From positions 1-64,000 of the forward strand of contig JAECRG010000001.1 in assembly GCA_015999875.1 (NCBI GenBank): 64,000 nucleotides of DNA. Direction: 5' to 3'. This stretch comes from Candidatus Saccharimonadota bacterium (lineage in GTDB: Bacteria; Patescibacteriota; Saccharimonadia; Saccharimonadales; Saccharimonadaceae). Under the pieces are notes generated by a model. That model saw nothing but the letters and a program-made list of their open reading frames with translations, was not told the origin of the DNA and did not search any database. Each line of letters begins with the position of its first letter. Within the stretch, counting starts at the first letter, position 1. Below are positions 1 through 64,000 of this stretch, piece by piece. The translations under genes were made by a program, and so were the position numbers.

Positions 1-99
1 ACAATACGTGTCTTCTTCTACCATTTTTTGTAGGCCACGAACCTGACCTTCGATGAGTTTGAGGCGACGAATCGCGCTTGATTTCGTTTCTTTCTTCAT
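1..99 (-). CDS. csoR: CsoR/RcnR-family metal-sensing repressor, N-terminal part
   Basis: Partial gene: the first 33 residues are present and the rest lies outside the window. The peptide contains the family core RRLKLIEGQVRGLQKMVE followed by DTYC. In CsoR this stretch is the first helix of the DUF156 four-helix fold, and the cysteine (residue 33) is the first metal-thiolate ligand. Family knowledge: these proteins bind a G-tract operator and release it on binding Cu(I), Ni or another effector. A perfect G-tract palindrome lies just upstream of the start, so autoregulation is likely. The other ligands (His and second Cys) cannot be seen, so the effector (copper versus others) is undecided. 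Confidence 0.88.
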   Translation of the reverse strand, partial: MKKETKSSAIRRLKLIEGQVRGLQKMVEEDTYC

Positions 100-108
100 A
101 CTTCTAAT

Positions 109-125
109 ATACCCCCTGGGGGTAT
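109..125. promoter_or_regulatory. CsoR-type operator palindrome
   Basis: The sequence ATACCCCCTGGGGGTAT is a perfect 17-bp palindrome around one central base, ending 10 bp upstream of the csoR start codon. Five-C/five-G half sites within AT-rich flanks match the known CsoR operator architecture. It overlaps where the promoter of the leftward csoR gene must lie, so binding would block csoR transcription. Whether a rightward gene is also controlled is unclear: no convincing ORF starts to the right within 300 bp. Confidence 0.8.
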
Positions 126-211
126 GTATGTCAACATTTACCTATACTGAAATGAGTCGGTGATGTGGTCTGATGTGTACTTTGAGGTGAAATTAACTGA
201 TTAAAAATCAA

Positions 212-257
212 ATAAAGACTCATCCATGAAGAATGAATTTTTTATGGTGACCCTACC
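212..257 (-). repeat. Decayed copy of tRNA-Glu 3' end and its terminator region
   Basis: Positions 242-257 match 15 of 16 bases of 3250-3265, which is the CCA end and acceptor strand of tRNA-Glu. About 25 bp to the left, AGACTCATC also recurs (212-220 here, 3211-3219 beside the tRNA, where it is part of the terminator stem). The rest of the tRNA is absent here. The pair brackets about 3 kb and looks like an old site-specific integration or duplication scar. The stretch 126-422 has no gene I can support. Confidence 0.5.
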
Positions 258-422
258 TTATTCGCTTCTTGAATTTATAGTGGCTGAGATAGTTTGTTGG
301 AATGATGCGATTCGCAGTGTGCGCTTTAGGTATTCCTTGTAGAAGTACGGACGCGTATTCTTGATACGTTTTTTATGAAACAGAGATGATGGAGCCGGAT
401 GCTCACAGTAATTGGATTGCTG

Positions 423-1718
423 TCATTGACCTCTGGATGCTCTAAGGGCATGTTCGAAAGACGCTACCCTTTTTTCGGCATAAGATTTCGCGTCAAAACT
501 TTCATTTATGAGGCTCGCGAGTAGCGGAGATCCAATCATTTTACGCATCAGACGTTCTGACTTTGAGAGTTGTTTTTCTGCGGCATTAGTCGCCTTTGCC
601 AGCGTTTCGTCATGATTAATATTTCCAATGGCGCCTCTCAGCCTCGCAGCTGTTAAGATTGGATCAATCGCACCTGGTAACCAACGTTCGCGTATGTCAC
701 TGTCGAGACTGCCAAGAATTATATCTTCGGCTCGTTCTCGCGAAATATCGGGTGGCAACGTGTTACGGCATGTATCATCCGACCCAAATGAGTCAGTCGT
801 CCAGATTTCGGATGTGTCATGTTCATGTAGTCGGTCAATATAGCGTCGTGGTGAGGTATATAGCTGGGCCCCACTCAAGTATGGGCGATAGTAGTTGGTG
901 TAAAGTCGTGCGGTTTCATGCGTGATGGCGTTTGCATCGAATCCCCCATTGTGTGCGTATCTACTAAATGGAATCACTAGACCTGCCTCGTAGCCTATAC
1001 GGCCAGGAGCTTGGAAGCAAGTGTTATCGACCCACGTCGTTACCTTGGCTGTATTTGGATGGGATGACAGTCTGGCATGAGTGACTCTTGTCGCGACTGA
1101 ACTATGTACGGCTGTGTTCGCGAGTGAGTCACCAAATAGATTTTGGTATCTTGCGGTTCGCTGCTCGTAGTGCTGTTGAATACGTGATATGTAATGTGGA
1201 CTAATGGAGTGTGTATCGATGTCGTTGTTAACTCCAGTGACATCATCTGAAAATCCATGTTCGTAATGTGCGAGTAAAAATGCAGCATTCCATAGATCTC
1301 TGCGGATTAGCCCAATAGTCGGCTCATCGTATAGCGTTGTCGATGAGCGCACGTCCAGCCGAGGAAATGCTTCACGAGCTTGATCGACGATCGCTTCGGC
1401 TTCTGTAGCCTTGCTGTTTGCATCTATAGCATCTAGTGGTGCATTGAGCGAAAGAAAGACTGTAAACGGACTCGTTGTTTTTTGCTTTGCATACTCACCA
1501 AGTGTGGGAAATATATAGGGGTTATCTTGGTGGGCTGCAACCGGGATAAGTACCGCCGTTTTGGCAGCTGGTCTATCCTTATCTTCAAATGCAGTAGCCA
1601 TGTCGATGGCGGCTTCACGGTCTCGTTGAGTCATCTCTTCACTAATAAAAAGGCTAGCCCGCTCTCTATGTGTTGGAGCATGATTGATGTATGAATTTAA
1701 AGATGGTATTTCTGGCAT
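423..1718 (-). CDS. Putative GT-A-fold glycosyltransferase (family 2-like)
   Basis: 431 residues. An N-terminal beta-strand motif AVLIPVAAHQDN (residues 55-66), the segment IGLIRRDLWNAAF and an acidic NNDID motif (164-168) in the place of the GT-A DxD suggest a nucleotide-sugar-dependent glycosyltransferase. No membrane segment or signal peptide is visible. The start at 1718 is preferred over an in-frame ATG at 1739 because the latter lies inside the -10 box: TGG-TATAAT (-10 at 1728-1733 on this strand) ends 9 nt before ATG 1718, giving a nearly leaderless mRNA. Lies inside the stretch bracketed by the tRNA-Glu repeat. The family is inferred from motifs only, and acceptor and donor are unknown. 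Confidence 0.55.
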   Translation of the reverse strand: MPEIPSLNSYINHAPTHRERASLFISEEMTQRDREAAIDMATAFEDKDRPAAKTAVLIPVAAHQDNPYIFPTLGEYAKQKTTSPFTVFLSLNAPLDAIDANSKATEAEAIVDQAREAFPRLDVRSSTTLYDEPTIGLIRRDLWNAAFLLAHYEHGFSDDVTGVNNDIDTHSISPHYISRIQQHYEQRTARYQNLFGDSLANTAVHSSVATRVTHARLSSHPNTAKVTTWVDNTCFQAPGRIGYEAGLVIPFSRYAHNGGFDANAITHETARLYTNYYRPYLSGAQLYTSPRRYIDRLHEHDTSEIWTTDSFGSDDTCRNTLPPDISRERAEDIILGSLDSDIRERWLPGAIDPILTAARLRGAIGNINHDETLAKATNAAEKQLSKSERLMRKMIGSPLLASLINESFDAKSYAEKRVASFEHALRASRGQ

Positions 1719-1780
1719 GAATAATATATTATACCACACTATAGGTCTTTATCAATCGCTAGCAAGCTGTAGTGCACGCT

Positions 1781-2389
1781 GTGTCGATACGGAAAGTTTT
1801 CGCTAGAACTATTTGATGCACCACTGGACCCGAGAGTAGCTTGGTAAAAGATATATCATGTCCTTGACGGTTTCCGGAACCCTGGCTTTTACTCCTTGCA
1901 TCTTCGAGCGCATAGAGTGGATTACTGTATTAAAAATAATTGAGATTTAGTGTACACTGTTAATGTTTACATTTGGTTTTGTTTGATAGACGATGCCATC
2001 TGGTGTTGACACGTTATTACGAATCACTATAGGAGATGTCTCAATGGATAAAACCAATAAGTCTAAAAAAGTCTGGTACAGAAACGTATGGGTATGGGTA
2101 GGTGCTACGATAATCGTCCTACTTCTAGTCGCCAACTGGTTGATTCCAGGTGGTCTAATCAGATAACAAAAGATTCCTCTGACGTGCGCTCACCTGTCAC
2201 GCCAGGCATTCCAGGTGACTGGAAAGTGGATGAAGTTAAAGCCCTATTTTAATAGCCAGCGGTATTCATCTTTGTTTTTACTGCTATTTGTATAAAGATG
2301 GGCCGATTAAGAATCCTGAGTGGCATTCCCGCTAGTGAAACATCCAACTATTCCGTGTCGATATGGAAAGTTCTCGCTGCAACTACCCG
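1781..2389. repeat. Pair of degenerate 37-nt direct repeats
   Basis: Positions 1781-1817 and 2355-2391 match at about 30 of 37 bases (shared core GTGTCGATA-GGAAAGTT). On the minus strand both read a short peptide of the type ELS(I/V)ST broken by stops, so they may be remnants of a duplicated coding sequence. Between them lies only one small gene (2044-2166). The intervals 1740-2040 and 2170-2400 otherwise contain nothing I can support. Confidence 0.35.
2044..2166 (+). CDS. Small single-span membrane protein, 40 aa
   Basis: ATG at 2044 is preceded by AGGAG at 2031-2035 with 8 nt spacing. The product has a lysine-rich N-terminus (MDKTNKSKK), one hydrophobic segment at about residues 14-35, and ends GGLIR. 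The basic N-terminus predicts an N-in orientation. It has no recognisable family. It lies alone in a gene-poor, repeat-bearing stretch, so it could be a toxin-like or leader peptide, but nothing in the sequence decides this. Confidence 0.5.
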   Translation: MDKTNKSKKVWYRNVWVWVGATIIVLLLVANWLIPGGLIR

Positions 2390-2401
2390 ATACTTACTAG
2401 A

Positions 2402-3136
2402 TCAAAGATTTTTTTGCATGACTAGCGCATCGATAGGTGAAATATCTGCAATAATTGGTATATGGTCGGATGCGCAAATTTCATTTGGAATAGTGCGTAA
2501 ATCGTAGTCTATGGCAGTCAAAGAGCCTCTTAATCCGCGGACTGCTAATAAGTCGAGCGCAACAAGCTCGCCGTTCACGATAGCCGTCGGTCTTTCGCCG
2601 CTTATATTCGTAAATCCAGCTTGCTCAACCATTGTTTGTACACGGCCTCCGGGTCGGCCATTGCAATCGGCAAGAATAACTGCGGTCTGTTGATCTCCAA
2701 GAGTACTAAGAAGCTCGCGCGTCTGGCTAGCTCCAATATGATTATGGTCATCTTCAGGTGCCCACTTGATGTGCGTATTGGCAACAGCAACTTCGCCTAT
2801 CTGAGTAACTTGAAGTACATGACCTGACTCGTCATCGTATGCGTACGATTTGTGATCAGCCACCTCTACCCCACGCTTAATAAGAGTCAGGCATCCATCA
2901 GGCTTATCGTGACCCTTTGGCGTCCAGAATGATTGCCAGTCTGCATCACCTTCAAAGACCTCAACTAAAGCCCTATCAGCTTCTTGAAGTCCAACTACAT
3001 CTGCGTCCAGGCTGTTTATTTGTCGAGATAAATGACCGAGGCGTGCACCTGGCTGCATGAGTCCGGGCGTAGTATGACTGTAGTCGCCGTAGCTAGTGTA
3101 CGCGTCTGCTAGAACGTTGAATGATACATATCTCAT
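2402..3136 (-). CDS. Endonuclease/exonuclease/phosphatase (EEP) family hydrolase
   Basis: 244 residues with the full set of EEP metal and catalytic motifs: Asn7 (SFN), Glu52 (LQEAD), His122 (NTHIKW), Asp157/Asn159 (ADCNG), Asp195 and Asp224-His225 (SDHIP). The fold covers DNase I, exonuclease III, sphingomyelinase-like and CCR4-like enzymes, so the substrate (nucleic acid, phospholipid or phosphoester) cannot be read off. No signal peptide, so probably cytoplasmic. Start 3136 is chosen because TGC-TACAGT (-10 at 3147-3152) ends 10 nt upstream; the in-frame ATG at 3166 lies upstream of that promoter. Distinct from the exonuclease III at 16557. Confidence 0.8.
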   Translation of the reverse strand: MRYVSFNVLADAYTSYGDYSHTTPGLMQPGARLGHLSRQINSLDADVVGLQEADRALVEVFEGDADWQSFWTPKGHDKPDGCLTLIKRGVEVADHKSYAYDDESGHVLQVTQIGEVAVANTHIKWAPEDDHNHIGASQTRELLSTLGDQQTAVILADCNGRPGGRVQTMVEQAGFTNISGERPTAIVNGELVALDLLAVRGLRGSLTAIDYDLRTIPNEICASDHIPIIADISPIDALVMQKNL

Positions 3137-3207
3137 TATTAAACATACTGTAGCATATAATTTCATATTATCAAAAATATAGAGAAGACCCTGTAGGTAA
3201 ACGACAA

Positions 3208-3237
3208 TAGAGACTCATCATAAATGATGAGTCTCTA
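3208..3237 (-). terminator. Terminator of tRNA-Glu
   Basis: Perfect 13-bp stem (3208-3220 with 3225-3237) and TAAA loop, 15 nt downstream of the encoded CCA of the leftward tRNA, followed by a moderately T-rich tail. Confidence 0.7.
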
Positions 3238-3252
3238 CTTGCTATTCAATTA

Positions 3253-3327
3253 TGGTGACCTTACCGGGAATCGAACCCGGATTGCCAGGATGAGAACCTG
3301 ATGTCCTAACCGTTAGACGATAAGGCC
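3253..3327 (-). tRNA. tRNA-Glu (CTC), CCA encoded
   Basis: Complete cloverleaf: acceptor GGCCTTA pairs with TAAGGTC (one G-U), D arm GTCTAACGGTTAGGAC, anticodon stem TCAGG/CCTGG around loop TTCTCAT with anticodon CTC (reads GAG), T arm CCGGG-TTCGATT-CCCGG, discriminator A at 3256 and CCA at 3253-3255. CTC usually supplements a TTC isoacceptor, which is not in this window. Its 3' end recurs in decayed form at 242-257. Confidence 0.95.
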
Positions 3328-3366
3328 AAATTACTATCCTACTCTACCAAATATACCGACCTCTGT

Positions 3367-3753
3367 CTAGTTATCTGGTGTCTCTAGGGATTCAATGATC
3401 GACAAAAGCTTGCGCGGTGTAATATCTGCTTTAATGAGATAACCGTCCGCGTGGTGCTCCATCGCCATGCGTGACTCTTCGTCTTGTTCAAAGTTTGTGA
3501 GCACGAGCACCTTTGTGTTTGGTATCATGTCTTTTTCTTTGCTTCGGAGCGTGGCAAGAATTTCGCTTCCGCGGCGTTCTGGAAGCATGACGTCAAGTAG
3601 GATCAGGTCATAAGGCTTGTTGCGGGCTGCTACGAGTCCGTCATTGCCGCTTACCATCCAATCGACGTCGTAGCCAGCTTTGCGCAAGCTACGGACGTAC
3701 ATCTCGCCTATTAGTCGGTCGTCTTCGATGCATAGTATTGTTTTAATGGCCAT
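3367..3753 (-). CDS. Single-domain response regulator (CheY-like receiver)
   Basis: 128 residues form one REC domain and nothing else: acidic pocket E10-D11-D12, phospho-acceptor D54 (LLDVMLP), T86 (VLVLT), K108 (YLIKAD). Without an output domain it presumably acts by protein-protein contact or as a phosphate shuttle. It lies 3 bp downstream of the histidine kinase (stop of kinase, then this ATG), so the two are surely a cognate pair in one operon. It could serve as a stand-alone regulator of the kinase or a distant output protein; no DNA-binding gene is in the operon. Confidence 0.93.
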   Translation of the reverse strand: MAIKTILCIEDDRLIGEMYVRSLRKAGYDVDWMVSGNDGLVAARNKPYDLILLDVMLPERRGSEILATLRSKEKDMIPNTKVLVLTNFEQDEESRMAMEHHADGYLIKADITPRKLLSIIESLETPDN

Positions 3754-3756
3754 GTG

Positions 3757-5298
3757 CTACCCTCTGTACATGTTATGGTTTGTAATCCAGTTTTGTTTGG
3801 TCTTGATAACTTCTGAGTTGTTACCATTATCGCTTGCTTTGAGTTTTTCTTCAACACTCGAATAGATTGGCAGACTAAAGGTGAATGTGGATCCTTTGTT
3901 TTCAGAGCTTCGGACACTAATTGTGCCGCCATGTGACTCGACGATAGCTTTGGAGATGTAGAGTCCAATACCTGATCCGGCTACTTGCTCGCGCGAACGG
4001 TGCGAGCGGTAGAATTTGTGAAAAAGATTGTGCACTACGCCGTCTGGCATACCGATACCGTTGTCGGCGACTGACACTTCTACGAAATCCCCTGCTGGTT
4101 TTGCAGTCACTTTAATGATGCCACCTTCGTTGCTGTATTTGATGGCATTGTCTACCAGGTTGGCAAATACTTCAGTGATACTGTTGGCGTCTGCTGCAAC
4201 TGTCGGTAGATCATGTGCGATATCTACCGCTAAAATTCTGCCAAGTGTGCCTGCGCGCATATCCATATCGTGTGCAATTGAGCCATAGATATCATCGAGT
4301 CGCTGCTTGGTAAGTTCCACGCGGTAATGTTTTTTGTCATAGCGGGATACATTGAGAATGTTGTTTACGTACGTGCTGAGGCGATTTGAGGATACGACAA
4401 GTCGCCCTAGGAGCGTTTTTTGCTCGGCGGTCAGTTTGCCTTCAAGTTCTTCGTCAAACACATCTAGGTAGCCACGAATAACAGTGATAGGGCCACGCAG
4501 CTCATGGGCTGCGAACGCGATAAAATCAAGATCTTTTTCGTCTGGTTCGTATTGTGAGGTTCTATCCTGTAGTACCATTACTATCTGTGTCTCGCTATCT
4601 CGTGAGTATGACGCAGCTATGTCGAAAATGCGAGGTTCGTCTGCACTGTCTGGATTGGTGTGAATGCGCGTCCAGAGTTTTTCGCTGTTCATCTTGTTCA
4701 CCTGACAATCTTTGAGCCAGTATTCAAATGTGATGTCACCGCTATCAAACATAAGATCTAGCTGCTGAGAGCCATCAGGCTTGGGGTGTACCGGTGCGTG
4801 AGGGCTTGCATATGAGATAGAATTATTTGCGTCAAATATGATGATGCTCGCATCAGTATGCGAAAGTGCTGCTTCGATCGGCGGTACGTTGGAAGTAGCC
4901 GCCGTAGAGTGTCGCTGCTCTGTGTCATTTTCGTATGTGAGCTTGTAGATTAGATCTAGCATGGGCTTGGTGCCATCTTTGTCGTAGCGCTTGGCGTTAG
5001 AGTTCGGAGGGCGACTGGCTGATTTTTCGCCAGCGACATAGGAAAGTGCGGCGGTTATTGCGCGCATAGGCTCGATGATGACGCCAAGCGCAATTATATT
5101 GACCGAAATACCCACAGCAAGTGCTAGGCAGATGAGTGCCCAAAATATCGGTTCTTGGTGGGTCAGGATGCCAGACACAAGCATAGCTCCTGCGAGCACG
5201 GCTACGCTGACAAACTGGAATATAACGACGATCGCAGCGCTTGTTCGATTGTGACGCTGGTAGAAATCTTTGATCTGGGGCTTTTGCCCTACTGCCAT
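3757..5298 (-). CDS. Membrane sensor histidine kinase
   Basis: 513 residues. Two hydrophobic segments at about 22-44 and 53-75 form a hairpin with almost no extracellular loop, suggesting membrane or cytosolic sensing. A PAS-like stretch (about 146-250) follows, then HisKA with phospho-acceptor H265 in AAHELRGP, and HATPase_c with N box NLVDNA (380-385), GIGMPDG and GSGIGLYIS. Start 5298 is chosen over 5340 because of the strong Shine-Dalgarno GGGGGAGG 7 nt upstream. It overlaps the stop of the preceding DUF3048 gene by 10 nt, so all three genes to 3367 are probably co-transcribed. Signal unknown. Confidence 0.93.
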   Translation of the reverse strand: MAVGQKPQIKDFYQRHNRTSAAIVVIFQFVSVAVLAGAMLVSGILTHQEPIFWALICLALAVGISVNIIALGVIIEPMRAITAALSYVAGEKSASRPPNSNAKRYDKDGTKPMLDLIYKLTYENDTEQRHSTAATSNVPPIEAALSHTDASIIIFDANNSISYASPHAPVHPKPDGSQQLDLMFDSGDITFEYWLKDCQVNKMNSEKLWTRIHTNPDSADEPRIFDIAASYSRDSETQIVMVLQDRTSQYEPDEKDLDFIAFAAHELRGPITVIRGYLDVFDEELEGKLTAEQKTLLGRLVVSSNRLSTYVNNILNVSRYDKKHYRVELTKQRLDDIYGSIAHDMDMRAGTLGRILAVDIAHDLPTVAADANSITEVFANLVDNAIKYSNEGGIIKVTAKPAGDFVEVSVADNGIGMPDGVVHNLFHKFYRSHRSREQVAGSGIGLYISKAIVESHGGTISVRSSENKGSTFTFSLPIYSSVEEKLKASDNGNNSEVIKTKQNWITNHNMYRG

Positions 5299-6404
5299 GA
5301 TACGCCTCCCCCTTCGTTTACGGGAACGGCTGAGAACCATGTCTTACCTCTTGGCAACAGCAGTGGCTGGCCTGTTTTTTTATCGGTAAATGATAGCTGA
5401 GTACGCATGTTTTCTTTGTGCCAGACGGCCTCCGTAGCTTTCCCTTGTGCAAACACCACGGCATCTCCTGTGCCGCTTGTGTGATAATTCTCACGGTATC
5501 CGTCTTCTAGGACGTTGTCCATTTGTTGCTTGAGTACCACAACTACCTGCGCGCCAATATGACCTTTTTCTCGATCTACATGGGGTGCACCTGCTTGAGA
5601 GCGTAAATACGTTGCGCTTGCTGCATCGTAGTTCCACGAGCTGTTATAGGTAGGGCCACTCATGGTGACATCTATAGCATTCGCCACTTGACCCGAAAAC
5701 GGCTGGTCGCTACGAACGATCGCCTGCGGGGAGGATTGTGCGTAGCCGCGTTGTGCGTTTAGCTCGTCGAGCTTAGCAAAGCTGGTATATACATTGTGGG
5801 GCGCATAGCGGTCACTCGAGCGCCAGTATGTGCCTGCGTTGAAAAATTGGTCGAGGTCTTTGTGTGTGCCATTTCGTACTTCTTGTAACGCAAAGAGACT
5901 GCCCCCGACATGCGCTATAGCTGGATCATAAGGTGCCATCCAGTCTATGTAATACATGCGCAGGCTGCGAACAGGCCCAAGTAGTTCTGGGCGATTTTGC
6001 TGATAGAGTGCGGCAAAGCGAGTAATACCACCTTCGGCTATGGCCTCGTATACAACGTCGGCTTGCTGTAGTCCAGACTGCGGGCGAGCATCGGGACTGT
6101 TTTCGATCATTACTGCGGTGACATTGACTTTTGTAGCTGCCTCATCTGCGAGTTCGATACCTGTTAGTGGTGAGTAGAATTTTGGCGCAGGTTTTTTCTT
6201 GACTTGATGAGTCAGGGGCACCTGTATATCCGACACTGGCTTTTGATAGAGTACGACGAATGTCACGAGAGCAGCTGCCAATACTAATACTGCACTAGCG
6301 ATAAGGATAGTAATTTTTTTATGCTGTATCATCCAAGCGGTGACAGCTTGCCAGCGACGATGTGCGTGTTTGTCACGCGATTTTGTGTGTTCGTGGGCGT
6401 CCAT
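5289..6404 (-). CDS. DUF3048 (YerB-like) membrane-anchored protein
   Basis: 371 residues. Basic cytoplasmic N-terminus, one transmembrane anchor at about 32-53, then an extracellular DUF3048 domain with the hallmarks SPLTG (78-82), VMIENSPDARPQSG (98-111) and VYEAIAEGGITRF (118-130). The family is related to Bacillus YerB, a lipoprotein of unknown biochemical role; here a signal anchor replaces the lipobox. First gene of an operon with the kinase and receiver, which suggests it could be sensory or a cell-envelope target of that system (inference). TGC-TATACT (-10 at 6415-6420) lies 10 nt before the ATG, so the mRNA is nearly leaderless. Confidence 0.88.
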   Translation of the reverse strand: MDAHEHTKSRDKHAHRRWQAVTAWMIQHKKITILIASAVLVLAAALVTFVVLYQKPVSDIQVPLTHQVKKKPAPKFYSPLTGIELADEAATKVNVTAVMIENSPDARPQSGLQQADVVYEAIAEGGITRFAALYQQNRPELLGPVRSLRMYYIDWMAPYDPAIAHVGGSLFALQEVRNGTHKDLDQFFNAGTYWRSSDRYAPHNVYTSFAKLDELNAQRGYAQSSPQAIVRSDQPFSGQVANAIDVTMSGPTYNSSWNYDAASATYLRSQAGAPHVDREKGHIGAQVVVVLKQQMDNVLEDGYRENYHTSGTGDAVVFAQGKATEAVWHKENMRTQLSFTDKKTGQPLLLPRGKTWFSAVPVNEGGGVSWQ

Positions 6405-6461
6405 GCTTACGCTTAGTATAGCATAGCTGGTTGGGCTGCTTGTACTGGCTAGCCGCGAGTA

Positions 6462-7907
6462 TTAACTTACGCTAAGTGCAGCAATGGATGAGTCGATTCT
6501 ATCGATCGATGAGGTCTGTCCTAGCGTGGCGAGGGTGTCTGGCAAGGCAGGGCTAAAGGGTGCCCACGAGACGCTAAGACGAATAAGACTGAGTAGAATA
6601 CCAGGCTTCTCACCTGTCGTTTCAAGGAGTGTATTGAGAGTGTTTTGAATTTGTTCGGGAGTAAACTCATCAGCATTGATTTGCGCAAGCGCATTGCGGG
6701 TAGCGCTCAGGAGCTGTTGAATCTGATCGAGTTCGAGTTTTTTGAGCTGCTTGTTGTCTTGAATCATATTCCAGTCTGGATCGGGTGTTTCGAAGAAGTA
6801 GCTGCTGAGTATCGGTAGGTCTGTGAGGGTTTTGAGCCGATCTTGCACTAGTGCCAGGATCTCTTTTCGTTTACTGGCATCTGCTTTGAGGGCACTTTCG
6901 GACCAGAACGGAGCAGCTCGCTCCAGTAAGTTGTCGAGAGGGAGTGCGCGTATATGCTGGCCGTTCATCCATAGTAGCCGTCTTGTATCGAATCGTGCCC
7001 CCGAGCGTTGTACGCGGTCGAGGCTAAATTTGGCAATAAGCTCATCTACACTAAAGATCTCCTGCTCGGTACCATCGTTCCAGCCAAGACTCGCGATGAA
7101 ATTAACGAGTGCTTCGGCTATGTAGCCATCTTTGATGTAATCGAGCACGTCTTTTGCGCCATCTCGTTTGCCGAGTTTTTTGCCACCCGTCTCGGCGAGG
7201 ATATGTGGCATGGTGGCAAAGACCGGACGCTCTAGACCGAGTGCTTCGTAAATATTGAGATATGTCGGCTGGCTCGAAAGAAATTCCTGGCCACGGATTA
7301 GATGAGTGATTTTCATCTCCGCGTCATCTACGATATGCGCAAAATTATATGTCGGGTAGCCGTCTGACTTGATAAGTACGATGTCATCAACTACTTCAGG
7401 GCCAGTGGCCAAGTCTCCCATTACCGCATCCTGCCATTTATAGGCTTTTGGCTCGCTTTTGAAGCGTAGTGGCATGCCCGGTTGCCACTGAGGTGGATTT
7501 TCTGGTCGATGGTTGCGATAGAGAAAAGCCTTCTTAGTGGCTTTTGCCTCTTCTCGAAACTCAGTAAGTTGTTCGGGGGTGTAGGGGTCGGCGTATGCCC
7601 TTCCTTGTTCGATTAGCTTTTGCGCCCACTCTTGATAGATTTCGAGTCGTTCGCTTTGAAGGTATGGGCCGTAAGCACCTTCTTTGTCCGGGCCTTCGTC
7701 ATAATTAATACCAAGTGTGCTTAGGCATTTGATAATGTGCGCCGCAGATCCCTCTACCTCCCGCACTTTATCTGTGTCTTCTATGCGCAAGATAAATTGG
7801 CCGTCTGCTTGACGTGCTACAAGCCACGCAAATAGTGCTGTACGAATACCACCGACATGCAAAAAACCTGTGGGGCTGGGTGCGAAACGAGTACGGACTT
7901 CTTTCAT
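6462..7907 (-). CDS. gltX: Glutamyl-tRNA synthetase
   Basis: 481 residues, class I aminoacyl-tRNA synthetase charging tRNA-Glu with glutamate. The HIGH signature appears as HVGG (17-20) within RFAPSPTGFLHVGG, and the KMSKS signature as KLGKR (244-248). The region around 100-130 lacks the zinc-binding cysteines present in some GluRS. Normal bacterial length with an anticodon-binding C-terminal half. No GlnRS or gatCAB is in the window, so discriminating versus non-discriminating cannot be judged. TGT-TATAAT (-10 at 7916-7921) ends 8 nt before the start, a leaderless arrangement. Confidence 0.97.
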   Translation of the reverse strand: MKEVRTRFAPSPTGFLHVGGIRTALFAWLVARQADGQFILRIEDTDKVREVEGSAAHIIKCLSTLGINYDEGPDKEGAYGPYLQSERLEIYQEWAQKLIEQGRAYADPYTPEQLTEFREEAKATKKAFLYRNHRPENPPQWQPGMPLRFKSEPKAYKWQDAVMGDLATGPEVVDDIVLIKSDGYPTYNFAHIVDDAEMKITHLIRGQEFLSSQPTYLNIYEALGLERPVFATMPHILAETGGKKLGKRDGAKDVLDYIKDGYIAEALVNFIASLGWNDGTEQEIFSVDELIAKFSLDRVQRSGARFDTRRLLWMNGQHIRALPLDNLLERAAPFWSESALKADASKRKEILALVQDRLKTLTDLPILSSYFFETPDPDWNMIQDNKQLKKLELDQIQQLLSATRNALAQINADEFTPEQIQNTLNTLLETTGEKPGILLSLIRLSVSWAPFSPALPDTLATLGQTSSIDRIDSSIAALSVS

Positions 7908-7932
7908 AACTATCTATTATAACAGATAGAGA

Positions 7933-9009
7933 TTAGACGCTGGTGGCAATCTTGCGGATTTGGTCTGGAGAAAGTGGTGCGTCGCCGTCTATAGTGTAGA
8001 GGATTCCGCCGCTTACCCATGCTGCGTTGCCACCGTAACTATAGATAGTAATACCTTTTTCTTGTGAGGTGCTGTATTCGTCGCTAGATTTCTCTTTGAC
8101 GTAATTTTCGAGCAGTGCGCTTGAATCCCAGCTACTTTTCGACTGATTGAGTGTAAAGTTTGAGTCGCCAGTATTTGCAGCGAACTTGATTTGCACTTCT
8201 CCATCGCTAAATGCTACGGGCCCGTTGAGTTTGTAGCCGTCCGGTTGATAGCCTGGATATGATGCATCGATCCCTGCTTGTGCTGCGGCAACACGTACAG
8301 ATAGATTAGGTACATTGAGGTATGTGAGGTATCCGCCAAAGATGACGAGTGCAAAGCAACCAAATACAATACCAAGAATACGCTGTTTGTGTGACTGGTG
8401 CTTGTGTTGCTTGGCATGATGTGAGGGTGCGTGTGCCATGGCTTCGTTGATGGCGGCTTGCTTGAGTACGCTTGCAGCGGGAAGCTCTTTTTGCGGTGTT
8501 GCCTTTTTTGCAGCTTGTAGTTGGTGTGCTCGAGTGAGAGCTGGATGATTTTGTACTGTTTCGGCTGGCTGCTGAGCAGGTTTTGTTACAGTTGCCACGG
8601 TATGTTGTGTGGGGCGAAGTGAAGGGCTTTTCTTTGTGCTAGCCAGGGCGGTGTGAACATGCTTTGCATGAGTAGGACGTTTGATGCCATCAATACGCGC
8701 GCCCTGTCGGCTTACGATTTGCGGAGTACTTGGTTTTGCCGGAGGCTGTACCGCATGGCCAGTAGGCTTTTTGGTGAATTTACGATTTAGTGTCTGAGAT
8801 TTTTGAGTTTTTTGGTGAATTTGCTGAGATTTTGGAGTAGACCGAAGCACATTAGCAGAGTGGTTCTTTGTTGTGGGGGTGGGCTGCTCGACATGAGCGT
8901 TACTGCGTAGTGCAGATCGCGAGGTGTGGGCATGATCACTGGTCACAGGCAGTCCTGTGCGTGCATCGTATTCACGATTATTTATCGTTACTGTCTGTTT
9001 TTGACTCAT
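7933..9009 (-). CDS. Membrane-anchored protein with DUF4367-like C-terminal domain
   Basis: 358 residues. A long, low-complexity cytoplasmic region rich in T, H, K, Q and P (about 1-205), one transmembrane helix at about 211-232, and a compact extracellular domain of about 120 residues with the pattern YPGYQPDGYKLNG, FTLNQSKSSW, and AAWVSGGILYTIDGD that recalls DUF4367 (found in anti-sigma-like and lipoprotein contexts). ATG 9009 is preceded by GGGGGA with 4 nt spacing and is preferred to an in-frame TTG at 9021. Sits 25 bp upstream of gltX. Function unknown; the domain assignment is by pattern only. Confidence 0.6.
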   Translation of the reverse strand: MSQKQTVTINNREYDARTGLPVTSDHAHTSRSALRSNAHVEQPTPTTKNHSANVLRSTPKSQQIHQKTQKSQTLNRKFTKKPTGHAVQPPAKPSTPQIVSRQGARIDGIKRPTHAKHVHTALASTKKSPSLRPTQHTVATVTKPAQQPAETVQNHPALTRAHQLQAAKKATPQKELPAASVLKQAAINEAMAHAPSHHAKQHKHQSHKQRILGIVFGCFALVIFGGYLTYLNVPNLSVRVAAAQAGIDASYPGYQPDGYKLNGPVAFSDGEVQIKFAANTGDSNFTLNQSKSSWDSSALLENYVKEKSSDEYSTSQEKGITIYSYGGNAAWVSGGILYTIDGDAPLSPDQIRKIATSV

Positions 9010-9145
9010 CTTATCCCCCAAGATATATGTTAGTACACCGAAATCGCTTATGCCTCGCAGGTGTTATACCTATGATAGCATTTCGTTTGTTGTTTGCAAC
9101 TGGTATATAGCGTCACTCGTGGATTGCTGTATAATTGTAACTACA

Positions 9146-10633
9146 ATGTATCACCCACCCTCTAAAAGAGTTCGTTTTTGGCGCCGATTTACTGTAGTGA
9201 GTATCATGTTTGTAGCAGTAGTTACTAGTGTTGCGATTCTGACTGCCTTGACGCTTGGCTATGGCTTTAGTCAGAAAGACGGAAAAATCGAGCAAGGCGG
9301 GCTTCTACAGATGAGTAGCACTCCCACGGGCGCAACTGTGACAATCGATGGTGTCAAATTTGGCTCTCAGACACCCACTAAGCTCGTGTCTCAGGTCGGC
9401 AATTACCATGTTGAAATGCAGAAGAACGGCTATCACAAATGGCAGAAGACAGTCCCTATCCAGGCCGGTAACATCACTTGGGTTGCCTATCCTCGTCTTA
9501 TACCACAGACGCTCACCCCTAAGGCGACTGTAAAATACCCGGCTACTACTGCGAGTGCTTTGCCGTCTGGTTCAGCGAAGCGCTATGCGGTGCTCACGAG
9601 CGCCGACAGGCCAGTCGTGTCTGTGGCTATGCTAGATAGAGAAGAAGTTACTACAAAAGAGTACGAGTTGCCCGTAGCAGCATATACAGGTGTTCCGGAC
9701 GGTCAGCCGTCTCGTTTTGCTATTTCCGAATGGACGGGTGATGAAAAGCATGTGTTATTGCAACATACGTTCGGACCAAATAATACTGTCGAGTGGCTAC
9801 TATTTGATCTGGATCGTCCCGAGGAATCTATCAATATTAATCATGCACTTGGTATTTCGGGAGCTATGTCGAAGCTGGTATTTACCGAAGACAATGGCCG
9901 AGAGATTTATGCACTTATTGATGGCTCGGTACGCATTCTTGATTTAGATAGTCAGACGCAAAGTAGGCCAATCGTAGAAGATGTAGTCGATTTTCGTTTG
10001 AGCGGAGATAAATTTGTGTTGTTTACCAAGGCCCCCGCTGATGGTAAGCAGCAGGTTGGTTATGTCAAAAAAGATTATAAGCAACCACGTATCGTAAAGA
10101 CCGTTGCGCACGAAGGTGCTGATATCGCTCAGTTTGATGTGGGTAAATATTACGATAAGTATTACTTCGTGATCTCTCACGGCAAAGAGGCATCGCTGTT
10201 TTCTAGCGGCAGCCTGCCAAACGATAGTACGTCCATGCTGGCACTCAAGCACGTACAGACGCTCGCACTCAAACAGTCTATTGTCGATGTGAACATCACG
10301 GATAATGGGCAGTTTGCAACAGCTCAGGACGGAGTAGGGTTCGCTACATTCAACTTGGAAATTATGAAGCTGACGACAGCTCAACTTACCCACGGAAGTT
10401 CTTCGGTGCCGCAGAAGCTCAAGTATCTAGACGGCTATATGTTGTGGGGTGTGAACGACGACAAGCTTCGCACATATGAGTTTGATGGAGAAAACCAGCA
10501 CGATATCATGCCGATCATACCGTCTCTTGGGGCAACTCTCAGTCCTTCTGGGAAATACCTGTACGGATTTGCTCAGGTGGACGCTGATACAGTGGCGTTG
10601 ACTCGTGTTCAGCTGCTCGATATCGCGCAGTAA
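9146..10633 (+). CDS. Membrane-anchored PEGA-domain protein
   Basis: 495 residues. A basic N-terminus and transmembrane helix (about 15-38) place the rest outside the cell. A PEGA domain follows (SSTPTGATVTIDGVKFG, then GNYHVEMQKNGYHKW), then a long region that looks like beta-propeller repeats with strand-turn patterns. Such proteins are usually surface or cell-wall associated; partners are unknown. The start is set at 9146 because TATAAT (9130-9135) ends 10 nt upstream and no Shine-Dalgarno exists, so the mRNA is almost leaderless; an in-frame ATG at 9050 lies upstream of this promoter. Divergent from the DUF4367-like gene. Confidence 0.75.
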   Translation: MYHPPSKRVRFWRRFTVVSIMFVAVVTSVAILTALTLGYGFSQKDGKIEQGGLLQMSSTPTGATVTIDGVKFGSQTPTKLVSQVGNYHVEMQKNGYHKWQKTVPIQAGNITWVAYPRLIPQTLTPKATVKYPATTASALPSGSAKRYAVLTSADRPVVSVAMLDREEVTTKEYELPVAAYTGVPDGQPSRFAISEWTGDEKHVLLQHTFGPNNTVEWLLFDLDRPEESININHALGISGAMSKLVFTEDNGREIYALIDGSVRILDLDSQTQSRPIVEDVVDFRLSGDKFVLFTKAPADGKQQVGYVKKDYKQPRIVKTVAHEGADIAQFDVGKYYDKYYFVISHGKEASLFSSGSLPNDSTSMLALKHVQTLALKQSIVDVNITDNGQFATAQDGVGFATFNLEIMKLTTAQLTHGSSSVPQKLKYLDGYMLWGVNDDKLRTYEFDGENQHDIMPIIPSLGATLSPSGKYLYGFAQVDADTVALTRVQLLDIAQ

Positions 10634-10699
10634 AACTCTTCGTCACCCCCCTGCTCTAGTAGTAACCTAGGAGTATGCGAACCGTTAGATTTATACCTA

Positions 10700-10721
10700 C
10701 CTGCTCTTGTGCAAGAGCAGG
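10700..10721. other. Hairpin between convergent genes
   Basis: Perfect 10-bp stem CCTGCTCTTG / CAAGAGCAGG with a 2-base gap (realistically a 4-base loop). It lies between the convergent PEGA and sortase genes. No T-tract follows on either strand, so it is not a clear intrinsic terminator, but it may protect both 3' ends. Confidence 0.4.
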
Positions 10722-10779
10722 AATCCTCAGGGGCCCGCCGGCTTTAGGGTGCGTTTACTTAGTAGTGAACCATCTCTCG

Positions 10780-12042
10780 CTATCGAGCACCGAAAAGACG
10801 TTCGAGAATCGTCGGTGCTGTGCCTGTGATCTCGGCATTTGCCGCTGCGGGCGCTTGCTCTGCTTCGGTAGGCTTAGTAGCTCCAGCAGGATCTGGGCTA
10901 ACTTGTTTCGCAAACACGAGTAGTCGCTTCTCTGCTGTACCGAGTGGTGTGCAGGTGATGAGCGTGATGATTGGATCCGAGCCTGTGTAGTTTAGGGCGC
11001 CGATATCAGTTGGCTTGACGACCTTCATGTCAAATATCTTGTAAGTATAGCGTTTAGATTCGTAGTTGACGTATATCACATCATCTATAGCTAGGCGTTC
11101 AAGCTGCACAAAAATAAACTTGTATGCACCACTGTCAGTCCAATCGCTACTCGAGTGGGCCGAGAACACCGAATTCCCTACTTGCCCCGGTACACTTGAG
11201 GCTCCTGGGTAGCGCACATGGGCTATGCCATTTGACATTGCGGCGAGTTGCTCGGCGTTTGTTGGGCCTACGTTCATAACCACTGGCGCATCAACATTGA
11301 TCTTTGGTATAACCATCTTTGCCTCTGGCCCTACGGGTACATCAACATTTGGATCAACAATGATGTTTTGTGGCTCGATTGTACCTGGTGAGACGTAGGC
11401 TTTGACGTTCGCCATTAGCACTTGGTTGTACTGGAGTAGCGCAAACACTAGCACGACACTAAATGCAGCTGCAATAGGTATGAAGTGGCGACTTTTGCGC
11501 ACTTTCTTGGCTTTCGTTGTCGCTTGGTTGATGATGTTTTGACGGAGCTCGTAGAGCGCTTCGTCGCGCGTGAGTACTCCGTCGTCATCTGGTACAGTAG
11601 TAGTATTTGGCGGAGTCGCTCTCGCTGTACCTTTGTCTTCTGTGAACTGTTGTTTTACGGCACTCACATAATATTGCTCATAGTATTTCTGGTAGTACGT
11701 CTGCCATGCGCTGTGATACTGCTTCCATTGGTCTGCATGATTGAGCTCGGGCGCGCTATGGGTTTTTGCGTAAGGGCTCGTCTCGTTCACCTCGTGTGCC
11801 GCAAGGTTTTGTCCAGCTTGAGCTTTGGTTTCCACTACCTGTAGCGGTTTTTCTACTGGTGTTGTATGAGGGGTCGGGTCGCCGCTTGCGCCAGAGTAGA
11901 TCGCGTCAAGTTCGTTGCGCAACACGTTCGCAGCTGCTTCGCGGTGCTGTTCGCGTTCAGGAACCTGCACATTAGTATCATCGCCTCGTGTAGGTACGGG
12001 TGTTGAGCCTCTTGGTACTGGGGTTTGGTTGCGTGGATCCAT
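10780..12042 (-). CDS. Sortase with long cytoplasmic N-terminal region
   Basis: 420 residues. About 185 residues of low-complexity, charged sequence (with a Y/Q-rich patch WQTYYQKYYEQYY near 113-125) precede one transmembrane helix (186-206) and a sortase beta-barrel. Catalytic residues are visible: His296 (SAHSSS), Cys364 (LITCTP) and Arg373 (EKRLLV). Sortases cleave a sorting motif and transfer surface proteins to cell wall or pilins. No LPxTG-type substrate is encoded nearby. The N-terminal extension is unusually long. TATACT at about 12065 gives a leader of about 16 nt. Confidence 0.88.
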   Translation of the reverse strand: MDPRNQTPVPRGSTPVPTRGDDTNVQVPEREQHREAAANVLRNELDAIYSGASGDPTPHTTPVEKPLQVVETKAQAGQNLAAHEVNETSPYAKTHSAPELNHADQWKQYHSAWQTYYQKYYEQYYVSAVKQQFTEDKGTARATPPNTTTVPDDDGVLTRDEALYELRQNIINQATTKAKKVRKSRHFIPIAAAFSVVLVFALLQYNQVLMANVKAYVSPGTIEPQNIIVDPNVDVPVGPEAKMVIPKINVDAPVVMNVGPTNAEQLAAMSNGIAHVRYPGASSVPGQVGNSVFSAHSSSDWTDSGAYKFIFVQLERLAIDDVIYVNYESKRYTYKIFDMKVVKPTDIGALNYTGSDPIITLITCTPLGTAEKRLLVFAKQVSPDPAGATKPTEAEQAPAAANAEITGTAPTILERLFGAR

Positions 12043-12137
12043 CTCTAGTTTTTTCTCTTCTTTTAGTATACAATATTCGGTGAGTCATATAAAGGCGCAT
12101 ATGTTTTTCGTAGAAAATACTAGCGTCCAAAGCATAC

Positions 12138-12224
12138 GCCGCGGTGGTGGAATTGGTAGACACGCCGGACTCAAAATCCTGTGAGCATTAGCTCGTGCCG
12201 GTTCAAGTCCGGCCCGCGGTACCA
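12138..12224 (+). tRNA. tRNA-Leu (CAA), CCA encoded
   Basis: Class II tRNA: acceptor GCCGCGG pairs with CCGCGGT (first pair G-U), D region TGGTGGAATTGGTAGACAC typical of tRNA-Leu, anticodon loop CTCAAAA with CAA (reads UUG), a long variable arm (GTGAGCATTAGCTC), T arm GCCGG-TTCAAGT-CCGGC, discriminator A at 12221 and CCA at 12222-12224. Confidence 0.94.
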
Positions 12225-12233
12225 GAAGCAACA

Positions 12234-12260
12234 AAAAATCCCACAGTAAGTGGGATTTTT
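12234..12260. terminator. Bidirectional terminator
   Basis: Stem AAAAATCCCAC / GTGGGATTTTT with loop AGTAA, 10 nt after the tRNA-Leu CCA. A- and T-tracts on both sides let it end the rightward tRNA and the leftward gene whose stop is at 12259. Confidence 0.88.
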
Positions 12261-13296
12261 ATTCTTTGTATAAATTATGAAGTAGTCTATCTTCGATTCG
12301 AGTGGCTGCCTCTTTGTTTTTTGATTTTGTGTTAGCAACTAGTGTTCGAGCTAAATAGCGTGCTTGCCTTGCGTTCTGTTGGCTCGATAACGCCGTAGTT
12401 CTATCCTGCACCAGTAGTGCAGTAGTACGTTTTTTTGTTCTCGTACTTGGGTTTTCAAGTAAGAAGTGGGCAGATACGAGCCCTGGCCAGTTGACTGCAA
12501 TGGTTTTGGACTGTTTCGGAGATACTCTGGCCTGCTTTACGTTATCTAAATCGATCTTTCCATCGATGAGCATGGCGTAGCGTGAGTCATATTTTATACT
12601 TGAATCGATAGAAGCCTGTGTTTTAACTTGAATCCCGAGAGTATGCTTTTTGAGCAAATCGATAGCAATTAAATCAACATTCCTGCTACTTTGGGAACTA
12701 GATTCAAATTGCAATGGAGCCGGCAAGATGGCGATGTGTGGGTGTTTTTTGGTGATTTCGAGGGCGGTGATGTAGGCATCGCTCTCAGTCATATTCCCGT
12801 CCCGGCTTTGTCCGTGCTGGCTGCGAGCGTATGGAAGATAGCCGGTTTGCGCGATTTCGTCCACGCGATCTTTCATCTCGAACACGGTCTCCATGGCAAG
12901 GTATGCCTGAGCTTCCTTCGTAGCAGCAGGTGAGATGTACTCATTCCCGCTCAACACTTTGTGCCATATACTGAGAGCTGCACCCGTCATGCCATGAAAC
13001 CCGAGAGACTGTACTACTCGCCAGTTTTGGTCTGTATCTTCTGTATCTTCAAATACATTTTCCATGGAGGCGCGTCGGCTCTGCTCTGCGACGACATAGT
13101 CTTGAATCAAGCTACCTACTTGCTCGCCGCTAAGATGTTCTCCATGGAGAAGTGCATGAAGCTCGGAGCCAAATCGAAGAGAACAGTCAAAAACTGGCTG
13201 CAGCGACTCTACTAGCCGAGCATCAGGCTTGCTCTCGCCACCGTTAAACGGCGTGACTGATCGAGGGTACGCTTCAGAGAACTTTTTATTTTCCAT
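12259..13296 (-). CDS. Unknown protein with possible PD-(D/E)XK (QxK-type) nuclease core
   Basis: 345 residues, no family recognised. The N-terminal two thirds are mostly helical. Residues 206-228 read NVDLIAID...LGIQVKTQ, the spacing of a restriction-endonuclease-like core in which Asp208 and Gln223-x-Lys225 would be active-site residues, as in Mrr/QxK-type nucleases. A second protein with the same kind of motif lies two genes upstream (14142-15080). Start 13296 is preferred because it lies just after the stop of the upstream gene and 7 nt after TATGGT; longer in-frame starts run into that gene. Nuclease activity is inference. Confidence 0.45.
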   Translation of the reverse strand: MENKKFSEAYPRSVTPFNGGESKPDARLVESLQPVFDCSLRFGSELHALLHGEHLSGEQVGSLIQDYVVAEQSRRASMENVFEDTEDTDQNWRVVQSLGFHGMTGAALSIWHKVLSGNEYISPAATKEAQAYLAMETVFEMKDRVDEIAQTGYLPYARSQHGQSRDGNMTESDAYITALEITKKHPHIAILPAPLQFESSSQSSRNVDLIAIDLLKKHTLGIQVKTQASIDSSIKYDSRYAMLIDGKIDLDNVKQARVSPKQSKTIAVNWPGLVSAHFLLENPSTRTKKRTTALLVQDRTTALSSQQNARQARYLARTLVANTKSKNKEAATRIEDRLLHNLYKE

Positions 13297-13336
13297 TACC
13301 AATACCATACTGTATAAGGATGTAAAACAAAAGTTG

Positions 13337-14125
13337 TTATGCTTGTATACTGGCGGCAATCGCTTCGAGCGGTTTGGGGTGCCATAGTAGGTATGATGCA
13401 GCCCGTGCCGCCGTCTGGCCGCGCCATATCGCCATCGGACTATCCCATTTCTGCGTGACAACTTTGCCGTCGTGAGCGATGACGAGCTGACCTTGATGTA
13501 GAGTCAGGATTGTTACCGGGTAGCTAAGCGTGAACTTGTGAAGATTCTCGACGAGCTGCGAGAGCTGCATGCTAAAGGTTAATATCTTTGGGTAATATAC
13601 ATCTTGAAATAATTTCTGTAGCTGAGCGAACGACAGCACGTAGAGAGTATTTGGTCGCTCAACCATCGTCGGTGCACTACGTCGCACTAGGTCGGCGGCA
13701 TCACGGGTGAGAGTAATCCAGCCGCCGTAGCTTGCGATAAAGTCGTCGTATACTACGGTGGTCTCGCTGCTCCTGCCTGCATCACCGATAAGCAAAATAC
13801 CCGTACTCCATGCACCGAGCGCCTGCATGTCATGAAGTGCCTCCCTGCTTAGGCTGCCAGAGATGTTACTTGGTGCAAATATCGCTTCGGTGATTGCTGG
13901 AGGAATTGTCTTGCGTAGTACGTCGGGTAGTAGTACCTTGACCTCCCCTGCCCCGGCCGCATAAGTCGTGCCATAGGCCTCAGCTACTCCGGCAAACCCT
14001 AGTTTATTGCCGCCTATGATGCCTAGCTTGCCGCGGAGACTGCGCTGTTCGGGTTTGTTCCACTCCACATCAGGAAATAGTGGTTTGTCTGGATTTTGAA
14101 TCTGCCAGTATGGAAATTGTTGCAT
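13337..14125 (-). CDS. NAD(P)HX dehydratase-like protein (ribokinase fold), degenerate
   Basis: 262 residues. RGKLGIIGGNKLGFAGVAEA and TYAAGAGEVKVLLPD (about 31-67) match the start of ADP/ATP-dependent NAD(P)H-hydrate dehydratase (NnrD/YjeF C-terminal domain), which repairs hydrated NAD(P)H. However, the conserved nucleotide-binding GDGLAG-type motif near the C-terminus is not visible; the corresponding part reads DSPMAIWRGQTAARAA. It may be a diverged binding protein or an altered enzyme. Start 14125 follows TGC-TATAGT by 6 nt, so it is leaderless; an in-frame ATG at 14188 would lie inside the upstream gene. Confidence 0.6.
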   Translation of the reverse strand: MQQFPYWQIQNPDKPLFPDVEWNKPEQRSLRGKLGIIGGNKLGFAGVAEAYGTTYAAGAGEVKVLLPDVLRKTIPPAITEAIFAPSNISGSLSREALHDMQALGAWSTGILLIGDAGRSSETTVVYDDFIASYGGWITLTRDAADLVRRSAPTMVERPNTLYVLSFAQLQKLFQDVYYPKILTFSMQLSQLVENLHKFTLSYPVTILTLHQGQLVIAHDGKVVTQKWDSPMAIWRGQTAARAASYLLWHPKPLEAIAASIQA

Positions 14126-14141
14126 AGTACTACTATAGCAC

Positions 14142-15080
14142 TTAGGCTGCAGCGTCCATGTATTGTGCTTTTTTGCGAATAGCCACAATAGCCTGTGATG
14201 CTACGTTGAGAAATGCACGCTCTTCAGGATAGAGTAGCTCATTGTCATGCTCTTCAACTAAGAGTCGTGCAGCCCTATGAACATAGGGCGCTACTGTCAT
14301 CTCATTTTCGTGCGCTTCAAGGTTCGATTTTTCTGCGGCAAATTTTAACATTCCTTCTATATCGAGTACTTGTATCTCGTCGCCGTAGCGCAAGGCAGTA
14401 ACACCTATCTTGATTTGCACGGGTATTTTCGTCCCTTCGTAGACAAAATATCGATCATGATTATGGATTGCTGTATGACTCGATTCTTCGCGTGGTGATG
14501 CAAGGTGAAGTAAATAGTCTGGTTGCCCGGTACGAGAACTAAGCATGGTCGTCACATTCTCACTTAGTCGTGTATCCTGTGCGCTGACACCTAGCTTCAA
14601 ATCCTCATTTATTATAATCGCCATACTGTCGTATAGGTTCCTGCAGTCCTCGTGGGTAATTGCTTCTGCATGTGCCCGCTTATTAAAAAGAGGCACATGA
14701 GCCCCTAGGAGTAATGCTTGGTGATAGTGATTGTGTTGAGGCGATGATGTATAGCGCAGGTCTGGACGATGTAGCGGGTTGTTTTCACTGCTCACTGCTA
14801 GTACGTCGGCGAGCAGCTGAGGTACGTAATAACTGATATACATTTTACGCATATCTTTGTCGAGCGGCGTAGAGTGTGATAATGCATACTCGAGCATTCT
14901 CCATGATGACTGTAGTAGTCCCTCAGGGGTCTTCGTCTCGCTATAGTGACGAAGACCGTCTTCGGCAACATCAGAGGATAATTCTTCAGCGAGAAGCAGT
15001 GCTGAGTCACGGTGACTGATCGGAGGCTTTTTTCGAAAATTCCAAAAAGCTGATGAGTCTACCCGCTCTGCGTTATTCAT
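14142..15080 (-). CDS. Unknown protein with possible PD...QxK nuclease core
   Basis: 312 residues, not recognised. A helical N-terminal half is followed by QPDYLLHLASP (186-196) and, after a charged insertion, YEGTKIPVQIKIGV (214-227). Pro187-Asp188 plus Gln222-x-Lys224 fit a PD-(D/E)XK nuclease core with Q in place of E. The stretch after it (GDEIQVLDIEGML) resembles that after the QxK motif of the 12259 gene, suggesting distant paralogy. TGC-TATAGT ends 7 nt before the ATG, so the mRNA is leaderless. Role unknown; DNA processing or defence are possibilities only. Confidence 0.45.
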   Translation of the reverse strand: MNNAERVDSSAFWNFRKKPPISHRDSALLLAEELSSDVAEDGLRHYSETKTPEGLLQSSWRMLEYALSHSTPLDKDMRKMYISYYVPQLLADVLAVSSENNPLHRPDLRYTSSPQHNHYHQALLLGAHVPLFNKRAHAEAITHEDCRNLYDSMAIIINEDLKLGVSAQDTRLSENVTTMLSSRTGQPDYLLHLASPREESSHTAIHNHDRYFVYEGTKIPVQIKIGVTALRYGDEIQVLDIEGMLKFAAEKSNLEAHENEMTVAPYVHRAARLLVEEHDNELLYPEERAFLNVASQAIVAIRKKAQYMDAAA

Positions 15081-15128
15081 ACTTTAGACTATAGCAAACA
15101 ATTGGTTAAGCTCAAGCACCTTTAGCTG

Positions 15129-15557
15129 CTAAATCTCAGTAAACGAGACGTTTTTTGAGAAAGCTGTTGAGCCGAGCCACTCTACAGTAATGTCGTGGCG
15201 ACCAGCGGGCAGCTCAATTTGACGAGTCGTTTCGTCGAAACCAACTTGTTTACTTGCCTGTTTGCTGATAGTGTAGCTTACGGTTTGATCGACACGAGAA
15301 AAAGATCTGACTTCGTGACTAATCGCAGCTTCGGTCGTAACAAGTGGTTGGCCATCTATTTTGAGCACTACGTTTGTCGCTGCTTCTCCATCGTACACGC
15401 GTGGTATTGGAGATATATTCCAGGCGGAAATATCAAAGGTCATGGTGTCTCCTAGCGCATATTGATTGTGTAGGTTCGAGACAAAAATTGGCATTGGCAA
15501 CAAATATGGCAATACCACCACGGCTGCAACCACAATAAATATAAAGAGTTTCTTCAT
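15129..15557 (-). CDS. Membrane-anchored or secreted protein, beta-rich domain
   Basis: 142 residues. MKK then a hydrophobic helix (about 4-24) forms a signal peptide or anchor without an obvious lipobox. The remainder is predominantly beta (ATNVVLKIDGQPLV, GRHDITVEWLG), like an Ig-type or cell-surface binding domain. The ATG lies 3 bp downstream of the stop codon of the multi-span membrane protein above it, so both are co-transcribed and may act together at the envelope. No family recognised. Confidence 0.6.
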   Translation of the reverse strand: MKKLFIFIVVAAVVVLPYLLPMPIFVSNLHNQYALGDTMTFDISAWNISPIPRVYDGEAATNVVLKIDGQPLVTTEAAISHEVRSFSRVDQTVSYTISKQASKQVGFDETTRQIELPAGRHDITVEWLGSTAFSKNVSFTEI

Positions 15558-15559
15558 TA

Positions 15560-16507
15560 CTAGAGCTCAGTTGAGAATTGCGCCGCCACAATAGCCAGTG
15601 CCACCAGAGAAAACAAGAGCACTGCGCTGAGTAGTACAACAACTATCAGGAATGCGATAGATAGCCAATGCGCCTCTGGTTTTTGCAGGTGAGCTTTTTC
15701 GTAGGCATCGTACTGCCGAAACAAGATGCCGCGTACACCCGGCTCTATAAGAAGTGGTATGAGGCCAAGTGTGACTAGGTTGAAGAGGCCCAATGATCCA
15801 AATGTAGTGAACCATGCCCCTTTCGTGATAGTAGTACTGTGTTTTAGCGCATCGCTAGCACTCATATCTCGCGCGAAATATGCCGTACCCGCAAGTGAGT
15901 AACGTATGGCCATGATGATACCAGGTACTACGAGCAAGAGTGACCACAGGAAGACTTTTACACTGATCATAATTTGTAGCCATACGTAGCCTGGAAATCT
16001 ATGTGCAAGCGTAGATACTGCCGTGCCAAACGATGTTTCGGTCTGTTTTGCGATTGCCGCGGCACTCACGTCGCGCATGCCGTTGATGATAGCGGAGATG
16101 ACGAGTGTGAGCAGTAGTATTACCAGGAAGATGCCGCCGACAATCACCGCTATACTTACGATTTGCTCGTAAGCAAAATTTGGATTATCGAAGGGTGCAG
16201 AGGTAGAAGTGGTGTCGTTTGTAGTTTGCGTAGCTTCTGGGTAGATATTGCTGATGCCATCTGCTACATATGAGACTCCGTTTGCGAGTGCGCCTAGCGC
16301 TGCTAGGACAGCAAATACAATTGCAACCGTCTTCACGTATGTGAAAAATCCACTAATACCATCGAGCGCGACCATAAACGGATTATTTTGATAAGCTATG
16401 TGTGCCGCGCTGCTGTTTGGTGGCAAGGGCTGACCTGTTGGAGATGTTGATACTACTGATGTAGTACCCGCTGATGCTTTAAATGGTGGCGGTGTTGGCT
16501 GGCTCAT
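15560..16507 (-). CDS. Multi-span membrane protein
   Basis: 315 residues: a P/S/T-rich N-terminus (about 1-45) and roughly six hydrophobic segments. Motifs such as AIRYSLAGTAYFARDMSASDALKHS recall DUF975/YciC-type integral membrane proteins, which contain a similar S/A-x-x-A-L-x-x-S element, but I cannot assign a family firmly. AGGAAA about 6 nt before the ATG serves as Shine-Dalgarno. Co-transcribed with the anchored protein downstream. Confidence 0.6.
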   Translation of the reverse strand: MSQPTPPPFKASAGTTSVVSTSPTGQPLPPNSSAAHIAYQNNPFMVALDGISGFFTYVKTVAIVFAVLAALGALANGVSYVADGISNIYPEATQTTNDTTSTSAPFDNPNFAYEQIVSIAVIVGGIFLVILLLTLVISAIINGMRDVSAAAIAKQTETSFGTAVSTLAHRFPGYVWLQIMISVKVFLWSLLLVVPGIIMAIRYSLAGTAYFARDMSASDALKHSTTITKGAWFTTFGSLGLFNLVTLGLIPLLIEPGVRGILFRQYDAYEKAHLQKPEAHWLSIAFLIVVVLLSAVLLFSLVALAIVAAQFSTEL

Positions 16508-16556
16508 GAGTATTTCCTGCTTACAGTTTGCTTATATAGTACCACTCTGCGGGGGG

Positions 16557-17351
16557 CTAGGACAGCTCAATGCTTACTGGGCAGTGATCCGACCCCATTT
16601 GTGAGGCGTGGATTTCGGCAGACTTGATGCGCGGCACGATTGATTTACTGGCCAGCCAGTAGTCGATACGCCATCCCACGTTGCGAGCACGAGCGTTTGC
16701 CCAGTGTGTCCACCAACTGTAGTGGCCATTACCTTGAGTAAAAATTCGGAGTGTATCGACGAAACCAGCGTCTACTAAGTTCTGAAAACCTTCACGCTCT
16801 TCATCGGTGAAACCATGTTTTCCTATGTTTGGCTTGGGATTCGCTAGGTCATCGTCTGTGTGGGCGACGTTGAGATCGCCGCAGAAAAGTACAGGCTTCT
16901 TCTCCTCGAGACGCTTCATATAGGCTAGCCACGCTTTATCCCAGTGTTTGTGGCGAAGTTCAAGTCGTGACAGATCTCCTTTTGAGTTTGGCGTATATAC
17001 TGTCGCCACGATAAACTCGTCGAACTCAGCTGCAATTACCCTGCCTTCTTTGTTGGCGTCACCGTATACGTCGCCACGCACATCGTACTGTTCTAATATA
17101 TCGTCCGGGAATCCATACCATACGTTGAGTGGCTCGGTCTTAGAGAATATCGCAGTGCCACTGTAGCCTGCCTTGTCGGCACTGTTCCAGTATTCTTTGT
17201 AATCCGGTAGATCAATCTCTACTTGTTCTTTGCGAGCTTTCGTCTCTTGCATGCAGAGGACATCTGGTTGGTGAGTTTCGATGAATTTGGCAAATTCGCC
17301 TTTGTTGATAACGGCACGGATACCGTTGACGTTCCAAGAGTACAGTTTCAT
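16557..17351 (-). CDS. xth: Exodeoxyribonuclease III / AP endonuclease
   Basis: 264 residues, full length. Active-site residues visible: Asn7 (SWNVNGIRA), Glu36 (MQETKA), Tyr119, Asp159 and Asn161 (CGDLNVAH), Asp230 (WRIDYWL), Asp255-His256 (GSDHCP). WNVNGIRA and LQETK-type motifs and the WRIDY element mark the ExoA/ExoIII family that incises abasic sites and degrades 3' ends in base-excision repair. TGC-TATACT ends 7 nt before the ATG, leaderless. Confidence 0.96.
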   Translation of the reverse strand: MKLYSWNVNGIRAVINKGEFAKFIETHQPDVLCMQETKARKEQVEIDLPDYKEYWNSADKAGYSGTAIFSKTEPLNVWYGFPDDILEQYDVRGDVYGDANKEGRVIAAEFDEFIVATVYTPNSKGDLSRLELRHKHWDKAWLAYMKRLEEKKPVLFCGDLNVAHTDDDLANPKPNIGKHGFTDEEREGFQNLVDAGFVDTLRIFTQGNGHYSWWTHWANARARNVGWRIDYWLASKSIVPRIKSAEIHASQMGSDHCPVSIELS

Positions 17352-17383
17352 ACATTCTAGTATAGCATCAATATTAGATACTA

Positions 17384-17412
17384 TTGACAGATTTGCTTCA
17401 ATGGTGTATGAT
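17384..17412 (+). promoter_or_regulatory. Promoter of the 17472 gene
   Basis: TTGACA at 17384-17389, 17-bp spacer, TATGAT at 17407-17412. Predicted leader of about 50 nt carrying the ribosome-binding site AAAGGAAG. Confidence 0.8.
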
Positions 17413-17471
17413 AAGCAAGTTCATGGAGCATTCATGGATGGAACGACTATTCTCTAACCGAAAGGAAGAGC

Positions 17472-17789
17472 ATGCGTCTCTTGATCAGCTGCAAGGCCGA
17501 TGCCCGGGCTTTGGATTTTGGGCTCGAGCAGCCACGAACCGTCTTCGTATTCACGGATGACGAGCTCAAAGACCGCAAGAAGGGAACGTTGACGATCATC
17601 TCATCGATTTCTGACGAGAATGGCAACTGTGTTATCAATTACGACGGAGGGCAGGCATTTGCCTTGTCTCGGTCGGACGACATCGGTTATGATCTTGTAT
17701 TCCCGAGTACGCCCGACGGCGTAGCGGCACAAGAAAAGTTCATCGAACTCATGGAGGCGCTGCCTCTCGAGCGCGGCGTACTCGTCTAA
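17472..17789 (+). CDS. Unknown protein, 105 aa
   Basis: A small acidic, soluble protein without signal peptide or membrane segment; alternating strands and turns (RTVFVFTDDEL, TLTIISSISDENGNCVI). No family recognised. Strong promoter 60 bp upstream and Shine-Dalgarno AAAGGAAG. The leader element ACCGAAAGGAAG is repeated before the 17970 gene, so both probably share expression features. Composition is GC-richer with more C/G-ending codons than neighbours such as xth. Confidence 0.75.
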   Translation: MRLLISCKADARALDFGLEQPRTVFVFTDDELKDRKKGTLTIISSISDENGNCVINYDGGQAFALSRSDDIGYDLVFPSTPDGVAAQEKFIELMEALPLERGVLV

Positions 17790-17801
17790 CTCCACGAACA
17801 C

Positions 17802-17841
17802 GGGACTCTCGCCTGCACCATCACGGTGCGGCGAGGGTCCC
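17802..17841 (+). terminator. Terminator of the 17472 gene
   Basis: Long nearly perfect hairpin: GGGAC, CTCGCC and GCACC pair with GGTGC, GGCGAG and GTCCC around an ATCAC loop. The T-tract after it is weak (CTCGTTCATTTT). Confidence 0.7.
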
Positions 17842-17894
17842 TCGTTCATTTTCAGACTTTATGTATAAGTTGCATGAATACAATATTTATATCG

Positions 17895-17923
17895 TTGACA
17901 CAAGCGTGTGTCGTACTTATAAT
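17895..17923 (+). promoter_or_regulatory. Consensus promoter of the 17970 gene
   Basis: Exact TTGACA (17895-17900), exact 17-bp spacer, exact TATAAT (17918-17923). Expected transcript start near 17930. Confidence 0.92.
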
Positions 17924-17969
17924 CCATACACGTGTTTTGTTCCGCCGAGCTCTGACCGAAAGGAAGTTA

Positions 17970-18350
17970 ATGTCGGATACACAGCAACGTCTTATCAGTA
18001 CGGGTAGTGTGGAGAAGGTATTCAAGCAACTCGCCTATATTAGCCCAAACGCGTCTGTGGATTCACTCATTCCAGTGGATGTGAGTATTCGGGTCCCTCT
18101 TGCGCGGCTTGAAGAGGCGAACGTGAGTGCTCTGCTTGATTTGCATGGTGCAATTGTCAAAGTCACGCAAATCGACCGACGGGGCAACCCTTCTCTCTTC
18201 AGTGTATATAAGGGCAAGGCTCTCGCGCCACTCGCATCAGTGAAAGCTGCAAGACCAGCAGGTTATCCCTGCAAGTTGGAGTTTTCCAGCGCCGCAGTAC
18301 GGCAAGGTGTCGTTACTCTCGAAGAGAGAACAGAACCCGCCACCTCCTAG
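17970..18350 (+). CDS. Unknown protein, 126 aa
   Basis: Soluble protein without recognisable family; contains a segment DVSIRVPLARLEEANVSALL and a basic C-terminal half. Start 17970 is fixed by the perfect promoter at 17895-17923 and AAAGGAAG immediately before the ATG; longer in-frame starts lie upstream of the transcript start. High expression is expected from the consensus promoter and strong terminator. GC-rich codon usage resembles the 17472, 32448 and 33608 genes. Confidence 0.78.
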   Translation: MSDTQQRLISTGSVEKVFKQLAYISPNASVDSLIPVDVSIRVPLARLEEANVSALLDLHGAIVKVTQIDRRGNPSLFSVYKGKALAPLASVKAARPAGYPCKLEFSSAAVRQGVVTLEERTEPATS

Positions 18351-18367
18351 TGAAAGACGAGATACAT

Positions 18368-18404
18368 GCCCGCGACAACGACGTCGCGGGCTCTCTCATT
18401 GTTT
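18368..18404 (+). terminator. Terminator of the 17970 gene
   Basis: Stem GCCCGCGAC / GTCGCGGGC (18368-18376 with 18383-18391), loop AACGAC, followed by the T-rich run TCTCTCATTGTTT. Confidence 0.85.
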
Positions 18405-18411
18405 GTATATC

Positions 18412-18888
18412 TTAAGAGTTTTTGATCGCACGCTGAGCTTCGCGATTTTGATCCCGTCGCTTAAGCGTTTCACGCTTGTCATAGTTCTTTTTACCTTTGC
18501 CGAGCGCGATTACTAGTTTGATGTGATTTTTCTTCGTAAGCATGCGGGTTGGGATGATGTTGCTCCCCTGCTGTTTTTTCGCTTCAAGCGCATTGATTTC
18601 TTTGCGACTTGCAAGTAGTTTGCGGGGGCTAGTATCGATTGTCCGGGCAGTAGGATCACCTTTTTTGTTGAGGCGAAGACTGAAGCTGGCATTGTTGAGC
18701 CACAGTTCACCATTACGGATCGTGACAAACGAACCTTTGAGTTGCACATGCCCGTCGCGTGCGGCGCGCACTTCAGGGCCAGTGAGCACGAGACCCGCTT
18801 CGAGCTCGTCGCCCAGCTCGTAGTCAAACCGCGCCCTGCGATTGAGGACGGCTCCAGAAGCCTGCTTGGAACGCTTTTTTTGTGCCAT
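18412..18888 (-). CDS. smpB: SsrA-binding protein SmpB
   Basis: 158 residues. Typical SmpB: LNRRARFDYELGDELEAGLVLTGPEVRAARDG near the N-terminus, SFVTIRNGELWLNN, and a basic C-terminal tail (KKNYDKRETLKRRDQNREAQRAIK) that enters the ribosomal mRNA channel. Works with tmRNA in ribosome rescue; I found no tmRNA gene in this window. Start 18888 is preferred because TGA-TATAAT ends 9 nt upstream; an in-frame GTG lies two codons earlier. Confidence 0.97.
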   Translation of the reverse strand: MAQKKRSKQASGAVLNRRARFDYELGDELEAGLVLTGPEVRAARDGHVQLKGSFVTIRNGELWLNNASFSLRLNKKGDPTARTIDTSPRKLLASRKEINALEAKKQQGSNIIPTRMLTKKNHIKLVIALGKGKKNYDKRETLKRRDQNREAQRAIKNS

Positions 18889-18931
18889 AGTCACTTAATT
18901 ATATCACCTCTAGAGGGATGGCCTTGTTCGG

Positions 18932-19699
18932 TTATAAGAAATGTGTGCGTAAATATTGTTCGGCAAGTTCAGGGTGGTAGGCCATGCCATTGTGGCCATA
19001 TTCGTTGATCTTGAGGGTTACATGGTCTGGCCAGGTATGTCGCATGGCGTTTTTGAGATATATACGGCGGTCTTTTTGACCAACCACAACCATGGTAGGT
19101 TTGTCCACTTCTTCGATTTCTTCAAAGACATTGCCTTGCATCACGACATTGTGCAGGCTGCCTTCGCGTGCCTGACGCGGTACCGCGAGCACATCCGATA
19201 GGCTGACGGCTGGCCGGGTCTTCCTGGGTGAACGCGGAAGTATTTTGATAGTACGCCACACGGCTCCGCGAAATCTTGAAAACAAAAAAGCACGATAGTG
19301 ATGACCGGTTGCGGCGATATCGCTGAGTGCCTCGTCTGGCGAGGAGAACATGGGTGGGTTGAATAGCACAATACGGCTAATATCTTGTGGGTATAAGTGT
19401 GCATAGCGTAGAGCAATGAGCGCACCCATGGAGTGGCCGACAATCGAAAACGGACCTTCGATATTGAGTTGTGTGAGCGTATGACGTACTGCATTGATAT
19501 GGTCATCATAGCCGTACTCTGCTGCGCGTGGTTTGGGCGAGCGCCCATGCCCGAGTAAGTCTACGCGAATCACGGTATGTCCGACGCTCAAGCGCTTGGC
19601 GATTTTTTTGTAGTACTGCGACGACGCCAGATAGCCATGGATCATCACAATCACAGGACCCGTGCCTGTCGTCTCTGTATGTAGTGTGTAGTGGTTCAC
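18932..19699 (-). CDS. Alpha/beta-hydrolase
   Basis: 255 residues with the complete triad: Ser90 in GHSMGA, Asp210 (VVVGQKDRR), His236 (EYGHNGM), and an oxyanion strand VIVMIHGYLASS. Family includes esterases, lipases and C-C hydrolases; substrate unknown. No signal peptide. The start is GTG at 19699, 7 nt after TACACT. A second, unrelated alpha/beta-hydrolase is at 22345. Confidence 0.85.
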   Translation of the reverse strand: MNHYTLHTETTGTGPVIVMIHGYLASSQYYKKIAKRLSVGHTVIRVDLLGHGRSPKPRAAEYGYDDHINAVRHTLTQLNIEGPFSIVGHSMGALIALRYAHLYPQDISRIVLFNPPMFSSPDEALSDIAATGHHYRAFLFSRFRGAVWRTIKILPRSPRKTRPAVSLSDVLAVPRQAREGSLHNVVMQGNVFEEIEEVDKPTMVVVGQKDRRIYLKNAMRHTWPDHVTLKINEYGHNGMAYHPELAEQYLRTHFL

Positions 19700-19762
19700 T
19701 CGTATAAGTGTAACAAATCCCTCAGCACGCCAAGTGCTTGCAATATGATATAGTTGTACGAG

Positions 19763-20596
19763 ATGACTACGACAAGGCCGCTGCCAAAATTAATTACATT
19801 TGACGGAGAGGCTCGTAGTGGCAAAGGAACGGTTGTACAGACTGTCAAAGACCACTTAAGAGACGCACTCGGCTACAAAGTCATGCTGATTGATGCAGGC
19901 CAAGTCTTTCGAGTGCTTGTGGTGGCTGCTATGCGCGATGGCGTGTCTCTCGAAGACCCGCTCGCTATCGATGCGTTTCTCAGCGACGAGACAAAGGTGC
20001 ATTCTAGTGTAGAGCTAGTCAAGCATGTGTATCATATGCAAAAAGACGAGCGTGATGCGCTTCTCTATACAAACGAAGTCGGCGCAAATAGCGCCAAAGT
20101 CGGCGCTCGCCCACTTTCTCAGGAATTCAAAGACTCACTACTTAAAAAATGGCTCAAAGATGCGTACGAAGAAGGTTACGATATCGTGCTGCTCGACGGT
20201 CGCGCACTCGAAGAAACCGGTAACATGCTCACGGGCCAGGGGTTATGCGAGTTTGAAGTGGGGTTGTATTTTGTCTGTGATGCAAACATAGGCGCACGTC
20301 GCACGCTTGGATTTGCGCATAAGTCGTACGACGAGTTAAGTGAATTTGAGAAGATCGAAGTCGATACATTGATACGCCAAATTGACGCACGCAACCACGC
20401 TGACAGTATTCGTGCAGTACAGCCGGTAGTGGCTCCAGAGGGCGCGGTGGCGTGGGCGCTACCTGACGTACTTTCGTATAAACGCTCGGCGAAGACCCCT
20501 TCATTTTATGTGGTTGATACATCGGCAGAGATGTCGAAAACCAACATGACTGAGCCGGTATGTGAATTTATAGGAGAATATGTCAGTGGCAAGTAA
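19763..20596 (+). CDS. Cytidylate-kinase-like P-loop kinase
   Basis: 277 residues. P-loop GEARSGKGT (15-23) in the setting TFDGEARSGKGTVVQ is close to cytidylate kinase (GPSGSGKGT), and FRVLVVAAMRDGVSLED and DGRALEE (like DGRDIGT of Cmk) also fit CMP kinases; the protein is longer than usual (about 225) with a diverged C-terminus. Likely phosphorylates CMP/dCMP or another nucleoside monophosphate. TATGAT at 19744-19749 gives a leader of about 7 nt to ATG 19763, preferred over an in-frame TTG at 19754. Overlaps the GT2 gene downstream. Confidence 0.68.
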   Translation: MTTTRPLPKLITFDGEARSGKGTVVQTVKDHLRDALGYKVMLIDAGQVFRVLVVAAMRDGVSLEDPLAIDAFLSDETKVHSSVELVKHVYHMQKDERDALLYTNEVGANSAKVGARPLSQEFKDSLLKKWLKDAYEEGYDIVLLDGRALEETGNMLTGQGLCEFEVGLYFVCDANIGARRTLGFAHKSYDELSEFEKIEVDTLIRQIDARNHADSIRAVQPVVAPEGAVAWALPDVLSYKRSAKTPSFYVVDTSAEMSKTNMTEPVCEFIGEYVSGK

Positions 20597-21455
20597 CCTT
20601 ACGGCTCTGCCTACTCTCGACGTAGTGATCCCCTGCTATAACGAAGAGCACGATATTGCGCAATGTCTCGACCTCTTACTCGCGCAAGCAGATGATATTG
20701 CGCAGATTATTGTAGTCGACAACAACTCTACTGATACGACACCAAAAATTCTCAAGCAGTATAGCGCTGCGCATCAGAATATCACTGTACTCCGCGAAAC
20801 ACGTCAAGGCGTAGAATTTGCTCGTGACACGGGGCTCGCTCACGCGACGTCAGATATTATTGCTCGCATTGATGTTGACGCACGAGTTCAGCCAGGTTGG
20901 GCGCGGGCACTGAGAGATTTTTACGGGACTCACTCGGACGTACAGGCGAGCACCGGTGCCACTGAGTATTACGATTTGCCTGCTCGTCGCTTCACGAACT
21001 TTATGACATGGTTTTTTATGACCGTATCAAACGAGCTGCTAGCTGGTTCCGTGAATCTTTACGGTGCGAACATGTCGATTCGCAAGGATGCGTGGGAAAG
21101 CATCAAAGACGAGCTTCCTGGCCGAGATACGCATGTTATGGAAGACCTGGCAATTTCGCTTGCACTCCAGCGTCAAGCAAAGAAGATAGCTTATGTACCC
21201 GCTGCTATGGCGCATGTTTCGGGGCGACGCATGCGCACAAGTCCACGTAAGTTTGCTCGCTACAACGCGCAGTGGCCTGCCACGTACCGTGTCATGGGCT
21301 ATCCAGACAAGGCTCGTATTATTACACCCGTCTCATGGTTTGGTAATTTTTTACAGACGCTATTAGCGCTACTACTTCTGTTTCACAATCCCTATACGGG
21401 CAAGTTCGGAATCAGGAATTTTAAACATGGCTACGAAGGAAGGCAGTTGCCGTAG
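20580..21455 (+). CDS. Family 2 glycosyltransferase with C-terminal membrane segment
   Basis: 291 residues. GT-A core: DVVIPCYNEE (14-23), VVDNNSTD (45-52), ARIDVDA with DxD at 98-100, and the acceptor region ending HVMEDLAISL. A hydrophobic stretch near the C-terminus (LQTLLALLLLF) could anchor it. Overlaps the kinase gene by 17 nt and has GGAG before the ATG, so it is translationally coupled. Strong resemblance to the next gene suggests tandem duplication. Probably builds a surface glycan or glycolipid; donor unknown. Confidence 0.88.
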   Translation: MSVASNLTALPTLDVVIPCYNEEHDIAQCLDLLLAQADDIAQIIVVDNNSTDTTPKILKQYSAAHQNITVLRETRQGVEFARDTGLAHATSDIIARIDVDARVQPGWARALRDFYGTHSDVQASTGATEYYDLPARRFTNFMTWFFMTVSNELLAGSVNLYGANMSIRKDAWESIKDELPGRDTHVMEDLAISLALQRQAKKIAYVPAAMAHVSGRRMRTSPRKFARYNAQWPATYRVMGYPDKARIITPVSWFGNFLQTLLALLLLFHNPYTGKFGIRNFKHGYEGRQLP

Positions 21456-21483
21456 CATTTTTATGCTATAATCATAAACAACT

Positions 21484-22344
21484 ATGGTGAAACTACCGAC
21501 AGTGTCGATAATCATACCGGCATACAACGAAGAAAAAGTCATCAAAAAATGTCTTGAATCATGTGTTTCTCAGACTGACTTGGCAGATGAAATTGTTGTT
21601 GTCGACAATAACTCTCAAGACGACACGGCAAAGATTGTTCGCCAAATTCAGCGCGCACATCCAGAAGCGCATATTCGCCTTCTCACCGAGAAAGAGCAAG
21701 GACTCGTGCCTACGCGAAATCATGGGTTTGCGTCATCTAAGGGCGAAGTAATGGGCCGTATTGACGCTGACTCGGTGCTCGACCCAAACTGGGTATATTC
21801 GGTGCGCCGTACATTTGCCACGAAATCTGTCGCTGCAGCTACAGGCCCGGTTGTATATCATGATATGCCACTGCCAAAAGTAGGTCTTGCGTTTGACAAG
21901 CGTATCCGCCGCGCACTCTACAACTCTGCAAAAGATCATACTTTTCTCTTTGGAAGTAATATGGCAATTCGCAGAGGCGCATGGGCGCAGGTGCAAGATC
22001 TTGTACATCGTGACGAAGCGGACGAGTTCCACGAAGATATCGACATCGCACTGAGCCTCTATCGTAAAGGCCTATATGTTGCGTACGACCCGGAGATGAT
22101 CGGTGGCATGTCTGCTCGACGCCTCGAAGATAAGCCACGAGACTTTTATAATTACGTCATGCGATTTGAACGTACCTTTCAAGCACACAACGTTTCAAGC
22201 GCAAATGCACGGATACCTATATTTATCTACTTGATGATCTACTTCCCTATTCGCACGCTGCGTAAATTTTATGACGGAGAGACCAACAAATTTACGTTGC
22301 AAAAACTCCGCGATGACATACGCGAAATAGCTGAGAAGATATAA
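21484..22344 (+). CDS. Family 2 glycosyltransferase
   Basis: 286 residues. VSIIIPAYNEE (7-17), VVDNNSQDD (40-48), GRIDADS with DxD at 94-96, then EFHEDIDIALSLYRKG matching the HVMEDLAISLALQ of the previous gene; the two are paralogues. It ends in a weak hydrophobic segment (IFIYLMIYFPIR). Own promoter: TGC-TATAAT (21467-21472) with the ATG 11 nt further, no Shine-Dalgarno, hence leaderless. Stop TAA is directly followed by the ATG of the hydrolase gene. Confidence 0.88.
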   Translation: MVKLPTVSIIIPAYNEEKVIKKCLESCVSQTDLADEIVVVDNNSQDDTAKIVRQIQRAHPEAHIRLLTEKEQGLVPTRNHGFASSKGEVMGRIDADSVLDPNWVYSVRRTFATKSVAAATGPVVYHDMPLPKVGLAFDKRIRRALYNSAKDHTFLFGSNMAIRRGAWAQVQDLVHRDEADEFHEDIDIALSLYRKGLYVAYDPEMIGGMSARRLEDKPRDFYNYVMRFERTFQAHNVSSANARIPIFIYLMIYFPIRTLRKFYDGETNKFTLQKLRDDIREIAEKI

Positions 22345-23154
22345 ATGACCCAGCGACCGATGCAGACGTTCTTTTTTCATGGCTTTAGTGGCGGTGGTGG
22401 GCAGCCGCTGGCGCCATTTGCGCGGCAGCTGGGGCTCGACATGGACAATGTCGTGCTTCTCGACATGCCAGGATTTAAAACCTCTGATGGCTTGCTTGAC
22501 CAAGAGATTTTGGCTGACCCTGAAGCATACGAACAAATGGCTGAGCCTGCTATATTACAGCTTCGTAAATCTGAAAAGATCCGTGTCATCGCCTACTCGC
22601 ATGGTGCGATACCTGCATTCTTGTTTGCTGCGCGTCATCACGATATCGTCGCACAACTAATTCTGATCTGCCCTGCGGCATCGATGCATCCATTTGTGAG
22701 CCTGCTGCCGAAAGTCATGGGCGGAGTGGTACGAATCGCCGGTATGGATAGGACGCTACGTTTCATGCGTCGACGCTACCTGGTAGATGCCATGACCTTA
22801 TATGGGCGTAAGCGCTACTGGGATCACGATATGCTTGCAAGTCGTCTACGCACGCGGCGCGAAGAGGCTGACGAATACAACACAAACATGTATTACCTCA
22901 TGAAGCAGCTCGAGACATTTCAAAGGCAATGTAGCGACGCTCGGATCGAAGACATTCCCACTGTCATCTTGCGCGCTACGGACGACGAAGTGATTGGCCG
23001 TAATTCCGTGCAGTGGTTTCGTGATCACATCGCTCAAACCAAGATAGTATCGACCATAGGCGGACACGCAATCCTGGCTGTTATGCCAGAAAAAGCTGCT
23101 GAGCGCTTGATCCCATTCCTCGAAACAGGGCAACGTCAAAACAGCAATTTGTGA
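22345..23154 (+). CDS. Alpha/beta-hydrolase
   Basis: 269 residues. Oxyanion segment FFFHGFSGGGGQP (9-21), nucleophile Ser85 in AYSHGAIP, acidic candidate in RATDDEVIG, and His in GGHAIL near the C-terminus. No export signal. Starts on the base after the stop of the GT2 gene, so it is co-translated with it; a role in lipid-linked glycan or lipid turnover is possible but only by context. Confidence 0.82.
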   Translation: MTQRPMQTFFFHGFSGGGGQPLAPFARQLGLDMDNVVLLDMPGFKTSDGLLDQEILADPEAYEQMAEPAILQLRKSEKIRVIAYSHGAIPAFLFAARHHDIVAQLILICPAASMHPFVSLLPKVMGGVVRIAGMDRTLRFMRRRYLVDAMTLYGRKRYWDHDMLASRLRTRREEADEYNTNMYYLMKQLETFQRQCSDARIEDIPTVILRATDDEVIGRNSVQWFRDHIAQTKIVSTIGGHAILAVMPEKAAERLIPFLETGQRQNSNL

Positions 23155-23200
23155 ATGGCTAATTTTACTATTATCACTACCTCTGTTATAGTTGTATTTT

Positions 23201-24838
23201 ATGATTGCCGACATTAATATCACCGAAAAGTCGTTTGGCGACAAGACGCTCATGAGTAGTGTTCGCTTCGCTATCGATGATGGTGAAAAAATCGGCGTAG
23301 TAGGTCGCAATGGTGTCGGTAAGTCCACTCTTTTTGGCATATTGTCGGGTACCGACAAAGATTACACGGGTGAAGTAATCTATCGTCGCGGTATCACTGT
23401 GGCATCGACCGCCCAGGAGCATCACGGTCTCGGCGATATCACGGTACTGCAGTATATACTTGCCGGTCTTCCAGAGTATCCTCAGCTTAGTCATATTATT
23501 GAGACATATCCGCTCACTATGGGAGATGATATGAAGCTCATCGACGAATATAGCGAAGCCCTGCAACGGTTCGACGACAAAGGTTTTTATCAGATCGAAG
23601 AAAAGATTGAACGAGAGCTCGACAACTTCCAGCTAAGTGGCCTTGCGCATCGTACGATGATTTCGCTATCTGGTGGCCAAAAGCGCCTGATCGAAATAGT
23701 AAAGATTATGCACAGTGACGCGCACCTAGCGCTTATCGACGAGCCTACCAACCATATGGATTACGTTGCCAAGCAACAATTCGTTGACTGGATGAAAACT
23801 GCACGCGAAGGCATGCTCGTTATTACTCACGATCGCGACGTGCTCCGGGAAGTCGATGCGATAATAGAGCTCAAAGATGGAGGAAGTGTAAGCTATCGAG
23901 GCAACTACGACGCATATCTCAAGCAGAATGCCACCAACACCTCGGCTGGTATGAATGAGTTTGAGCAGATCGAGAAACGTATCGTAAATCTTAAGCAAAA
24001 AGTACTCGACTACCAACGTCTTAAAGAAAAATCTCGAAATCCCGGCACTATTCAGAAGTTCAAACGTCTCGAAAACGAATCACGTGCCGAACTAGCCCAG
24101 CTCCAAGCCAAAGAAAAACCTACTTTTTGGATCGACAAAGACTCGGCTGCGCAGCTAGATTACAAAGCAGCGTCTCGCTATGACAAGTTCAAGTCAAAAA
24201 ATATCCGCATGAACATGAAAAGTGATGATTCGCGCAGTAAGCACGTGCTCGTCAAAGCTACCGATGTGACGCTTGCATATGGCGAAAAGATTCTGTTTGA
24301 AGGTGTCAATATCGACCTGCGTGAAGGTGAAGCACTCGAGCTCCGTGGGCGTAACGGTGCCGGTAAGACATCACTCATCCGCGCTTTGTTGCATCAAGAT
24401 GGCGCACCAGACCTACTTGGCGGCGAACTGATACTTGATCATCACGCGCGCATCGGTGTCTATGAGCAAGAGATAAACGAGAAGTACCTCACTTATCCTC
24501 TCGAAGAGGCAATCGAGCGGCTATATCTTGACCGTGAGCTTGCAATCAGCACCACGAAGATACGTGGCTTGATGAGCGACTATCTGTTTACGGATGCAGA
24601 CAGAGCGGTGCCAGTCTCTCGTCTGAGTGGTGGCCAGAAGGCTCGCTTCCAGTTGATCTCTATGCTCGCAAACGAGCCACAGCTTCTTATTCTTGACGAG
24701 CCGACAAACCACCTTGACCTACCGAGTATCGAAGAGATAGAAACAGCCCTTGGTAAGTATGCGGGCGCAATTCTCTACGTGAGCCATGACGGTTATTTCC
24801 GCAACGCGCTTGGCGGCGATGTGCTTACGATCGGCTGA
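23201..24838 (+). CDS. ABC-F family ATPase
   Basis: 545 residues: two ABC cassettes on one chain and no membrane domain. First cassette: Walker A GRNGVGKST, signature LSGGQKRL, Walker B LALIDEPTNHMD. A charged linker (about 240-320) follows with many K/E. Second cassette: GRNGAGKTS, LSGGQKARF, LLILDEPTNHLD. ABC-F proteins act on ribosomes (translation factors EttA-like, or antibiotic resistance). Start 23201: extended -10 TGT-TATAGT (23187-23192) lies 8 nt upstream, so it is leaderless; an in-frame TTG at 23192 overlaps the -10. Confidence 0.93.
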   Translation: MIADINITEKSFGDKTLMSSVRFAIDDGEKIGVVGRNGVGKSTLFGILSGTDKDYTGEVIYRRGITVASTAQEHHGLGDITVLQYILAGLPEYPQLSHIIETYPLTMGDDMKLIDEYSEALQRFDDKGFYQIEEKIERELDNFQLSGLAHRTMISLSGGQKRLIEIVKIMHSDAHLALIDEPTNHMDYVAKQQFVDWMKTAREGMLVITHDRDVLREVDAIIELKDGGSVSYRGNYDAYLKQNATNTSAGMNEFEQIEKRIVNLKQKVLDYQRLKEKSRNPGTIQKFKRLENESRAELAQLQAKEKPTFWIDKDSAAQLDYKAASRYDKFKSKNIRMNMKSDDSRSKHVLVKATDVTLAYGEKILFEGVNIDLREGEALELRGRNGAGKTSLIRALLHQDGAPDLLGGELILDHHARIGVYEQEINEKYLTYPLEEAIERLYLDRELAISTTKIRGLMSDYLFTDADRAVPVSRLSGGQKARFQLISMLANEPQLLILDEPTNHLDLPSIEEIETALGKYAGAILYVSHDGYFRNALGGDVLTIG

Positions 24839-24842
24839 GTTT

Positions 24843-26216
24843 TTAGCTCGGATCTCCTAGTGGATACGTGACACCGTCGATTTCGAGACTACTCCAGCCC
24901 TTCATAGTAACTGTCATCGATGCGCTATCTTCGTTGCGTTTGGCTAATACCAGGCTTACTCGTCTAGCTGCTCGTGTTTGCGGTGGTTTGGTGCGCGCAA
25001 TGAGTACATCGCTCGAAGTGATCTGCTCATTGCCGTACTTACGATACCATTCGCGCGCTGGTCCCTTGGTGCTGACATCTTCCCATTCAAGATCATGAGA
25101 TAATGCACCGAAATTTCCGCCATGAATATCGGTGGGCTCAAGATTTCTCAGCAGCATATGATCGAGCTTTGCGGCCCAGTCGACTCGATCTGATATGGGG
25201 GTAACTTCCATTTTATCGAAATCAATTTCTTTGTAGCCTTTCCATAGGCTTTCAAACGCTACGAATGCATTGATCTCTTCGTCGGGCAAGGTGTCTCCAA
25301 GTTGGCGTACGGCACTGTCGTAGAGTGCGTATTGATGATCAATGGCAGGCATAGATCGACCGTTCGCAAGCTGCACTGACGCAGATGGGTTTATGGCGAT
25401 ACTGGCTACGGCATGGTTGGGATTTTCCAGGTAGAGACCCTCGGGGAAGCAGTCGTGCTCGAGCATGCGTAGTGCAAGTGACGTAAGCGCGTATTTATGT
25501 CGTATAACCCACTCGGACATATTACCTTCCCCGTCTCGAATCTCAAGTGCTGATCCGTTTGCCCTCCAAGGTATTTTATTTCCATGACTAGTCTGTGAAT
25601 TGCCGTCTATGTAGTCGATTGCGGCTGGCTTTTGAGTTGTAAGATAGGCGGTCTGTGTCACCATGCCGGTGCCAGTCCACGTTTTTCGCGTAGCTAAGAT
25701 AGCCTGAAGGGCAAGTCTGCGTTCTCTGGGGAAACTACTGCCATGCATCGTAAGCCCAGGTGCGTGATAATTTTCATGATGTCCAGTGCTGAGTTCTTCG
25801 AAAAGAAGAGCCGCAGGATTTTTAGGATCGGTAATTTCTGCCCAACCACTACGTTTGTATGCAGTGCTGGCCATGTCGTATTTATCTCGCACGTACTGAG
25901 CGATAGTGGCGGCCCGAGCTTCAGCTACTCTTTCATGCAAAGCGAGTTCCATCGCACTTGCGCATTCTGGAGTACTGCATTCCACTACATTTCCGTGATC
26001 CAAGTATGTGATACCTCCGTCGTATGCCATGTATACCCCTCCGTAGTTACCTGATGCTAAAATTTCTTGATCAGGTAATATGTCGACAAGCGAGGCGGTG
26101 CACTCTTCGGGGTCCGTATCTACAGGTAGTGGCATGGAAAATTCAGTCTCACTCCCAAAAAAACGCACAGGCGTCTCGTGCTCGTAAGCTGCCGCATTAA
26201 ATTGAGTATGTTTCAT
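24843..26216 (-). CDS. Pup ligase/depupylase (PafA/Dop) family protein
   Basis: 457 residues, a typical length. Hallmarks of the carboxylate-amine ligase family of the Pup-proteasome system: GSETEF (21-26; GIETEF in PafA/Dop), GGITYLDHGNVVECSTPEC (67-85; the actinobacterial form has LYxDHGHPEYSTPEC, with the catalytic Asp = Asp73), HHENYH (146-151; GCHENY in the family) and EGNMSEW (230-236). Family function: attach or remove Pup through isopeptide bonds. No Pup-like gene (about 64 aa ending GGE/GGQ), Mpa or proteasome gene is in the window. TATACT ends 8 nt before the ATG: leaderless. Confidence 0.8.
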   Translation of the reverse strand: MKHTQFNAAAYEHETPVRFFGSETEFSMPLPVDTDPEECTASLVDILPDQEILASGNYGGVYMAYDGGITYLDHGNVVECSTPECASAMELALHERVAEARAATIAQYVRDKYDMASTAYKRSGWAEITDPKNPAALLFEELSTGHHENYHAPGLTMHGSSFPRERRLALQAILATRKTWTGTGMVTQTAYLTTQKPAAIDYIDGNSQTSHGNKIPWRANGSALEIRDGEGNMSEWVIRHKYALTSLALRMLEHDCFPEGLYLENPNHAVASIAINPSASVQLANGRSMPAIDHQYALYDSAVRQLGDTLPDEEINAFVAFESLWKGYKEIDFDKMEVTPISDRVDWAAKLDHMLLRNLEPTDIHGGNFGALSHDLEWEDVSTKGPAREWYRKYGNEQITSSDVLIARTKPPQTRAARRVSLVLAKRNEDSASMTVTMKGWSSLEIDGVTYPLGDPS

Positions 26217-26248
26217 CTAATACGAGTATATGCCGATAGTAGCCATAT

Positions 26249-26282
26249 AAAAAGCACATGCGATATATGCATGTGCTTTTTT
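26249..26282 (-). terminator. Terminator of the glutaredoxin gene
   Basis: AAAAAAGCACATGC hairpin with loop ATATATC and T-run, on the leftward strand between the glutaredoxin-like stop and the Dop-like promoter. 12-bp or longer stem. Confidence 0.88.
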
Positions 26283-26296
26283 GGGTGGCTTGATGA

Positions 26297-26554
26297 CTAT
26301 GCTGCTACGAGCTTTTTGTCTTTGAGAGCCTGCTGGAGTTTAGGACGGTCAAATCCCAGGATTACTTCCCCGTCGATGTCTGTGACAGGCACACCTTGGA
26401 AGTTCCCGCCAAGTTTGCCCATTAGTTCTTCGTAGGCTACTTTGTCTTCCTCGATATCTTTTGCGTCATATTCGACACCTAGTTTGTCGAGCCATTGCTT
26501 CTCGGTGCTACAAAACGCGCACCAAGTAGTACTATAGATAGTTACTTTGCTCAT
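26297..26554 (-). CDS. Glutaredoxin-like protein (NrdH/mycoredoxin type)
   Basis: 85 residues, thioredoxin fold. Redox motif CAFC (TTWCAFCSTEK, residues 11-14 region), cis-Pro region VPVTDIDG, and FDRPKLQQAL at the C-terminus as in NrdH and mycoredoxins. Would reduce disulfides or mixed disulfides in the cytoplasm. The start at 26554 is fixed by AAGGAGG 4 nt upstream; a longer frame to 26614 has no ribosome site. Confidence 0.9.
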   Translation of the reverse strand: MSKVTIYSTTWCAFCSTEKQWLDKLGVEYDAKDIEEDKVAYEELMGKLGGNFQGVPVTDIDGEVILGFDRPKLQQALKDKKLVAA

Positions 26555-26618
26555 AGTCCTCCTTATTCGTCCCCTCATTATACTACATGTAGCGTAAGCG
26601 TGTCTACAGGCCACGCTA

Positions 26619-26647
26619 TTGACATAAGGGTTTTAATTTAGTATAAT
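26619..26647 (+). promoter_or_regulatory. Consensus promoter of the 26692 gene
   Basis: TTGACA (26619-26624), 17-bp spacer, TATAAT (26642-26647), both boxes exact. Leader of about 38 nt. Confidence 0.92.
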
Positions 26648-26691
26648 CCCCCCATCCGAGCACAACTGTCTACTATGAAAGGGGCGCGGAG

Positions 26692-26922
26692 ATGAACTTC
26701 AAAGGATTATTGACAGCAACACTGGCTGCACTTGTTGCAGTGGTCTGCCTTGGCATTGGACTCGGCTGGATCGAGTCTCCAGTGGTTCTAGAACCAGGAT
26801 GGCAAATCATCCTGATCTTGGGCAGTATGATTCTCGGCCTTGCCGCAACCCTGGGGATTATCCACTTCGGTGGTTTCGCTCAAGTAGCAGCAAGCCAGGA
26901 ACAACACCCGACAATTCTCTGA
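26692..26922 (+). CDS. Small two-span membrane protein, 76 aa
   Basis: Two hydrophobic helices (about 6-27 and 38-60) joined by a short loop WIESPVVLEPGW, then a polar tail. No family recognised. Perfect -35/-10 boxes and a G-rich Shine-Dalgarno region (GGGGCGCGGAG) imply strong expression. A long multi-arm hairpin follows at 26927-26976. GC-richer than the neighbours. Could be an envelope-stress or holin-like small protein, but nothing decides. Confidence 0.75.
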   Translation: MNFKGLLTATLAALVAVVCLGIGLGWIESPVVLEPGWQIILILGSMILGLAATLGIIHFGGFAQVAASQEQHPTIL

Positions 26923-26926
26923 AGTC

Positions 26927-26976
26927 GCGGGTGCGACGCATGAGATCTCTTCGTGAGGTCACATGTGTCCACCCGC
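26927..26976 (+). terminator. Structured 3' end of the 26692 gene
   Basis: GCGGGTG pairs with CACCCGC and the intervening sequence pairs with itself (GAC..CATG..GA with TC..CATG..GTC), giving one long interrupted hairpin; only a short T-run follows. Confidence 0.55.
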
Positions 26977-26991
26977 ACTTTCGTGTCCGAA

Positions 26992-27759
26992 CTACTCTGA
27001 CTCGCTACGTTTCTTAAGATGTGCACGCGTTTCTTTGAGTAGAAACAGGCTCACGTCGTCACGTGTTTTGCCTTCATCATGAAATGGTACGCTTACAGTC
27101 TGAATGAGAATCATCATGTAGATAAGTATGAACGTCAACATACCAGTAAGAGTAAGTCCGCCATAAAAAGGTTCGATATTTGTGAGCATCAAGAATATGA
27201 TCACCAGACCCACAAGTGAGCGAATCAAGATAAACGCCGAAGGAATAAACTTGATCTTTTGGATATAATTCACTCGAAAAAGTAGACGTAGTAGTGTCGC
27301 CTGTTGCTGCTTGAGCTTCACGATAAAGTTAGCTGGCACACCCGCAGTCTCCATCTCTGTAAATGTGTCGTTGAGCTCCCCTATTTCACGTCGTGTGCCT
27401 TTGCGATTGACACGAGTTCCTTCTCGAAATGCCGCCAATATATCTATTAGATTCGCACGAAATGTTTCGAGCTCAAACTTCGGGTATGTTTGATGGATGG
27501 CTCTAGCATCTTCATACATGTTCTCAATAGTTGCGGCAAACTCCGCTGGTATGCGCTCCGACTCCTTGTAGTCTGCGATTGTGGCACTTAGCACGAAACC
27601 GATTACAAATATAACACTTGATATTACGCTGTTGTGTAGTGATGTTGGTTCAAATATCTCCAGACCATATAAGTGTAAAAAGTATTTGAGGCAGACCGCT
27701 GCGGCAGTGACCGCAAGCGCAATCAAAAGTATGCGAAATGTTCGTGTAAGTCGTTTCAT
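26992..27759 (-). CDS. Membrane protein, bestrophin/DUF4239-like
   Basis: 255 residues. Hydrophobic segments near 8-28, 43-63, about 165-187 and 195-217 enclose a helical cytoplasmic part with the motif ADYKESERIPAEF. That layout and an E-R motif after the second helix recall bestrophin-like or DUF4239 channel-type membrane proteins, but this is tentative. TG-TATAAT ends 8 nt before the ATG, leaderless; divergent from the MBL gene 46 bp away. Confidence 0.5.
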   Translation of the reverse strand: MKRLTRTFRILLIALAVTAAAVCLKYFLHLYGLEIFEPTSLHNSVISSVIFVIGFVLSATIADYKESERIPAEFAATIENMYEDARAIHQTYPKFELETFRANLIDILAAFREGTRVNRKGTRREIGELNDTFTEMETAGVPANFIVKLKQQQATLLRLLFRVNYIQKIKFIPSAFILIRSLVGLVIIFLMLTNIEPFYGGLTLTGMLTFILIYMMILIQTVSVPFHDEGKTRDDVSLFLLKETRAHLKKRSESE

Positions 27760-27805
27760 CTCTATAGATTATACACGAGACTATTATCGGGTGTACACTG
27801 GTAGT

Positions 27806-28438
27806 ATGAAGCTAACTAAGTATTCGCATGCATGTCTTGTGCTTGAAGATCAAGGTTTTTCGCTGGTTATAGACCCGGGCAATTTCAGCACCGACTTTGT
27901 AGTGCCCGAAAATGTTGCAGGTGTCATTATTACTCACAGTCATGCTGATCATTACGATGAGGGTGTGCTGCATTCAATCATATCTAAGAATCCTCAGGCT
28001 CAGCTCTACGGTCTGGATGAAATCGCAGATGTGTCGAAGTTGCCAATTACTTCCGTAACTCCTGGTCGGAGGATTACCATAGGTCCATTTGAGCTTGAAT
28101 TTACTGGTGGAGAGCATGCCACTATACATCCCGATATGAAGCCTGTCGGCAATATCGGGGTGATAGTGAATTCTAATCTCTTTTACTATCCTGGCGATTC
28201 GTTTACGCAACCACCGCGCCACATGAAATGGATTGCGACCCCTGTGGCCGCGCCGTGGCTCAAGATTAGTGAGACTGTGGAGTTCTTGCGAAAAGCCGCG
28301 CCGGACTATGCATTTCCCACGCATGATGCAATCTTGTCTGATAGCGGCCGTTCTCTGGTAGACCGGGTAATTTCAGGTCTGATAAATACAGATATCGCAT
28401 ATAAACGCATTTCTACAAAAGAAAGTATTAAGCTTTAG
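27806..28438 (+). CDS. MBL-fold metal-dependent hydrolase (UlaG-like)
   Basis: 210 residues, compact metallo-beta-lactamase fold. THSHADHYD (HxHxDH) binds two metals; further ligands are likely in GGEHATIHPD and YYPGDSF and FPTHDA. Resembles UlaG-type small hydrolases that act on phosphoester or lactone substrates. Start 27806: TACACT (27794-27799) ends 6 nt upstream with TG directly before it, and no Shine-Dalgarno, so the mRNA starts at or near the ATG. A longer in-frame start would run into the divergent gene. Confidence 0.85.
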   Translation: MKLTKYSHACLVLEDQGFSLVIDPGNFSTDFVVPENVAGVIITHSHADHYDEGVLHSIISKNPQAQLYGLDEIADVSKLPITSVTPGRRITIGPFELEFTGGEHATIHPDMKPVGNIGVIVNSNLFYYPGDSFTQPPRHMKWIATPVAAPWLKISETVEFLRKAAPDYAFPTHDAILSDSGRSLVDRVISGLINTDIAYKRISTKESIKL

Positions 28439-28439
28439 C

Positions 28440-28468
28440 TTGCACTCGCGAGCTACATCTTTTATAAT
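28440..28468 (+). promoter_or_regulatory. Promoter of the RRM gene
   Basis: TTGCAC (28440-28445), 17-bp spacer, TATAAT (28463-28468). It starts 2 bp after the MBL stop and predicts an untranslated leader of about 110 nt, exceptional in a region where most genes are leaderless. Confidence 0.85.
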
Positions 28469-28586
28469 CAAAGAGTCAAAGTAGAAAGTGCGTGTTCACA
28501 TTCTTCTCCGCCTCACAGTGGACATGGAATGCCGATGAATCGTCTTTGGTCGAATTGACAGAAAATAAGATGAAGGTATTCAATAG

Positions 28587-28940
28587 ATGTCTAAAACAAA
28601 TTTGTTCATCGGTAGCCTAGCTTACGCTACTACCGACGAGAGCCTAGCAGAATTCTTCGCCACTATTGGTGAAGTTGAATCTGCAAAGGTTATGACTGAT
28701 CGCGACACTGGTCGCAGCCGTGGTTTCGGATTCGTTACTTTTGTAAACGAAGAAGATAACAAGAAAGCTGTTGAACAGCTTGACGGTAAAGATCTCGACG
28801 GCCGTGCTATCAACGTGAGCGAAGCTCGTCCACGTGAAGAGCGCCCAAAGCGTGATTTTTCAGCTGGTGGTGGTGCCGGCGGTCGTGGAAACGATCGTGG
28901 CGGCAACGGTGGCGGTTCATTCCGTCAGCGTAGCTGGTAG
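28587..28940 (+). CDS. RNA-binding protein with one RRM and glycine/arginine-rich tail
   Basis: 117 residues. RRM with RNP2 LFIGSLAY (6-13) and RNP1 RGFGFVTF (44-51), followed by a tail GGGAGGRGNDRGGNGGGS typical of cyanobacterial/CPR cold-shock RNA-binding proteins. Probably an RNA chaperone. GAAGGT before the ATG is the ribosome site. Long leader plus strong promoter suggest post-transcriptional control, perhaps by temperature (inference). Confidence 0.94.
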   Translation: MSKTNLFIGSLAYATTDESLAEFFATIGEVESAKVMTDRDTGRSRGFGFVTFVNEEDNKKAVEQLDGKDLDGRAINVSEARPREERPKRDFSAGGGAGGRGNDRGGNGGGSFRQRSW

Positions 28941-28960
28941 TTTACTACCCCACTACATAA

Positions 28961-28990
28961 AAACAGCCCGTGTAATGCGGGTTGTTTTTT
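28961..28990 (+). terminator. Terminator of the RRM gene
   Basis: AACAGCCCG pairs with CGGGTTGTT around TGTAATG, then a T-run. Confidence 0.9.
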
Positions 28991-29032
28991 ATTTGGATAG
29001 TATTTTACTAAAAATATGCCGGGACATGCGAA

Positions 29033-29055
29033 ACGCGCAGGTTTCGCCTGCGCGT
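29033..29055 (-). terminator. Hairpin at the 3' end of the 29057 gene
   Basis: ACGCGCAGG / CCTGCGCGT (9 bp) with TTTCG loop immediately after the stop codon of the leftward gene; short T-run on that strand. Confidence 0.65.
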
Positions 29056-29056
29056 G

Positions 29057-29623
29057 TCACCTCCAAGTGTGATGTGGGTTGGGATACGGGTGTATTTGCC
29101 TGGTCGTCTCAGGGCTTTCGGCGCTGCCGATGCGTAACGTGACCGCCAGATCGGGGAAGCTACCTCGAATTGAGAAAAATTCTTCTCCCAGATTCGCGAG
29201 GCTGAATTCGCCCGGTGTGATTTCACCTGTCAGTACGAGGGTGGAAAGAAACTGTACTTTCGGGCTATGGCTGTCGTCTTCGAGTGGATACCGCTGAAAC
29301 TCGATGGAAGCGAGCAAATTTTCAAACGCTCGCGGGATTGCAAATTGTCCACGGCAACGTAGTGTCTCCCTACTTCTGAGTTCGGCTTCTTTGCGTGCTT
29401 GAAGTTTGCGCAAATGTAGCCACAGGCTGATTGACATCTTGCTGTCGGCGACGCATGCATTACGCATCTCTTGTAGGATTTGCCTGCAAGCATCGATATG
29501 TTCGATCGTTTCGTCGATGTGAGCAGCTTGCGCCAACGTGTCGTGGTAGAGCTGCTGAAGCCCAAAAACGCTCCATCTTGCACGTATGCTGCAACGGAGG
29601 CTTTCTGCGTATCGTATTCCCAT
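29057..29623 (-). CDS. Unknown protein, 188 aa
   Basis: Soluble protein with an alpha-helical N-terminal half (many L, E, R; possible coiled coil around 20-90) and a mixed C-terminal half. No motif recognised. Start ATG 29623 is preceded by AAGGAG with 6 nt spacing and is preferred to GTG 29629. It uses a Shine-Dalgarno leader and GC-richer codons, like the other accessory-type genes of this window. Confidence 0.65.
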   Translation of the reverse strand: MGIRYAESLRCSIRARWSVFGLQQLYHDTLAQAAHIDETIEHIDACRQILQEMRNACVADSKMSISLWLHLRKLQARKEAELRSRETLRCRGQFAIPRAFENLLASIEFQRYPLEDDSHSPKVQFLSTLVLTGEITPGEFSLANLGEEFFSIRGSFPDLAVTLRIGSAESPETTRQIHPYPNPHHTWR

Positions 29624-29661
29624 ATTCACTCCTTGGTAGGCGTGCGAATACTATACCATGC

Positions 29662-29690
29662 TTGACAGATAGTGTCTAATTTGCTACAAT
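29662..29690 (+). promoter_or_regulatory. Promoter of the DEAD-box helicase
   Basis: TTGACA (29662-29667), 17-bp spacer, TACAAT (29685-29690) with upstream TGC. Leader of about 132 nt contains a possible hairpin AAGCGC/GCGCTT. Like the RRM gene, a long leader suggests regulation at the RNA level. Confidence 0.85.
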
Positions 29691-29828
29691 GAGATTATTG
29701 CATTTGACAATGCTAGGGTTTCAACGCATGTAAGCGCACCCATCCTTATTTAGGCGCTTTATCCACCGAATATTCTCTCGTTTTCGCCTGCAATACAGAT
29801 ATTACAACAACTAGAAAGGTTTATTTGT

Positions 29829-31058
29829 ATGCCATATAAAACTCAAGGCTCAGGCCGCCCACAGCGCAGCGCGAGCAGTTTTCGACGCGGCGGTCGCCCA
29901 ACAGGCGGCGGTAGCGGCGGCGGACGTCGTAAAGGTCCTGCTAAGCAGTACATTCACCCGTCAAAATTCATCAACCAAGCTGTCACAAAAGAAGCGGAAG
30001 ATCCGTACCAGGCAAAGCATGTCTTCGCTGACTTCCCTTTTGGTGCAGAACTACAAGCTAACATTCGTGCGAAAGGCTATACTGCTCCAAGCGCGATCCA
30101 AGATCAGGCTATCCCGGAAATCATTGCTGGCAAAGACGTAATCGGACTTGCAAACACTGGTACTGGTAAAACAGCAGCCTTCTTGCTACCTGTTATCGAG
30201 CGTATGAGCGGTATCATGCTGCGACCAAGCGTGCTGATTGTGGCACCTACTCGTGAGCTTGCTCAGCAAATCGACGAAGAATTCCGCGTATTCGCTCGTG
30301 GCATGGGTCTTTACTCAGCCTTGATCGTCGGCGGTGTGAGCGTTGATCGCCAGCTCCGTGAGCTCAAGCGACGCCCACATTTTATTATCGGTACTCCGGG
30401 TCGTCTCAAGGATCTTATCGAACGTGGTCACCTCCAGTTGAAAAACATGGGTGTGCTCGTACTTGACGAAGCAGACCGCATGCTTGACATGGGCTTCCTG
30501 CCAGACATCCGCCGAATTGTGAGCGAAATGCCACGCGAACGACAGACATTGTTTTTCTCGGCTACTATCACTCCAGACATTCAGGCACTTGTGCATGATT
30601 TCTTGAAAGAACCTGTAACTATCTCTGTACGTACTACTGAGACAAGTGACCATGTTGAACAAGATGTTATCGAAGCGCATGACAAAAATCACAAAGTTGA
30701 GCTACTTGCCGACCTACTTGGCAAAGATGAATACCAGAAAGTATTGATCTTTGGTGAGACGAAGTTTGGTGTACAGCGCCTCAGCGATCACTTGTCAAAC
30801 CTCGGGCATACTTCAGTGGCGATCCACGGTAACAAGAATCAGTCACAGCGCCAACGCGCCCTGAAGCAATTCAAGGACGAAAAGGTTAAGGTGATGGTTG
30901 CGACAGACGTGGCAGCTCGTGGTCTCGATATTCCAAACGTAACTCACGTGATCAACTTTGACACTCCACAGACTTACTCTGACTACGTACACCGTATCGG
31001 CCGTACTGGTCGTGGTGGTGCGCGTGGACGTGCTCATACGTTTATCGACCAGCAGTAA
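29829..31058 (+). CDS. DEAD-box ATP-dependent RNA helicase
   Basis: 409 residues. N-terminal R/G-rich extension (about 1-55, RRGGRPTGGGSGGGRRK), then Q motif (APSAIQDQAIP), motif I ANTGTGKTAAF, Ia PTRELAQQ, Ib TPGRL, II VLDEADRMLDMGF, III SAT, IV-VI ending YVHRIGRTGRGG. Similar to RhlE/CsdA-like helicases that unwind structured RNA, but the RGG tail is at the N-terminus and there is no C-terminal extension. AGAAAGG lies before the ATG. The long leader and nearby RRM gene suggest a joint RNA-remodelling role. Confidence 0.96.
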   Translation: MPYKTQGSGRPQRSASSFRRGGRPTGGGSGGGRRKGPAKQYIHPSKFINQAVTKEAEDPYQAKHVFADFPFGAELQANIRAKGYTAPSAIQDQAIPEIIAGKDVIGLANTGTGKTAAFLLPVIERMSGIMLRPSVLIVAPTRELAQQIDEEFRVFARGMGLYSALIVGGVSVDRQLRELKRRPHFIIGTPGRLKDLIERGHLQLKNMGVLVLDEADRMLDMGFLPDIRRIVSEMPRERQTLFFSATITPDIQALVHDFLKEPVTISVRTTETSDHVEQDVIEAHDKNHKVELLADLLGKDEYQKVLIFGETKFGVQRLSDHLSNLGHTSVAIHGNKNQSQRQRALKQFKDEKVKVMVATDVAARGLDIPNVTHVINFDTPQTYSDYVHRIGRTGRGGARGRAHTFIDQQ

Positions 31059-31071
31059 TATATGTCTGCAC

Positions 31072-31103
31072 AAAAAATCCGGCTCATGTAGCCGGATTTT
31101 TTG
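31072..31103. terminator. Bidirectional terminator
   Basis: AAAAAATCCGGCT / AGCCGGATTTTTT with loop CATGT, between the convergent helicase and the 31118 membrane-protein gene. Confidence 0.93.
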
Positions 31104-31117
31104 TTGCTCTTGTAAAC

Positions 31118-31678
31118 TTACTTTTTAGGTTCAGTTACCGGAGCTTTGAATTCTGGTTTTGTAGTCACGACTTTTTCTTTGAGCGCATGTGGTGCGAAAT
31201 GCTCACGTACTTGAAATAGGAAATAAAGACCTATCGCATAAAACACCAGCGTTACAAGCAATGAGCCGAGCGCGAGAGTGATGATACTGCCGATCGCACC
31301 TAGGGTGATGCTCACAAGACTTGCGATAAAGATTAATTCCCAGCCGCGGTATTTTTTATCTTTGAGCGGCGAAATGGCCACGGCTTCGAGGTATATGACA
31401 ATCAGAAGATTGACGATCGACAGGATAGCACTTAGCCATCCGAACAGATCTAATCCGTAGCCAAAAATTCCATATTGCGCTCCGACAAGTGACAGTATAC
31501 CAAGCGCAGTTAGTAGCGCAGGTACGACGGTAAACAAGCTCAGGACAGACAGTACGACACCAATTAGTACGAGTAACCAGCCGTAATCGGCCAGCCACTT
31601 GGTCAGTCCCTTTGGTAATTTCGGTAACCCTTTGTTGATTTCAACAAGCTGTTTTTCGAGTGTACGTACAGTTTCCAT
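31118..31678 (-). CDS. Integral membrane protein, 186 aa
   Basis: About four to five hydrophobic helices between residues 32 and 160, with an amphipathic N-terminus and a polar lysine/proline-rich C-terminal tail. No family recognised. Strong Shine-Dalgarno GGGAGGTGAG before the ATG. Divergent from msrA, sharing a 90-bp intergenic region. Confidence 0.7.
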   Translation of the reverse strand: METVRTLEKQLVEINKGLPKLPKGLTKWLADYGWLLVLIGVVLSVLSLFTVVPALLTALGILSLVGAQYGIFGYGLDLFGWLSAILSIVNLLIVIYLEAVAISPLKDKKYRGWELIFIASLVSITLGAIGSIITLALGSLLVTLVFYAIGLYFLFQVREHFAPHALKEKVVTTKPEFKAPVTEPKK

Positions 31679-31768
31679 TGCTCACCTCCCTGGTGCGATT
31701 ACTGTTGTTGTCATAAGCGTACTCTGGTTTTGGGGCAATTTCAAGCACTTTGGGTGTAGACTAGATGT

Positions 31769-32293
31769 ATGAAGACTTATGTGCTCGCAGGTGGTTGTTT
31801 TTGGTGTATTGATGCGGTATTTCGCCGACTTCAGGGTGTGGAGTCGACTGTGTGTGGGTACACAGGAGGCACTCCGGAGACAGCTCATTACTACTCTGTC
31901 GCTACTGGGCAGACTGGGCATGCCGAAGCTGTGAAAGTGACATTTGATGAGACGATACTGCCTGCCGGTACGTTGCTAGATCTTTTCTTTTTGATTCACG
32001 ACCCCACTACACTTAATCGTCAAGGCGCAGATGTTGGCCCGCAGTATCGTTCTGCGATGTTTTATGGCGACGATATCGAAAAGTCCGAATTTGAAGCGGC
32101 GGCAGTGCGCGCACAGGAACACTGGGAAAACATGATCGTGACTGACCTGACGCCTTTAGGGGAATTTTATGACGGGGAGTCAGAGCATCAAGATTACTTC
32201 AACAATAACCCTACTAACGGCTACTGTTCAATTGTCATAGAGCCAAAGATCGTCAAAGCGCGCAAGGCGTATGCCCGCTATTTTAAGGACTAA
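31769..32293 (+). CDS. msrA: Peptide methionine sulfoxide reductase MsrA
   Basis: 174 residues. Catalytic GGCFWC (8-13) with the nucleophilic Cys10, GVESTVCGYTGG, and YNNNP-type end (HQDYFNNNPTNGYC) are diagnostic. Reduces methionine-S-sulfoxide in proteins. TAGACT (31757-31762) lies 6 nt before the ATG, so the transcript starts at or beside the ATG. Confidence 0.97.
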   Translation: MKTYVLAGGCFWCIDAVFRRLQGVESTVCGYTGGTPETAHYYSVATGQTGHAEAVKVTFDETILPAGTLLDLFFLIHDPTTLNRQGADVGPQYRSAMFYGDDIEKSEFEAAAVRAQEHWENMIVTDLTPLGEFYDGESEHQDYFNNNPTNGYCSIVIEPKIVKARKAYARYFKD

Positions 32294-32305
32294 CCATAAC
32301 CACAA

Positions 32306-32334
32306 TTGACTTATGTTAACTTTTATAGTATAGT
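32306..32334 (+). promoter_or_regulatory. Promoter of the 32448 gene
   Basis: TTGACT (32306-32311), 17-bp spacer, TATAGT (32329-32334); leader about 107 nt, including a small hairpin TACCGCTTACGGTGGTA. Confidence 0.8.
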
Positions 32335-32447
32335 CCAGTTAGTTTGACTACCGCTTACGGTGGTATGCCAAATCGACTCCTAGGCTACCGCTCAGGATGA
32401 AATAGTATAGGAATTTCACTCTCACCCACGACAACAAGGCGGATGCT

Positions 32448-33395
32448 ATGCTTGCAAAAGACTACATCTCGGGGCTTGCCTCTGAGGGCGCGACGCTTGT
32501 TGTCGTGCCAGGAACAGATGATACGGGTGCGAGGAACTTGGGCCGTTGGCTCGTGTGGTTCTTTGCACTCTTTTCTCGTGTAGTCGTGATCGACTATCCG
32601 GGAACAGTCGGACCCCTTATCGGGGGTCTGCGATCAGATCGCTATGATCAGTCACGCGACAAAGCTGTCGTCGCGACTGTTGAATTGGTCGGATCGATGG
32701 CTGGCAAGGTCGTCATCATCGGCTATTCTCAGGGCGCCGAAGCGGCTTGGCTGGCGACAGCACGGCTGCATTCACTGGGCGTCAAGTCTGGCGAGATCGA
32801 ACTCATCGTATGGGCTCATCCACAGCACCCGACCGGCCTGAAAGCTGGGCTCAAACGGCACCATCCACTGGTGTCGCTGATCCTCAGTCGGCTCCTTGGA
32901 GCTCAGGCAAACGGTGCGGCAGATGAGCAATTGACGGGAGATATACCCGTGACTTCGCTCGCTATCACTGGTGATCCGGTGACGGCTCTCGAGGTCTGGT
33001 GGAAAAACCCGCTCGGTTTTTCGTTCGGTTCCATCACTGGGTTCCTCATGATTCATGCGGGACTTGGTCGACAAGGAGCTGCACGCCTCGATACGTTGAG
33101 TGTCTGGGGCTCATGGCGAGCACCGGGTAGCAACACGACGCACGTCGTGGTCGACTCGGTACATCCGATGACACAGTTTCTGCGTCGGCAGGGGTTCGTG
33201 CCGAGCGTTCGTATGCAGAAGATTCTCGCGATGATTGCGCCAATCTCTCTGCCGGGTCAGCGTTCGGCTAGTGTGTTCGCAGTACGCCACAACTGGCGTG
33301 TGGCGCGGATGCTGGACCTGGCTCCGGTGACGCCACTCCAACAGTCCCATGAGAAGAGTTGGACGCCGGAAGTTAAGCTGGCGTCTGCCGGTTGA
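32448..33395 (+). CDS. PE-PPE/cutinase-like serine hydrolase, cytoplasmic form
   Basis: 315 residues. PGTDDTG (21-27), VIDYPGTVGP, nucleophile Ser94 in GYSQGA, acid candidate in TGDPVTALEVWW and His in VVVDSVHPM give the order of the PE-PPE (mycobacterial) hydrolase domain. Known members cleave short-chain esters. No signal peptide or clear TM helix, unlike its paralogue at 33608, with which it shares PGTDDT, GYSQGA and HPM/HPL motifs. GC-rich codon usage and a Shine-Dalgarno-type leader. Confidence 0.78.
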   Translation: MLAKDYISGLASEGATLVVVPGTDDTGARNLGRWLVWFFALFSRVVVIDYPGTVGPLIGGLRSDRYDQSRDKAVVATVELVGSMAGKVVIIGYSQGAEAAWLATARLHSLGVKSGEIELIVWAHPQHPTGLKAGLKRHHPLVSLILSRLLGAQANGAADEQLTGDIPVTSLAITGDPVTALEVWWKNPLGFSFGSITGFLMIHAGLGRQGAARLDTLSVWGSWRAPGSNTTHVVVDSVHPMTQFLRRQGFVPSVRMQKILAMIAPISLPGQRSASVFAVRHNWRVARMLDLAPVTPLQQSHEKSWTPEVKLASAG

Positions 33396-33410
33396 AATTC
33401 CTGTTCTATA

Positions 33411-33442
33411 GCCCCCGTCTACGATTTGTCGTAGACGGGGGC
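33411..33442 (+). terminator. Terminator of the 32448 gene
   Basis: Perfect 14-bp stem GCCCCCGTCTACGA / TCGTAGACGGGGGC with TTTG loop, followed by TTCTTCTATTT. Confidence 0.92.
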
Positions 33443-33469
33443 TTCTTCTATTTGACAGCGAGTGAAATA

Positions 33470-33498
33470 TTGCATTTATAGTTATTTTATGCTATAAT
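33470..33498 (+). promoter_or_regulatory. Promoter of the 33608 gene
   Basis: TTGCAT (33470-33475), 17-bp spacer, extended TGC-TATAAT (33493-33498). Leader of about 100 nt. Confidence 0.85.
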
Positions 33499-33607
33499 CA
33501 CCCTGTCCATCTACGTCACCATGTTGTTGCGTCAGATGACGAAGCTACTTCGCGATACAATTCGCGCGGAATGAATTAACAATCCGGCAATCAGAAAGAG
33601 TGAAACT

Positions 33608-35056
33608 ATGATCGTTTCCAGGCTCAAAGCTGCTATCGCCGCCGCGATTGCAGTCGCAATCTACGCGATTTGCATCGGCATGTCGCTTGCCACAGCAGCG
33701 GCCACAACCCTACCGCCCAGTGCGCAGACCCTGACCCAGTCAGGTGTCGTCTACAATGATACGCGTCCAGCAACCACAACCGACTATTTGTCGGGAGTGC
33801 CTGCTGGTACTATCATGGTCATCACACCGGGCACCGACGACACGACGCTTCGTCCCCGTATCAACACTTATGTGTCGGACAGGGACACGCTCGTGGTCAA
33901 CTATCCACAGTCCGCTGGTCCGGTAATCGCGGGTCAGTCGGGTAAGCCTCTCGTGTTTGCTCCGACCTATGACAAATCAAAGGAGAAAGCAGTTCAGGGA
34001 AACCTGACCGTCATGGAAGCCTTCAAAAACGATCCGAACGTGACGTACGCAGTCTACAATGGCTACAGCCAGGGGGCTGACGCTCTCGGTGACGCTGTTG
34101 AGCGTGCCGTCAAAAATGGCACGATCGACCCCACGAAGTCGCTCATCGTCCTGACAAGCGACCCCCGAGGACCTTGGGGTCTCAAGCAGGCCTTCGAGAA
34201 CAATCCCATCGTGGAGCCGTTTGGCACGCTGTTCGGCGCGTCGATCAATGGTGCTCGAGATCCGGGTAAAACCGGTGACGTCGAGATCCGCCAGATCATC
34301 GTGACTGCAGACCCCGTCGCCAACTGGCAGTGGGTTTGGTACAGGCCATTGGCCAGTATCCAGGTGAACTTGGCCGGCTTCACGTACTGCCACTCCGTTG
34401 CTTCGTGCTACGGAGATCTCGAGCAGTACGGCACGCCGGAGACCTTCAAGTCCGTCGACGGGAACACCACCTACGTGGTGTACAAATCTCTCCATCCGCT
34501 CACCTTGGAGAAAATCGCCAAGGCCAAGGCCAGAGGGAACACCCCGACACAGGCGCAGGTCGACGAGTGGGAACGTGAGTCGCAAGCTTACTTCCCTATG
34601 TCCCTTCCGTCGGTATCGAATTCAGCGGTTCCAGTCACAAAGGTGACTACGCCGCCGGATAGTACCACATCGTTCGTGCCAGCTGCACAGCCAGTGGAAG
34701 CAGATGCGCGGGTGGCCCAGATACCTCTGGTGACCCCAGAATTGTCCGAGCCTGTCATGCAGATATCCGCTCCGGTGGAAGAGGTACCTGTGCGACAGCC
34801 CACGACTGATTCGTACGACGACACATCGACGGAAGCACCGAGCAGCCCGTCTCCGGCAACCCCGGAGCCGATTGCACCGGTCGCATCCGAGCCGGCAATT
34901 GTCTCGGTAGAAACACCGAAGCAAGAGCTTGCCGAGGTGAGTGAGCCGACCAAGTCGTCAGACAAGAGTTCAACGACCTCGACGGAAGCACCGAGTAGCC
35001 CGTCTCCGGCAACCCCGGAGAAGTCTGCACCCACATCGGACACTGAGTCCGACTGA
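33608..35056 (+). CDS. Secreted PE-PPE/cutinase-like serine hydrolase with P/S/T-rich tail
   Basis: 482 residues. Signal peptide about 1-33 (hydrophobic core AAAIAVAIYAICIGMSLA, ATAAA end). Hydrolase domain: ITPGTDDT (72-79), Ser154 in GYSQGA, TADPVANWQWVW and YVVYKSLHPL. The C-terminal 170 residues are rich in P, S, T and E with a duplicated segment, typical of a cell-surface stalk. Probably an exported esterase acting on host or own envelope lipids (inference). GAAAGAG serves as ribosome site. Confidence 0.82.
   Translation: MIVSRLKAAIAAAIAVAIYAICIGMSLATAAATTLPPSAQTLTQSGVVYNDTRPATTTDYLSGVPAGTIMVITPGTDDTTLRPRINTYVSDRDTLVVNYPQSAGPVIAGQSGKPLVFAPTYDKSKEKAVQGNLTVMEAFKNDPNVTYAVYNGYSQGADALGDAVERAVKNGTIDPTKSLIVLTSDPRGPWGLKQAFENNPIVEPFGTLFGASINGARDPGKTGDVEIRQIIVTADPVANWQWVWYRPLASIQVNLAGFTYCHSVASCYGDLEQYGTPETFKSVDGNTTYVVYKSLHPLTLEKIAKAKARGNTPTQAQVDEWERESQAYFPMSLPSVSNSAVPVTKVTTPPDSTTSFVPAAQPVEADARVAQIPLVTPELSEPVMQISAPVEEVPVRQPTTDSYDDTSTEAPSSPSPATPEPIAPVASEPAIVSVETPKQELAEVSEPTKSSDKSSTTSTEAPSSPSPATPEKSAPTSDTESD
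34826..35020 (+). repeat. Intragenic direct repeat, 42 nt
   Basis: 34826-34867 and 34979-35020 are identical at 41 of 42 bases and encode the peptide STEAPSSPSPATPE twice in the P/S/T-rich tail of the secreted hydrolase. The near identity points to recent duplication or slippage, a way to vary stalk length. Confidence 0.92.
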
Positions 35057-35083
35057 TTGCCTGGTACAACTCCAGTAGCTTCT

Positions 35084-35125
35084 CGACCCCGATCACCGCC
35101 TTCCAAAGCTGTGTGATCGGGGTCG
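35084..35125 (+). terminator. Terminator of the 33608 gene
   Basis: 13-bp stem CGACCCCGATCAC / GTGATCGGGGTCG with a 16-nt loop, followed by ATTTGCATTT. Confidence 0.85.
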
Positions 35126-35192
35126 ATTTGCATTTACGTATATATGATATAATAATATTTGTCCTTACTCGACGTCAAAAGGAAGTGGTGTT

Positions 35193-35687
35193 ATGTTGCT
35201 CACTGCAGCAAACGTGAAGCTGTATTCAGAATTTAGCCCCATGCTCAGCGACGGCCCTGGCAAGCTGATTACCCGCATGACCCCACCCGAGAGACGCGTC
35301 GATGGTGTCGGCGATCTAGTACACCAGCGCGTCAGGGAGATTTTCTGCAAAGAAATCAATCCCGACGATATTTCGCGGATTGAGACATGGTATTCTGCTG
35401 GAAAGTGCATTAAGGGTTCGGTGGTCTATTCCAGGCTTGTCGTGAGCCAGCCCATACTGTATCTCCCTTCGGCTTACTTCGGTGGCCCGGATGAGCGCTG
35501 CCTTAGTGGTGTCTTGTTTGATACATGCGGGGTGCCGCGTCAGATGTGGCTTGATGCTGAGAATGCTGTGTCGGCTGACACTGTAGAGCATCTGCTTGTG
35601 CACACGCGTGAGCAAGATGTCGGCGCCGTACTGCTGCCACAGTCTCTCGATAAAGAATGGAGATGTGTTACACTCAGCTGTTCATGA
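35193..35687 (+). CDS. Unknown protein, 164 aa
   Basis: Soluble, cysteine-containing protein (Cys at about 52, 71, 102, 111, 157, 163) without export signal; no family recognised. AAAAGGAAG before the ATG and extended -10 TGA-TATAAT at 35148-35153. Followed by a clear terminator. Codon usage like the adjacent GC-rich hydrolase genes. May belong functionally with them, but no sequence feature shows it. Confidence 0.65.
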   Translation: MLLTAANVKLYSEFSPMLSDGPGKLITRMTPPERRVDGVGDLVHQRVREIFCKEINPDDISRIETWYSAGKCIKGSVVYSRLVVSQPILYLPSAYFGGPDERCLSGVLFDTCGVPRQMWLDAENAVSADTVEHLLVHTREQDVGAVLLPQSLDKEWRCVTLSCS

Positions 35688-35712
35688 CTAGCTGAGCTGT
35701 GTAGTAAGGACG

Positions 35713-35746
35713 AGACCCGGGCCAGTTTTTGGTGCGGGTCTTTTTC
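35713..35746 (+). terminator. Terminator of the 35193 gene
   Basis: AGACCCG / CGGGTCT stem with a long loop and a T5 run. Confidence 0.8.
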
Positions 35747-35791
35747 CTGGTATATGACACACAATTCAAAAGGCTGTCAGCCGCGGTCGCC

Positions 35792-35998
35792 TCAAATACC
35801 AAGACTGTTGTCTTTTCTGGTCAAATACCATCCCCCGTTGAGCGCACGATACACGTGCAGTGTCAGCTCAGGCTTAAGTAGCATTTGATGCTCGGCCGCT
35901 TCTTCGGCTTGGCGTTTGGTGGCAAAGCGTCGCTTCCCAGCTTCGGGCTGAGGCGCATGATAGGAGCTGTGGGGCTTGATGTTATTTTTGCGTGGCAT
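35792..35998 (-). CDS. Small basic protein, 68 aa
   Basis: Lysine/arginine- and histidine-rich, with PRKNNIKPHSSYHA at the start and KRRFATKRQAEEAAEHQ near 29-45, then LTLHVYRALNGGWYLTR. Likely binds nucleic acid or ribosomes, but no family is recognised. Start 35998: TATAAT about 35 nt upstream and AGGAAGAGAGAAG in between; longer in-frame starts overlap the divergent atp promoter. Divergent from the atp operon. Confidence 0.6.
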   Translation of the reverse strand: MPRKNNIKPHSSYHAPQPEAGKRRFATKRQAEEAAEHQMLLKPELTLHVYRALNGGWYLTRKDNSLGI

Positions 35999-36036
35999 GT
36001 TGTGGTACTTCTCTCTTCCTGTTATTATATACCCAG

Positions 36037-36291
36037 ATGAGCACCTCATCAGATAATTCGGGTGATTCACCGAAGCCGCCGGAAAAATCGACGGTCATTT
36101 TATTGATAAGTGATATCGGTGATGTAACGTGGCGCATGTTCGTTCCTACCATAGGATTAGCACTCGGCGGAGTTTATTTAGATAGGCAGCTCGACACTGG
36201 ACCTTGGATTATGCTCCTTGGAGCATCTATAGGAGCGGTGATTGCAGGAATTCTCATTAAGAAACAATTGCAAAGGGTCAATAACAGATAA
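36037..36291 (+). CDS. AtpI/AtpZ-like F1F0 ATP synthase accessory protein
   Basis: 84 residues with two hydrophobic segments (about 29-46 and 53-74). The motif VGLALGGVYLDRQLDTGPW (here TIGLALGGVYLDRQ) is characteristic of AtpZ/AtpI proteins that assist c-ring assembly or cation supply. First gene of the atp operon. Extended -10 TGT-TATTAT (36023-36028) ends 8 nt before the ATG; leaderless start of the whole operon. Stop overlaps the atpB start by one base (TAATG). Confidence 0.85.
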   Translation: MSTSSDNSGDSPKPPEKSTVILLISDIGDVTWRMFVPTIGLALGGVYLDRQLDTGPWIMLLGASIGAVIAGILIKKQLQRVNNR

Positions 36292-37103
36292 TGGACAAAC
36301 TACATATTAGCCTTGCTGCGGAGCCTGTATTCCATATAGGTCCAGTAGCTATTACAAATGCCATGGTACTCGGTATCTTTGGTATAGCTGTCATGCTCGC
36401 AATATTGTTTTATGCGGCAAGTGCTCTGAGAAAGGGTAAATACAACCGATTTCTAGGTTTGTTGCAGTGGACTTTTGAGGGTTTTCTAGGTCAAGCAGAG
36501 GATATTATCGGTGACAAGAAGACTGCACGGCGCATTTTCCCTCTTGCGATCACGATGTTTTTCACTGTACTTATTACTTACTGGGTAGCAGCGCTTCCAG
36601 GCGTGGGTGTGATTACGTGGAACGGTGTACCGCTGTTTCGAGGGCTACCTGCCGATCTAAACTTTACATTTGCGCTTGCGATCATCACTGTGGTGGCTTC
36701 GCAAATTTACGCCATACAGAAGCACGGTTTCTTCGGTAATATCGGCCGGTACGTAAAAAATCCTTTCAAAGACCCTATCGGTGCATTCGAAGGTATTTTG
36801 GAATTTATTGGTGAATTTTCGCGTCTCATCGCGCTTAGTTTCCGACTTTTCGGTAATGCATTTGCAGGCGAAGTTCTACTGATGGTCATATTGCTACTGA
36901 CAAGTTATGCCGCAGTTGTGGCATTGCCACTTGTTATGATTTTTGAGATCTTCATCGGCTTCATACAGGCATACGTATTCTTTGTGCTGACACTTATCTT
37001 TACCTCCCTGGCCCTTCAGACTCATGGCCACGACGACCACTCACCTTCTCTTGATCACTCACCTGCTGATGCGCCCAAAAAGACTTCGGCGGCAGAATCA
37101 TAG
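36291..37103 (+). CDS. atpB: F1F0 ATP synthase subunit a
   Basis: 270 residues, 5-6 membrane helices. The conserved channel motif SFRLFGNAFAGE contains the essential arginine facing the c-ring; the end is hydrophilic (HGHDDHSPSLDHSP), an extra His/Asp-rich tail not needed in the family. Translationally coupled to the AtpI-like gene. Confidence 0.97.
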   Translation: MDKLHISLAAEPVFHIGPVAITNAMVLGIFGIAVMLAILFYAASALRKGKYNRFLGLLQWTFEGFLGQAEDIIGDKKTARRIFPLAITMFFTVLITYWVAALPGVGVITWNGVPLFRGLPADLNFTFALAIITVVASQIYAIQKHGFFGNIGRYVKNPFKDPIGAFEGILEFIGEFSRLIALSFRLFGNAFAGEVLLMVILLLTSYAAVVALPLVMIFEIFIGFIQAYVFFVLTLIFTSLALQTHGHDDHSPSLDHSPADAPKKTSAAES

Positions 37104-37145
37104 AGTGATATAATTTAGATAATTAATAAAAGGAGTTATAACAAC

Positions 37146-37355
37146 ATGGAACAACTAGCATTTGGCTTGACATACGCATTGCCAGCACTTGGTGCAGCAC
37201 TAGGTATCGGCTTTATCGGCGCAGCAGCGCTTAACGCACTCGGCCGTAATCCAGAAAAACTAAGCGACATCCGTACGCTTATGATTACAGCTATCGTTTT
37301 TGCCGATGCACTCGCGATTATCGGTATCATCGTAGCGTTCATTGCTCGCGCATAG
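37146..37355 (+). CDS. atpE: F1F0 ATP synthase subunit c
   Basis: 69 residues, a hairpin of two membrane helices with polar loop GRNPEK (33-38). The ion-binding carboxylate is Asp54 in VFADALAI (most bacteria have Glu). The Na+ signature (Q in helix 1 plus ES/ET) is absent, so proton coupling is likely. AAAAGGAG lies before the ATG, stronger than for most genes of the operon, matching the need for many c copies. Confidence 0.97.
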   Translation: MEQLAFGLTYALPALGAALGIGFIGAAALNALGRNPEKLSDIRTLMITAIVFADALAIIGIIVAFIARA

Positions 37356-37366
37356 GTATTTAACTA

Positions 37367-37918
37367 ATGAACTATTACACACAACTAACAGTGCTGGCAT
37401 CTACACCAAACCCTTCTAGTGAGGGTGACATATTGTCGGCTTTGGGTATCGACTGGACACTACTTGCTATTCAGCTTGTGGCGTTTCTCGTGCTGGTGTG
37501 GGTTCTTGGGAAATTTGTCTACCCTGTGTTCCTGCGTATTATTGATGAGCGTCAAGATAAAATTGAGGCAAGTGTGAAAGCTGCAGAGGCGGCTGAGCAA
37601 AAAGCTGAATCAGCGCAGGATGAAGTAGCGAAACTACTCAAAGAGGCACGTAAAGAGGCACGCGAAATTGTCACGACTGCCAAAGATGAAGCGACCGCGA
37701 TGATTAGCGCAAGTGACGAAAAAGCCAAGGCGCGAGCAGAAAAAATCGTAGTGGATGCACACGATCAGCTCGAAAAAGATATCGTTGCTGCGCGCAAAGC
37801 ATTGCACAACGATACTATTGAGCTTGTTGCACTTGCGACCGAAAAAGTTGTCGGTAGTCTATCTGGTAGTAAGCTTGATAAGCAAGTGATTGAAACTGCC
37901 GTCAAGGAGACGAAGTAG
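37367..37918 (+). CDS. atpF: F1F0 ATP synthase subunit b
   Basis: 183 residues. One N-terminal membrane helix (about 28-52, TLLAIQLVAFLVLVWVLGKFVYP) and a long charged coiled coil (60-150) that forms the peripheral stalk. A 25-residue N-terminal extension precedes the helix. Subunit order matches the usual a-c-b-delta. Confidence 0.96.
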   Translation: MNYYTQLTVLASTPNPSSEGDILSALGIDWTLLAIQLVAFLVLVWVLGKFVYPVFLRIIDERQDKIEASVKAAEAAEQKAESAQDEVAKLLKEARKEAREIVTTAKDEATAMISASDEKAKARAEKIVVDAHDQLEKDIVAARKALHNDTIELVALATEKVVGSLSGSKLDKQVIETAVKETK

Positions 37919-37921
37919 TAT

Positions 37922-38305
37922 ATGGCAAAATTGAGTCGTCGTAAGATTGCTGCACTTTGGGCCGACGAATTGGTTGCGGGTCACGATATTATCGCTAAGA
38001 TTGCTGCGTATCTCATAGAAGAGCGCCGTACAGACGAAATGAGCTTAATCGTACGCGAGACCGAGATTGCCCTAGCTGAACGCGGCGTAGTAGTAGCGGA
38101 TATCACGACTGCAAATGGCCTAAGTGATGAATCGCGTACTGCTATCGAGAAATTCCTCACGGTGAGCATGAATGCGCGTAGAGTTGCATTTCGCGAGGCG
38201 CACGACCCTAGTGTTATCGGTGGCGTTAAGATCGATGTTGCTGGTCAACAACTCGATGCCACACTCAAAGCACGACTCAATCAACTAAAAAGCAGCAAGA
38301 TATAA
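37922..38305 (+). CDS. atpH: F1F0 ATP synthase subunit delta
   Basis: 127 residues, shorter than the usual 170-180: the N-terminal helical domain is reduced, while the C-terminal part PSVIGGVKIDVAGQQLDATLKARLNQL matches the conserved delta end (GG..I.vgd...D.S...rl..l). Sits 3 bp after atpF. Confidence 0.93.
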   Translation: MAKLSRRKIAALWADELVAGHDIIAKIAAYLIEERRTDEMSLIVRETEIALAERGVVVADITTANGLSDESRTAIEKFLTVSMNARRVAFREAHDPSVIGGVKIDVAGQQLDATLKARLNQLKSSKI

Positions 38306-38313
38306 GGAGAATT

Positions 38314-39855
38314 ATGGCAACTGATCTATCTATTACAGAACTTTCTGGAGAACTCCGCGACGCGATCAACAAGCTCGAGGTCTCCGGAGATCTTGAAACT
38401 GTCGGCATCGTCACACGTGTTGGTGACGGCGTGGCATGGGTGCACGGCCTACGTAGCGCTGGCTACAGCGAGGTACTACTTATTGAAGGTACCCAAGGTG
38501 AACAGGTTGAAGCCTTTGCGCTGAACCTAAATGAAGACGAAATTGGTGCAGTGCTGCTCGGCAGCGACGAAGCTGTGGCTGCAGGTGCAAAAGTTACGCT
38601 CAAGGGTACAGTCCTCGACGTGCCTGTGGGGCCTGAACTGCTTGGCCGCGTGGTTGATCCGCTTGGAAACGCACTTGATGGTGGACCTGCTATCAAGACA
38701 AAACAGCGTGGACTCGTAGAGCGTGAAGCGATCGGTGTTATTGGTCGTAAGCACGTCCACGAGCCTATGATGACTGGTATTATGAGCATCGATGCGATGT
38801 TCCCCATCGGCCGTGGTCAGCGTGAGCTGATTATTGGTGACCGTCAGACTGGTAAGACGGCTATCGCGATTGACACTATGATCAACCAAGGTCGCCAGAA
38901 GACCGGTGTGATCAATGTGTATGTGGCCATCGGCCAGAAGCTTTCTAAGATCGCTCGACTCGTCGAACGACTCAAGGAAGAAGGCGTGATGGAGCAGACC
39001 ATCATCGTGGCTACTGGCCCAGCTGATCCGGCATCACTTCTCTACCTCGCGCCATATGCTGCGACAGCGATGGGTGAATACTTCCGTGACAACGGCCAGC
39101 ATGCGCTGATGATCTATGACGATCTCACCAAGCACGCCGTGGCGTATCGACAGATGTCACTCCTCCTTCGCCGTCCACCAGGACGCGAGGCGTTCCCAGG
39201 TGACGTTTTCTACCTGCACTCTCGACTACTTGAGCGTTCAGCGAAACTTACCGACGAACTTGGTGCGGGTTCACTCACGGCACTTCCTATTATCGAGACA
39301 CAGGCCGGTGATATCTCTGCCTACGTACCGACAAACGTGATTTCTATCACTGACGGTCAGATCTTCCTCGAGACGGATCTGTTCAACCAAGGTATTCGCC
39401 CAGCCATCTCTGCAGGTCTCTCTGTGAGTCGTGTCGGCGGTGATGCACAGACAAAATCTGTCAAATCTGTCGGTTCACACCTCAAGCTCGGCCTTAGTCA
39501 GTACCGTGAGCTCGCAAGCTTCGCGCAGTTTGGTAGTGATCTGGACGAAGCGACAAAGAACCAGATCGAAAAAGGTCAACGTCTCACCGAGTTGCTCAAG
39601 CAGCACCAGTACCAGCCGGCAAGTGTCTGGGAACAAGTTGCGAGTATCTATGCAGTTTCTGAAGGTGCGTTTGACAAGGTCTCTGTAGCGAAAATCAAAG
39701 AAGCACAGACAGCTCTTCTCACTCGACTCTGGACTGATCACAAAAAAGACATGCAGGAGCTTACCAAGGGTGATGAAAAGATCTCTGGTGAGAGCAAGTA
39801 CGCAAAACTAATCCTCAAAACTGCACAAAGTGTAGCGAAGGGATTCGAGGACTAG
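38314..39855 (+). CDS. atpA: F1F0 ATP synthase subunit alpha
   Basis: 513 residues, full length. P-loop GDRQTGKTAIAIDTM, Walker B-like ALMIYDDLTKHA, PGREAFPGDVFYLHSRLLERSAK, and the Arg finger region ISAGLSVSRVGG. Regulatory nucleotide-binding subunit of F1. GGAG precedes the ATG. Confidence 0.99.
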   Translation: MATDLSITELSGELRDAINKLEVSGDLETVGIVTRVGDGVAWVHGLRSAGYSEVLLIEGTQGEQVEAFALNLNEDEIGAVLLGSDEAVAAGAKVTLKGTVLDVPVGPELLGRVVDPLGNALDGGPAIKTKQRGLVEREAIGVIGRKHVHEPMMTGIMSIDAMFPIGRGQRELIIGDRQTGKTAIAIDTMINQGRQKTGVINVYVAIGQKLSKIARLVERLKEEGVMEQTIIVATGPADPASLLYLAPYAATAMGEYFRDNGQHALMIYDDLTKHAVAYRQMSLLLRRPPGREAFPGDVFYLHSRLLERSAKLTDELGAGSLTALPIIETQAGDISAYVPTNVISITDGQIFLETDLFNQGIRPAISAGLSVSRVGGDAQTKSVKSVGSHLKLGLSQYRELASFAQFGSDLDEATKNQIEKGQRLTELLKQHQYQPASVWEQVASIYAVSEGAFDKVSVAKIKEAQTALLTRLWTDHKKDMQELTKGDEKISGESKYAKLILKTAQSVAKGFED

Positions 39856-39859
39856 CCTA

Positions 39860-40153
39860 ATGGAAGGCAAACAGCCGGAAACTGGTGTCGGATTGGACGT
39901 TGCTAGCATGTCAACGGATGATTTGTTGGCCTTGCCTGATTTTCGGATGAGCGCCGAAGAGCGAACGGATATTCTGCTGGAGGCTATACGCAATAAAGAA
40001 AATGCGATACGTATAGGCAAAGAGACTCTAGACGCGGTTATATCTGAAGCTCGTAGTCAAGGGGTCAGCTTTTCGGCACTTGGTGACGCGATGCAGTGCT
40101 CGCCCCAAGCGGTGCAGCAACAACTTGCAAGACGGGAGGAGCAAAATGCCTAG
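39860..40153 (+). CDS. Small helix-turn-helix-like protein inserted between atpA and atpG
   Basis: 97 residues, charged and helical. Residues 64-91 (ARSQGVSFSALGDAMQCSPQ, then AVQQQLAR) match the small HTH found in many actinobacterial and CPR proteins (AR..G.SW..IG..LGVS.QA.QQR). Starts 4 bp after atpA and overlaps atpG by 8 nt, so it is part of the operon. Not a standard ATP synthase subunit. It could bind DNA/RNA to regulate the operon or be an assembly factor; neither is shown. Confidence 0.72.
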   Translation: MEGKQPETGVGLDVASMSTDDLLALPDFRMSAEERTDILLEAIRNKENAIRIGKETLDAVISEARSQGVSFSALGDAMQCSPQAVQQQLARREEQNA

Positions 40154-41010
40154 TACACGCGCCCTCAAAACGCGTATCCGCTCGGTTAAATCAACCAAGC
40201 AGATTACTAAAGCTATGCAGCTCGTGGCAGCGAGCAAGATGCGCAAAGCTCAGGAATCTGAGTCCGCCTCTGCTCCGTACACACGTACAGCAAACGAAAT
40301 CTTGACGTACCTCGCAAGTCAGGGTGTTACAGATCAACATCCGCTGTATGAAGTGCGCGAGACGATCAAATCCCGCTTGCTTATCGTAGTGGCGACAGAT
40401 AAAGGTCTAGCTGGTGCATACGATTCAAACGTATTGAAGCTCTATACGAAGCAATTGCTTACTGACGACAAAGATGGTGTTGCGAACGAAACAATCGCTA
40501 TTGGCCGTCGCGCCAACCGCTTTGTGTCGAAGCTCAAGGCTACGAAGGTTATAGCCGCGCATCAAGATTTACCAGACGATCCAGCCGGTAGTCAGCTGCG
40601 CGCAATTGTAGACCAGGCAATCGAGAAGTTTGAGTCTGGCGAAGTTGATGCGGTGGATATCGTATTTACTGAATACATCTCGAGCGTCAATCAGACAGCT
40701 ACTACGCAGCGCATTTTGCCTGCTGGGTATGAAAAAGTTGAAGTGTCGGATAACGTACGTGAAGCCGAGTTTGAGCCAAGTCAAGAAGAGGTTCTCGAAG
40801 CAGTGACGTATCGTCTCATAGAGGCACAAGTATATCACGCACTACTTACTTCACGAGCTAGTGAATACATGATGCGTATGATGGCGATGAAAAATGCCAC
40901 TGATAACGCTACTGATCTTGTAGATGATCTGACGATGGCCATGAATAAGGCCCGCCAAGCGGCTATAACCCAAGAGCTTGCCGAGATTAGCGGCGGAGTG
41001 GAGGCACTCA

Positions 41011-41018
<8 letters not shown>
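40146..41018 (+). CDS. atpG: F1F0 ATP synthase subunit gamma
   Basis: 290 residues. N-terminal coiled-coil strand RALKTRIRSVKSTKQITKAMQLVAASKMRKAQ and C-terminal MMAMKNATDNATDLVDDLTMAMNKARQAAITQELAEISGG are diagnostic of the rotor shaft. Start 40146 is set by GGGAGGAGC upstream; an earlier in-frame start lies inside the HTH gene. Confidence 0.98.
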
Positions 41019-42598
<1,580 letters not shown>

Positions 42599-42619
42599 CT
42601 ATTCGTAGCTAGCATGTAC

Positions 42620-42657
42620 AAAACACCACCCTCGCTATGAGGGTGGTGTTTGATTTT
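42620..42657 (+). terminator. Terminator of the atp operon after atpD
   Basis: AAACACCACCCTC / GAGGGTGGTGTTT with loop GCTAT and T-rich tail. It separates atpD from atpC, which has its own promoter. Confidence 0.93.
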
Positions 42658-42659
42658 AA

Positions 42660-42931
42660 AACAAGTAATGAGTCTTGGACGCGCGCGTAGGTGCACGCGT
42701 CCAAGACTGGCCGACAGACAGGGGTTGCTCAGTCGCGAGTACGGTTTGAAGTGACGACCTTGATCGAGGTAATCGAGTCCGACTCTTCGTCTCGTGTTGC
42801 ATGACAAAAAATCTGTGCGATAAATATCATGACGCATTCTAGGGCAATATGCACAGTTCTTCCCTATCTGTAGTAGTTGGCCGTTCAGCTTGGCTCCGCG
42901 TAAGATTACTCGGCATGAGTATGGGCTTCGA
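42660..42931 (-). ncRNA. Candidate noncoding RNA between atpD and atpC
   Basis: A leftward promoter (see 42938-42965) predicts a start near 42931. The transcript would run about 260 nt and end in a strong hairpin at 42671-42708 (13-bp stem AGTCTTGGACGCG / CGCGTCCAAGACT) followed by TTGTTTT. No plausible protein is encoded: the only long minus frame spans both terminator hairpins and has no ribosome site. It contains a further short stem GAGTC/GACTC and complementary TAGGG/CCCTA. I cannot match it to 6S, SRP, tmRNA or RNase P RNA by motif. Antisense to nothing known. Confidence 0.5.
42671..42708 (-). terminator. Terminator hairpin of the candidate ncRNA
   Basis: Perfect 13-bp stem with a 12-nt loop; on the leftward strand it is followed by CATTACTTGTTTT. 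Confidence 0.7.
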
Positions 42932-42937
42932 TATGAA

Positions 42938-42965
42938 ATTATATACCGATCAGATGAGATGTCAA
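42938..42965 (-). promoter_or_regulatory. Promoter of the candidate ncRNA
   Basis: Leftward TTGACA (42965-42960), 16-bp spacer, TATAAT (42943-42938). Both boxes are exact consensus. Confidence 0.8.
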
Positions 42966-43029
42966 TGATGTATTTTGTCGTAGGATGACATTGCTGAAAA
43001 AAAATCACATATCTGCTATACTAACAGAG

Positions 43030-43452
43030 ATGAATTTTCAACTTATTACCCTCCTCGGCGTCAAAGTCGACCAAGACGTCTACGAAGTTATATTGCCAAC
43101 ATCTGCTGGTGAGATTGCCGTGTTTCCTGGGCATGAGTCACTAGTGAGTATCGCTGTGCCAGGGGCTATCGCGGTCCGTCACCACAAAACTGATAGCGAT
43201 CAGAAGCTCGAGTATTTTGCTATAAGTGGCGGTGTGATAGAAATCTCCCCCACTTCACTCAGAGTATTGGTAGACGAGGCTGACAATGGCGAAGATATTG
43301 TCGAAGCAGAATCCAAGCTCGCACTCGAACGCGCACTCAAGATGAAGTCAGAGGCAAAAGACCAAATCGAGCTCGAAAAAGCTTCAGCGCTTGTAGATCG
43401 TCATGTCGTACGACTCAAGGTTGCCGATCTCAGACGACGACATCGCCGCTAG
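43030..43452 (+). CDS. atpC: F1F0 ATP synthase subunit epsilon
   Basis: 140 residues. Beta-sandwich part with PTSAGEIAVFPGHESLVS and EYFAISGGVIEISP, followed by the two-helix C-terminal domain (EAESKLALERALKM...). Located 431 bp after atpD, beyond a terminator and a candidate ncRNA on the other strand; own promoter with extended -10 TGC-TATACT (43017-43022) 7 nt before the ATG. Independent control of the inhibitory epsilon subunit follows. Confidence 0.95.
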   Translation: MNFQLITLLGVKVDQDVYEVILPTSAGEIAVFPGHESLVSIAVPGAIAVRHHKTDSDQKLEYFAISGGVIEISPTSLRVLVDEADNGEDIVEAESKLALERALKMKSEAKDQIELEKASALVDRHVVRLKVADLRRRHRR

Positions 43453-43476
43453 GCTATATATTCGCAAATAATATTA

Positions 43477-43505
43477 TTGCTAAATCTCGTAAGAGCTGGT
43501 ATACT
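43477..43505 (+). promoter_or_regulatory. Promoter of the secreted metallopeptidase
   Basis: TTGCTA (43477-43482), 17-bp spacer, TATACT (43500-43505); leader about 42 nt with AGGAG. Confidence 0.8.
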
Positions 43506-43553
43506 ACTTCTTCGTGGGGCAAATCGCCCTTGCTCGTTAGATAGGAGTGGAAC

Positions 43554-44411
43554 ATGTCATCAACACATGCTACACCGCACAAAAGAAAAGGCATCGTCGC
43601 TACCCTCCTGGCTCTGGCTGTCGTCTTGATCGCCGCCATGATGTCAACAGGCACGGCGGCTGCGAATCCTTCTTGGAATTCGTATCCCATCATCGGGACA
43701 CACGACATCCCCGGAAGCCAGGCTTCCTGCAGCAAGCCTCAGGGCTCGGGTCTTCCCACGACGGCAAACTGTGCCGTTTGGATGGTGAAGACCTTCACCC
43801 AGGAGACCTACGGCACTCGAGGCTTGTCGCTTCGAGAGGGCGCGCCTGCTGGTTCAACTCCGTTCTTCAGAGCGGTGCCAGCGTGGGCGTTTGGTGCTCA
43901 AGCATCAGTTAACCCTCAGAATGTGTGGGAGACTGCGTCCGGCTGCTACTGGAACGTTGATGCAGCTAACTACTGCAACATCACCAACACTGTCTACATC
44001 GGCACGAATCCCATGAGCAGCATCGAGACCAACGGCGGAGATCCGCGGTTCGAGCTTGCTCTGATTTTTGCTCATGAGACGGGCCATGCAGCTCAGGCTC
44101 AGCCGTTTTCGGGTGGGCGCTACACGCTTGGAAAGGGAGGCTTCCCCTCGAAGACAACTCCCGAAGATCAGCCCGACTGCTTCAGCGGTGCGTTCACCAA
44201 GTACGGCGTGGACAAGGGGTGGTTCGACGCGACTACCGCTCGCACGGAAGGTGGGCAGGTTTGGTATGTTCGCGGCGGCACCGAGTTGGGTGTTACTGCA
44301 CACAACCTCAACACCGAACGGCAACGGTACTTCGAGCTTGGATACGATGAGGGATTATCTGCATGCAACGCAATGTTCCTCGCGCGTCCTATCGCACCCT
44401 GGACCAGCTAG
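43554..44411 (+). CDS. Secreted neutral zinc metallopeptidase (YpfJ-like)
   Basis: 285 residues. Signal peptide about 1-37 (GIVATLLALAVVLIAAMMSTGTAAA). Zincin motif HETGH (174-178) in FELALIFAHETGHAAQ, and PDCFSGAF (207-214) corresponding to ADCFAGVW of the YpfJ family where an acidic residue is the third ligand. ERQRYFELGYDEGLSACN matches the family C-terminus. Exported, so may act on host or own surface proteins. Six or more cysteines in the mature part suggest disulfides. AGGAG before the ATG; GC-rich codons. Confidence 0.85.
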   Translation: MSSTHATPHKRKGIVATLLALAVVLIAAMMSTGTAAANPSWNSYPIIGTHDIPGSQASCSKPQGSGLPTTANCAVWMVKTFTQETYGTRGLSLREGAPAGSTPFFRAVPAWAFGAQASVNPQNVWETASGCYWNVDAANYCNITNTVYIGTNPMSSIETNGGDPRFELALIFAHETGHAAQAQPFSGGRYTLGKGGFPSKTTPEDQPDCFSGAFTKYGVDKGWFDATTARTEGGQVWYVRGGTELGVTAHNLNTERQRYFELGYDEGLSACNAMFLARPIAPWTS

Positions 44412-44430
44412 TGCGCTAGATATCTAACGA

Positions 44431-44470
44431 GTACCCGCACACTTCGACAATATTCGAAGTGTGCGGGTAC
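44431..44470 (+). terminator. Very long terminator-like hairpin after the metallopeptidase
   Basis: Perfect 17-bp stem GTACCCGCACACTTCGA / TCGAAGTGTGCGGGTAC with a 6-nt loop; no clear T-run. A second, classical terminator follows at 44517. Confidence 0.7.
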
Positions 44471-44516
44471 CACCTAAAATTATCTGTATCGACTGCTCTT
44501 CTTGAGCAAATACTAG

Positions 44517-44549
44517 AAAAACAACCTCTTCGTTTGAAGAGGTTGTTTT
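44517..44549. terminator. Bidirectional terminator
   Basis: AAAACAACCTCTTC / GAAGAGGTTGTTTT with GTTT loop, between two convergent secreted-protein genes. Confidence 0.9.
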
Positions 44550-44569
44550 GTATAATTTCAGGGGTTTGT

Positions 44570-44603
44570 CCCCACTGGTGCGTACAAGACGCGGCCAGTG
44601 GGG
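44570..44603 (-). terminator. Hairpin at the 3' end of the 44611 gene
   Basis: CCCCACTGG / CCAGTGGGG stem with a 16-nt loop, 7 nt after the stop codon on the leftward strand; weak T-run. Confidence 0.6.
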
Positions 44604-44610
44604 CCCCACA

Positions 44611-45171
44611 TCAGATCGCTCCCGCTAGCCGAGCTTCTTCGCAGAAGCCAGGTGTCGGGAAGAGCACCTCGGTGCTGTCGATGCGCTTCTGAGGCTCCTT
44701 TGCGCCCTCTGCCCATAGCAGCAGACGATACGTTTGCACACTGCCGTCGGCCGGGCCGTGATGTCTGATTTCGAAGAGATCACCCTTGTGAACGGTCGCA
44801 TGTGCCCAGAGGGCATCGTGACCATTCACGGGCTGCTTGTTGACGAATACTTCGACGCCGTCGTCGGCCACAACTGACCAAACTCCGTTTGGTCCGAGGT
44901 GTTCGAGACGTAGCTCGGTAGGCACTTCGAGTGCGCTCACTCCGTTGACCTCTGCAAAGTCGGTGGCGTCTCCGAGTTCAGGAGTGGATTTGTCGTCGCA
45001 CAAGGGTGCGTACACTCCTAGATTGAAGAATCCTCCGACGGCAACTTCACTTCCTTGCGGCGCTGCCGAAGCAATACCGGAGTGGTATGCCGCCCCGACG
45101 CTTAGCAGCGCCGCTGCGGAGAGGGTCGCGATGACGGTACGTCCGTAGGTGAGCGTCTTCTTCGATATCAT
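44611..45171 (-). CDS. Secreted protein of unknown function
   Basis: 186 residues. Signal peptide about 1-37 (TVIATLSAAALLSVGAAYHSGIASA, AxA end). The mature part is beta-rich (EVAVGGFFNLGVYAPLC, GVEVFVNKQPV) with two cysteines. No family recognised. TAAGGAGC precedes ATG 45171 (an in-frame TTG lies one codon earlier). Promoter with TGC-TATAAT near 45240. Convergent with the metallopeptidase, with three hairpins between them; both are GC-rich and exported, so possibly a functional pair. Confidence 0.72.
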   Translation of the reverse strand: MISKKTLTYGRTVIATLSAAALLSVGAAYHSGIASAAPQGSEVAVGGFFNLGVYAPLCDDKSTPELGDATDFAEVNGVSALEVPTELRLEHLGPNGVWSVVADDGVEVFVNKQPVNGHDALWAHATVHKGDLFEIRHHGPADGSVQTYRLLLWAEGAKEPQKRIDSTEVLFPTPGFCEEARLAGAI

Positions 45172-45311
45172 CAAAAGCTCCTTAGATGTGGGGGTTCAAC
45201 TCACGTATGAGTTATGTGGCACGATACCACATACTATATATTATAGCATAAGTTGTATGAAAAGTCTATACTACTTTACAAACATGCAAATGTTGCTAGA
45301 ATCAAACAGTG

Positions 45312-46214
45312 ATGAATGATATAACTCAGCAGAAAAAAATAGAAATTATAGATCTTGGAAAACTTTCGCTTGCCACCTGGCCAGGCTCGGTTGCTGTTAA
45401 AGACGATGCGTATTCTGATGATACGATCATACAGGCGCTCGATGAATACTACGTGCCTGTCGAGGCGCATGCCGCAACGCGCTGTATCGACGGTCGCCAC
45501 GACCCTGCGCTCAACGAATCTCATCTAGGCCCACAGATGCCAGGCGGCGCACCAGGAGCGGCACTCGCCTATCGTTTGGGCGTAGAGGATAGTGACCTGA
45601 CGCGCGCAACTTTTTTTGATGACGCAGAGTCTATGATTGAAACATTCTTGCGTTTAGATTTATCGCCAGGTGGACATAAAGACGATCAGGCGAGCGAAGG
45701 TCGTGTTGGATGTGGCGCTTTGGATAGCATGGCGGCAATCGTAGGCAATATGACCAACCCGCAGCTAGTGGAAGACCACAAACGGCTTGTCAAAACAATT
45801 CTAGCTGATGACTTTTCGCGTGATGACTATCTTCGTATTATGGGTGCTGCTCTTGTACTGCAGAGTCGATCCGATGAATACTTTAGGGATAATTCCAAGG
45901 TGCTTGATGCACTTGAAGACAAAGCTCCCGGAAGTGTGTCGGTCCTCGAAGGAACTCATGAAGAAGCGTATGTTTTTGTAAACTTTGTCGAAGGCACTAC
46001 CTTCTCGTCAAATCGTTTTGCAGCAAAGTTTGGCGTACAGGCGTTTGGTTACGATATATGGAGATCGAAGCAACTCGCCCATCGTTTGTTTGGAATCTCG
46101 CACTCAGATGCGGCCTATAAGCGTTTCGTGCACGCACGGGTGATGATTACGATTGCAACACTCATGACCCTTACAAACGGCTCACAGCATATCTTTGTTC
46201 GCACTGAGCAGTAA
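45312..46214 (+). CDS. CDCA-like (cadmium-type) carbonic anhydrase domain protein
   Basis: 300 residues. The pattern Cys58-x-Asp60-x-Arg62 (RCIDGRHD), GPQMPGGAPGAAL, His122 (GGHKDD) and GCGA with Cys134 (RVGCGALDSM) corresponds to the Cys-His-Cys metal site of diatom CDCA carbonic anhydrase and, more loosely, of beta-carbonic anhydrases. No signal peptide. Enzyme activity is an inference from the ligand pattern. TTTACA-16-TAGAAT (-10 at 45297-45302) puts transcription at the GTG 45309/ATG 45312, so the message is leaderless. Confidence 0.62.
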   Translation: MNDITQQKKIEIIDLGKLSLATWPGSVAVKDDAYSDDTIIQALDEYYVPVEAHAATRCIDGRHDPALNESHLGPQMPGGAPGAALAYRLGVEDSDLTRATFFDDAESMIETFLRLDLSPGGHKDDQASEGRVGCGALDSMAAIVGNMTNPQLVEDHKRLVKTILADDFSRDDYLRIMGAALVLQSRSDEYFRDNSKVLDALEDKAPGSVSVLEGTHEEAYVFVNFVEGTTFSSNRFAAKFGVQAFGYDIWRSKQLAHRLFGISHSDAAYKRFVHARVMITIATLMTLTNGSQHIFVRTEQ

Positions 46215-46293
46215 GCCTATATCTATGGCGTGCTGGGTAGTCACACCGACGCAAATTATGCCGAATTAAGTACTGCAATTAGAATTTCAAGGA

Positions 46294-47244
46294 CTATTCG
46301 GTGAGCTGGTGTAGAGTCGCACGTGCTTCGTCGGTGGACGTGGTGTGCATGAGTTTGTCGCGAAGCTCTGCTGCACCTTCAAAATCGCGGACATATATCT
46401 TGAAGAATCGCTTGAGCGTCTCAAACGGCCGGCCGGTTTGATGGCTATATTCATCGTACAGATCAAGCTGACTCGACAGCAGGCTGAGTAACTCCGCTCG
46501 GCTGTGAGATGCAGGGGTTTTCTCGAATGCATAAGGATTCTGAAAAATACCACGACCTATCATGACGCCATCTACACCTGTTTCTGCTACCAACTCTTCT
46601 CCGTGCGCACGGTCTCGTATGTCACCATTGATTGTGAGGAGTGTATGTGGCGCGATTTCATCGCGTAGCTTCTTGATCTCGCTAATCAATTCGTAGTGAG
46701 CTGGTACCTTGCTCATCTCTTTTTTGGTACGCAGATGAATGGTGAGATTTACGATATCTTGAGAGAGGATGTGAGTGAGCCAGGCCTGCCATTCGTCGAC
46801 ACGACTGTAGCCGAGACGGGTCTTCACGCTCACGGGCAGTCCACTGGTTTTTGCAGCTGCGATGATTGCAGCTGCGTTTTCTGGATTGCAGATCATACCT
46901 GCTCCTCCGCCACTTTTGGTTGCAGATTTGTCCGGGCAGCCCATGTTTATATCGATTCCATCGTAGCCAAGCTCTGCGCAGTGCGCAGAGAGTTTCTCCA
47001 TGGCTTCGGGGTTACTTCCCCAGAGCTGAGCTACTATCGTGCGCTCGTCGTCTGTTTTGATGAGTCGTCCACCGATAGCTCGTTCACCTGCGGCTGCCCA
47101 GCCGGTGGCGTTGGTAAACTCGGTAAACCATACGTCTGGCGCTGAGGCTTGGGCCACTACGTGACGAAATACAACGTCAGTGACAGCCTCCATAGGGGCA
47201 AGTACATAGAATGGTTTTGGTAGATCCACCCAAAAGTTTCGCAT
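46294..47244 (-). CDS. dus: tRNA-dihydrouridine synthase
   Basis: 316 residues. FMN-binding TIM barrel: APMEAVTD near the N-terminus, INMGCPDKSATKSGGGAG with catalytic Cys103, KTRLGY, IHLRTKKE, NGDI and VMIGRGIFQNP. Reduces uridines in tRNA D-loops using NADPH. The start codon overlaps the stop of the 47244-47411 gene by one base (TAATG). It sits next to the odd tRNA operon. Confidence 0.96.
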   Translation of the reverse strand: MRNFWVDLPKPFYVLAPMEAVTDVVFRHVVAQASAPDVWFTEFTNATGWAAAGERAIGGRLIKTDDERTIVAQLWGSNPEAMEKLSAHCAELGYDGIDINMGCPDKSATKSGGGAGMICNPENAAAIIAAAKTSGLPVSVKTRLGYSRVDEWQAWLTHILSQDIVNLTIHLRTKKEMSKVPAHYELISEIKKLRDEIAPHTLLTINGDIRDRAHGEELVAETGVDGVMIGRGIFQNPYAFEKTPASHSRAELLSLLSSQLDLYDEYSHQTGRPFETLKRFFKIYVRDFEGAAELRDKLMHTTSTDEARATLHQLTE

Positions 47245-47411
47245 TAGCTCTGCTGGCGACGCTTTTCATTTATGTTTTGCATTGCTTCATTTTGCCTTGC
47301 GATGGTAAGAGCGCTAATCTGGCCTAGTCCGCGGACAGCTTCTTCGTTCGGAGAATCATCATCTTCCCGGAGTGTCTCGATATGATTAAATGATCGTTCA
47401 GTATTTGGCAT
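47244..47411 (-). CDS. Small protein translationally coupled to dus, 55 aa
   Basis: ATG 47411 with AAAGGA 8 nt upstream; product is charged and helical (NTERSFNHIETLREDDD at the start, RQNEAMQNINEKRRQQS at the end). The stop TAA shares its last base with the dus start. No family recognised. A coupling or partner role for Dus, or an RNA-binding peptide, is possible. Confidence 0.65.
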   Translation of the reverse strand: MPNTERSFNHIETLREDDDSPNEEAVRGLGQISALTIARQNEAMQNINEKRRQQS

Positions 47412-47503
47412 ACGCGTTCCTTTCAGCTAACAAAACTCACATTGGTATCGAATATGAGTATTGGTAGATGCAGACAGAAATAGCATCTAGTGGTGTTGGC
47501 AGA

Positions 47504-47540
47504 GTGCCCCCCGTCGTGATCATTTTATGACGAGGGGCAC
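47504..47540 (-). terminator. Terminator of the stable-RNA operon
   Basis: GTGCCCC-CGTC pairs with GACG-GGGGCAC (12 bp, one mismatch), 4 nt after the discriminator base of tRNA-like gene 1; loop rich in A/T. Confidence 0.75.
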
Positions 47541-47544
47541 TCAG

Positions 47545-47645
47545 TGACGATGACGGGGTTCGAACCCGCGACCTTTCTACGCGAATGTGTGCATGCTGCA
47601 GACATGTACGTATTCAGAATGCTCTACCAGCTGAGCTACATCGCC
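47545..47645 (-). tRNA. tRNA-like gene 1 with 35-nt anticodon loop (intron, insertion or pseudogene)
   Basis: Acceptor GGCGATG pairs with CATCGTC (one G-U), TA, D arm GCTC-AGCTGGTA-GAGC, T arm GCGGG-TTCGAAC-CCCGT, variable AGGTC and discriminator A; CCA is not encoded. The anticodon stem is TTCTG/TAGAA but encloses 35 nt instead of 7. The insert folds further (GAAT/ATTC, then GTACATG with CATGCAC, one mismatch) to a 7-base terminal loop TCTGCAG. Removing 28 nt would restore a normal loop, but the anticodon cannot be assigned (GCA or TGC if the terminal loop serves). Too short for a group I intron. Confidence 0.7.
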
Positions 47646-47648
47646 TTG

Positions 47649-47673
47649 TCGCGGTGGATTTATCCATCCGCGA
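47649..47673 (-). other. Hairpin between zinc-ribbon ORF and tRNA-like gene 1
   Basis: TCGCGG/CCGCGA plus TGGAT/ATCCA with a bulged A, directly 5' of tRNA-like gene 1. It may cap the 3' end of the mRNA after tRNA processing. Confidence 0.55.
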
Positions 47674-47681
47674 ACATGGTG

Positions 47682-47834
47682 CTACTGGGAGTGGCCACAT
47701 GAAGGACAGCGGTAACCGCTACGATTCATGCTTTCACTGATATAGAACTCCTGACCGCACCTGTTATTGTTGCAGGTGCGCTTGACGTTTGTGTTGCCGG
47801 ATTGTGACGCGGAACCCTTTGAAGTGAAAGCCAT
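47682..47834 (-). CDS. Zinc-ribbon microprotein, 50 aa, between two tRNA-like genes
   Basis: ATG 47834 with GAAAGAAAGG upstream (spacing 6). The N-terminal 20 residues are polar and probably disordered; then CNNNRCGQEFYISES and YRCPSCGHSQ give a Cys-x4-Cys ... Cys-x2-Cys zinc-ribbon ending at the C-terminus. Zinc ribbons of this size bind RNA, ribosomes or act as subunits of larger enzymes. It is in one transcription unit with the flanking tRNA-like genes (same strand, no terminator between). No family recognised. Confidence 0.72.
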   Translation of the reverse strand: MAFTSKGSASQSGNTNVKRTCNNNRCGQEFYISESMNRSGYRCPSCGHSQ

Positions 47835-47876
47835 GATGGGCCTTTCTTTCATTGAGTCACTGGTTGCGACTCGTCG

Positions 47877-47950
47877 AGAGCGTGACGGGAATCGAACCCG
47901 CGAGTCACCGGGATTTTACGCCGGTTGCTTGCCTCTCAGCTTACACGCTC
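47877..47950 (-). tRNA. tRNA-like gene 2 with 9-nt anticodon loop
   Basis: Acceptor GAGCGTG/CACGCTC pairs perfectly; D arm has only 3 bp (GCT/AGC) around GAGAGGCA; anticodon stem ACCGG/CCGGT is perfect but encloses nine bases CGTAAAATC (a 7-base GTAAAAT loop would need a C-C mismatch); T arm GCGGG-TTCGATT-CCCGT. Discriminator T, CCA not encoded. If U33 is the T, the anticodon reads AAA, which bacteria practically never use. So either a non-canonical tRNA, a tRNA mimic or a decaying gene. Confidence 0.68.
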
Positions 47951-47952
47951 GT

Positions 47953-48010
47953 GCAAGGCAAATGTCACCATATTTGCGCCGATCACTGTCGGCAAGTACA
48001 TTCGCCTTGC
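47953..48010 (-). ncRNA. Long hairpin leading into tRNA-like gene 2
   Basis: GCAAGGC-AATGT pairs with ACATT-GCCTTGC (13 bp, one mismatch), with an inner hairpin GCCGA/TCGGC. It ends 2 nt before the 5' end of tRNA-like gene 2, so RNase P cleavage would release it as a stable 58-nt RNA. Confidence 0.55.
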
Positions 48011-48171
48011 TGCCGAGTACACCCCAAGATCCACGCTTTTAGCGTTCGTCATCAAGTTGCACCCTAGATATGCTATTTCTGTCTGTAAAGTTGCGACAGC
48101 AATGCATGGCAAAAAATTTACGAATATCTACCTCATAAACTCATTGCCACACACACTTCTGCGCGAGTACT

Positions 48172-48200
48172 ATGATAGGGCATTTATTGCAACGTGTCAA
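48172..48200 (-). promoter_or_regulatory. Promoter of the stable-RNA operon
   Basis: Leftward TTGACA (48200-48195), 17-bp spacer, TATCAT (48177-48172). Start near 48165; it lies outside the inverted repeats, and the leader before the hairpin is about 150 nt with no ORF I can support. Confidence 0.75.
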
Positions 48201-48212
48201 TAGCCTGCGCGA

Positions 48213-51200
48213 CTAGATAACACCCTCTAGTAGATCGTCTTCAAATTGCTTGATGCCTGCAAGTGATTGCTCGTACTCGGATGTGTCCGGGAAGTTTAGT
48301 TCTTGGATGTGCTGCCACACGGCTTTGATGAGTAGCCTAAATCTATTAAGCTCTTCGCTTGCGATATCTTCTAGCTGTAGATCAACTATGTGTCCGGCTG
48401 CATTTGGCTCTACGAACTGCAGTACGCCTCTCGTCATGGTGTAGCGTTGCCATTCGCGGGAGTGTTCGATAAGAAGCTTGTAAAAAAGTAATTGCTGACG
48501 ATATTTGTGTGCTTTTACTCTCTGGTAATCTTGCCCTCTGTCCCAGCTAGTCAGTACGCCGCCAGTTTTGTAATCTGTCACAGTGACTGTCATGGCGTCG
48601 CGATCAAATTCAACCACATCAAGCTTACCTGTCAGATGCACTTCGTCAAGCCAGACATCTTGATGTTTGAAATCAAGCTCAGCCTGCTGCTCTGGAGAAA
48701 ACTGGGAGTATTTTGCAGCCAGAAATGTTCGTAACGCCGCGCCGCCTTTCTGGAGGTACTGTATACGCTCTTCGTCTGTAAATTGCATGCGGTCGAGTGA
48801 TTTCTCAAATTCGTGCAATATATCTTCTTCTGGTTGTGGCGATTTGTGAGCGCGCAAGTAGTCGTGGGCTCGTTGCAGCGTAGCATGCACGGCAGTACCG
48901 TAGTTGGCATGAGGGCTTGGACTTGATGGGAATCGTAACAAGCTGCCGAGCAAGAAACTCTGCGGTCCACCATGTGTCACGTCGATGAATGTGTTTACAT
49001 GTGTGGCACTGAGCTTATAGCGAAATAACAACGGAGCCAAGTAGTCGTGCATAGTACTTGTCGGTATAGAGACAATCGGTGCATACCAAGTCTGTGTAGC
49101 TGCTTGAAGGTGTGAGCTGTGCGCATGGGGATCTGTAATTGTCAGTACCGGTAGTGAGCTTGCCACCAAGAATCCAGCACGGAGCATCTCCTTGGCATTG
49201 TCGTTTTCGCGTGAGTATGAGATATGAAGTGTGTGACGTGCACGTGTCATTGCGACATAGAAAAGCCGCAGACGTTCGTCGTAAGTGCCCGCATTGCGAC
49301 TCAGTCGAAGATTTGGCGGAAAAGAGATGCTATCGGATCTTCCGCGGGCTTTCTCTCCCCACATTGCATCGGTGGCGTTTACTATAAACACATGGTCAAA
49401 CTCTAGGCCTTTTGAGCTATGGGCCGACAGCAGCTGTACTGCGCTACTATCTTGGCCGACGTGCCGCAAGCTCGTGATGCGGGTGTCGGTATCACGATTT
49501 TGCTGTATGAATCCTAGAAACTCCGCTAGGCGTGGTGTCGTCATGTCTACTTCATGCTCACGAAGCTTTGCGCGTATCGCAGTGAGGTTTTCGAGATGCA
49601 TGATATAACGAGATGCATCTTTTTCGAGTTCACTCGCGGGAAAGAAGTATTCGCGTAGAGGTGATGTGTAGTCAGCGCCTAGTGTAGTCGTACCGAGCAG
49701 TGTGTCAATCATGCGTTCGAGTGGCATGTGCTCTGCTTCTTTGGCGCACGCTTGGAGCCATGTCCAAAACTCCCCCATCGCTTCGTGATGTTGCATCACT
49801 TCAAGCCATGACTGATGGGTATTGCTAGCCTTGAGGCTGATTTCCCATAGCGTGGTGGGCGAAATATTCCACGCAGGGTGGCTTAATAGTTCTGGTAAAA
49901 GTGCATTTGCTTCTGAGTGATCACCGCCCGCCAATGCTACGACGATATTGCCAATGCGCTCGAGCTGTAGTACGGCTTCGTCGTCTAGTACATTATCGCG
50001 CCTATCATAGCTGATAGGAACTTCTTTGTCGGCTAAGTAGCCGAGCAGCGCGACGAGGTCTTTGTGTTGGCGAGATATTACGGCGATGGATTCTGCTGCT
50101 ACACCAGATTCGACAAGTGATTTGATCTCATGTGCAACCCATGCACGTTCCGCATCGGGTGTCAGGAGTTCGATGATCTCTGTTTTCGCTGCCTCTGTCT
50201 CCGCGTGAGGGGTTAATGTTTTGTCGACATCAGGTAGGATATTTTCAAGCCTCTCGCTGGCTTGTACGATCACTTCCCTTGCACCGGTAAGCACTGGTGC
50301 AACACTACGGTAATTGTCTCGCAGTGTAATACGCCTGACCCCTGGGTATAGTTGGTTGAATTTGATGATGTTGCCCACCTCAGCACCCTGAAAACCATAA
50401 ATAGCTTGATCGTCGTCGCCTACAACCAATATGTTTGGCGCGTCTTCGACGACAGGGTTGTTTGTGAGATTTCGGAGTATACGCATCTGAGCCAAGTTGG
50501 TGTCCTGGAATTCATCTACCATGATGTAGTGATATTTCTCTTGCAGCTCATAGCGAAGGTCGGGATTCACCTCTATGGCATGCACGACTTGCATGATCAT
50601 ATCATCAAAATCTATAAGCTCCGCCGCTTGCATGATCGCAAGGTATTGACTGTATATATGAGCAAGTGAGCGCAGTTTTGGCTGATACTTTGCAACTTTT
50701 AAAATTGGACGGCGCTCGGCGTCGATAGTAACCCACTCTTTTTTCCAGGCCGTGAGAGGTGGTGTGACTTTCGGATGAGCATCTGCTTCATCTATTGCAT
50801 GTTGCAGGCTGTTTGAGAGTACTTCAGACAATGGCTGTAATGTGTCGAGCGGCATTTTCTCACGTACGCTTGCTATCTTCGGCACTATGTCGGCAAGCTT
50901 ATCTCGGGTGGTTTTGCTGATTCGGTCTGAAAACACGTCAGTGATAAGCGCCCCAGCGATATCAAGCGCTTCGTCTGTCGCATCGAGTAACGCACTAAAC
51001 TCAGCATCTGTCAGGCTGGCGCGTTTAAGGTCTGAAATAGCCTTGATGATGTCGCCTATCGCGGTATAGCTACCATTCATTTTGCTACGCAGGGGGTTGT
51101 CATACGGTAGATCGTCCAAGATACTCGTGACGATTCGATGTATTGATAGCTGGTCGGCAGGGCGAAATTCCGCGCCCCGGAAAAAGTATTCGCGGTAGCG

Positions 51201-51497
51201 GCTCATAATCTCCGTGCCAAACGCATGGAATGTGTAGATGGATACATTGTAAGCGTCGCGCCCTATGATGCTTGTGAGGCGTTTCTGCATTGCCACGGAG
51301 CCACTTTCTGTAAACGTGAGGCACAAGATATTTTCTGGTAGCTCATCTGTCTTACGAAGTATATTTGCAGCTCGCATACTAAGTAACTCTGTCTTGCCGG
51401 TACCTGGTCCAGCCACGACCATTACTGGTCCGTCAATCGTGTCGACCGCCTTGCGTTGAGCTTCATTGAGGTTTTGGTAGCGAGTGGTAAAATCCAT
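48213..51497 (-). CDS. UvrD/Rep-family helicase with RecB/Cas4-like nuclease domain
   Basis: 1094 residues. SF1A helicase: GPGTGKTELLS (30-40), VDEFQDTN, VGDDDQAIYGFQGAE, VMTRARHTLHISYSRE; QLLSAHSSKGLEFDHVF is motif V-like. The last about 250 residues form a PD-(D/E)XK nuclease with ELDFKH, GKLDVVEFD and TVTDYKTGG (D...E-x-K type). Architecture as in AddA-like or ReqJ-type recombination enzymes: processes double-strand ends. TGC-TATACT ends 7 nt before the ATG, leaderless. Confidence 0.93.
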   Translation of the reverse strand: MDFTTRYQNLNEAQRKAVDTIDGPVMVVAGPGTGKTELLSMRAANILRKTDELPENILCLTFTESGSVAMQKRLTSIIGRDAYNVSIYTFHAFGTEIMSRYREYFFRGAEFRPADQLSIHRIVTSILDDLPYDNPLRSKMNGSYTAIGDIIKAISDLKRASLTDAEFSALLDATDEALDIAGALITDVFSDRISKTTRDKLADIVPKIASVREKMPLDTLQPLSEVLSNSLQHAIDEADAHPKVTPPLTAWKKEWVTIDAERRPILKVAKYQPKLRSLAHIYSQYLAIMQAAELIDFDDMIMQVVHAIEVNPDLRYELQEKYHYIMVDEFQDTNLAQMRILRNLTNNPVVEDAPNILVVGDDDQAIYGFQGAEVGNIIKFNQLYPGVRRITLRDNYRSVAPVLTGAREVIVQASERLENILPDVDKTLTPHAETEAAKTEIIELLTPDAERAWVAHEIKSLVESGVAAESIAVISRQHKDLVALLGYLADKEVPISYDRRDNVLDDEAVLQLERIGNIVVALAGGDHSEANALLPELLSHPAWNISPTTLWEISLKASNTHQSWLEVMQHHEAMGEFWTWLQACAKEAEHMPLERMIDTLLGTTTLGADYTSPLREYFFPASELEKDASRYIMHLENLTAIRAKLREHEVDMTTPRLAEFLGFIQQNRDTDTRITSLRHVGQDSSAVQLLSAHSSKGLEFDHVFIVNATDAMWGEKARGRSDSISFPPNLRLSRNAGTYDERLRLFYVAMTRARHTLHISYSRENDNAKEMLRAGFLVASSLPVLTITDPHAHSSHLQAATQTWYAPIVSIPTSTMHDYLAPLLFRYKLSATHVNTFIDVTHGGPQSFLLGSLLRFPSSPSPHANYGTAVHATLQRAHDYLRAHKSPQPEEDILHEFEKSLDRMQFTDEERIQYLQKGGAALRTFLAAKYSQFSPEQQAELDFKHQDVWLDEVHLTGKLDVVEFDRDAMTVTVTDYKTGGVLTSWDRGQDYQRVKAHKYRQQLLFYKLLIEHSREWQRYTMTRGVLQFVEPNAAGHIVDLQLEDIASEELNRFRLLIKAVWQHIQELNFPDTSEYEQSLAGIKQFEDDLLEGVI

Positions 51498-51515
51498 TGC
51501 TACTAGTATAGCAAA

Positions 51516-52577
51516 CTAGGCGGCAGCGGGTCGTTCTGGCGACGGTGCTGTGCTGGCATATTGCTGAAGGCGTTCGCCAAAAGCTATACGTTCCGATTGA
51601 CGCATAGCACCAAGATGGGCCAATCCTCCGATATGGCGTGTTCTCATGTTTGGGTGATTTGCAAAAGAGCCTAAAAATGCTTTTTTGTGTCCAAATGGAT
51701 CTCTCCCATATACGGAGGTTGTGCCCCTTTGGTGAGACGGCAGGTCATTTATGACATCGGCGGTCCGTGCTCCTAGTAACGGACCAGCGCTATCGTACGC
51801 GTGTATAATCGTCTCCAGGTCGTGGCCCACCGTATCTGCTAGTAGTTTGATTTGCTGTGGGTTGTCTATGATCTGACCAAGTACCTCGACGGCTTCGTAG
51901 AATGGCAGTGAAGCGAACATCTTTATTGTCCTTGAGCGTGAACTATCGTGGTGACATACGGCAGCTAGTACTTCTACTAGCCCTGCGCTTCGGCCGAGTT
52001 GATGAGCTAGTCGAGCACGACGATATGCCAAGATTCCACCTCGAGAATAGCCAAACTCGTCATAGCTTAATTTATCATCTTGGTTACCACGTTCCCGTTC
52101 TATAGTATCGGCAATAGTGAAATGATTGAGCGCGGTTGTGTCTAATGATGGAAAGTATTTGCCATGGCTAGCCTGTCGCTCTTGGCTAATGCTTGTGACT
52201 GAAAAGCCTTCATTGACCGCATGCATAGCAAGAGCAAGGGTAATACCCTCGTCGTGACGTGTGATGTACGCAGGAGTGACATTGAACGATCTACCGTTTA
52301 CTAGCGCTTCATCTGTCAGTGGCTCAAGTCGCAGTACATCATAGTGTTCTCCTCTTGTTTCGGCTGAATAGCGAATTGCACGTGCTGCGACACCCGCGAT
52401 TTCTGGGACCGCAGGATGTCGGTACACAAGTTCACTTGAATTAATTTCGATGAGTCGAGCGCGTCCTGTTAGCTCAACATATGGTCGATCGGGGTACAAA
52501 AAATCCCCGCTTTCGTCGCGGGGCATGATTTCAGTAGTTGGTGTTGAGGCACAAAAGTTTTCCAGATTAGCGGTCAT
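51516..52577 (-). CDS. Alpha/beta-hydrolase-like protein, lineage-type
   Basis: 353 residues. DEFGYSRGG (173-181) is a nucleophile-elbow sequence with Ser178 (G-Y-S-R-G), preceded by a region that includes ITLALAMHAVNEG. Acid and histidine partners are uncertain. Looks like a soluble hydrolase restricted to this lineage. AAGGAGAG precedes the ATG, so it is Shine-Dalgarno-led. Sits 18 bp upstream of the helicase promoter. Confidence 0.5.
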   Translation of the reverse strand: MTANLENFCASTPTTEIMPRDESGDFLYPDRPYVELTGRARLIEINSSELVYRHPAVPEIAGVAARAIRYSAETRGEHYDVLRLEPLTDEALVNGRSFNVTPAYITRHDEGITLALAMHAVNEGFSVTSISQERQASHGKYFPSLDTTALNHFTIADTIERERGNQDDKLSYDEFGYSRGGILAYRRARLAHQLGRSAGLVEVLAAVCHHDSSRSRTIKMFASLPFYEAVEVLGQIIDNPQQIKLLADTVGHDLETIIHAYDSAGPLLGARTADVINDLPSHQRGTTSVYGRDPFGHKKAFLGSFANHPNMRTRHIGGLAHLGAMRQSERIAFGERLQQYASTAPSPERPAAA

Positions 52578-52638
52578 CTCACTCTCCTTGTTTGTGTGGT
52601 GGTGCGAGTATACACCCTGCGCTTATGTTTGTCTATAC

Positions 52639-53166
52639 CTAAATGTCAAATGACAATCGATACGCCACAGCCGCCCCCATGCTTGCGGCATGCTGATTGT
52701 TGCCCGGTAGTTCTTTGTGTGCATCAGCAATAACACCAAAAGCATTTGGCTGTTTGTCTTGCCATCTCGTGTGAACATGCCCCAGTTTCATGGCAGCGAT
52801 ATCAGGCGACCTATGAATTAGTAAATCTTGTGCGGCAGCCGCTCCGTCCATGAGGCTCTCTGCTCGAGCCGTTTGCGTAGCTTTCACGATAGATCGGTAC
52901 AGCGAAAAACCACTAGTGAATGCCATGTATGATTCCTGCGAGTCTTCAACCCTGAGTTCACCGTGAGGTTCTGTGTCCAGGGCAACCCTATACAGGCCAT
53001 GTTGGCTGTCAAACAGCATATCGCGCATAACAAGTCTCCCCGCTCCCAAGGATAGGTGATGCGACAAATACGCCGCATTGTTAGGAGTTAGGTCTTCGTG
53101 AGGAAAGCGAGGTTGTTCTTGAAAATGAATAAGTCGTGGAGTGATGAATTTGGGTGAGATGCTCAT
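52639..53166 (-). CDS. Unknown protein, 175 aa
   Basis: Soluble protein, no signal peptide, no family recognised. Contains histidine-rich patches (SHHLSLGAGR, LGHVHTRW) and the end NNQHAASMGAAVAYRLSFDI. TG-TACAAT ends 10 nt before ATG, nearly leaderless. Divergent from the 53242 gene. Confidence 0.6.
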   Translation of the reverse strand: MSISPKFITPRLIHFQEQPRFPHEDLTPNNAAYLSHHLSLGAGRLVMRDMLFDSQHGLYRVALDTEPHGELRVEDSQESYMAFTSGFSLYRSIVKATQTARAESLMDGAAAAQDLLIHRSPDIAAMKLGHVHTRWQDKQPNAFGVIADAHKELPGNNQHAASMGAAVAYRLSFDI

Positions 53167-53241
53167 AATACGATTTATTGTACACCCCTTATGCGTGTTT
53201 ACAAGACGAAATTTGCATGGGATGCTATACTTATCTTAGAT

Positions 53242-53730
53242 ATGAATGATCAGCTACTAGACGACGAAGCTATCGAGCAGATTGCCAAAGATCGATTTGG
53301 CATAGATCTTGAAGTGCGCCAGATGATTGTGCAGGGCGCGCCCATCAGTCACACTGGCGAGGCGAGTGTGTTTTTGTCGAAGAAGAAGCAACTGTATGCG
53401 TATATCCATGGCCAGTCAAACTACGTGCTCGGTGACATACAAAAGATCGTAGCGCGTATGGGATTAAAGGCTGAGCTGTATGTACCACCAAAAGGTCAGC
53501 CGCACTACTTTGACGATCTTGCTGTCGAAAAATTTCGCCAGACATATCCCGGTCGCAAACCTAGCAGTGAAAATGATTTACGTTATTATCGGACTCTTTC
53601 GCCGTACAATCCCGCACTTATTGTTGTGCACGAAGTTAAAAACGGTGAGATTAAGCAATTTGACACCGATGCATCCGGCAATTGGCGCACGGTTGCTAAG
53701 TTTGCGTATCGCCGCATCAAAACCTCATAA
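53242..53730 (+). CDS. Unknown protein, 162 aa
   Basis: Soluble mixed alpha/beta protein; QLLDDEAIEQIAKDRFGIDL at the start, basic at the end (KFAYRRIKTS). No family recognised. Start 53242 is chosen because TGC-TATACT (53226-53231) ends 10 nt upstream; an in-frame ATG at 53191 lies upstream of this promoter. Convergent with the 53750 gene. Confidence 0.62.
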   Translation: MNDQLLDDEAIEQIAKDRFGIDLEVRQMIVQGAPISHTGEASVFLSKKKQLYAYIHGQSNYVLGDIQKIVARMGLKAELYVPPKGQPHYFDDLAVEKFRQTYPGRKPSSENDLRYYRTLSPYNPALIVVHEVKNGEIKQFDTDASGNWRTVAKFAYRRIKTS

Positions 53731-53749
53731 GTTAGAATAGGCCGATTTG

Positions 53750-54145
53750 TTAATCGATCATATATGCAAGATTTTGGCGCAGTGTTTCGTATCGTTCAAA
53801 TAGCTCGTCTGGTTCAAATATACCACTCGCTCGGAGTGTGAAATCAGCCATTTCGATTTGACATGCAGATTTTCTCATCTCTGTAGATTGCACGACAAAG
53901 TGCGGAATTTCTAAAGATGTATCGCGTAATTCTATGACTTGGCGGGCGCAAGAAATAGACAATCGCCGCCTCAACAATGGGTCAAGATAATGCCATGAGA
54001 GTGAAATATTCGCATCAGGAGACATGGGAGATATAAGGTCGTGTAGCTCTCTATACTCTCGTATTGCAGTAAACTTTTCTCTGTTATCAACATCAGTTGT
54101 GCTGAGGACAAAGTCTGTCGTTCGTTCGCGTATAGGCTTACCCAT
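53750..54145 (-). CDS. Unknown protein, 131 aa
   Basis: Charged, soluble, mixed helix/strand protein (RERTTDFVLSTTDV, EKFTAIREYRELHDL). No family recognised. AAAGGAGC precedes the ATG. It follows the RlmD-like gene by 33 bp on the same strand and may share its transcript. Confidence 0.62.
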   Translation of the reverse strand: MGKPIRERTTDFVLSTTDVDNREKFTAIREYRELHDLISPMSPDANISLSWHYLDPLLRRRLSISCARQVIELRDTSLEIPHFVVQSTEMRKSACQIEMADFTLRASGIFEPDELFERYETLRQNLAYMID

Positions 54146-54178
54146 ATCAGCTCCTTTCGCTGTGGTCTGCCCTTTGTT

Positions 54179-55501
54179 TTACGCCTTCTGTGTTTTTTTG
54201 TCAAGCACGACAAGATGCTCAATATGGGGTGTGCGCGGGAAGAAGTTGTAGCCGCTATGTGCGCGTATGCCGTATTTGTCTGCCAAGCGGGTCACGTCAC
54301 GTGCTTGTGTGGCAGGATTGCAGCTGAGATAAATGATGCGCTCCGGTGCGGCTTCGAGAAGTGCATCGATCACATCTACATGAAGTCCAGCACGGGGCGG
54401 GTCGACGATGATGGTGGCATCGCCTGTGATGTAATCGAGCGCGTCTTCGCTTGCAGCTTGAACTGGTCGTGCGTTTGGCACGCGCTGCAACTGTACGATA
54501 TTTCGCTCCATTTCACGTACGGCATTCTCATTGAGTTCGACTAGCGTGACGCTGTCGCCGCCAATAGTTAGGCCAATAGTACCTACTCCGCTGTAGAGGT
54601 CGACAACCGGCTTGTCGGGTGTAATCCACTGCTGCATGTCTTTGAGCGCTTGCTCGTATACAGGTAGATTGATCTGGAAGAAGCCTTCTGTGGCATAGCG
54701 AAACGGTACATTTAATATCGTGTCTTCAAGCACAATATGTTCACCTGCATAGAGACGCTTGGTGATTACACTTGCGGGAGATTTGGGGTTGGAATAGATG
54801 ATTTCGCCATTTTGCGCGAGATCGCCAAGCTTACTAACGAGTAGCTCGACATCGAGTGAATCTTCTTTGACGTAAAGCTGCCATGCTGTTTCTCCTGCGC
54901 GGTTACTTCGGATGAGAAGAGTCTTGAGCACTCGCCCACCGACTTCAAGCTCGTTGAGTACTGCGAGGATTTGTTGCGATAATTCTGTAATAGCTGGCGA
55001 TGCTAAGCTTGTGTGTTTCACGGCAATTTTGCCATGAGTGCCTCTACGGAAGAACGCCAGGCTTAGTTTTTCAGTTTCCGTATCAAACCAGAAGCTGTAT
55101 TCTACTTTGTTGCGGTAGCCGTATTCTACTCCATCGGTGTAGGTCTCAATCGGGTGTGGTAGTACTATGTCGTGTAGCTCAAACGCTTCTTCAATTAGCG
55201 CTGATTTGTAATGTTGCTCAGACTCAAACTTCATGATTTGCCACGGGCTCGTGCTCAGATAGCTTTCTGGGTCGCGAGGCTCTATGCGTTCGTCAGATGC
55301 AGTGATTACTTCTGTTACGAAGCCTTCTACGAGTGAAGATTTATTTTTTGTGGGTTGTGCGATAACTTTTTCGTTTGGCAAACCGCCCCATACGAAACAT
55401 TTTTTGCCGCTCTCGAGCGTACCGATAGTTTGTCCGCCGCCGATTATGTGGCTGAGCGTGAGTTCAACAGGAGTGAGATTCTTTTTATTCTTTTTAGACA
55501 T
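54179..55501 (-). CDS. 23S rRNA (uracil-5-)-methyltransferase, RlmD/RlmCD type
   Basis: 440 residues. N-terminal TRAM-like domain (SHIIGGGQTIGTLESGK...FVTEVI), SAM-binding DLYSGVGTIGL, DPPRAGLH and catalytic Cys in LSCNPATQARD. Family: S-adenosylmethionine-dependent m5U formation in 23S rRNA (U747/U1939) or tRNA U54. The Fe-S cysteines of E. coli RumA are not apparent, as in many Gram-positive RlmCD. TGT-TATACT ends 8 nt before ATG 55501, leaderless, excluding the in-frame ATG at 55519. Confidence 0.94.
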   Translation of the reverse strand: MSKKNKKNLTPVELTLSHIIGGGQTIGTLESGKKCFVWGGLPNEKVIAQPTKNKSSLVEGFVTEVITASDERIEPRDPESYLSTSPWQIMKFESEQHYKSALIEEAFELHDIVLPHPIETYTDGVEYGYRNKVEYSFWFDTETEKLSLAFFRRGTHGKIAVKHTSLASPAITELSQQILAVLNELEVGGRVLKTLLIRSNRAGETAWQLYVKEDSLDVELLVSKLGDLAQNGEIIYSNPKSPASVITKRLYAGEHIVLEDTILNVPFRYATEGFFQINLPVYEQALKDMQQWITPDKPVVDLYSGVGTIGLTIGGDSVTLVELNENAVREMERNIVQLQRVPNARPVQAASEDALDYITGDATIIVDPPRAGLHVDVIDALLEAAPERIIYLSCNPATQARDVTRLADKYGIRAHSGYNFFPRTPHIEHLVVLDKKTQKA

Positions 55502-55610
55502 TGAGTACCAGTATAACACCTTTGCGCTAGAGGTGAAAACTTATGCCGGACACAATGTGGTGTAGTATTACTTGACAAACCGGATATACATCCTTTTGCT
55601 AACAATATTA

Positions 55611-55639
55611 TTGACAAAACATAAAACTTGTGGTAATAT
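55611..55639 (+). promoter_or_regulatory. Promoter of the 55690 gene
   Basis: TTGACA (55611-55616), 17-bp spacer, TAATAT (55634-55639). Confidence 0.8.
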
Positions 55640-55689
55640 GTAATCATAAATAAACCTGTTCACAGCATATAATCACAGGAGACATTACA

Positions 55690-57357
55690 ATGAATAAGCA
55701 AGAACAAGTAGCATCACCTGAAGCAGTACTAGAGAATGATAACCCTACTTCGTACCGTCTTACAAACGTAGAAACCTTCCATATTAACGCGCCCGATAGC
55801 GATGTACACCAGCCAACTAACCTATTGACAGCTCATGAAGATATCTTTAGCCAATTGCGCGACGTAGATGAGCTCGGTGATAAGATTATTGCCGTGGAAG
55901 AAGGTACATATGTTCCTGAAGCCCCAGAGCTCTCAGAAGTGACAGCAGAAGAAGCTCCTCGTGTATCTCGTACTAAGCGACTACTTGGTAAACTCGCCAC
56001 TGGCCTCAGTGGGCTAAAGCGTTCAGTCTCAAATGTAGCAACGTATGCTGGTGCGAAAACTATACTTGCGTACAGTGGTGTTGGGAGTGCAGTGCAAAAA
56101 GGTTTCAATATGTATAGCAAGCCGCTCGACAAGATGGAAGCCAACGAAGATGATAGTAAGAGTAAACGTGCCATAAAATTTCTCGGACGTAGCGCATATC
56201 GCGTAGCTGTAGCGGGCGGATTTGCAGCAGGTATGCTTCTTACCAAGAATGTTGCTGAAGCAGCAAACATCACTGTGAATGGTCATAATGGTGGCGCAAG
56301 TGACGCGTTCAACAATACGATTGCTGGATCAAATATCGGTGCTGGTAAAGAAAACGTACCTGTACGTTGGTCGGCTGAGATGGGTGATCTACCTATCTTC
56401 CCGAACGAACAGCTTTCGACATTTGAGTCTACCAATGAAGGTGCGCTGCGAATTGCCGAGGTGGTCGCACAGAATCCTGGAGAAAAAACGTTGCTAAGCT
56501 ACTCAGAAGGCACTATCGCAACTGCGAAGTTTCTGCAAGATAACCCAGACTTCTTGGCAAATGGTAATAGCGCCGTATTCGTGGGTGGACCATTTATCCC
56601 AGGCCAAGAGCTCGGTGAACATCCATTTATGAAACTCATAGCTCCGCTCGTGCCCGAGACCTCGAAGGTACTTGAGTATCAGACCCCAGGCGGTGAAAAC
56701 GTTCTTCATATCGTGAGGGAAGATGATTTCGTGAAGCTCAAGGACAATCCATTTGGCATGCTTGCAGCGCTAGATCCTAGGGGTCATGCGTACTCACCGG
56801 ATGACATATCTGGCAACACTCCGCACGTCATGATACACAATGCAGACGGCTCGTCTACGCGAATTATTACTGAGACAAGTACTAAACTAGCTGACGGCTC
56901 AAACGCAAAGAGCGGAATTTCTGCTGCGCTTGTTGAGAACAATAACTTGTATGTGTCTCGCAAGGCTGATGACTTCTTCGAAGAACTAGACGGTGATCCA
57001 CTTTCTGGCAATGTCGATATGCAAAAAGTAGTCTCGACTGGTGCTGTGGCTGCAGAGGAAGCGCTACCTGGTGCTGGTGCTGTCATAAACAACATCGTAA
57101 ACACCCCAGGTGTAACTGAGGGTCTTCAGCAAGCAGCTGATACATACATGCAAGCGCAAGATACAATGCTGAGTGGCTTCGCCGAGGGCATACAGTCTAA
57201 TCCTCAGGTTGCACAGGCGGTGGAGAACTTTACTCAACAAGCAGCGCCAATGATTGAGCAAGTTGCCCCTGCTATCCAGGAAGCGGTAAACAACTTTGTG
57301 CCACCTGCACAGCAAGGCGCGGTAAATAACTTCCTTGGCCAATTCGGCGTCAAGTAA
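55690..57357 (+). CDS. Large PE-PPE-like protein with internal membrane segment
   Basis: 555 residues. A polar N-terminal region (about 1-165), a hydrophobic segment AVAGGFAAGMLL (about 172-185) followed by EAANITVNG that resembles a signal-anchor or cleavage site, then a PE-PPE/cutinase-like domain with Ser272 in SYSEGT and VREDDFVKLKDNPFGML and GHAYSPDD as acid/His candidates. The C-terminal 150 residues are Ala/Gln-rich helices. Third member of the family in the window but AT-richer than the other two. AGGAG precedes the ATG. Confidence 0.6.
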   Translation: MNKQEQVASPEAVLENDNPTSYRLTNVETFHINAPDSDVHQPTNLLTAHEDIFSQLRDVDELGDKIIAVEEGTYVPEAPELSEVTAEEAPRVSRTKRLLGKLATGLSGLKRSVSNVATYAGAKTILAYSGVGSAVQKGFNMYSKPLDKMEANEDDSKSKRAIKFLGRSAYRVAVAGGFAAGMLLTKNVAEAANITVNGHNGGASDAFNNTIAGSNIGAGKENVPVRWSAEMGDLPIFPNEQLSTFESTNEGALRIAEVVAQNPGEKTLLSYSEGTIATAKFLQDNPDFLANGNSAVFVGGPFIPGQELGEHPFMKLIAPLVPETSKVLEYQTPGGENVLHIVREDDFVKLKDNPFGMLAALDPRGHAYSPDDISGNTPHVMIHNADGSSTRIITETSTKLADGSNAKSGISAALVENNNLYVSRKADDFFEELDGDPLSGNVDMQKVVSTGAVAAEEALPGAGAVINNIVNTPGVTEGLQQAADTYMQAQDTMLSGFAEGIQSNPQVAQAVENFTQQAAPMIEQVAPAIQEAVNNFVPPAQQGAVNNFLGQFGVK

Positions 57358-57374
57358 TCCAACAAGATATTTCT

Positions 57375-57413
57375 AAAAAGTAAATCGCCGCCCCTATGAA
57401 AGAGGCGGCGATT
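57375..57413 (+). terminator. Terminator of the 55690 gene (also left copy of a direct repeat)
   Basis: AAATCGCCGCC / GGCGGCGATTT with loop CCTATGAAAGA and ATTATTTT tail. The same 37-nt sequence, slightly changed, recurs at 61852-61888. Confidence 0.9.
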
Positions 57414-57441
57414 TTATTATTTTAAATAAATTCAATGGAAA

Positions 57442-57514
57442 ACGGAGCGACTCTTCATTGCTGAAGAAAACTGGCTGCTTAGGCCAATCTCTCGGTAAAC
57501 CGAGGTCGCTCCGT
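57442..57514. ncRNA. Cloverleaf-like structured element
   Basis: 10-bp outer stem ACGGAGCGAC / GTCGCTCCGT closes three consecutive hairpins: TCTTCA-TTGC-TGAAGA, TGGC-TGCTTAG-GCCA and CTCGG-TAAA-CCGAG. So the element is a four-way junction of 73 nt, like a tRNA in outline but without T-loop or anticodon features. It lies between the terminator of the 55690 gene and the 3' end of the glycan operon (stop at 57531). Function unknown; a 3'-end stabiliser, attenuator or regulatory RNA are possible. Confidence 0.55.
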
Positions 57515-57530
57515 GTAGGAGTGTTGCTAG

Positions 57531-59054
57531 CTACACAGGGTCAGGCTCTGCCACTCGCCGCTCTTGCTGAGCGGGTTGAATGACAGGGAGTTCCACTGTG
57601 GTTGCTTCGTGATACGAACTCACACTCGTTGTTTCCAGATCGTGCTCGTGCGTTGTCTTGCGCCATGTCGAGCGTTTGCTGGGTTGCAACAATTCTCGAA
57701 TAGCGATTAACAGTGACGCGGTGGCGAGCTGCTGCCAAACAGGCAGAAGCAGAAGCCACTTGACGGTTGTATGACCTTCTCGCTTGTGGGCGGCAATCAC
57801 GTGCTGCATAAACAGCGCGAAGTTACCAAACACTAGCAGTAGCGTTCCGAGATACAGAAGTGGCCATGGAAATAGCCGCTCGATAGCTTCGGAGCGCGTC
57901 GAGAAATACACAATCGTCAAAATCCACGACAGAGTACTCAATAGAATGCTCAGCGGTGTCCCCAGAAGGAACAACACATAGACAAACCATCGAATCGGCC
58001 CCATTTTCTTCATTGTCCTGAGGGGACTCCGAAGGTACACGAGGCCTGTCTGCAGATACCCCTTAAGCCAGCGCGAGCGCTGAGGCAAGAGGTCACCGAC
58101 AGAGCGCGTTGCAATTTCGTAGGTCACCGAATCGAGCATCTCGATTTTGTAGCCGTGAAGCGTAAGCGCACCGGCGAGGTCAGCGTCTTCCGTGACGTTC
58201 CACGGGTCCCATGCACCGATACCCTCAGCTCCTATAGGAAGTTGTGAGCGATCGAGTGCAATGGCATGGAGCGCATCGACGCGAAAATGGTTGCTCGTTC
58301 CACCTAGCGGCGGAACGAGTCCCAGCTGAGCAAGCCCCTTGAGAATCCACTCAAAGTGAATGACATACTCAGTCCAGAGTAGCCGGGAAACCCAACTACT
58401 CTGTTCGTTGTCGAAAAACAACCGAGCCTGTAAGCAGCCGACAATCGCATCTGCTGAACCAAATCTTCCAACTGCTTTGAGGAGCTGGTTCGGTTCGGGA
58501 ATATCTTCCGCATCGTAGATGACGGCATATTTCCCTTGCGTATGCTCGAGCCCTATGTTCAGGGCTTTCTGTTTGCCGCGCGGTTGAACATTGGGGATTT
58601 GCAGCAAACTTGCGAACGGTGCATTTCTCCCGAGATCATATGCTTGGAACGCCTCATGCATACCCGGATCAACTGTTTCGTCCTCTACTAGGAGTAGGAC
58701 TTGCAGTTTATCTTTAGGGTAATTCAATGCATGAAGTCCACTCATGAGCCTGGGAAGTACGGATACCTCCTTGTATAGCGGCACAAAAATGGTGTAGACG
58801 GGCAAATCGTGGTCGTACATACTCGGTTGCTCGAACTGGGCAAAGGAGTATTTTGTCGAAGCATACCACAGCACAATCTTGAGGCTGACAAACACAGTGA
58901 AGAACAGAATTGTTCCCCAGACTATCAACTGTGCCAAGAGCGGCCACAAAATTCCTGCGACAATCACCCCGAGGAGCAATAAGCCGAAGAAAATTATCTG
59001 TCCGCCAGTGACAAGCTTTTGTGAAGTTTGCCTGACTGGCTTTTGGCTGTTCAT
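57531..59054 (-). CDS. Processive family 2 glycosyltransferase, membrane-bound
   Basis: 507 residues. Two N-terminal membrane helices (about 17-65), cytoplasmic GT2 domain with YTIFVPLYKE, DAEDIPE (DxD), TEDADLAGAL (TED) and QRSRWLKGY (QxxRW motif of processive enzymes), then several C-terminal helices and a polar tail. Resembles cellulose- or hyaluronan-synthase-like enzymes, so it may polymerise a polysaccharide, or transfer sugars to a lipid carrier. ATG overlaps the stop of the 59051 gene (ATGA). Confidence 0.85.
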   Translation of the reverse strand: MNSQKPVRQTSQKLVTGGQIIFFGLLLLGVIVAGILWPLLAQLIVWGTILFFTVFVSLKIVLWYASTKYSFAQFEQPSMYDHDLPVYTIFVPLYKEVSVLPRLMSGLHALNYPKDKLQVLLLVEDETVDPGMHEAFQAYDLGRNAPFASLLQIPNVQPRGKQKALNIGLEHTQGKYAVIYDAEDIPEPNQLLKAVGRFGSADAIVGCLQARLFFDNEQSSWVSRLLWTEYVIHFEWILKGLAQLGLVPPLGGTSNHFRVDALHAIALDRSQLPIGAEGIGAWDPWNVTEDADLAGALTLHGYKIEMLDSVTYEIATRSVGDLLPQRSRWLKGYLQTGLVYLRSPLRTMKKMGPIRWFVYVLFLLGTPLSILLSTLSWILTIVYFSTRSEAIERLFPWPLLYLGTLLLVFGNFALFMQHVIAAHKREGHTTVKWLLLLPVWQQLATASLLIAIRELLQPSKRSTWRKTTHEHDLETTSVSSYHEATTVELPVIQPAQQERRVAEPDPV

Positions 59055-60622
59055 CGAATCTCCCTTTTGAAGACCTTGTAGGTGGCATTTTCATATGCCA
59101 GGGCGTAACCACTGAGTTGCTCCGAACTGTGCAGTTCTTGGAACACCTTGTCAGGGTTATTTCCTTGGCGCATCACGATCCACGTGATCTCATTTGCTGC
59201 AGGGTCTTTGAGAGCGGGTTCCCACTTTTTGTAGGTGCCCTCGTAGACATTGTTGGCGAGTGATATCTCGGCATCAAAAAGAATTGTTTCGTTACCAAAT
59301 GACTCCATGAGTATTTTTCCGCCGTCATAGTTCTGACTGAGGAATTCACTCGTTGGTTTCAAGGGTTCGTCACTTCCCTTCTCAATATACGCCACTGGCT
59401 CGCGAACTGTCACTGCATCACTAAGACCACCCATGGCGATCAAAGCCGTTGCGGCGCTTGCTCCGAACAACATAACGGTACTCCAAGCCGGAGACTTGAA
59501 AATACTCGCCAGGTAGCCGATAGCAATTGCTGCCGGAATGATCATGAGCAGCCCAAAGCGGACATTGTACAGATCGCCGTTAATCTGCATGACATGAAGC
59601 GGTCGCTGTCCCTGCTCGAGAGCAAAGATAAAGAACGGAATCATGACAAGTAGACCAAACACAGGCAGAACATCGAGGTGACGTCGCCAGGCAAGCGCGA
59701 CGAGTCCGGCAAGAGCCAAGACAATAGTTGCGATTCCTAGGTTGCCCTCGACGGCATACCAGTACGCCTTGATGGCAACGCTGAGGTGACCAAGAGCAGG
59801 TTCGTCCTCACCTACCCAGAGGGCGGGTTTGGCGTACTCACCGAATTGAAAATTCAGCGCGTTGCCGAAAATGACTTGATTCCAGATTACCCAGCCGACA
59901 GCCGAAACAGCCGCAAGAAAGGTAAATCCCCAGAACGCGCCATCGGCGTATTTACGTCCGCCACGCCGGAGTGCCACAATAGTGACAATAACAGCGAACA
60001 CGAACGTAAGTACCCATGCTTCGTATCTTGTCAGACACCCGAGTGCCGCAGCCAGTCCGGCTGCAAACAAATGCGGGTAGCTGTTCGTCTGGATCCACTG
60101 CTGTGTGTGAAACACGAGTGCAGCGATGGTGGCGAACAGCAGGAGCTCGGTCATGGGTGTGCTTTGCATGTACAAAATGTTTGGGTTGAGCGCAACAATG
60201 ACAACGGCAATAATAGCCGGTATCTGTTTGTCGCTAAGCCCTAGAACAATTTTGTACATGTAAACACACAGCACGACGTAGCTGATCATACTGATGAGAC
60301 TGCCGGCAAATCCGTTGAAGTACAGTGGAGTAATCCAGGCGAATGGAAGCATCAGGATGTGCTGAAGTGGAAGCCACACCCCGCCAAACTGAGCAGGAGC
60401 ATCTTTGGGCTCAGCTGTCAGGACGCGACCAGTGATTTGCAGATGCGAGATCGCATCCTTGTAACTGAGCGTGAGTCCTTTTTGAGCAAAGTAGATGTAT
60501 GCAATAATCGAAACTACTGCCGTAATGGCAATAGTGAGTCCGATTACCAGTCGTGGGCGCAGTGAATCGGGCTGTGATGCACGTTCAGGCTGCGATGTGT
60601 TCGGGGCGAACGTCGTAGACAT
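59051..60622 (-). CDS. Polytopic GT-C-like glycosyltransferase (GT39/ArnT-like)
   Basis: 523 residues, 10 or more membrane helices. N-terminal part reads LSYKDAISHLQITGR: a DxxxH-type acidic motif in the first extracytoplasmic loop as in GT39/GT83 enzymes, which use polyprenyl-phosphate sugars. C-terminal soluble domain about 420-523. Likely uses the lipid-linked sugar made by the Dpm1-like enzyme upstream. AAGGACAG before the ATG; overlaps the next gene by 4 nt. Confidence 0.78.
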   Translation of the reverse strand: MSTTFAPNTSQPERASQPDSLRPRLVIGLTIAITAVVSIIAYIYFAQKGLTLSYKDAISHLQITGRVLTAEPKDAPAQFGGVWLPLQHILMLPFAWITPLYFNGFAGSLISMISYVVLCVYMYKIVLGLSDKQIPAIIAVVIVALNPNILYMQSTPMTELLLFATIAALVFHTQQWIQTNSYPHLFAAGLAAALGCLTRYEAWVLTFVFAVIVTIVALRRGGRKYADGAFWGFTFLAAVSAVGWVIWNQVIFGNALNFQFGEYAKPALWVGEDEPALGHLSVAIKAYWYAVEGNLGIATIVLALAGLVALAWRRHLDVLPVFGLLVMIPFFIFALEQGQRPLHVMQINGDLYNVRFGLLMIIPAAIAIGYLASIFKSPAWSTVMLFGASAATALIAMGGLSDAVTVREPVAYIEKGSDEPLKPTSEFLSQNYDGGKILMESFGNETILFDAEISLANNVYEGTYKKWEPALKDPAANEITWIVMRQGNNPDKVFQELHSSEQLSGYALAYENATYKVFKREIR

Positions 60623-61346
60623 TACTGTCCTTCCTAGTGATCTGGCGAACTTTCATAAGGCCGGTGAACGAACTCCACATGACGTGGAAATTCGTGCCGG
60701 TCTGCTCTCCATGTACTCGTGGATAGTGAGGCATTGATTCTTCGACAATCTTAAAGCCGCATCGCTGCAAACGCATCAAAATCTCTGGAGAGATCGTGGC
60801 ATGTTCACCGCACAGCTGTGCTTGGATTGCCAAAATTGAACGGCGCGAGAAAAGCTTGAATCCGCAGTCAACATCTTTGGCTTTGTAGCCGAGAATGAAA
60901 CTGCTGAGCCAATGCCAGGCTCGTCCGATCAAGCGCCTGCGCCAGTTGTCTGCTCGCTCTTCACGGTACCCGATTGCTACATCGGCATGCTGTGAGTTAA
61001 CGGCAGCCATCAGACGCATGGTGTCCATCGGGTCAAATTGACCATCTCCATCGCAGAATGCAATCCATTTGTGTCCCGTCTCTACTGCCGCATCAAGGCC
61101 AGAGCGCAGTGCAGCGCCATAGCCCTTATTGACAATATGCGATACGACAACAAATTCATGCGACTGCCGAAGCTCGTCGATGACGTCATTGGTATGGTCG
61201 CTCGATCCGTCATCAACAATGATGATTGATCGCTCGGTGATCTTGCTGACTTCACAGAACTCGTGAATACGATTCACGACTCCTGGGAGATTGTCTGCTT
61301 CGTTATACGCCGGGACGAAGAACGCCAGGCTCGGTGAGTTGTTCAC
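60585..61346 (-). CDS. Polyprenyl-phosphate glycosyltransferase (DPM1/GtrB-like GT2)
   Basis: 253 residues. LAFFVPAYNEADNL near the N-terminus, IIIVDDGSSDHT, KGYGAALRSGLDAA and FCDGDGQFDP (DxD) are typical of dolichol-/polyprenyl-phosphate glucosyl or mannosyl transferases. GTG start at 61346, chosen because GAGAGGA lies 6-7 nt upstream; a longer in-frame start would place 20 residues of non-conserved sequence in front. The gene overlaps gtrA by 44 nt; GtrB-GtrA pairs are classical. Confidence 0.86.
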   Translation of the reverse strand: MNNSPSLAFFVPAYNEADNLPGVVNRIHEFCEVSKITERSIIIVDDGSSDHTNDVIDELRQSHEFVVVSHIVNKGYGAALRSGLDAAVETGHKWIAFCDGDGQFDPMDTMRLMAAVNSQHADVAIGYREERADNWRRRLIGRAWHWLSSFILGYKAKDVDCGFKLFSRRSILAIQAQLCGEHATISPEILMRLQRCGFKIVEESMPHYPRVHGEQTGTNFHVMWSSFTGLMKVRQITRKDSNVYDVRPEHIAA

Positions 61347-61722
61347 TCCTGTCCTCTCTAAATACGTAGAAATTGTACATGACGAACGAGATAGCTGACG
61401 TGGGCGGGAGCGCAATGATTAATGCCAACCATTGTGGAAGATTCCAATACATAAGCAGACAAATCATCCCAGCATTAAAGCCAGAACAAATAATGACTAC
61501 TATATTGAAATCAATCCAGTTCCGAAGAAGCGGATTACCGGTACGATCTGTCCACGTTACTGCCCTACTCGATATAAAATTGAGCTGAGCGGATAAGGTG
61601 AAGGCAATCATACCGGCGATGAAGATGTGCATAAACAATTGTAGGATTTGCATCGCGCCCCATTGCGCGAAGAAACACAGAGTTCCGACTAGTACAAAAC
61701 GCACAATGCGCATCTTGAATGT
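61303..61722 (-). CDS. GtrA-like flippase-type membrane protein
   Basis: 139 residues, four membrane helices: FVLVGTLCFFAQWGAMQ, IAGMIAFTLSAQLNFISSR, NIVVIICSGFNAGMI and LALIIALPPTSAISFVMYNFYVF. NF..sr..W.f pattern (NFISSRAVTW) is the GtrA/DPMS hallmark. Thought to translocate polyprenyl-phosphate sugars. GTG 61722 is preferred because GGAGG lies 5 nt upstream. First gene of the four-gene operon. Confidence 0.86.
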   Translation of the reverse strand, partial: TFKMRIVRFVLVGTLCFFAQWGAMQILQLFMHIFIAGMIAFTLSAQLNFISSRAVTWTDRTGNPLLRNWIDFNIVVIICSGFNAGMICLLMYWNLPQWLALIIALPPTSAISFVMYNFYVFREDRSEQLTEPGVLRPGV

Positions 61723-61763
61723 CACGCACACCTCCAGTGTGAGTTCGGATGTTAAAGGGCCGC

Positions 61764-61793
61764 AAAAAAAGAGCGCAACACTGTGGCTCTTTT
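61764..61793 (-). terminator. Promoter-proximal terminator (attenuator candidate) before gtrA
   Basis: AAAAGAGC / GCTCTTTT with 11-nt loop and T-run, only about 6 nt after the predicted transcript start and about 40 nt before gtrA. Since no gene lies between promoter and terminator, it must control read-through into the glycan operon. Confidence 0.75.
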
Positions 61794-61805
61794 CCTGCCT
61801 AATTA

Positions 61806-61834
61806 TATATAACATATTTTATATAAAAAGTAAA
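61806..61834 (-). promoter_or_regulatory. Promoter of the glycan operon
   Basis: Leftward TTTACT (61834-61829), 17-bp spacer, TATATA (61811-61806). Confidence 0.65.
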
Positions 61835-61851
61835 TAGCTTGTAATCTGTCG

Positions 61852-61896
61852 AAAAAGTAAATGCCGCCCCTATGCAGGAGACGGCGATTTACTTTC
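61852..61896 (-). terminator. Terminator of the 61921 gene and right copy of a 37-nt direct repeat
   Basis: AAAGTAAAT-CCG pairs with CGG-ATTTACTTT. Positions 61852-61888 repeat 57375-57411 with about 34 of 37 matches, same orientation, flanking the glycan operon. Confidence 0.8.
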
Positions 61897-61920
61897 GCTT
61901 CTCGAACTGCGGGGCGGCAG

Positions 61921-62205
61921 CTAGTGCCAGGTGTCACGCGCAAAATCGCGCATTTGATTGAGATGAGCATTTTGCTGAGGCGTCCGGCTTCTTGAGGAGA
62001 CTGCATCCAGGTGACTAATCACCTGCTTGAAGCCTTTTCCGTCGATACGGTAGCCGATCTCCCAGTTGCGTGAGATCCAGTTCGAGTCTTCTGGAAATAT
62101 CTTTTGGCTGGCATCTACCAGTCCCAGGAGCGTCCTTCCTGTCTCGTTCTTCGCTTCGAAGATCCTCTTGCTGGTGCCCTTAACTTCCAAGATGGGGATA
62201 GGCAT
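61921..62205 (-). CDS. Unknown protein, 94 aa
   Basis: Small soluble protein: VKGTSKRIFEAKNETGRTLLGLVDASQ...; no family recognised, no membrane segment. AAGGAG before the ATG. Promoter at 62254-62282 (TTGACA-17-TAAAGT) and terminator at 61852. Accessory-type expression signals. Confidence 0.65.
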   Translation of the reverse strand: MPIPILEVKGTSKRIFEAKNETGRTLLGLVDASQKIFPEDSNWISRNWEIGYRIDGKGFKQVISHLDAVSSRSRTPQQNAHLNQMRDFARDTWH

Positions 62206-62253
62206 GGCCTACTCCTTCCGCGCTGGGTGGTTTATCGACAATCTAGCTTAGCT

Positions 62254-62282
62254 ACTTTAGATCATTTACCGAATAATGTCAA
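62254..62282 (-). promoter_or_regulatory. Promoter of the 61921 gene
   Basis: Leftward TTGACA (62282-62277), 17-bp spacer, TAAAGT (62259-62254). Confidence 0.75.
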
Positions 62283-62310
62283 TAGTCTGTGTCTGGTATA
62301 CTAAATACTA

Positions 62311-64000
62311 ATGGTTAAAAAAATCACCACTATAGATCCATGGCTTGAGCCCTATACTGACAAGCTCAAAGCTCGAAACTGGCATGTTATTGAAAACTCC
62401 CGGCGCATACTTGGCGGTAAATCTGCAAGTGAATTTGCACTCGGTCATTTGTATTTCGGATTGCATCGCACCGAGACTGGCTGGGTGCTGCGCGAATGGC
62501 TGCCAAATGCGACGAAAGTGGTGCTGGTGGGTGATTTTAGCGAATGGCAAGACGACGAGCAATACGAGTTCGTGCGCGACGAGGACAACTGGATACTTGA
62601 ATTACCTGCTAAGACTCTCAGGCACAGGGACAACTACAAGCTACACGTGTACTGGGATGGCGGCGATGACTATCGCCTGCCTGCATATGTGCGCTATGCG
62701 GTGCAGGATCCAGATACAAAGATATTCACCGCACAGGTCTGGGCGCCGAAGCATGAGTTTGCTTGGACCGACCAAGGATTCAGGCCTTCAGTCGACGTGC
62801 CACTTATCTACGAAGCTCATGTGGGGATGAGCTCGGAAGATGAGACTGTGGCAAGCTATAATTACTTCACTCGCCACGTGCTAGCTCGCATCAAAAAAGC
62901 TGGCTACAACACAGTGCAGCTCATGGCTATAGCAGAACATCCGTACTACGGAAGTTTTGGCTACCATGTGTCAAATTATTTTGCGCCAAGTTCGCGGTTT
63001 GGCACACCAGACGATTTTAGGGCACTTATCAATACAGCTCACGGTATGGGGCTGCGCGTTATCATCGATATCGTACACTCACATTCTGTCAAAAACGAAA
63101 CAGAAGGCCTGAGTCGCCAGGATGGCACATATAACCAGTATTTTCACGAGGGTGAACGCGGGCATCACGTCCAGTGGGACTCTCGTACATTTGATTACGG
63201 CAAGCCGGAAGTCGCACATTTCTTGTTAAGTAATTGTCGCTATTGGCTTGATGAGTTTCATGTAGATGGCTATCGGTTTGATGGTGTGACAAGCATGCTG
63301 TACCACAGTCATGGACTCGAAAAAGCGTTTACAAGTTACGAAGATTATTTTGGCGGCGATGTAGACCTCGACGCACTCACCTATCTCACGCTGGCAAACG
63401 CGGTGGTGCACAGTGCAAAGCCAGAAGCTATCACGATTGCGGAAGATATGAGCGCTATGCCTGGGCTTGCCGCACCAGTAGAAGCCGGTGGCGTTGGGTT
63501 TGATTACCGCCTCAGTATGGGCGTGCCAGACATCTGGATTAAGACTCTCAAGCATAAAAAAGATGAAGACTGGGATCTTGCCGAGCTGCTCTATGAGGTG
63601 ACATCTCGCCGACCAGAGGAGCAAGTGATTAGCTATGCAGAAAGTCATGATCAGGCACTCGTGGGAGATAAGACGTTAATCTTTCGCTTGGCGGACAAAG
63701 AAATATATGACCACATGCTTGTCGCTGATGACAATATTGTAATTGATCGAGCAACGAGCTTACATAAAATGATTCGTCTACTCACGGCGACAGCTCATGG
63801 CGGGGGCTATCTCAATTTTATGGGAAATGAATTTGGCCATCCGGAATGGATTGACTTCCCTAGGGAGGGAAACGACTGGTCGTATAAATATGCTTGCCGT
63901 CAATGGAATCTCGTGGACGACAAGAAGCTCAAATATAGTCAGCTTGGCGCATTTGACAAGGCTATGATTACACAACTACGCGGCATTTCTGGTGATGTCG
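62311..64000 (+). CDS. glgB: 1,4-alpha-glucan branching enzyme, eukaryotic-type (GH13_8), 3' end missing
   Basis: The frame is open from ATG 62311 to the window end (563 residues). CBM48-like N-terminus (FALGHLYFGLH, REWLPNATKVVLVGDF), then GH13: QLMAIAEHPYYGSFGYHVSNYF, IDIVHSHS, DGYRFDGVTSM with nucleophile Asp, AEDMSAMPG with acid/base Glu, and SHDQALVGDKT with the transition-state Asp. RFDGVTSMLYHSHG and EAGGVGFDYRLSM match eukaryotic branching enzymes more than bacterial GlgB. Makes alpha-1,6 branches in glycogen. TGG-TATACT ends 8 nt before ATG, leaderless. Confidence 0.93.
   Translation, partial: MVKKITTIDPWLEPYTDKLKARNWHVIENSRRILGGKSASEFALGHLYFGLHRTETGWVLREWLPNATKVVLVGDFSEWQDDEQYEFVRDEDNWILELPAKTLRHRDNYKLHVYWDGGDDYRLPAYVRYAVQDPDTKIFTAQVWAPKHEFAWTDQGFRPSVDVPLIYEAHVGMSSEDETVASYNYFTRHVLARIKKAGYNTVQLMAIAEHPYYGSFGYHVSNYFAPSSRFGTPDDFRALINTAHGMGLRVIIDIVHSHSVKNETEGLSRQDGTYNQYFHEGERGHHVQWDSRTFDYGKPEVAHFLLSNCRYWLDEFHVDGYRFDGVTSMLYHSHGLEKAFTSYEDYFGGDVDLDALTYLTLANAVVHSAKPEAITIAEDMSAMPGLAAPVEAGGVGFDYRLSMGVPDIWIKTLKHKKDEDWDLAELLYEVTSRRPEEQVISYAESHDQALVGDKTLIFRLADKEIYDHMLVADDNIVIDRATSLHKMIRLLTATAHGGGYLNFMGNEFGHPEWIDFPREGNDWSYKYACRQWNLVDDKKLKYSQLGAFDKAMITQLRGISGDV

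Follow-up and report, generated by a model that had tools for sequence, protein, structure and literature searches.

In the spacer between uvrD and dus, a Candidatus Saccharimonadota bacterium of the family Saccharimonadaceae carries a block (47,420–48,200 of the window, by which we mean the whole 64,000-nt stretch of DNA analyzed) that is best read as a new modular structured RNA. We give about an even chance to the reading that a single large and stable structured RNA, closed by a long-range helix, P1, is encoded here, with tRNA-like elements and a small ORF as its modules. The evidence comprises P1 and its covariation, ends that are kept around an interior that is replaced, extreme folding, and intact tRNA bodies whose anticodon arms are mostly non-decoding. 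An initial annotation, made from the letters of the window, had inferred a self-contained RNA–protein module of an unfamiliar type. As regards a structured RNA this view is supported: outside its tRNA-like parts the element has no match in Rfam, it keeps its position across the family and it covaries. The annotation would have been refuted by a decayed region with neither conservation nor covariation; the block proved to be both conserved and covarying, and this refutation clearly fails.

Organization of the block in the window

The features of the block, all on the minus strand, are listed in Table 1. The initial annotation had recognized the promoter, two tRNA-like genes, the 58-nt hairpin just ahead of tRNA-like A and the zinc-ribbon ORF, and all of these were borne out. 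It had also drawn a single unit from promoter to terminator, of which the promoter stood; the corrected order is promoter, leader hairpin, boxA, P1 and terminator, the last in other genera only. The terminator proposed at 47504–47540 is a strong hairpin without a U run and hence not an intrinsic terminator, and the trailer hairpin of the window runs on into the message of a 55-aa ORF and dus, which follow downstream on the minus strand. The annotation did not include the P1 helix, which holds the whole block together.

The same block is found in the same uvrD–dus spacer of congeners, in which a hairpin resembling the GAGTC/GACTC hairpin is also placed after tRNA-like A. With this recurrence and a fold z-score of −8.3 for the 746-nt window RNA, the minimum-free-energy (MFE) structure of which contains P1, the block is more than chance.

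Two further ORFs of the window may be mentioned. The 55-aa ORF directly upstream of dus (47244–47411, minus strand) is hypervariable among congeners save for a short C-terminal helix-like motif, and positions 43554–44411 on the plus strand encode a predicted exported protein of 285 aa with an HETGH (HExxH) metalloprotease-like motif.

Table 1. Features of the uvrD–dus block, with positions in the window, in order of transcription
Feature	Position	Strand	Evidence or remark
Sigma-70-type promoter, TTGACA-17-TATCAT	48172–48200	−	11 of 12 positions match; congeners have a promoter at the same place
Leader hairpin	48093–48164	−	MFE fold; leader alignable within the genus
boxA-like CGCAACTTTACA, degenerate in the window genome	48084–48095	−	Compared with rrn boxA of five relatives
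P1 helix, 5′ strand CAGACAGAAATAGCAT	48070–48085	−	Covariation; present in MFE fold
58-nt hairpin module	47953–48010	−	3′ end lies 2 nt before tRNA-like A
tRNA-like A	47876–47950	−	Complete acceptor, D and T arms; 9-nt anticodon loop; CCA absent
Small GAGTC/GACTC hairpin	47854–47872	−	Between tRNA-like A and zinc-ribbon ORF
50-aa zinc-ribbon ORF, C-x4-C ... C-x2-C	47682–47834	−	Homologue at the same place in G002
Hairpin between zinc-ribbon ORF and tRNA-like B	47648–47675	−	Sequence and MFE fold
tRNA-like B	47545–47645	−	Anticodon arm about 30 nt longer; CCA absent
Strong hairpin, no terminator (U run absent)	47502–47542	−	Fold and terminator check
P1 helix, 3′ strand ATGCTATTTCTGTCTG	47471–47486	−	Long-range complementarity, covariation, MFE fold
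Trailer hairpin	47424–47470	−	Site of the intrinsic terminator in other genera

A covarying helix encloses the element

P1, a long-range helix of 14–16 bp that encloses the whole block, was first found by an unbiased search for long-range complementarity, and the same helix, GACAGRRATAGTGC pairing with GCACTATYYCTGTC, is present in many genomes. Among 26 sequences, 96.7% of the cells are paired and both sides have changed in 12 of the 14 pairs, and the covariation score is 0.552, with shuffled sequences scoring 0.182 and slid ones no more than 0.161. In most of the family dus follows uvrD, and our set comprised 81 uvrD–dus spacers, with the uvrD end in reach in 69. A relaxed P1 finder matched 33 of the 81 spacers, as against 8% in shuffled sequence; those 28 with a common context were retained, which puts the recurrence of P1 at about 28 of 81. 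Many spacers have no detectable P1, tRNA-like element or ORF, so that no interior module is universal, a point against our main reading.

The 5′ strand of P1 is preceded by a leader hairpin and a boxA-like TTTRACA, and its 3′ strand is followed by an intrinsic terminator in most genera. The rrn leaders of five relatives (G001, G129, G032, G018 and G098) have the pattern [CA][ATG]TT[AG]ACA, and an exact match to this rrn-derived boxA pattern lies at the P1 edge in 14 of 28 elements, compared with 0.00015 per base genome-wide. The boxA of the window genome is degenerate (ACTTTACA), with no exact match to the pattern, which counts against our main reading; the sister species G002 has TGCTCTTTAACA, which we take to be the textbook boxA sequence. 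The element resembles an rRNA operon in the order of its parts, namely promoter, leader hairpin, boxA-like sequence and, in the place of the processing stem, P1, and where the boxA pattern is kept its core matches that of the rrn leaders in the same family, but it differs in containing no rRNA, in its hypervariable interior and in the terminator directly after P1. A long-range stem enclosing the RNA, an rrn-type feature, is present according to the P1 covariation, and an RNase III-like protein is present by motif.

Some elements depart from the common arrangement. In genus g25, P1 apparently has another sequence, CATGAAAGTT with AACTTTCATG (G100 and G123; shorter in G027), and the spacers of these three genomes (L174, L176 and L013, respectively) hold two or three tRNA-like elements, the last of which ends beside the 3′ strand of P1. 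A credible ORF was not found in the P1-type elements of this genus. The uvrD–dus spacer of genome G026 (L021) holds a tandem pair of P1-type elements; P1 is GACAGGAATAGTG in one and GACAGGTATGATTC in the other, and both have a separate ORF.

The ends are kept and the interior is replaced

Twenty P1-closed elements have fold z-scores of −4.3 to −19.2 relative to dinucleotide shuffles, as compared with only −0.1 to −2.0 for seven control stretches of uvrD coding sequence. Within genus g1, to which the window genome (G000) belongs, the leader through the P1 5′ strand and the P1 3′ strand plus trailer can be aligned at about 75–92%, the former alignment being best among G001–G003, while the interior has only short stretches in common. 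The ends of the element are conserved, and its interior is replaced between species.

Two pairs of genomes allow noncoding and coding parts to be compared. Between the sisters G155 and G238, identity reaches 87% and 85% in the noncoding parts and 53% in the ORF, and the stem formed by GGCYCTGCCGTC and GACGGCAGRGCC shows a compensatory change from T-A to C-G; the RNA is therefore favored as the conserved object in that pair. In G121/G153, the best conserved stretch contains the ORF. These pairs point in opposite directions for an explanation that we consider unlikely, namely that the element is a super-stable mRNA of which the small protein is the product, with P1, hairpins and tRNA-like elements merely shielding the message from exonucleases. 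The near-perfect Shine–Dalgarno sequences ahead of small ORFs in many spacers and the occurrence of one ORF family in 10 genomes speak for such an mRNA as well; some P1-closed elements, as well as genus g25, lack a credible ORF, however, and the ORFs are unrelated from species to species.

Small ORFs in the spacer

The zinc-ribbon ORF of the window has four putative zinc-binding cysteines in two knuckles, and its homologue in G002, with 46% identity, retains the C-x4-C ... C-x2-C arrangement. Every match of this ORF to the zinc-ribbon families of Pfam fell below the cut-off, and the spacer ORFs gave nothing above cut-off against PHROGs, Pfam or NCBIfam. A Foldseek search with the structure model of the zinc-ribbon protein (pLDDT 70) returned weak matches only, mostly to archaeal ribosomal entries, and at E values of 0.3 or worse the predicted likeness to archaeal ribosomal zinc ribbons is a hint only.

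The zinc-ribbon ORF is one among several unrelated small ORFs at this site, the kinds including zinc ribbons (G000, G002 and G134), Cys-rich proteins of the CxxCxGxG type and the helical ORF family I (MATKxQYxxAAK...RTxEQQxLV...VRNADFEA), the last found in 10 genomes with phmmer E values down to 1e-22. Neither the zinc ribbon nor ORF family I turned up elsewhere in the G000 genome. The initial annotation had suggested that the zinc-ribbon protein may bind the tRNA-like elements; it is not a fixed partner, as the same frame holds unrelated small ORFs, or no ORF, in other species.

The extended form of the Shine–Dalgarno sequence, AGGAGGTGAT, is present in the sense direction in 11 spacers and absent both in antisense and from the G000 genome. 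Situated ahead of tiny ORFs, it is a near-perfect complement of the 3′ end of 16S rRNA, and it might also hold ribosomes besides starting translation.

tRNA-like modules with mostly non-decoding anticodon arms

Both tRNA-like elements of the window have the tRNA fold of RF00005 and score above the gathering threshold of this Rfam model, with 50.7 bits for tRNA-like B (47545–47645, minus strand) and 37.4 bits for tRNA-like A (47877–47950, minus strand). A canonical anticodon arm has a 5-bp stem and a 7-nt loop containing U33; neither copy reads as such, and the 9-nt loop of tRNA-like A offers no usable anticodon. In 63.7 kb of spacer, ARAGORN detected 37 tRNA-like elements, spread over 27 spacers and all in the sense of dus, and an independent count with Rfam gave 36 in 28 spacers; about 2.4 would be expected in 63.7 kb at ordinary tRNA density. 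Where P1 was mapped, all eight ARAGORN tRNA-like elements lie inside it. None was found upstream of dus in order-level relatives outside the family or in the sampled genomes of g2 (a large genus), g10 and g12; a broad dus scan of GTDB contigs, mainly from Firmicutes and other phyla, was left out of the analysis. Chance or decay as the origin of the block was rejected on account of the P1 covariation, the fold z-scores and the counts and orientation of the tRNA-like elements.

Among 28 parsed tRNA-like elements, pairs are intact in the acceptor (196/196), D (109/109) and T arms (139/139), an intactness that is partly imposed by the search because ARAGORN and Rfam select intact arms. A canonical anticodon arm is present in 5 and CCA in 4 of the 28, as against 34 of 36 parsed whole-genome matches. 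In most copies the anticodon arm is closed or extended or has no U33; typical forms are a tetraloop on a 7-bp stem (TTCG in G003, GCAA in G116, CACA in G138 and TACC in G134), a loop of 5 nt on a 6-bp stem (G069 and G106), and an extension of roughly 30 to 70 nt (G000, G002, G100, G027 and G154). Non-decoding arms and loss of CCA are also what tRNA pseudogenes piling up neutrally in the spacer would show. This origin is barely credible: 37 copies in 63.7 kb, all in sense, contrast with 39 ordinary tRNAs in a 1.04-Mb genome, the other arms are intact and the copies sit inside P1 where mapped, the anticodon arms, instead of decaying, again form perfect hairpins whose loops are UUCG, GCAA or the like, and the fold z-scores of the whole element also speak against it.

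With D and T arms intact, a hypervariable anticodon arm and dus adjoining, the tRNA-like elements could instead be decoys that titrate tRNA-binding enzymes, anticodon nucleases or the neighbor-encoded Dus and change in an arms race. We regard this as distinctly improbable, given that no tRNA-like element was detected in over half of the spacers, that dus lies beyond the terminator in most genera, and that decoys for anticodon nucleases would be expected to keep the anticodon loop.

Host tRNAs and the fate of the tRNA-like elements

In the whole genome of G000 (1.04 Mb), ARAGORN identified 39 ordinary tRNAs, all of which encode CCA and have U33 in a 7-nt loop; the two tRNA-like elements are the only other Rfam tRNA matches. 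The tally of these tRNAs and a search of the genome revealed no tRNA-Ile, tRNA-Ala-UGC or 16S rRNA, and because all three are missing, the rrn operon probably lies outside the assembly. The CCA-adding/poly(A) polymerase family (PF01743) was undetected in G000–G003 and in 38 of 41 genomes of the family and order, with controls matched in 10 of 14, and RNase Z (TIGR02651) was undetected in G000–G003. Since CCA is usually absent and both the CCA-adding enzyme and RNase Z went undetected, the tRNA-like elements, as judged from sequence, probably cannot be charged or matured as tRNAs. In view of the missing CCA, the undetected CCA enzyme and the closed loops, we rejected the reading that the block consists of functional or intron-bearing tRNAs.

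RNase P recognizes acceptor and T-arm geometry, which the tRNA-like elements have, and in the window genome and G002 they flank the ORF. The initial annotation accordingly had them excised by RNase P and RNase Z, so that mRNA and hairpin RNAs would be freed. Excision by RNase Z is not supported, given that the enzyme was undetected in genus g1 and that CCA and a detectable CCA-adding enzyme are lacking; moreover, many elements have one tRNA-like element or none in the same frame, and we hold tRNA punctuation to be highly improbable. Our preferred reading, a single RNA closed by P1, has its own difficulty here, as RNase P cuts at both tRNA-like elements would part the two P1 strands. Some spacer tRNAs that look genuine also count against it: the second of G134 (398–468) and that of G201 (about 228–295) are of a CCA-bearing tRNA-Cys type and probably genuine. 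They may offer a view of how tRNAs enter the element.

Comparison with known RNAs

No family of Rfam 15 other than tRNA matches any of the spacers scanned. The covariance models of GOLLD, ROOL and OLE were thus unmatched in all of them. Like these RNAs, the element is a large, elaborately folded bacterial RNA, and GOLLD sometimes has tRNAs in its linker, while both GOLLD and ROOL occur near tRNA islands (PMC12286853). The element lies between chromosomal uvrD and dus, however, and not in phage, its tRNAs are mostly non-decoding and it contains interchangeable small ORFs; GOLLD is the nearest known kind, but frame, place and ORFs are different. tmRNA (RF00023) was rejected as well: a separate tmRNA is located at G000:C2:12492–12880, and the block matches tRNA only. 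The element shares with tmRNA the union of a tRNA-like and a coding part in one RNA, and differs in its full D arms, lack of CCA and ORFs with their own Shine–Dalgarno sequence. An insert in the anticodon arm (tRNA-like B; also G100, G002 and G027) recalls tRNA genes with introns at this site, yet the arms of the element are often closed by tetraloops, so that removal of an insert would yield no tRNA, and CCA is absent. A literature search, with most subscription journals outside its coverage, found no description of the element.

Proposed mechanism and significance

We infer the function of the RNA and the role of its tRNA modules as follows. The RNA would be made like a pre-rRNA, from a strong promoter and with boxA acting in antitermination, and P1 would serve as a closing stem or as a processing stem that a double-strand-specific RNase, for example RNase III, cuts. 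Modules would be exchanged in the interior. Those that are tRNA-like, as putative descendants of tRNAs, may now be rigid folding or elbow-recognition modules that protect and organize the RNA; they would be bound, possibly with RNase P cutting at their 5′ side, and would decode no codons. The small ORF, here the zinc ribbon, would be expressed from within the protected RNA as cargo or partner, and its product, a small protein, is probably associated with RNA or the ribosome.

More broadly, and with somewhat less than even confidence, we propose that the element represents a large bacterial RNA of a new class, in which tRNAs no longer able to decode act as structural domains, the frame of leader, boxA, P1 and terminator is kept, and domains and cargo or partner proteins are swapped by species, in short a fast-evolving ribonucleoprotein platform made by the rRNA pathway. 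If so, a class of large RNAs that has so far escaped description, and that shows strong covariation, would exist in one of the most reduced bacterial lineages, and it would offer a natural example of tRNAs converted to RNA domains with no part in translation. A fixed frame with swapped contents poses a testable question, that of the role of an RNA that keeps its ends while its inside is exchanged, and the apparent absence of the CCA-adding enzyme and RNase Z would provide a clean setting in which to tell real tRNAs from mimics.

Follow-up and report, generated by a model that had tools for sequence, protein, structure and literature searches.

Organization of the helicase-dus interval

The window considered here, the whole analyzed stretch of 64,000 nucleotides, belongs to a Saccharibacteria genome of 1.04 Mb (3 contigs, 98.6% complete). 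On its reverse strand, two syntenic anchors delimit the locus of interest: a gene encoding a UvrD-like helicase with a C-terminal PD-(D/E)XK nuclease (48213..51497) and dus, which encodes a tRNA-dihydrouridine synthase (PF01207; 46294..47244). All features described between them lie on the same strand. A promoter-like site, TTGACA-17-TATCAT, agrees with the consensus at 11 of 12 positions and is found just past the helicase gene (48172..48200), before the left arm CAGACAGAAATAGCAT (48070..48085) of a terminal stem. The right arm ATGCTATTTCTGTCTG (47471..47486) is the perfect complement of the left, and the resulting stem, 14-16 bp long, closes the unit. Within it, we observed two tRNA-like modules separated by a small open reading frame (smORF). 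Module A (47877..47950), about 230 nt upstream of module B, is a weak tRNA match (37.4 bits) that ARAGORN reads as Phe-AAA; its anticodon arm has a 5-bp stem and a 9-nt loop, and CCA is absent. The smORF (47682..47834) encodes a 50-aa, zinc-ribbon-like product (CxxxxC and CPxC), with a homologue of 47% identity at the same place in the same-genus genome G002. Module B (47545..47645) is directly followed on its 3' side by a strong 14-bp hairpin (47502..47542; z-score -5.8).

Another hairpin comes directly after the right arm (47424..47470). It carries no U run in this genus and leads into a 55-aa smORF outside the stem (47244..47411), whose stop codon overlaps the start of dus (TAATG), so that read-through into dus is possible. 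Most other genera have a U-tailed terminator hairpin in this position. Together with its counterparts in relatives, the 55-aa ORF makes up a small conserved family. None of the smORFs matches a Pfam family above cut-off, and their PHROG matches are all weak.

Elsewhere in the window, on the forward strand, a protein encoded at 32448-33395 matches the PE-PPE domain above the Pfam cut-off, and its neighbor at 33608-35056 appears similar by eye with no Pfam match; the PE-PPE domain is best known from mycobacteria. A further forward-strand gene (45309-46214) matches the cadmium carbonic anhydrase repeat (CDCA, PF18484), a family known mainly from diatoms.

Module B and the intron question

Module B aligns with Rfam family RF00005 over the full model (positions 1-71) at 50.7 bits (E-value 2.2e-9). 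Its acceptor stem forms 7 of 7 pairs, one of them G.U; the D and T arms are intact as well, in line with the original prediction. A 35-nt loop, AATACGTACATGTCTGCAGCATGCACACATTCGCG, sits on the 5-bp anticodon stem TTCTG/TAGAA. This is 28 nt above the normal 7, exactly the excess first noted, and the 7-nt loop with U33 of a decoding tRNA is thus missing. The loop had also been described as an extended hairpin: a hairpin does form, but its stability is unremarkable (folding z-scores of -1.55 for the anticodon arm and -1.87 for the whole module). With default settings ARAGORN misses module B; when introns are allowed, it proposes Ala-CGC with a 30-nt intron, a solution that leaves an anticodon stem of 4 bp.

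The original prediction had left a choice between an intron and an expansion of the anticodon arm, and proposed looking for splicing enzymes in the genome. Family searches of the 98.6%-complete host genome found neither RtcB (PF01139) nor a tRNA-splicing endonuclease (PF01974). A group I intron was rejected, as 28 nt is far too short and no Rfam intron matches. Furthermore, removing any 28 nt from the loop never restores a normal one: if U33 is kept, the product is an Arg-UCG loop with C at position 37. Relatives carry loops of fewer than 7 nt at the same locus, such as a GCAA tetraloop (L053) and a 5-nt loop (L044); an intron cannot explain these. Moreover, it is module B that has the long loop here (35 nt) and module A in G002 (39 nt), so the loop is not a single inherited insertion. 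Like archaeal and bacterial tRNA introns, the extra sequence is an insertion in the anticodon loop; unlike them, it is found in a genome devoid of the splicing machinery, and loops of the modules range above and below 7 nt with no conservation of position or sequence. The intron reading is not supported. The arm-expansion half of the original prediction is right, but for a non-decoding module within a larger conserved unit that had escaped notice. In the part of the literature covered, neither tRNA introns nor tRNA-like RNAs turned up for Saccharibacteria or CPR.

tRNA-like modules in related genomes

Using Dus as an anchor, we retrieved loci from 61 genomes of the family, from two more same-genus genomes and from named Saccharibacteria records. 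Some genomes may be present in duplicate under different collection names; identical modules were therefore counted once. The locus order is helicase, variable interval, dus. In these Dus-anchored searches, about 25 loci hold one to three tRNA-like genes in the helicase-dus interval, on the dus strand. In L067, L070 and L080 the interval is nearly nil, and dus comes directly after the helicase gene.

Only 9 of 30 distinct modules have a 7-nt anticodon loop, and U33 is present in 4 of these 9. The remaining loops comprise the GCAA tetraloop of L053 and lengths of 5, 8, 9, 10, 35, 39, 64 and 71 nt; some modules also bear inserts in the D-loop (L045, L050). Ordinary 7-nt loops combined with decay in orthologues, the opposite case contemplated by the original prediction, are thus not the pattern in relatives, with the proviso that the module finder demanded paired stems and so does not measure decay. 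From these sequences we conclude that most tRNA-like modules at the helicase-dus locus cannot decode. A few, such as the Pro-CGG-like module of L159, could be real tRNAs.

Two individual cases deserve mention. In G040, where three tRNA-like genes precede dus, one of them (L078, 334-426, reverse strand) scores 43 bits against the selenocysteine tRNA model, whose cut-off is 47 bits. In G026, a 66-nt tRNA-like gene in which a GAAA tetraloop replaces the anticodon loop is located far from dus (L192, about 635-700, reverse strand); no terminal-type stem was found around it.

The interior of the unit changes rapidly. The order tRNA-like, smORF, tRNA-like within the stem is retained in all four same-genus genomes, while interior identity among them amounts to 0.54-0.64 of length, against 0.53-0.60 for shuffled sequences. 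The host genome (G000) and G002 share the zinc-ribbon-like smORF, while that of G001 and G003 belongs to another family; other genera have further smORF families. At the position of the 55-aa smORF, ORFs in relatives often end in a PEDLSYSA-like motif (for example, L113 and L125). A C6 loop motif seen by eye was dropped, being no more frequent than in dinucleotide shuffles. A phage origin was likewise set aside: the phage collection contains no match to the 701-bp region, and viral contigs contain no relative of the one searchable smORF family (another family is too variable to search).

A covarying long-range stem

Complementary arms with the consensus GACAGGAATAGTGC / GCACTATTCCTGTC are found at the ends of about 23 intervals, 220 to 955 nt apart. 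Across 20 distinct stem sequences, 95.4% of cells form standard pairs, a percentage that leans upward since most intervals were chosen by complementarity. This selection matters less for the double changes, which are seen in 13 of 14 stem pairs against a conserved GACAG frame. The covariation score is 0.557, compared to 0.236 +/- 0.022 for shuffles, of which 0 of 500 reach the observed score. G.U pairs are over-represented among non-Watson-Crick cells (11 of 22, by hand count), which speaks for a stem in RNA rather than an inverted repeat in DNA.

In the host genome, the exact arms occur as this one pair only. The right-arm motif is present in 14 of 151 genomes, mostly upstream of dus, versus 1 for the reversed pattern. 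The stem is nevertheless restricted to some loci of the family, and its sequence is unrecognizable in several loci with tRNA-like genes (for example, L045, L050 and L053). Locus L062 of G026 shows two tandem long-range-stem units upstream of dus, with differing arms GACAGGAATAGTGTT and GACAGGTATGATTC.

CCA ends, charging and the tRNA set

The host genome yields 41 tRNA matches, and CCA is encoded in all 39 besides modules A and B; the contrast first noted between the CCA-less module B and other tRNA genes in the window therefore extends to the genome. (Contig 1 of the host genome, about 191 kb or 18% of the assembly, has no tRNA match.) Among the 30 distinct modules, CCA is missing in 25 and encoded in 5. 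The head domain of the CCA-adding enzyme (PF01743) was not found in the host genome, nor in 58 of the 61 family genomes, the single-contig G001 included; the same search detected it in 10 of 10 bacterial control genomes. Established tRNA biology makes a CCA end a prerequisite of aminoacylation. Modules without CCA in a family without the CCA-adding enzyme probably cannot be charged: we consider that the CCA-less modules are probably not aminoacylated, a divergent CCA enzyme being possible.

Nor do the modules fill a gap in the tRNA repertoire. The standard set of the host genome is complete except for Ile-GAT and Ala-TGC. These two adjoin each other in the same-genus genome G001, as is usual in rRNA operons, and 16S is absent from the host assembly. 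Modules A and B are therefore extras.

Comparison with known RNAs

With relaxed E-values, a cmscan of this stretch and of its relatives returned only tRNA, one tmRNA at an unlinked locus and sub-threshold chance matches. Three known systems nonetheless bear comparison. In Bacillus cereus, tRNA-Other is a pseudo-tRNA carried by a longer RNA, whose end RACE mapped to an intrinsic terminator (PMC3399842). The present unit would likewise carry tRNA-like elements outside translation on a larger transcript, and the promoter-like site and the terminal stem are consistent with this. However, tRNA-Other is a single element that is nearly identical from strain to strain and has its Trp anticodon intact (PMC3399842), whereas the present unit has at least two modules whose anticodon arms vary and do not decode, together with a covarying stem, smORFs and an extreme turnover.

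In YrlA, the 5' and 3' ends pair into a stem that carries a tRNA-mimicking domain, and both Dus and TruB accept the mimic as a substrate (PMC8394870). A terminal stem and a tRNA-like domain, in two modules, are also found here, on a very different scale: YrlA RNAs are 90-150 nt long, have one mimic and bind the Ro-like protein Rsr (PMC8394870), while our unit exceeds 600 nt and combines several complete cloverleaf mimics with ORFs. No Rfam Y RNA model matches the unit or its relatives. GOLLD and ROOL, finally, are also large structured RNAs of unknown function; both are often near tRNA islands, and the GOLLD linker region sometimes holds phage tRNAs (PMC12286853). Their covariance models have no match here or in relatives, and the unit differs from them in its fixed chromosomal, non-phage locus, its non-decoding modules and its built-in smORFs.

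A candidate modular RNA built on tRNA mimics

Read from sequence comparison, the unit is a framework that is kept while the interior turns over: a promoter-like start, a covarying stem, two tRNA-like modules around a smORF, and hairpins. We assign a probability of about 0.6 to the reading of 47545-47645 as a non-decoding tRNA-like module, one of two in a unit of about 700 nt between the helicase gene and dus. The 35-nt loop would then be a hairpin grafted on a freely varying anticodon arm rather than an intron. The unit as a whole is a candidate large modular RNA in which tRNA mimics would act as structural or processing modules. We may hypothesize that the stem closes a large RNA domain and that the mimics, kept for their shape and not for an anticodon or for charging, are neither aminoacylated nor decoding. 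They could be recognized by tRNA-processing or elbow-binding enzymes such as RNase P, TruB or Dus, which would punctuate, trim or stabilize the transcript around the small ORF. RNase P cuts at the mimics could release the smORF message; alternatively, TruB, Dus or PNPase-type partners may bind the mimics, by analogy with YrlA (PMC8394870).

Several other explanations have to be weighed. The position of the unit, directly upstream of dus and on the same strand, is what would be expected of a cis-acting leader of the smORF-dus operon, whose tRNA mimics bind Dus or sense the state of tRNA to control expression. The mimics of YrlA are indeed DusA and TruB substrates (PMC8394870), and the lack of a U run in this genus together with the TAATG overlap makes read-through plausible. 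We still regard a leader as unlikely, given that the stem is followed in most other genera by the U-tailed terminator, a new -10-like site often preceding dus, and that L067, L070 and L080 do without any insert. It is quite unlikely that the module is a decaying tRNA pseudogene or the remnant of a mobile element at an insertion hotspot. Huge interior differences between close relatives and the low score of module A could be taken as decay, but module stems are fully paired in unrelated sequences, the tRNA-like genes recur at one locus, on one strand and in a fixed order, and strong covariation marks the enclosing stem. The exact pair of stem arms is unique in the genome, and the interval showed no gene for an integrase or a transposase.

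An arms race would also produce fast turnover and anticodon arms that vary while the tRNA body is conserved, and the modules might serve as decoys against anticodon nucleases or further tRNA-targeting toxins, whether from hosts or from competitors. This appears very improbable: most loops depart from 7 nt and present no anticodon, and no toxin or immunity gene is linked among the ORFs seen. Hardly any credence can be given to the idea that the module is a genuine tRNA (Ala-CGC or Arg-UCG) from which an unknown mechanism splices the 28-30 nt insertion as an intron. ARAGORN proposes the former and the acceptor, D and T arms are excellent; yet both splicing enzymes are missing, each excision leaves a defect (the 4-bp stem or C37), the sequence has no G3.U70 for an alanine identity, relatives have 4- and 5-nt loops, CCA and CCA enzyme are both lacking, and the tRNA set is complete without module B. 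The same deficiency of CCA end and CCA-adding enzyme makes a charged, non-ribosomal adaptor for aminoacylation of cell wall or lipids barely conceivable, even though PMC3399842 cites pseudo-tRNAs that act in this way.

Returning to the modular RNA, we put forward, tentatively and at somewhat less than even odds, that it represents a bacterial RNA gene of a new class: at a fixed locus, a conserved stem framework would enclose an interior of interchangeable smORFs and of tRNA mimics unable to be charged or to decode, which tRNA-processing enzymes would cut or stabilize. If true, this would add a large, fast-evolving RNA to the Saccharibacteria, ultrasmall and host-dependent bacteria in whose reduced genomes a kilobase of fast-changing, non-housekeeping RNA is unexpected. 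As the CCA-adding enzyme is absent, nature would here provide a clean test of tRNA mimicry with no charging involved. For annotation, tRNA calls with odd anticodons or introns in Saccharibacteria may turn out to be modules of this kind.
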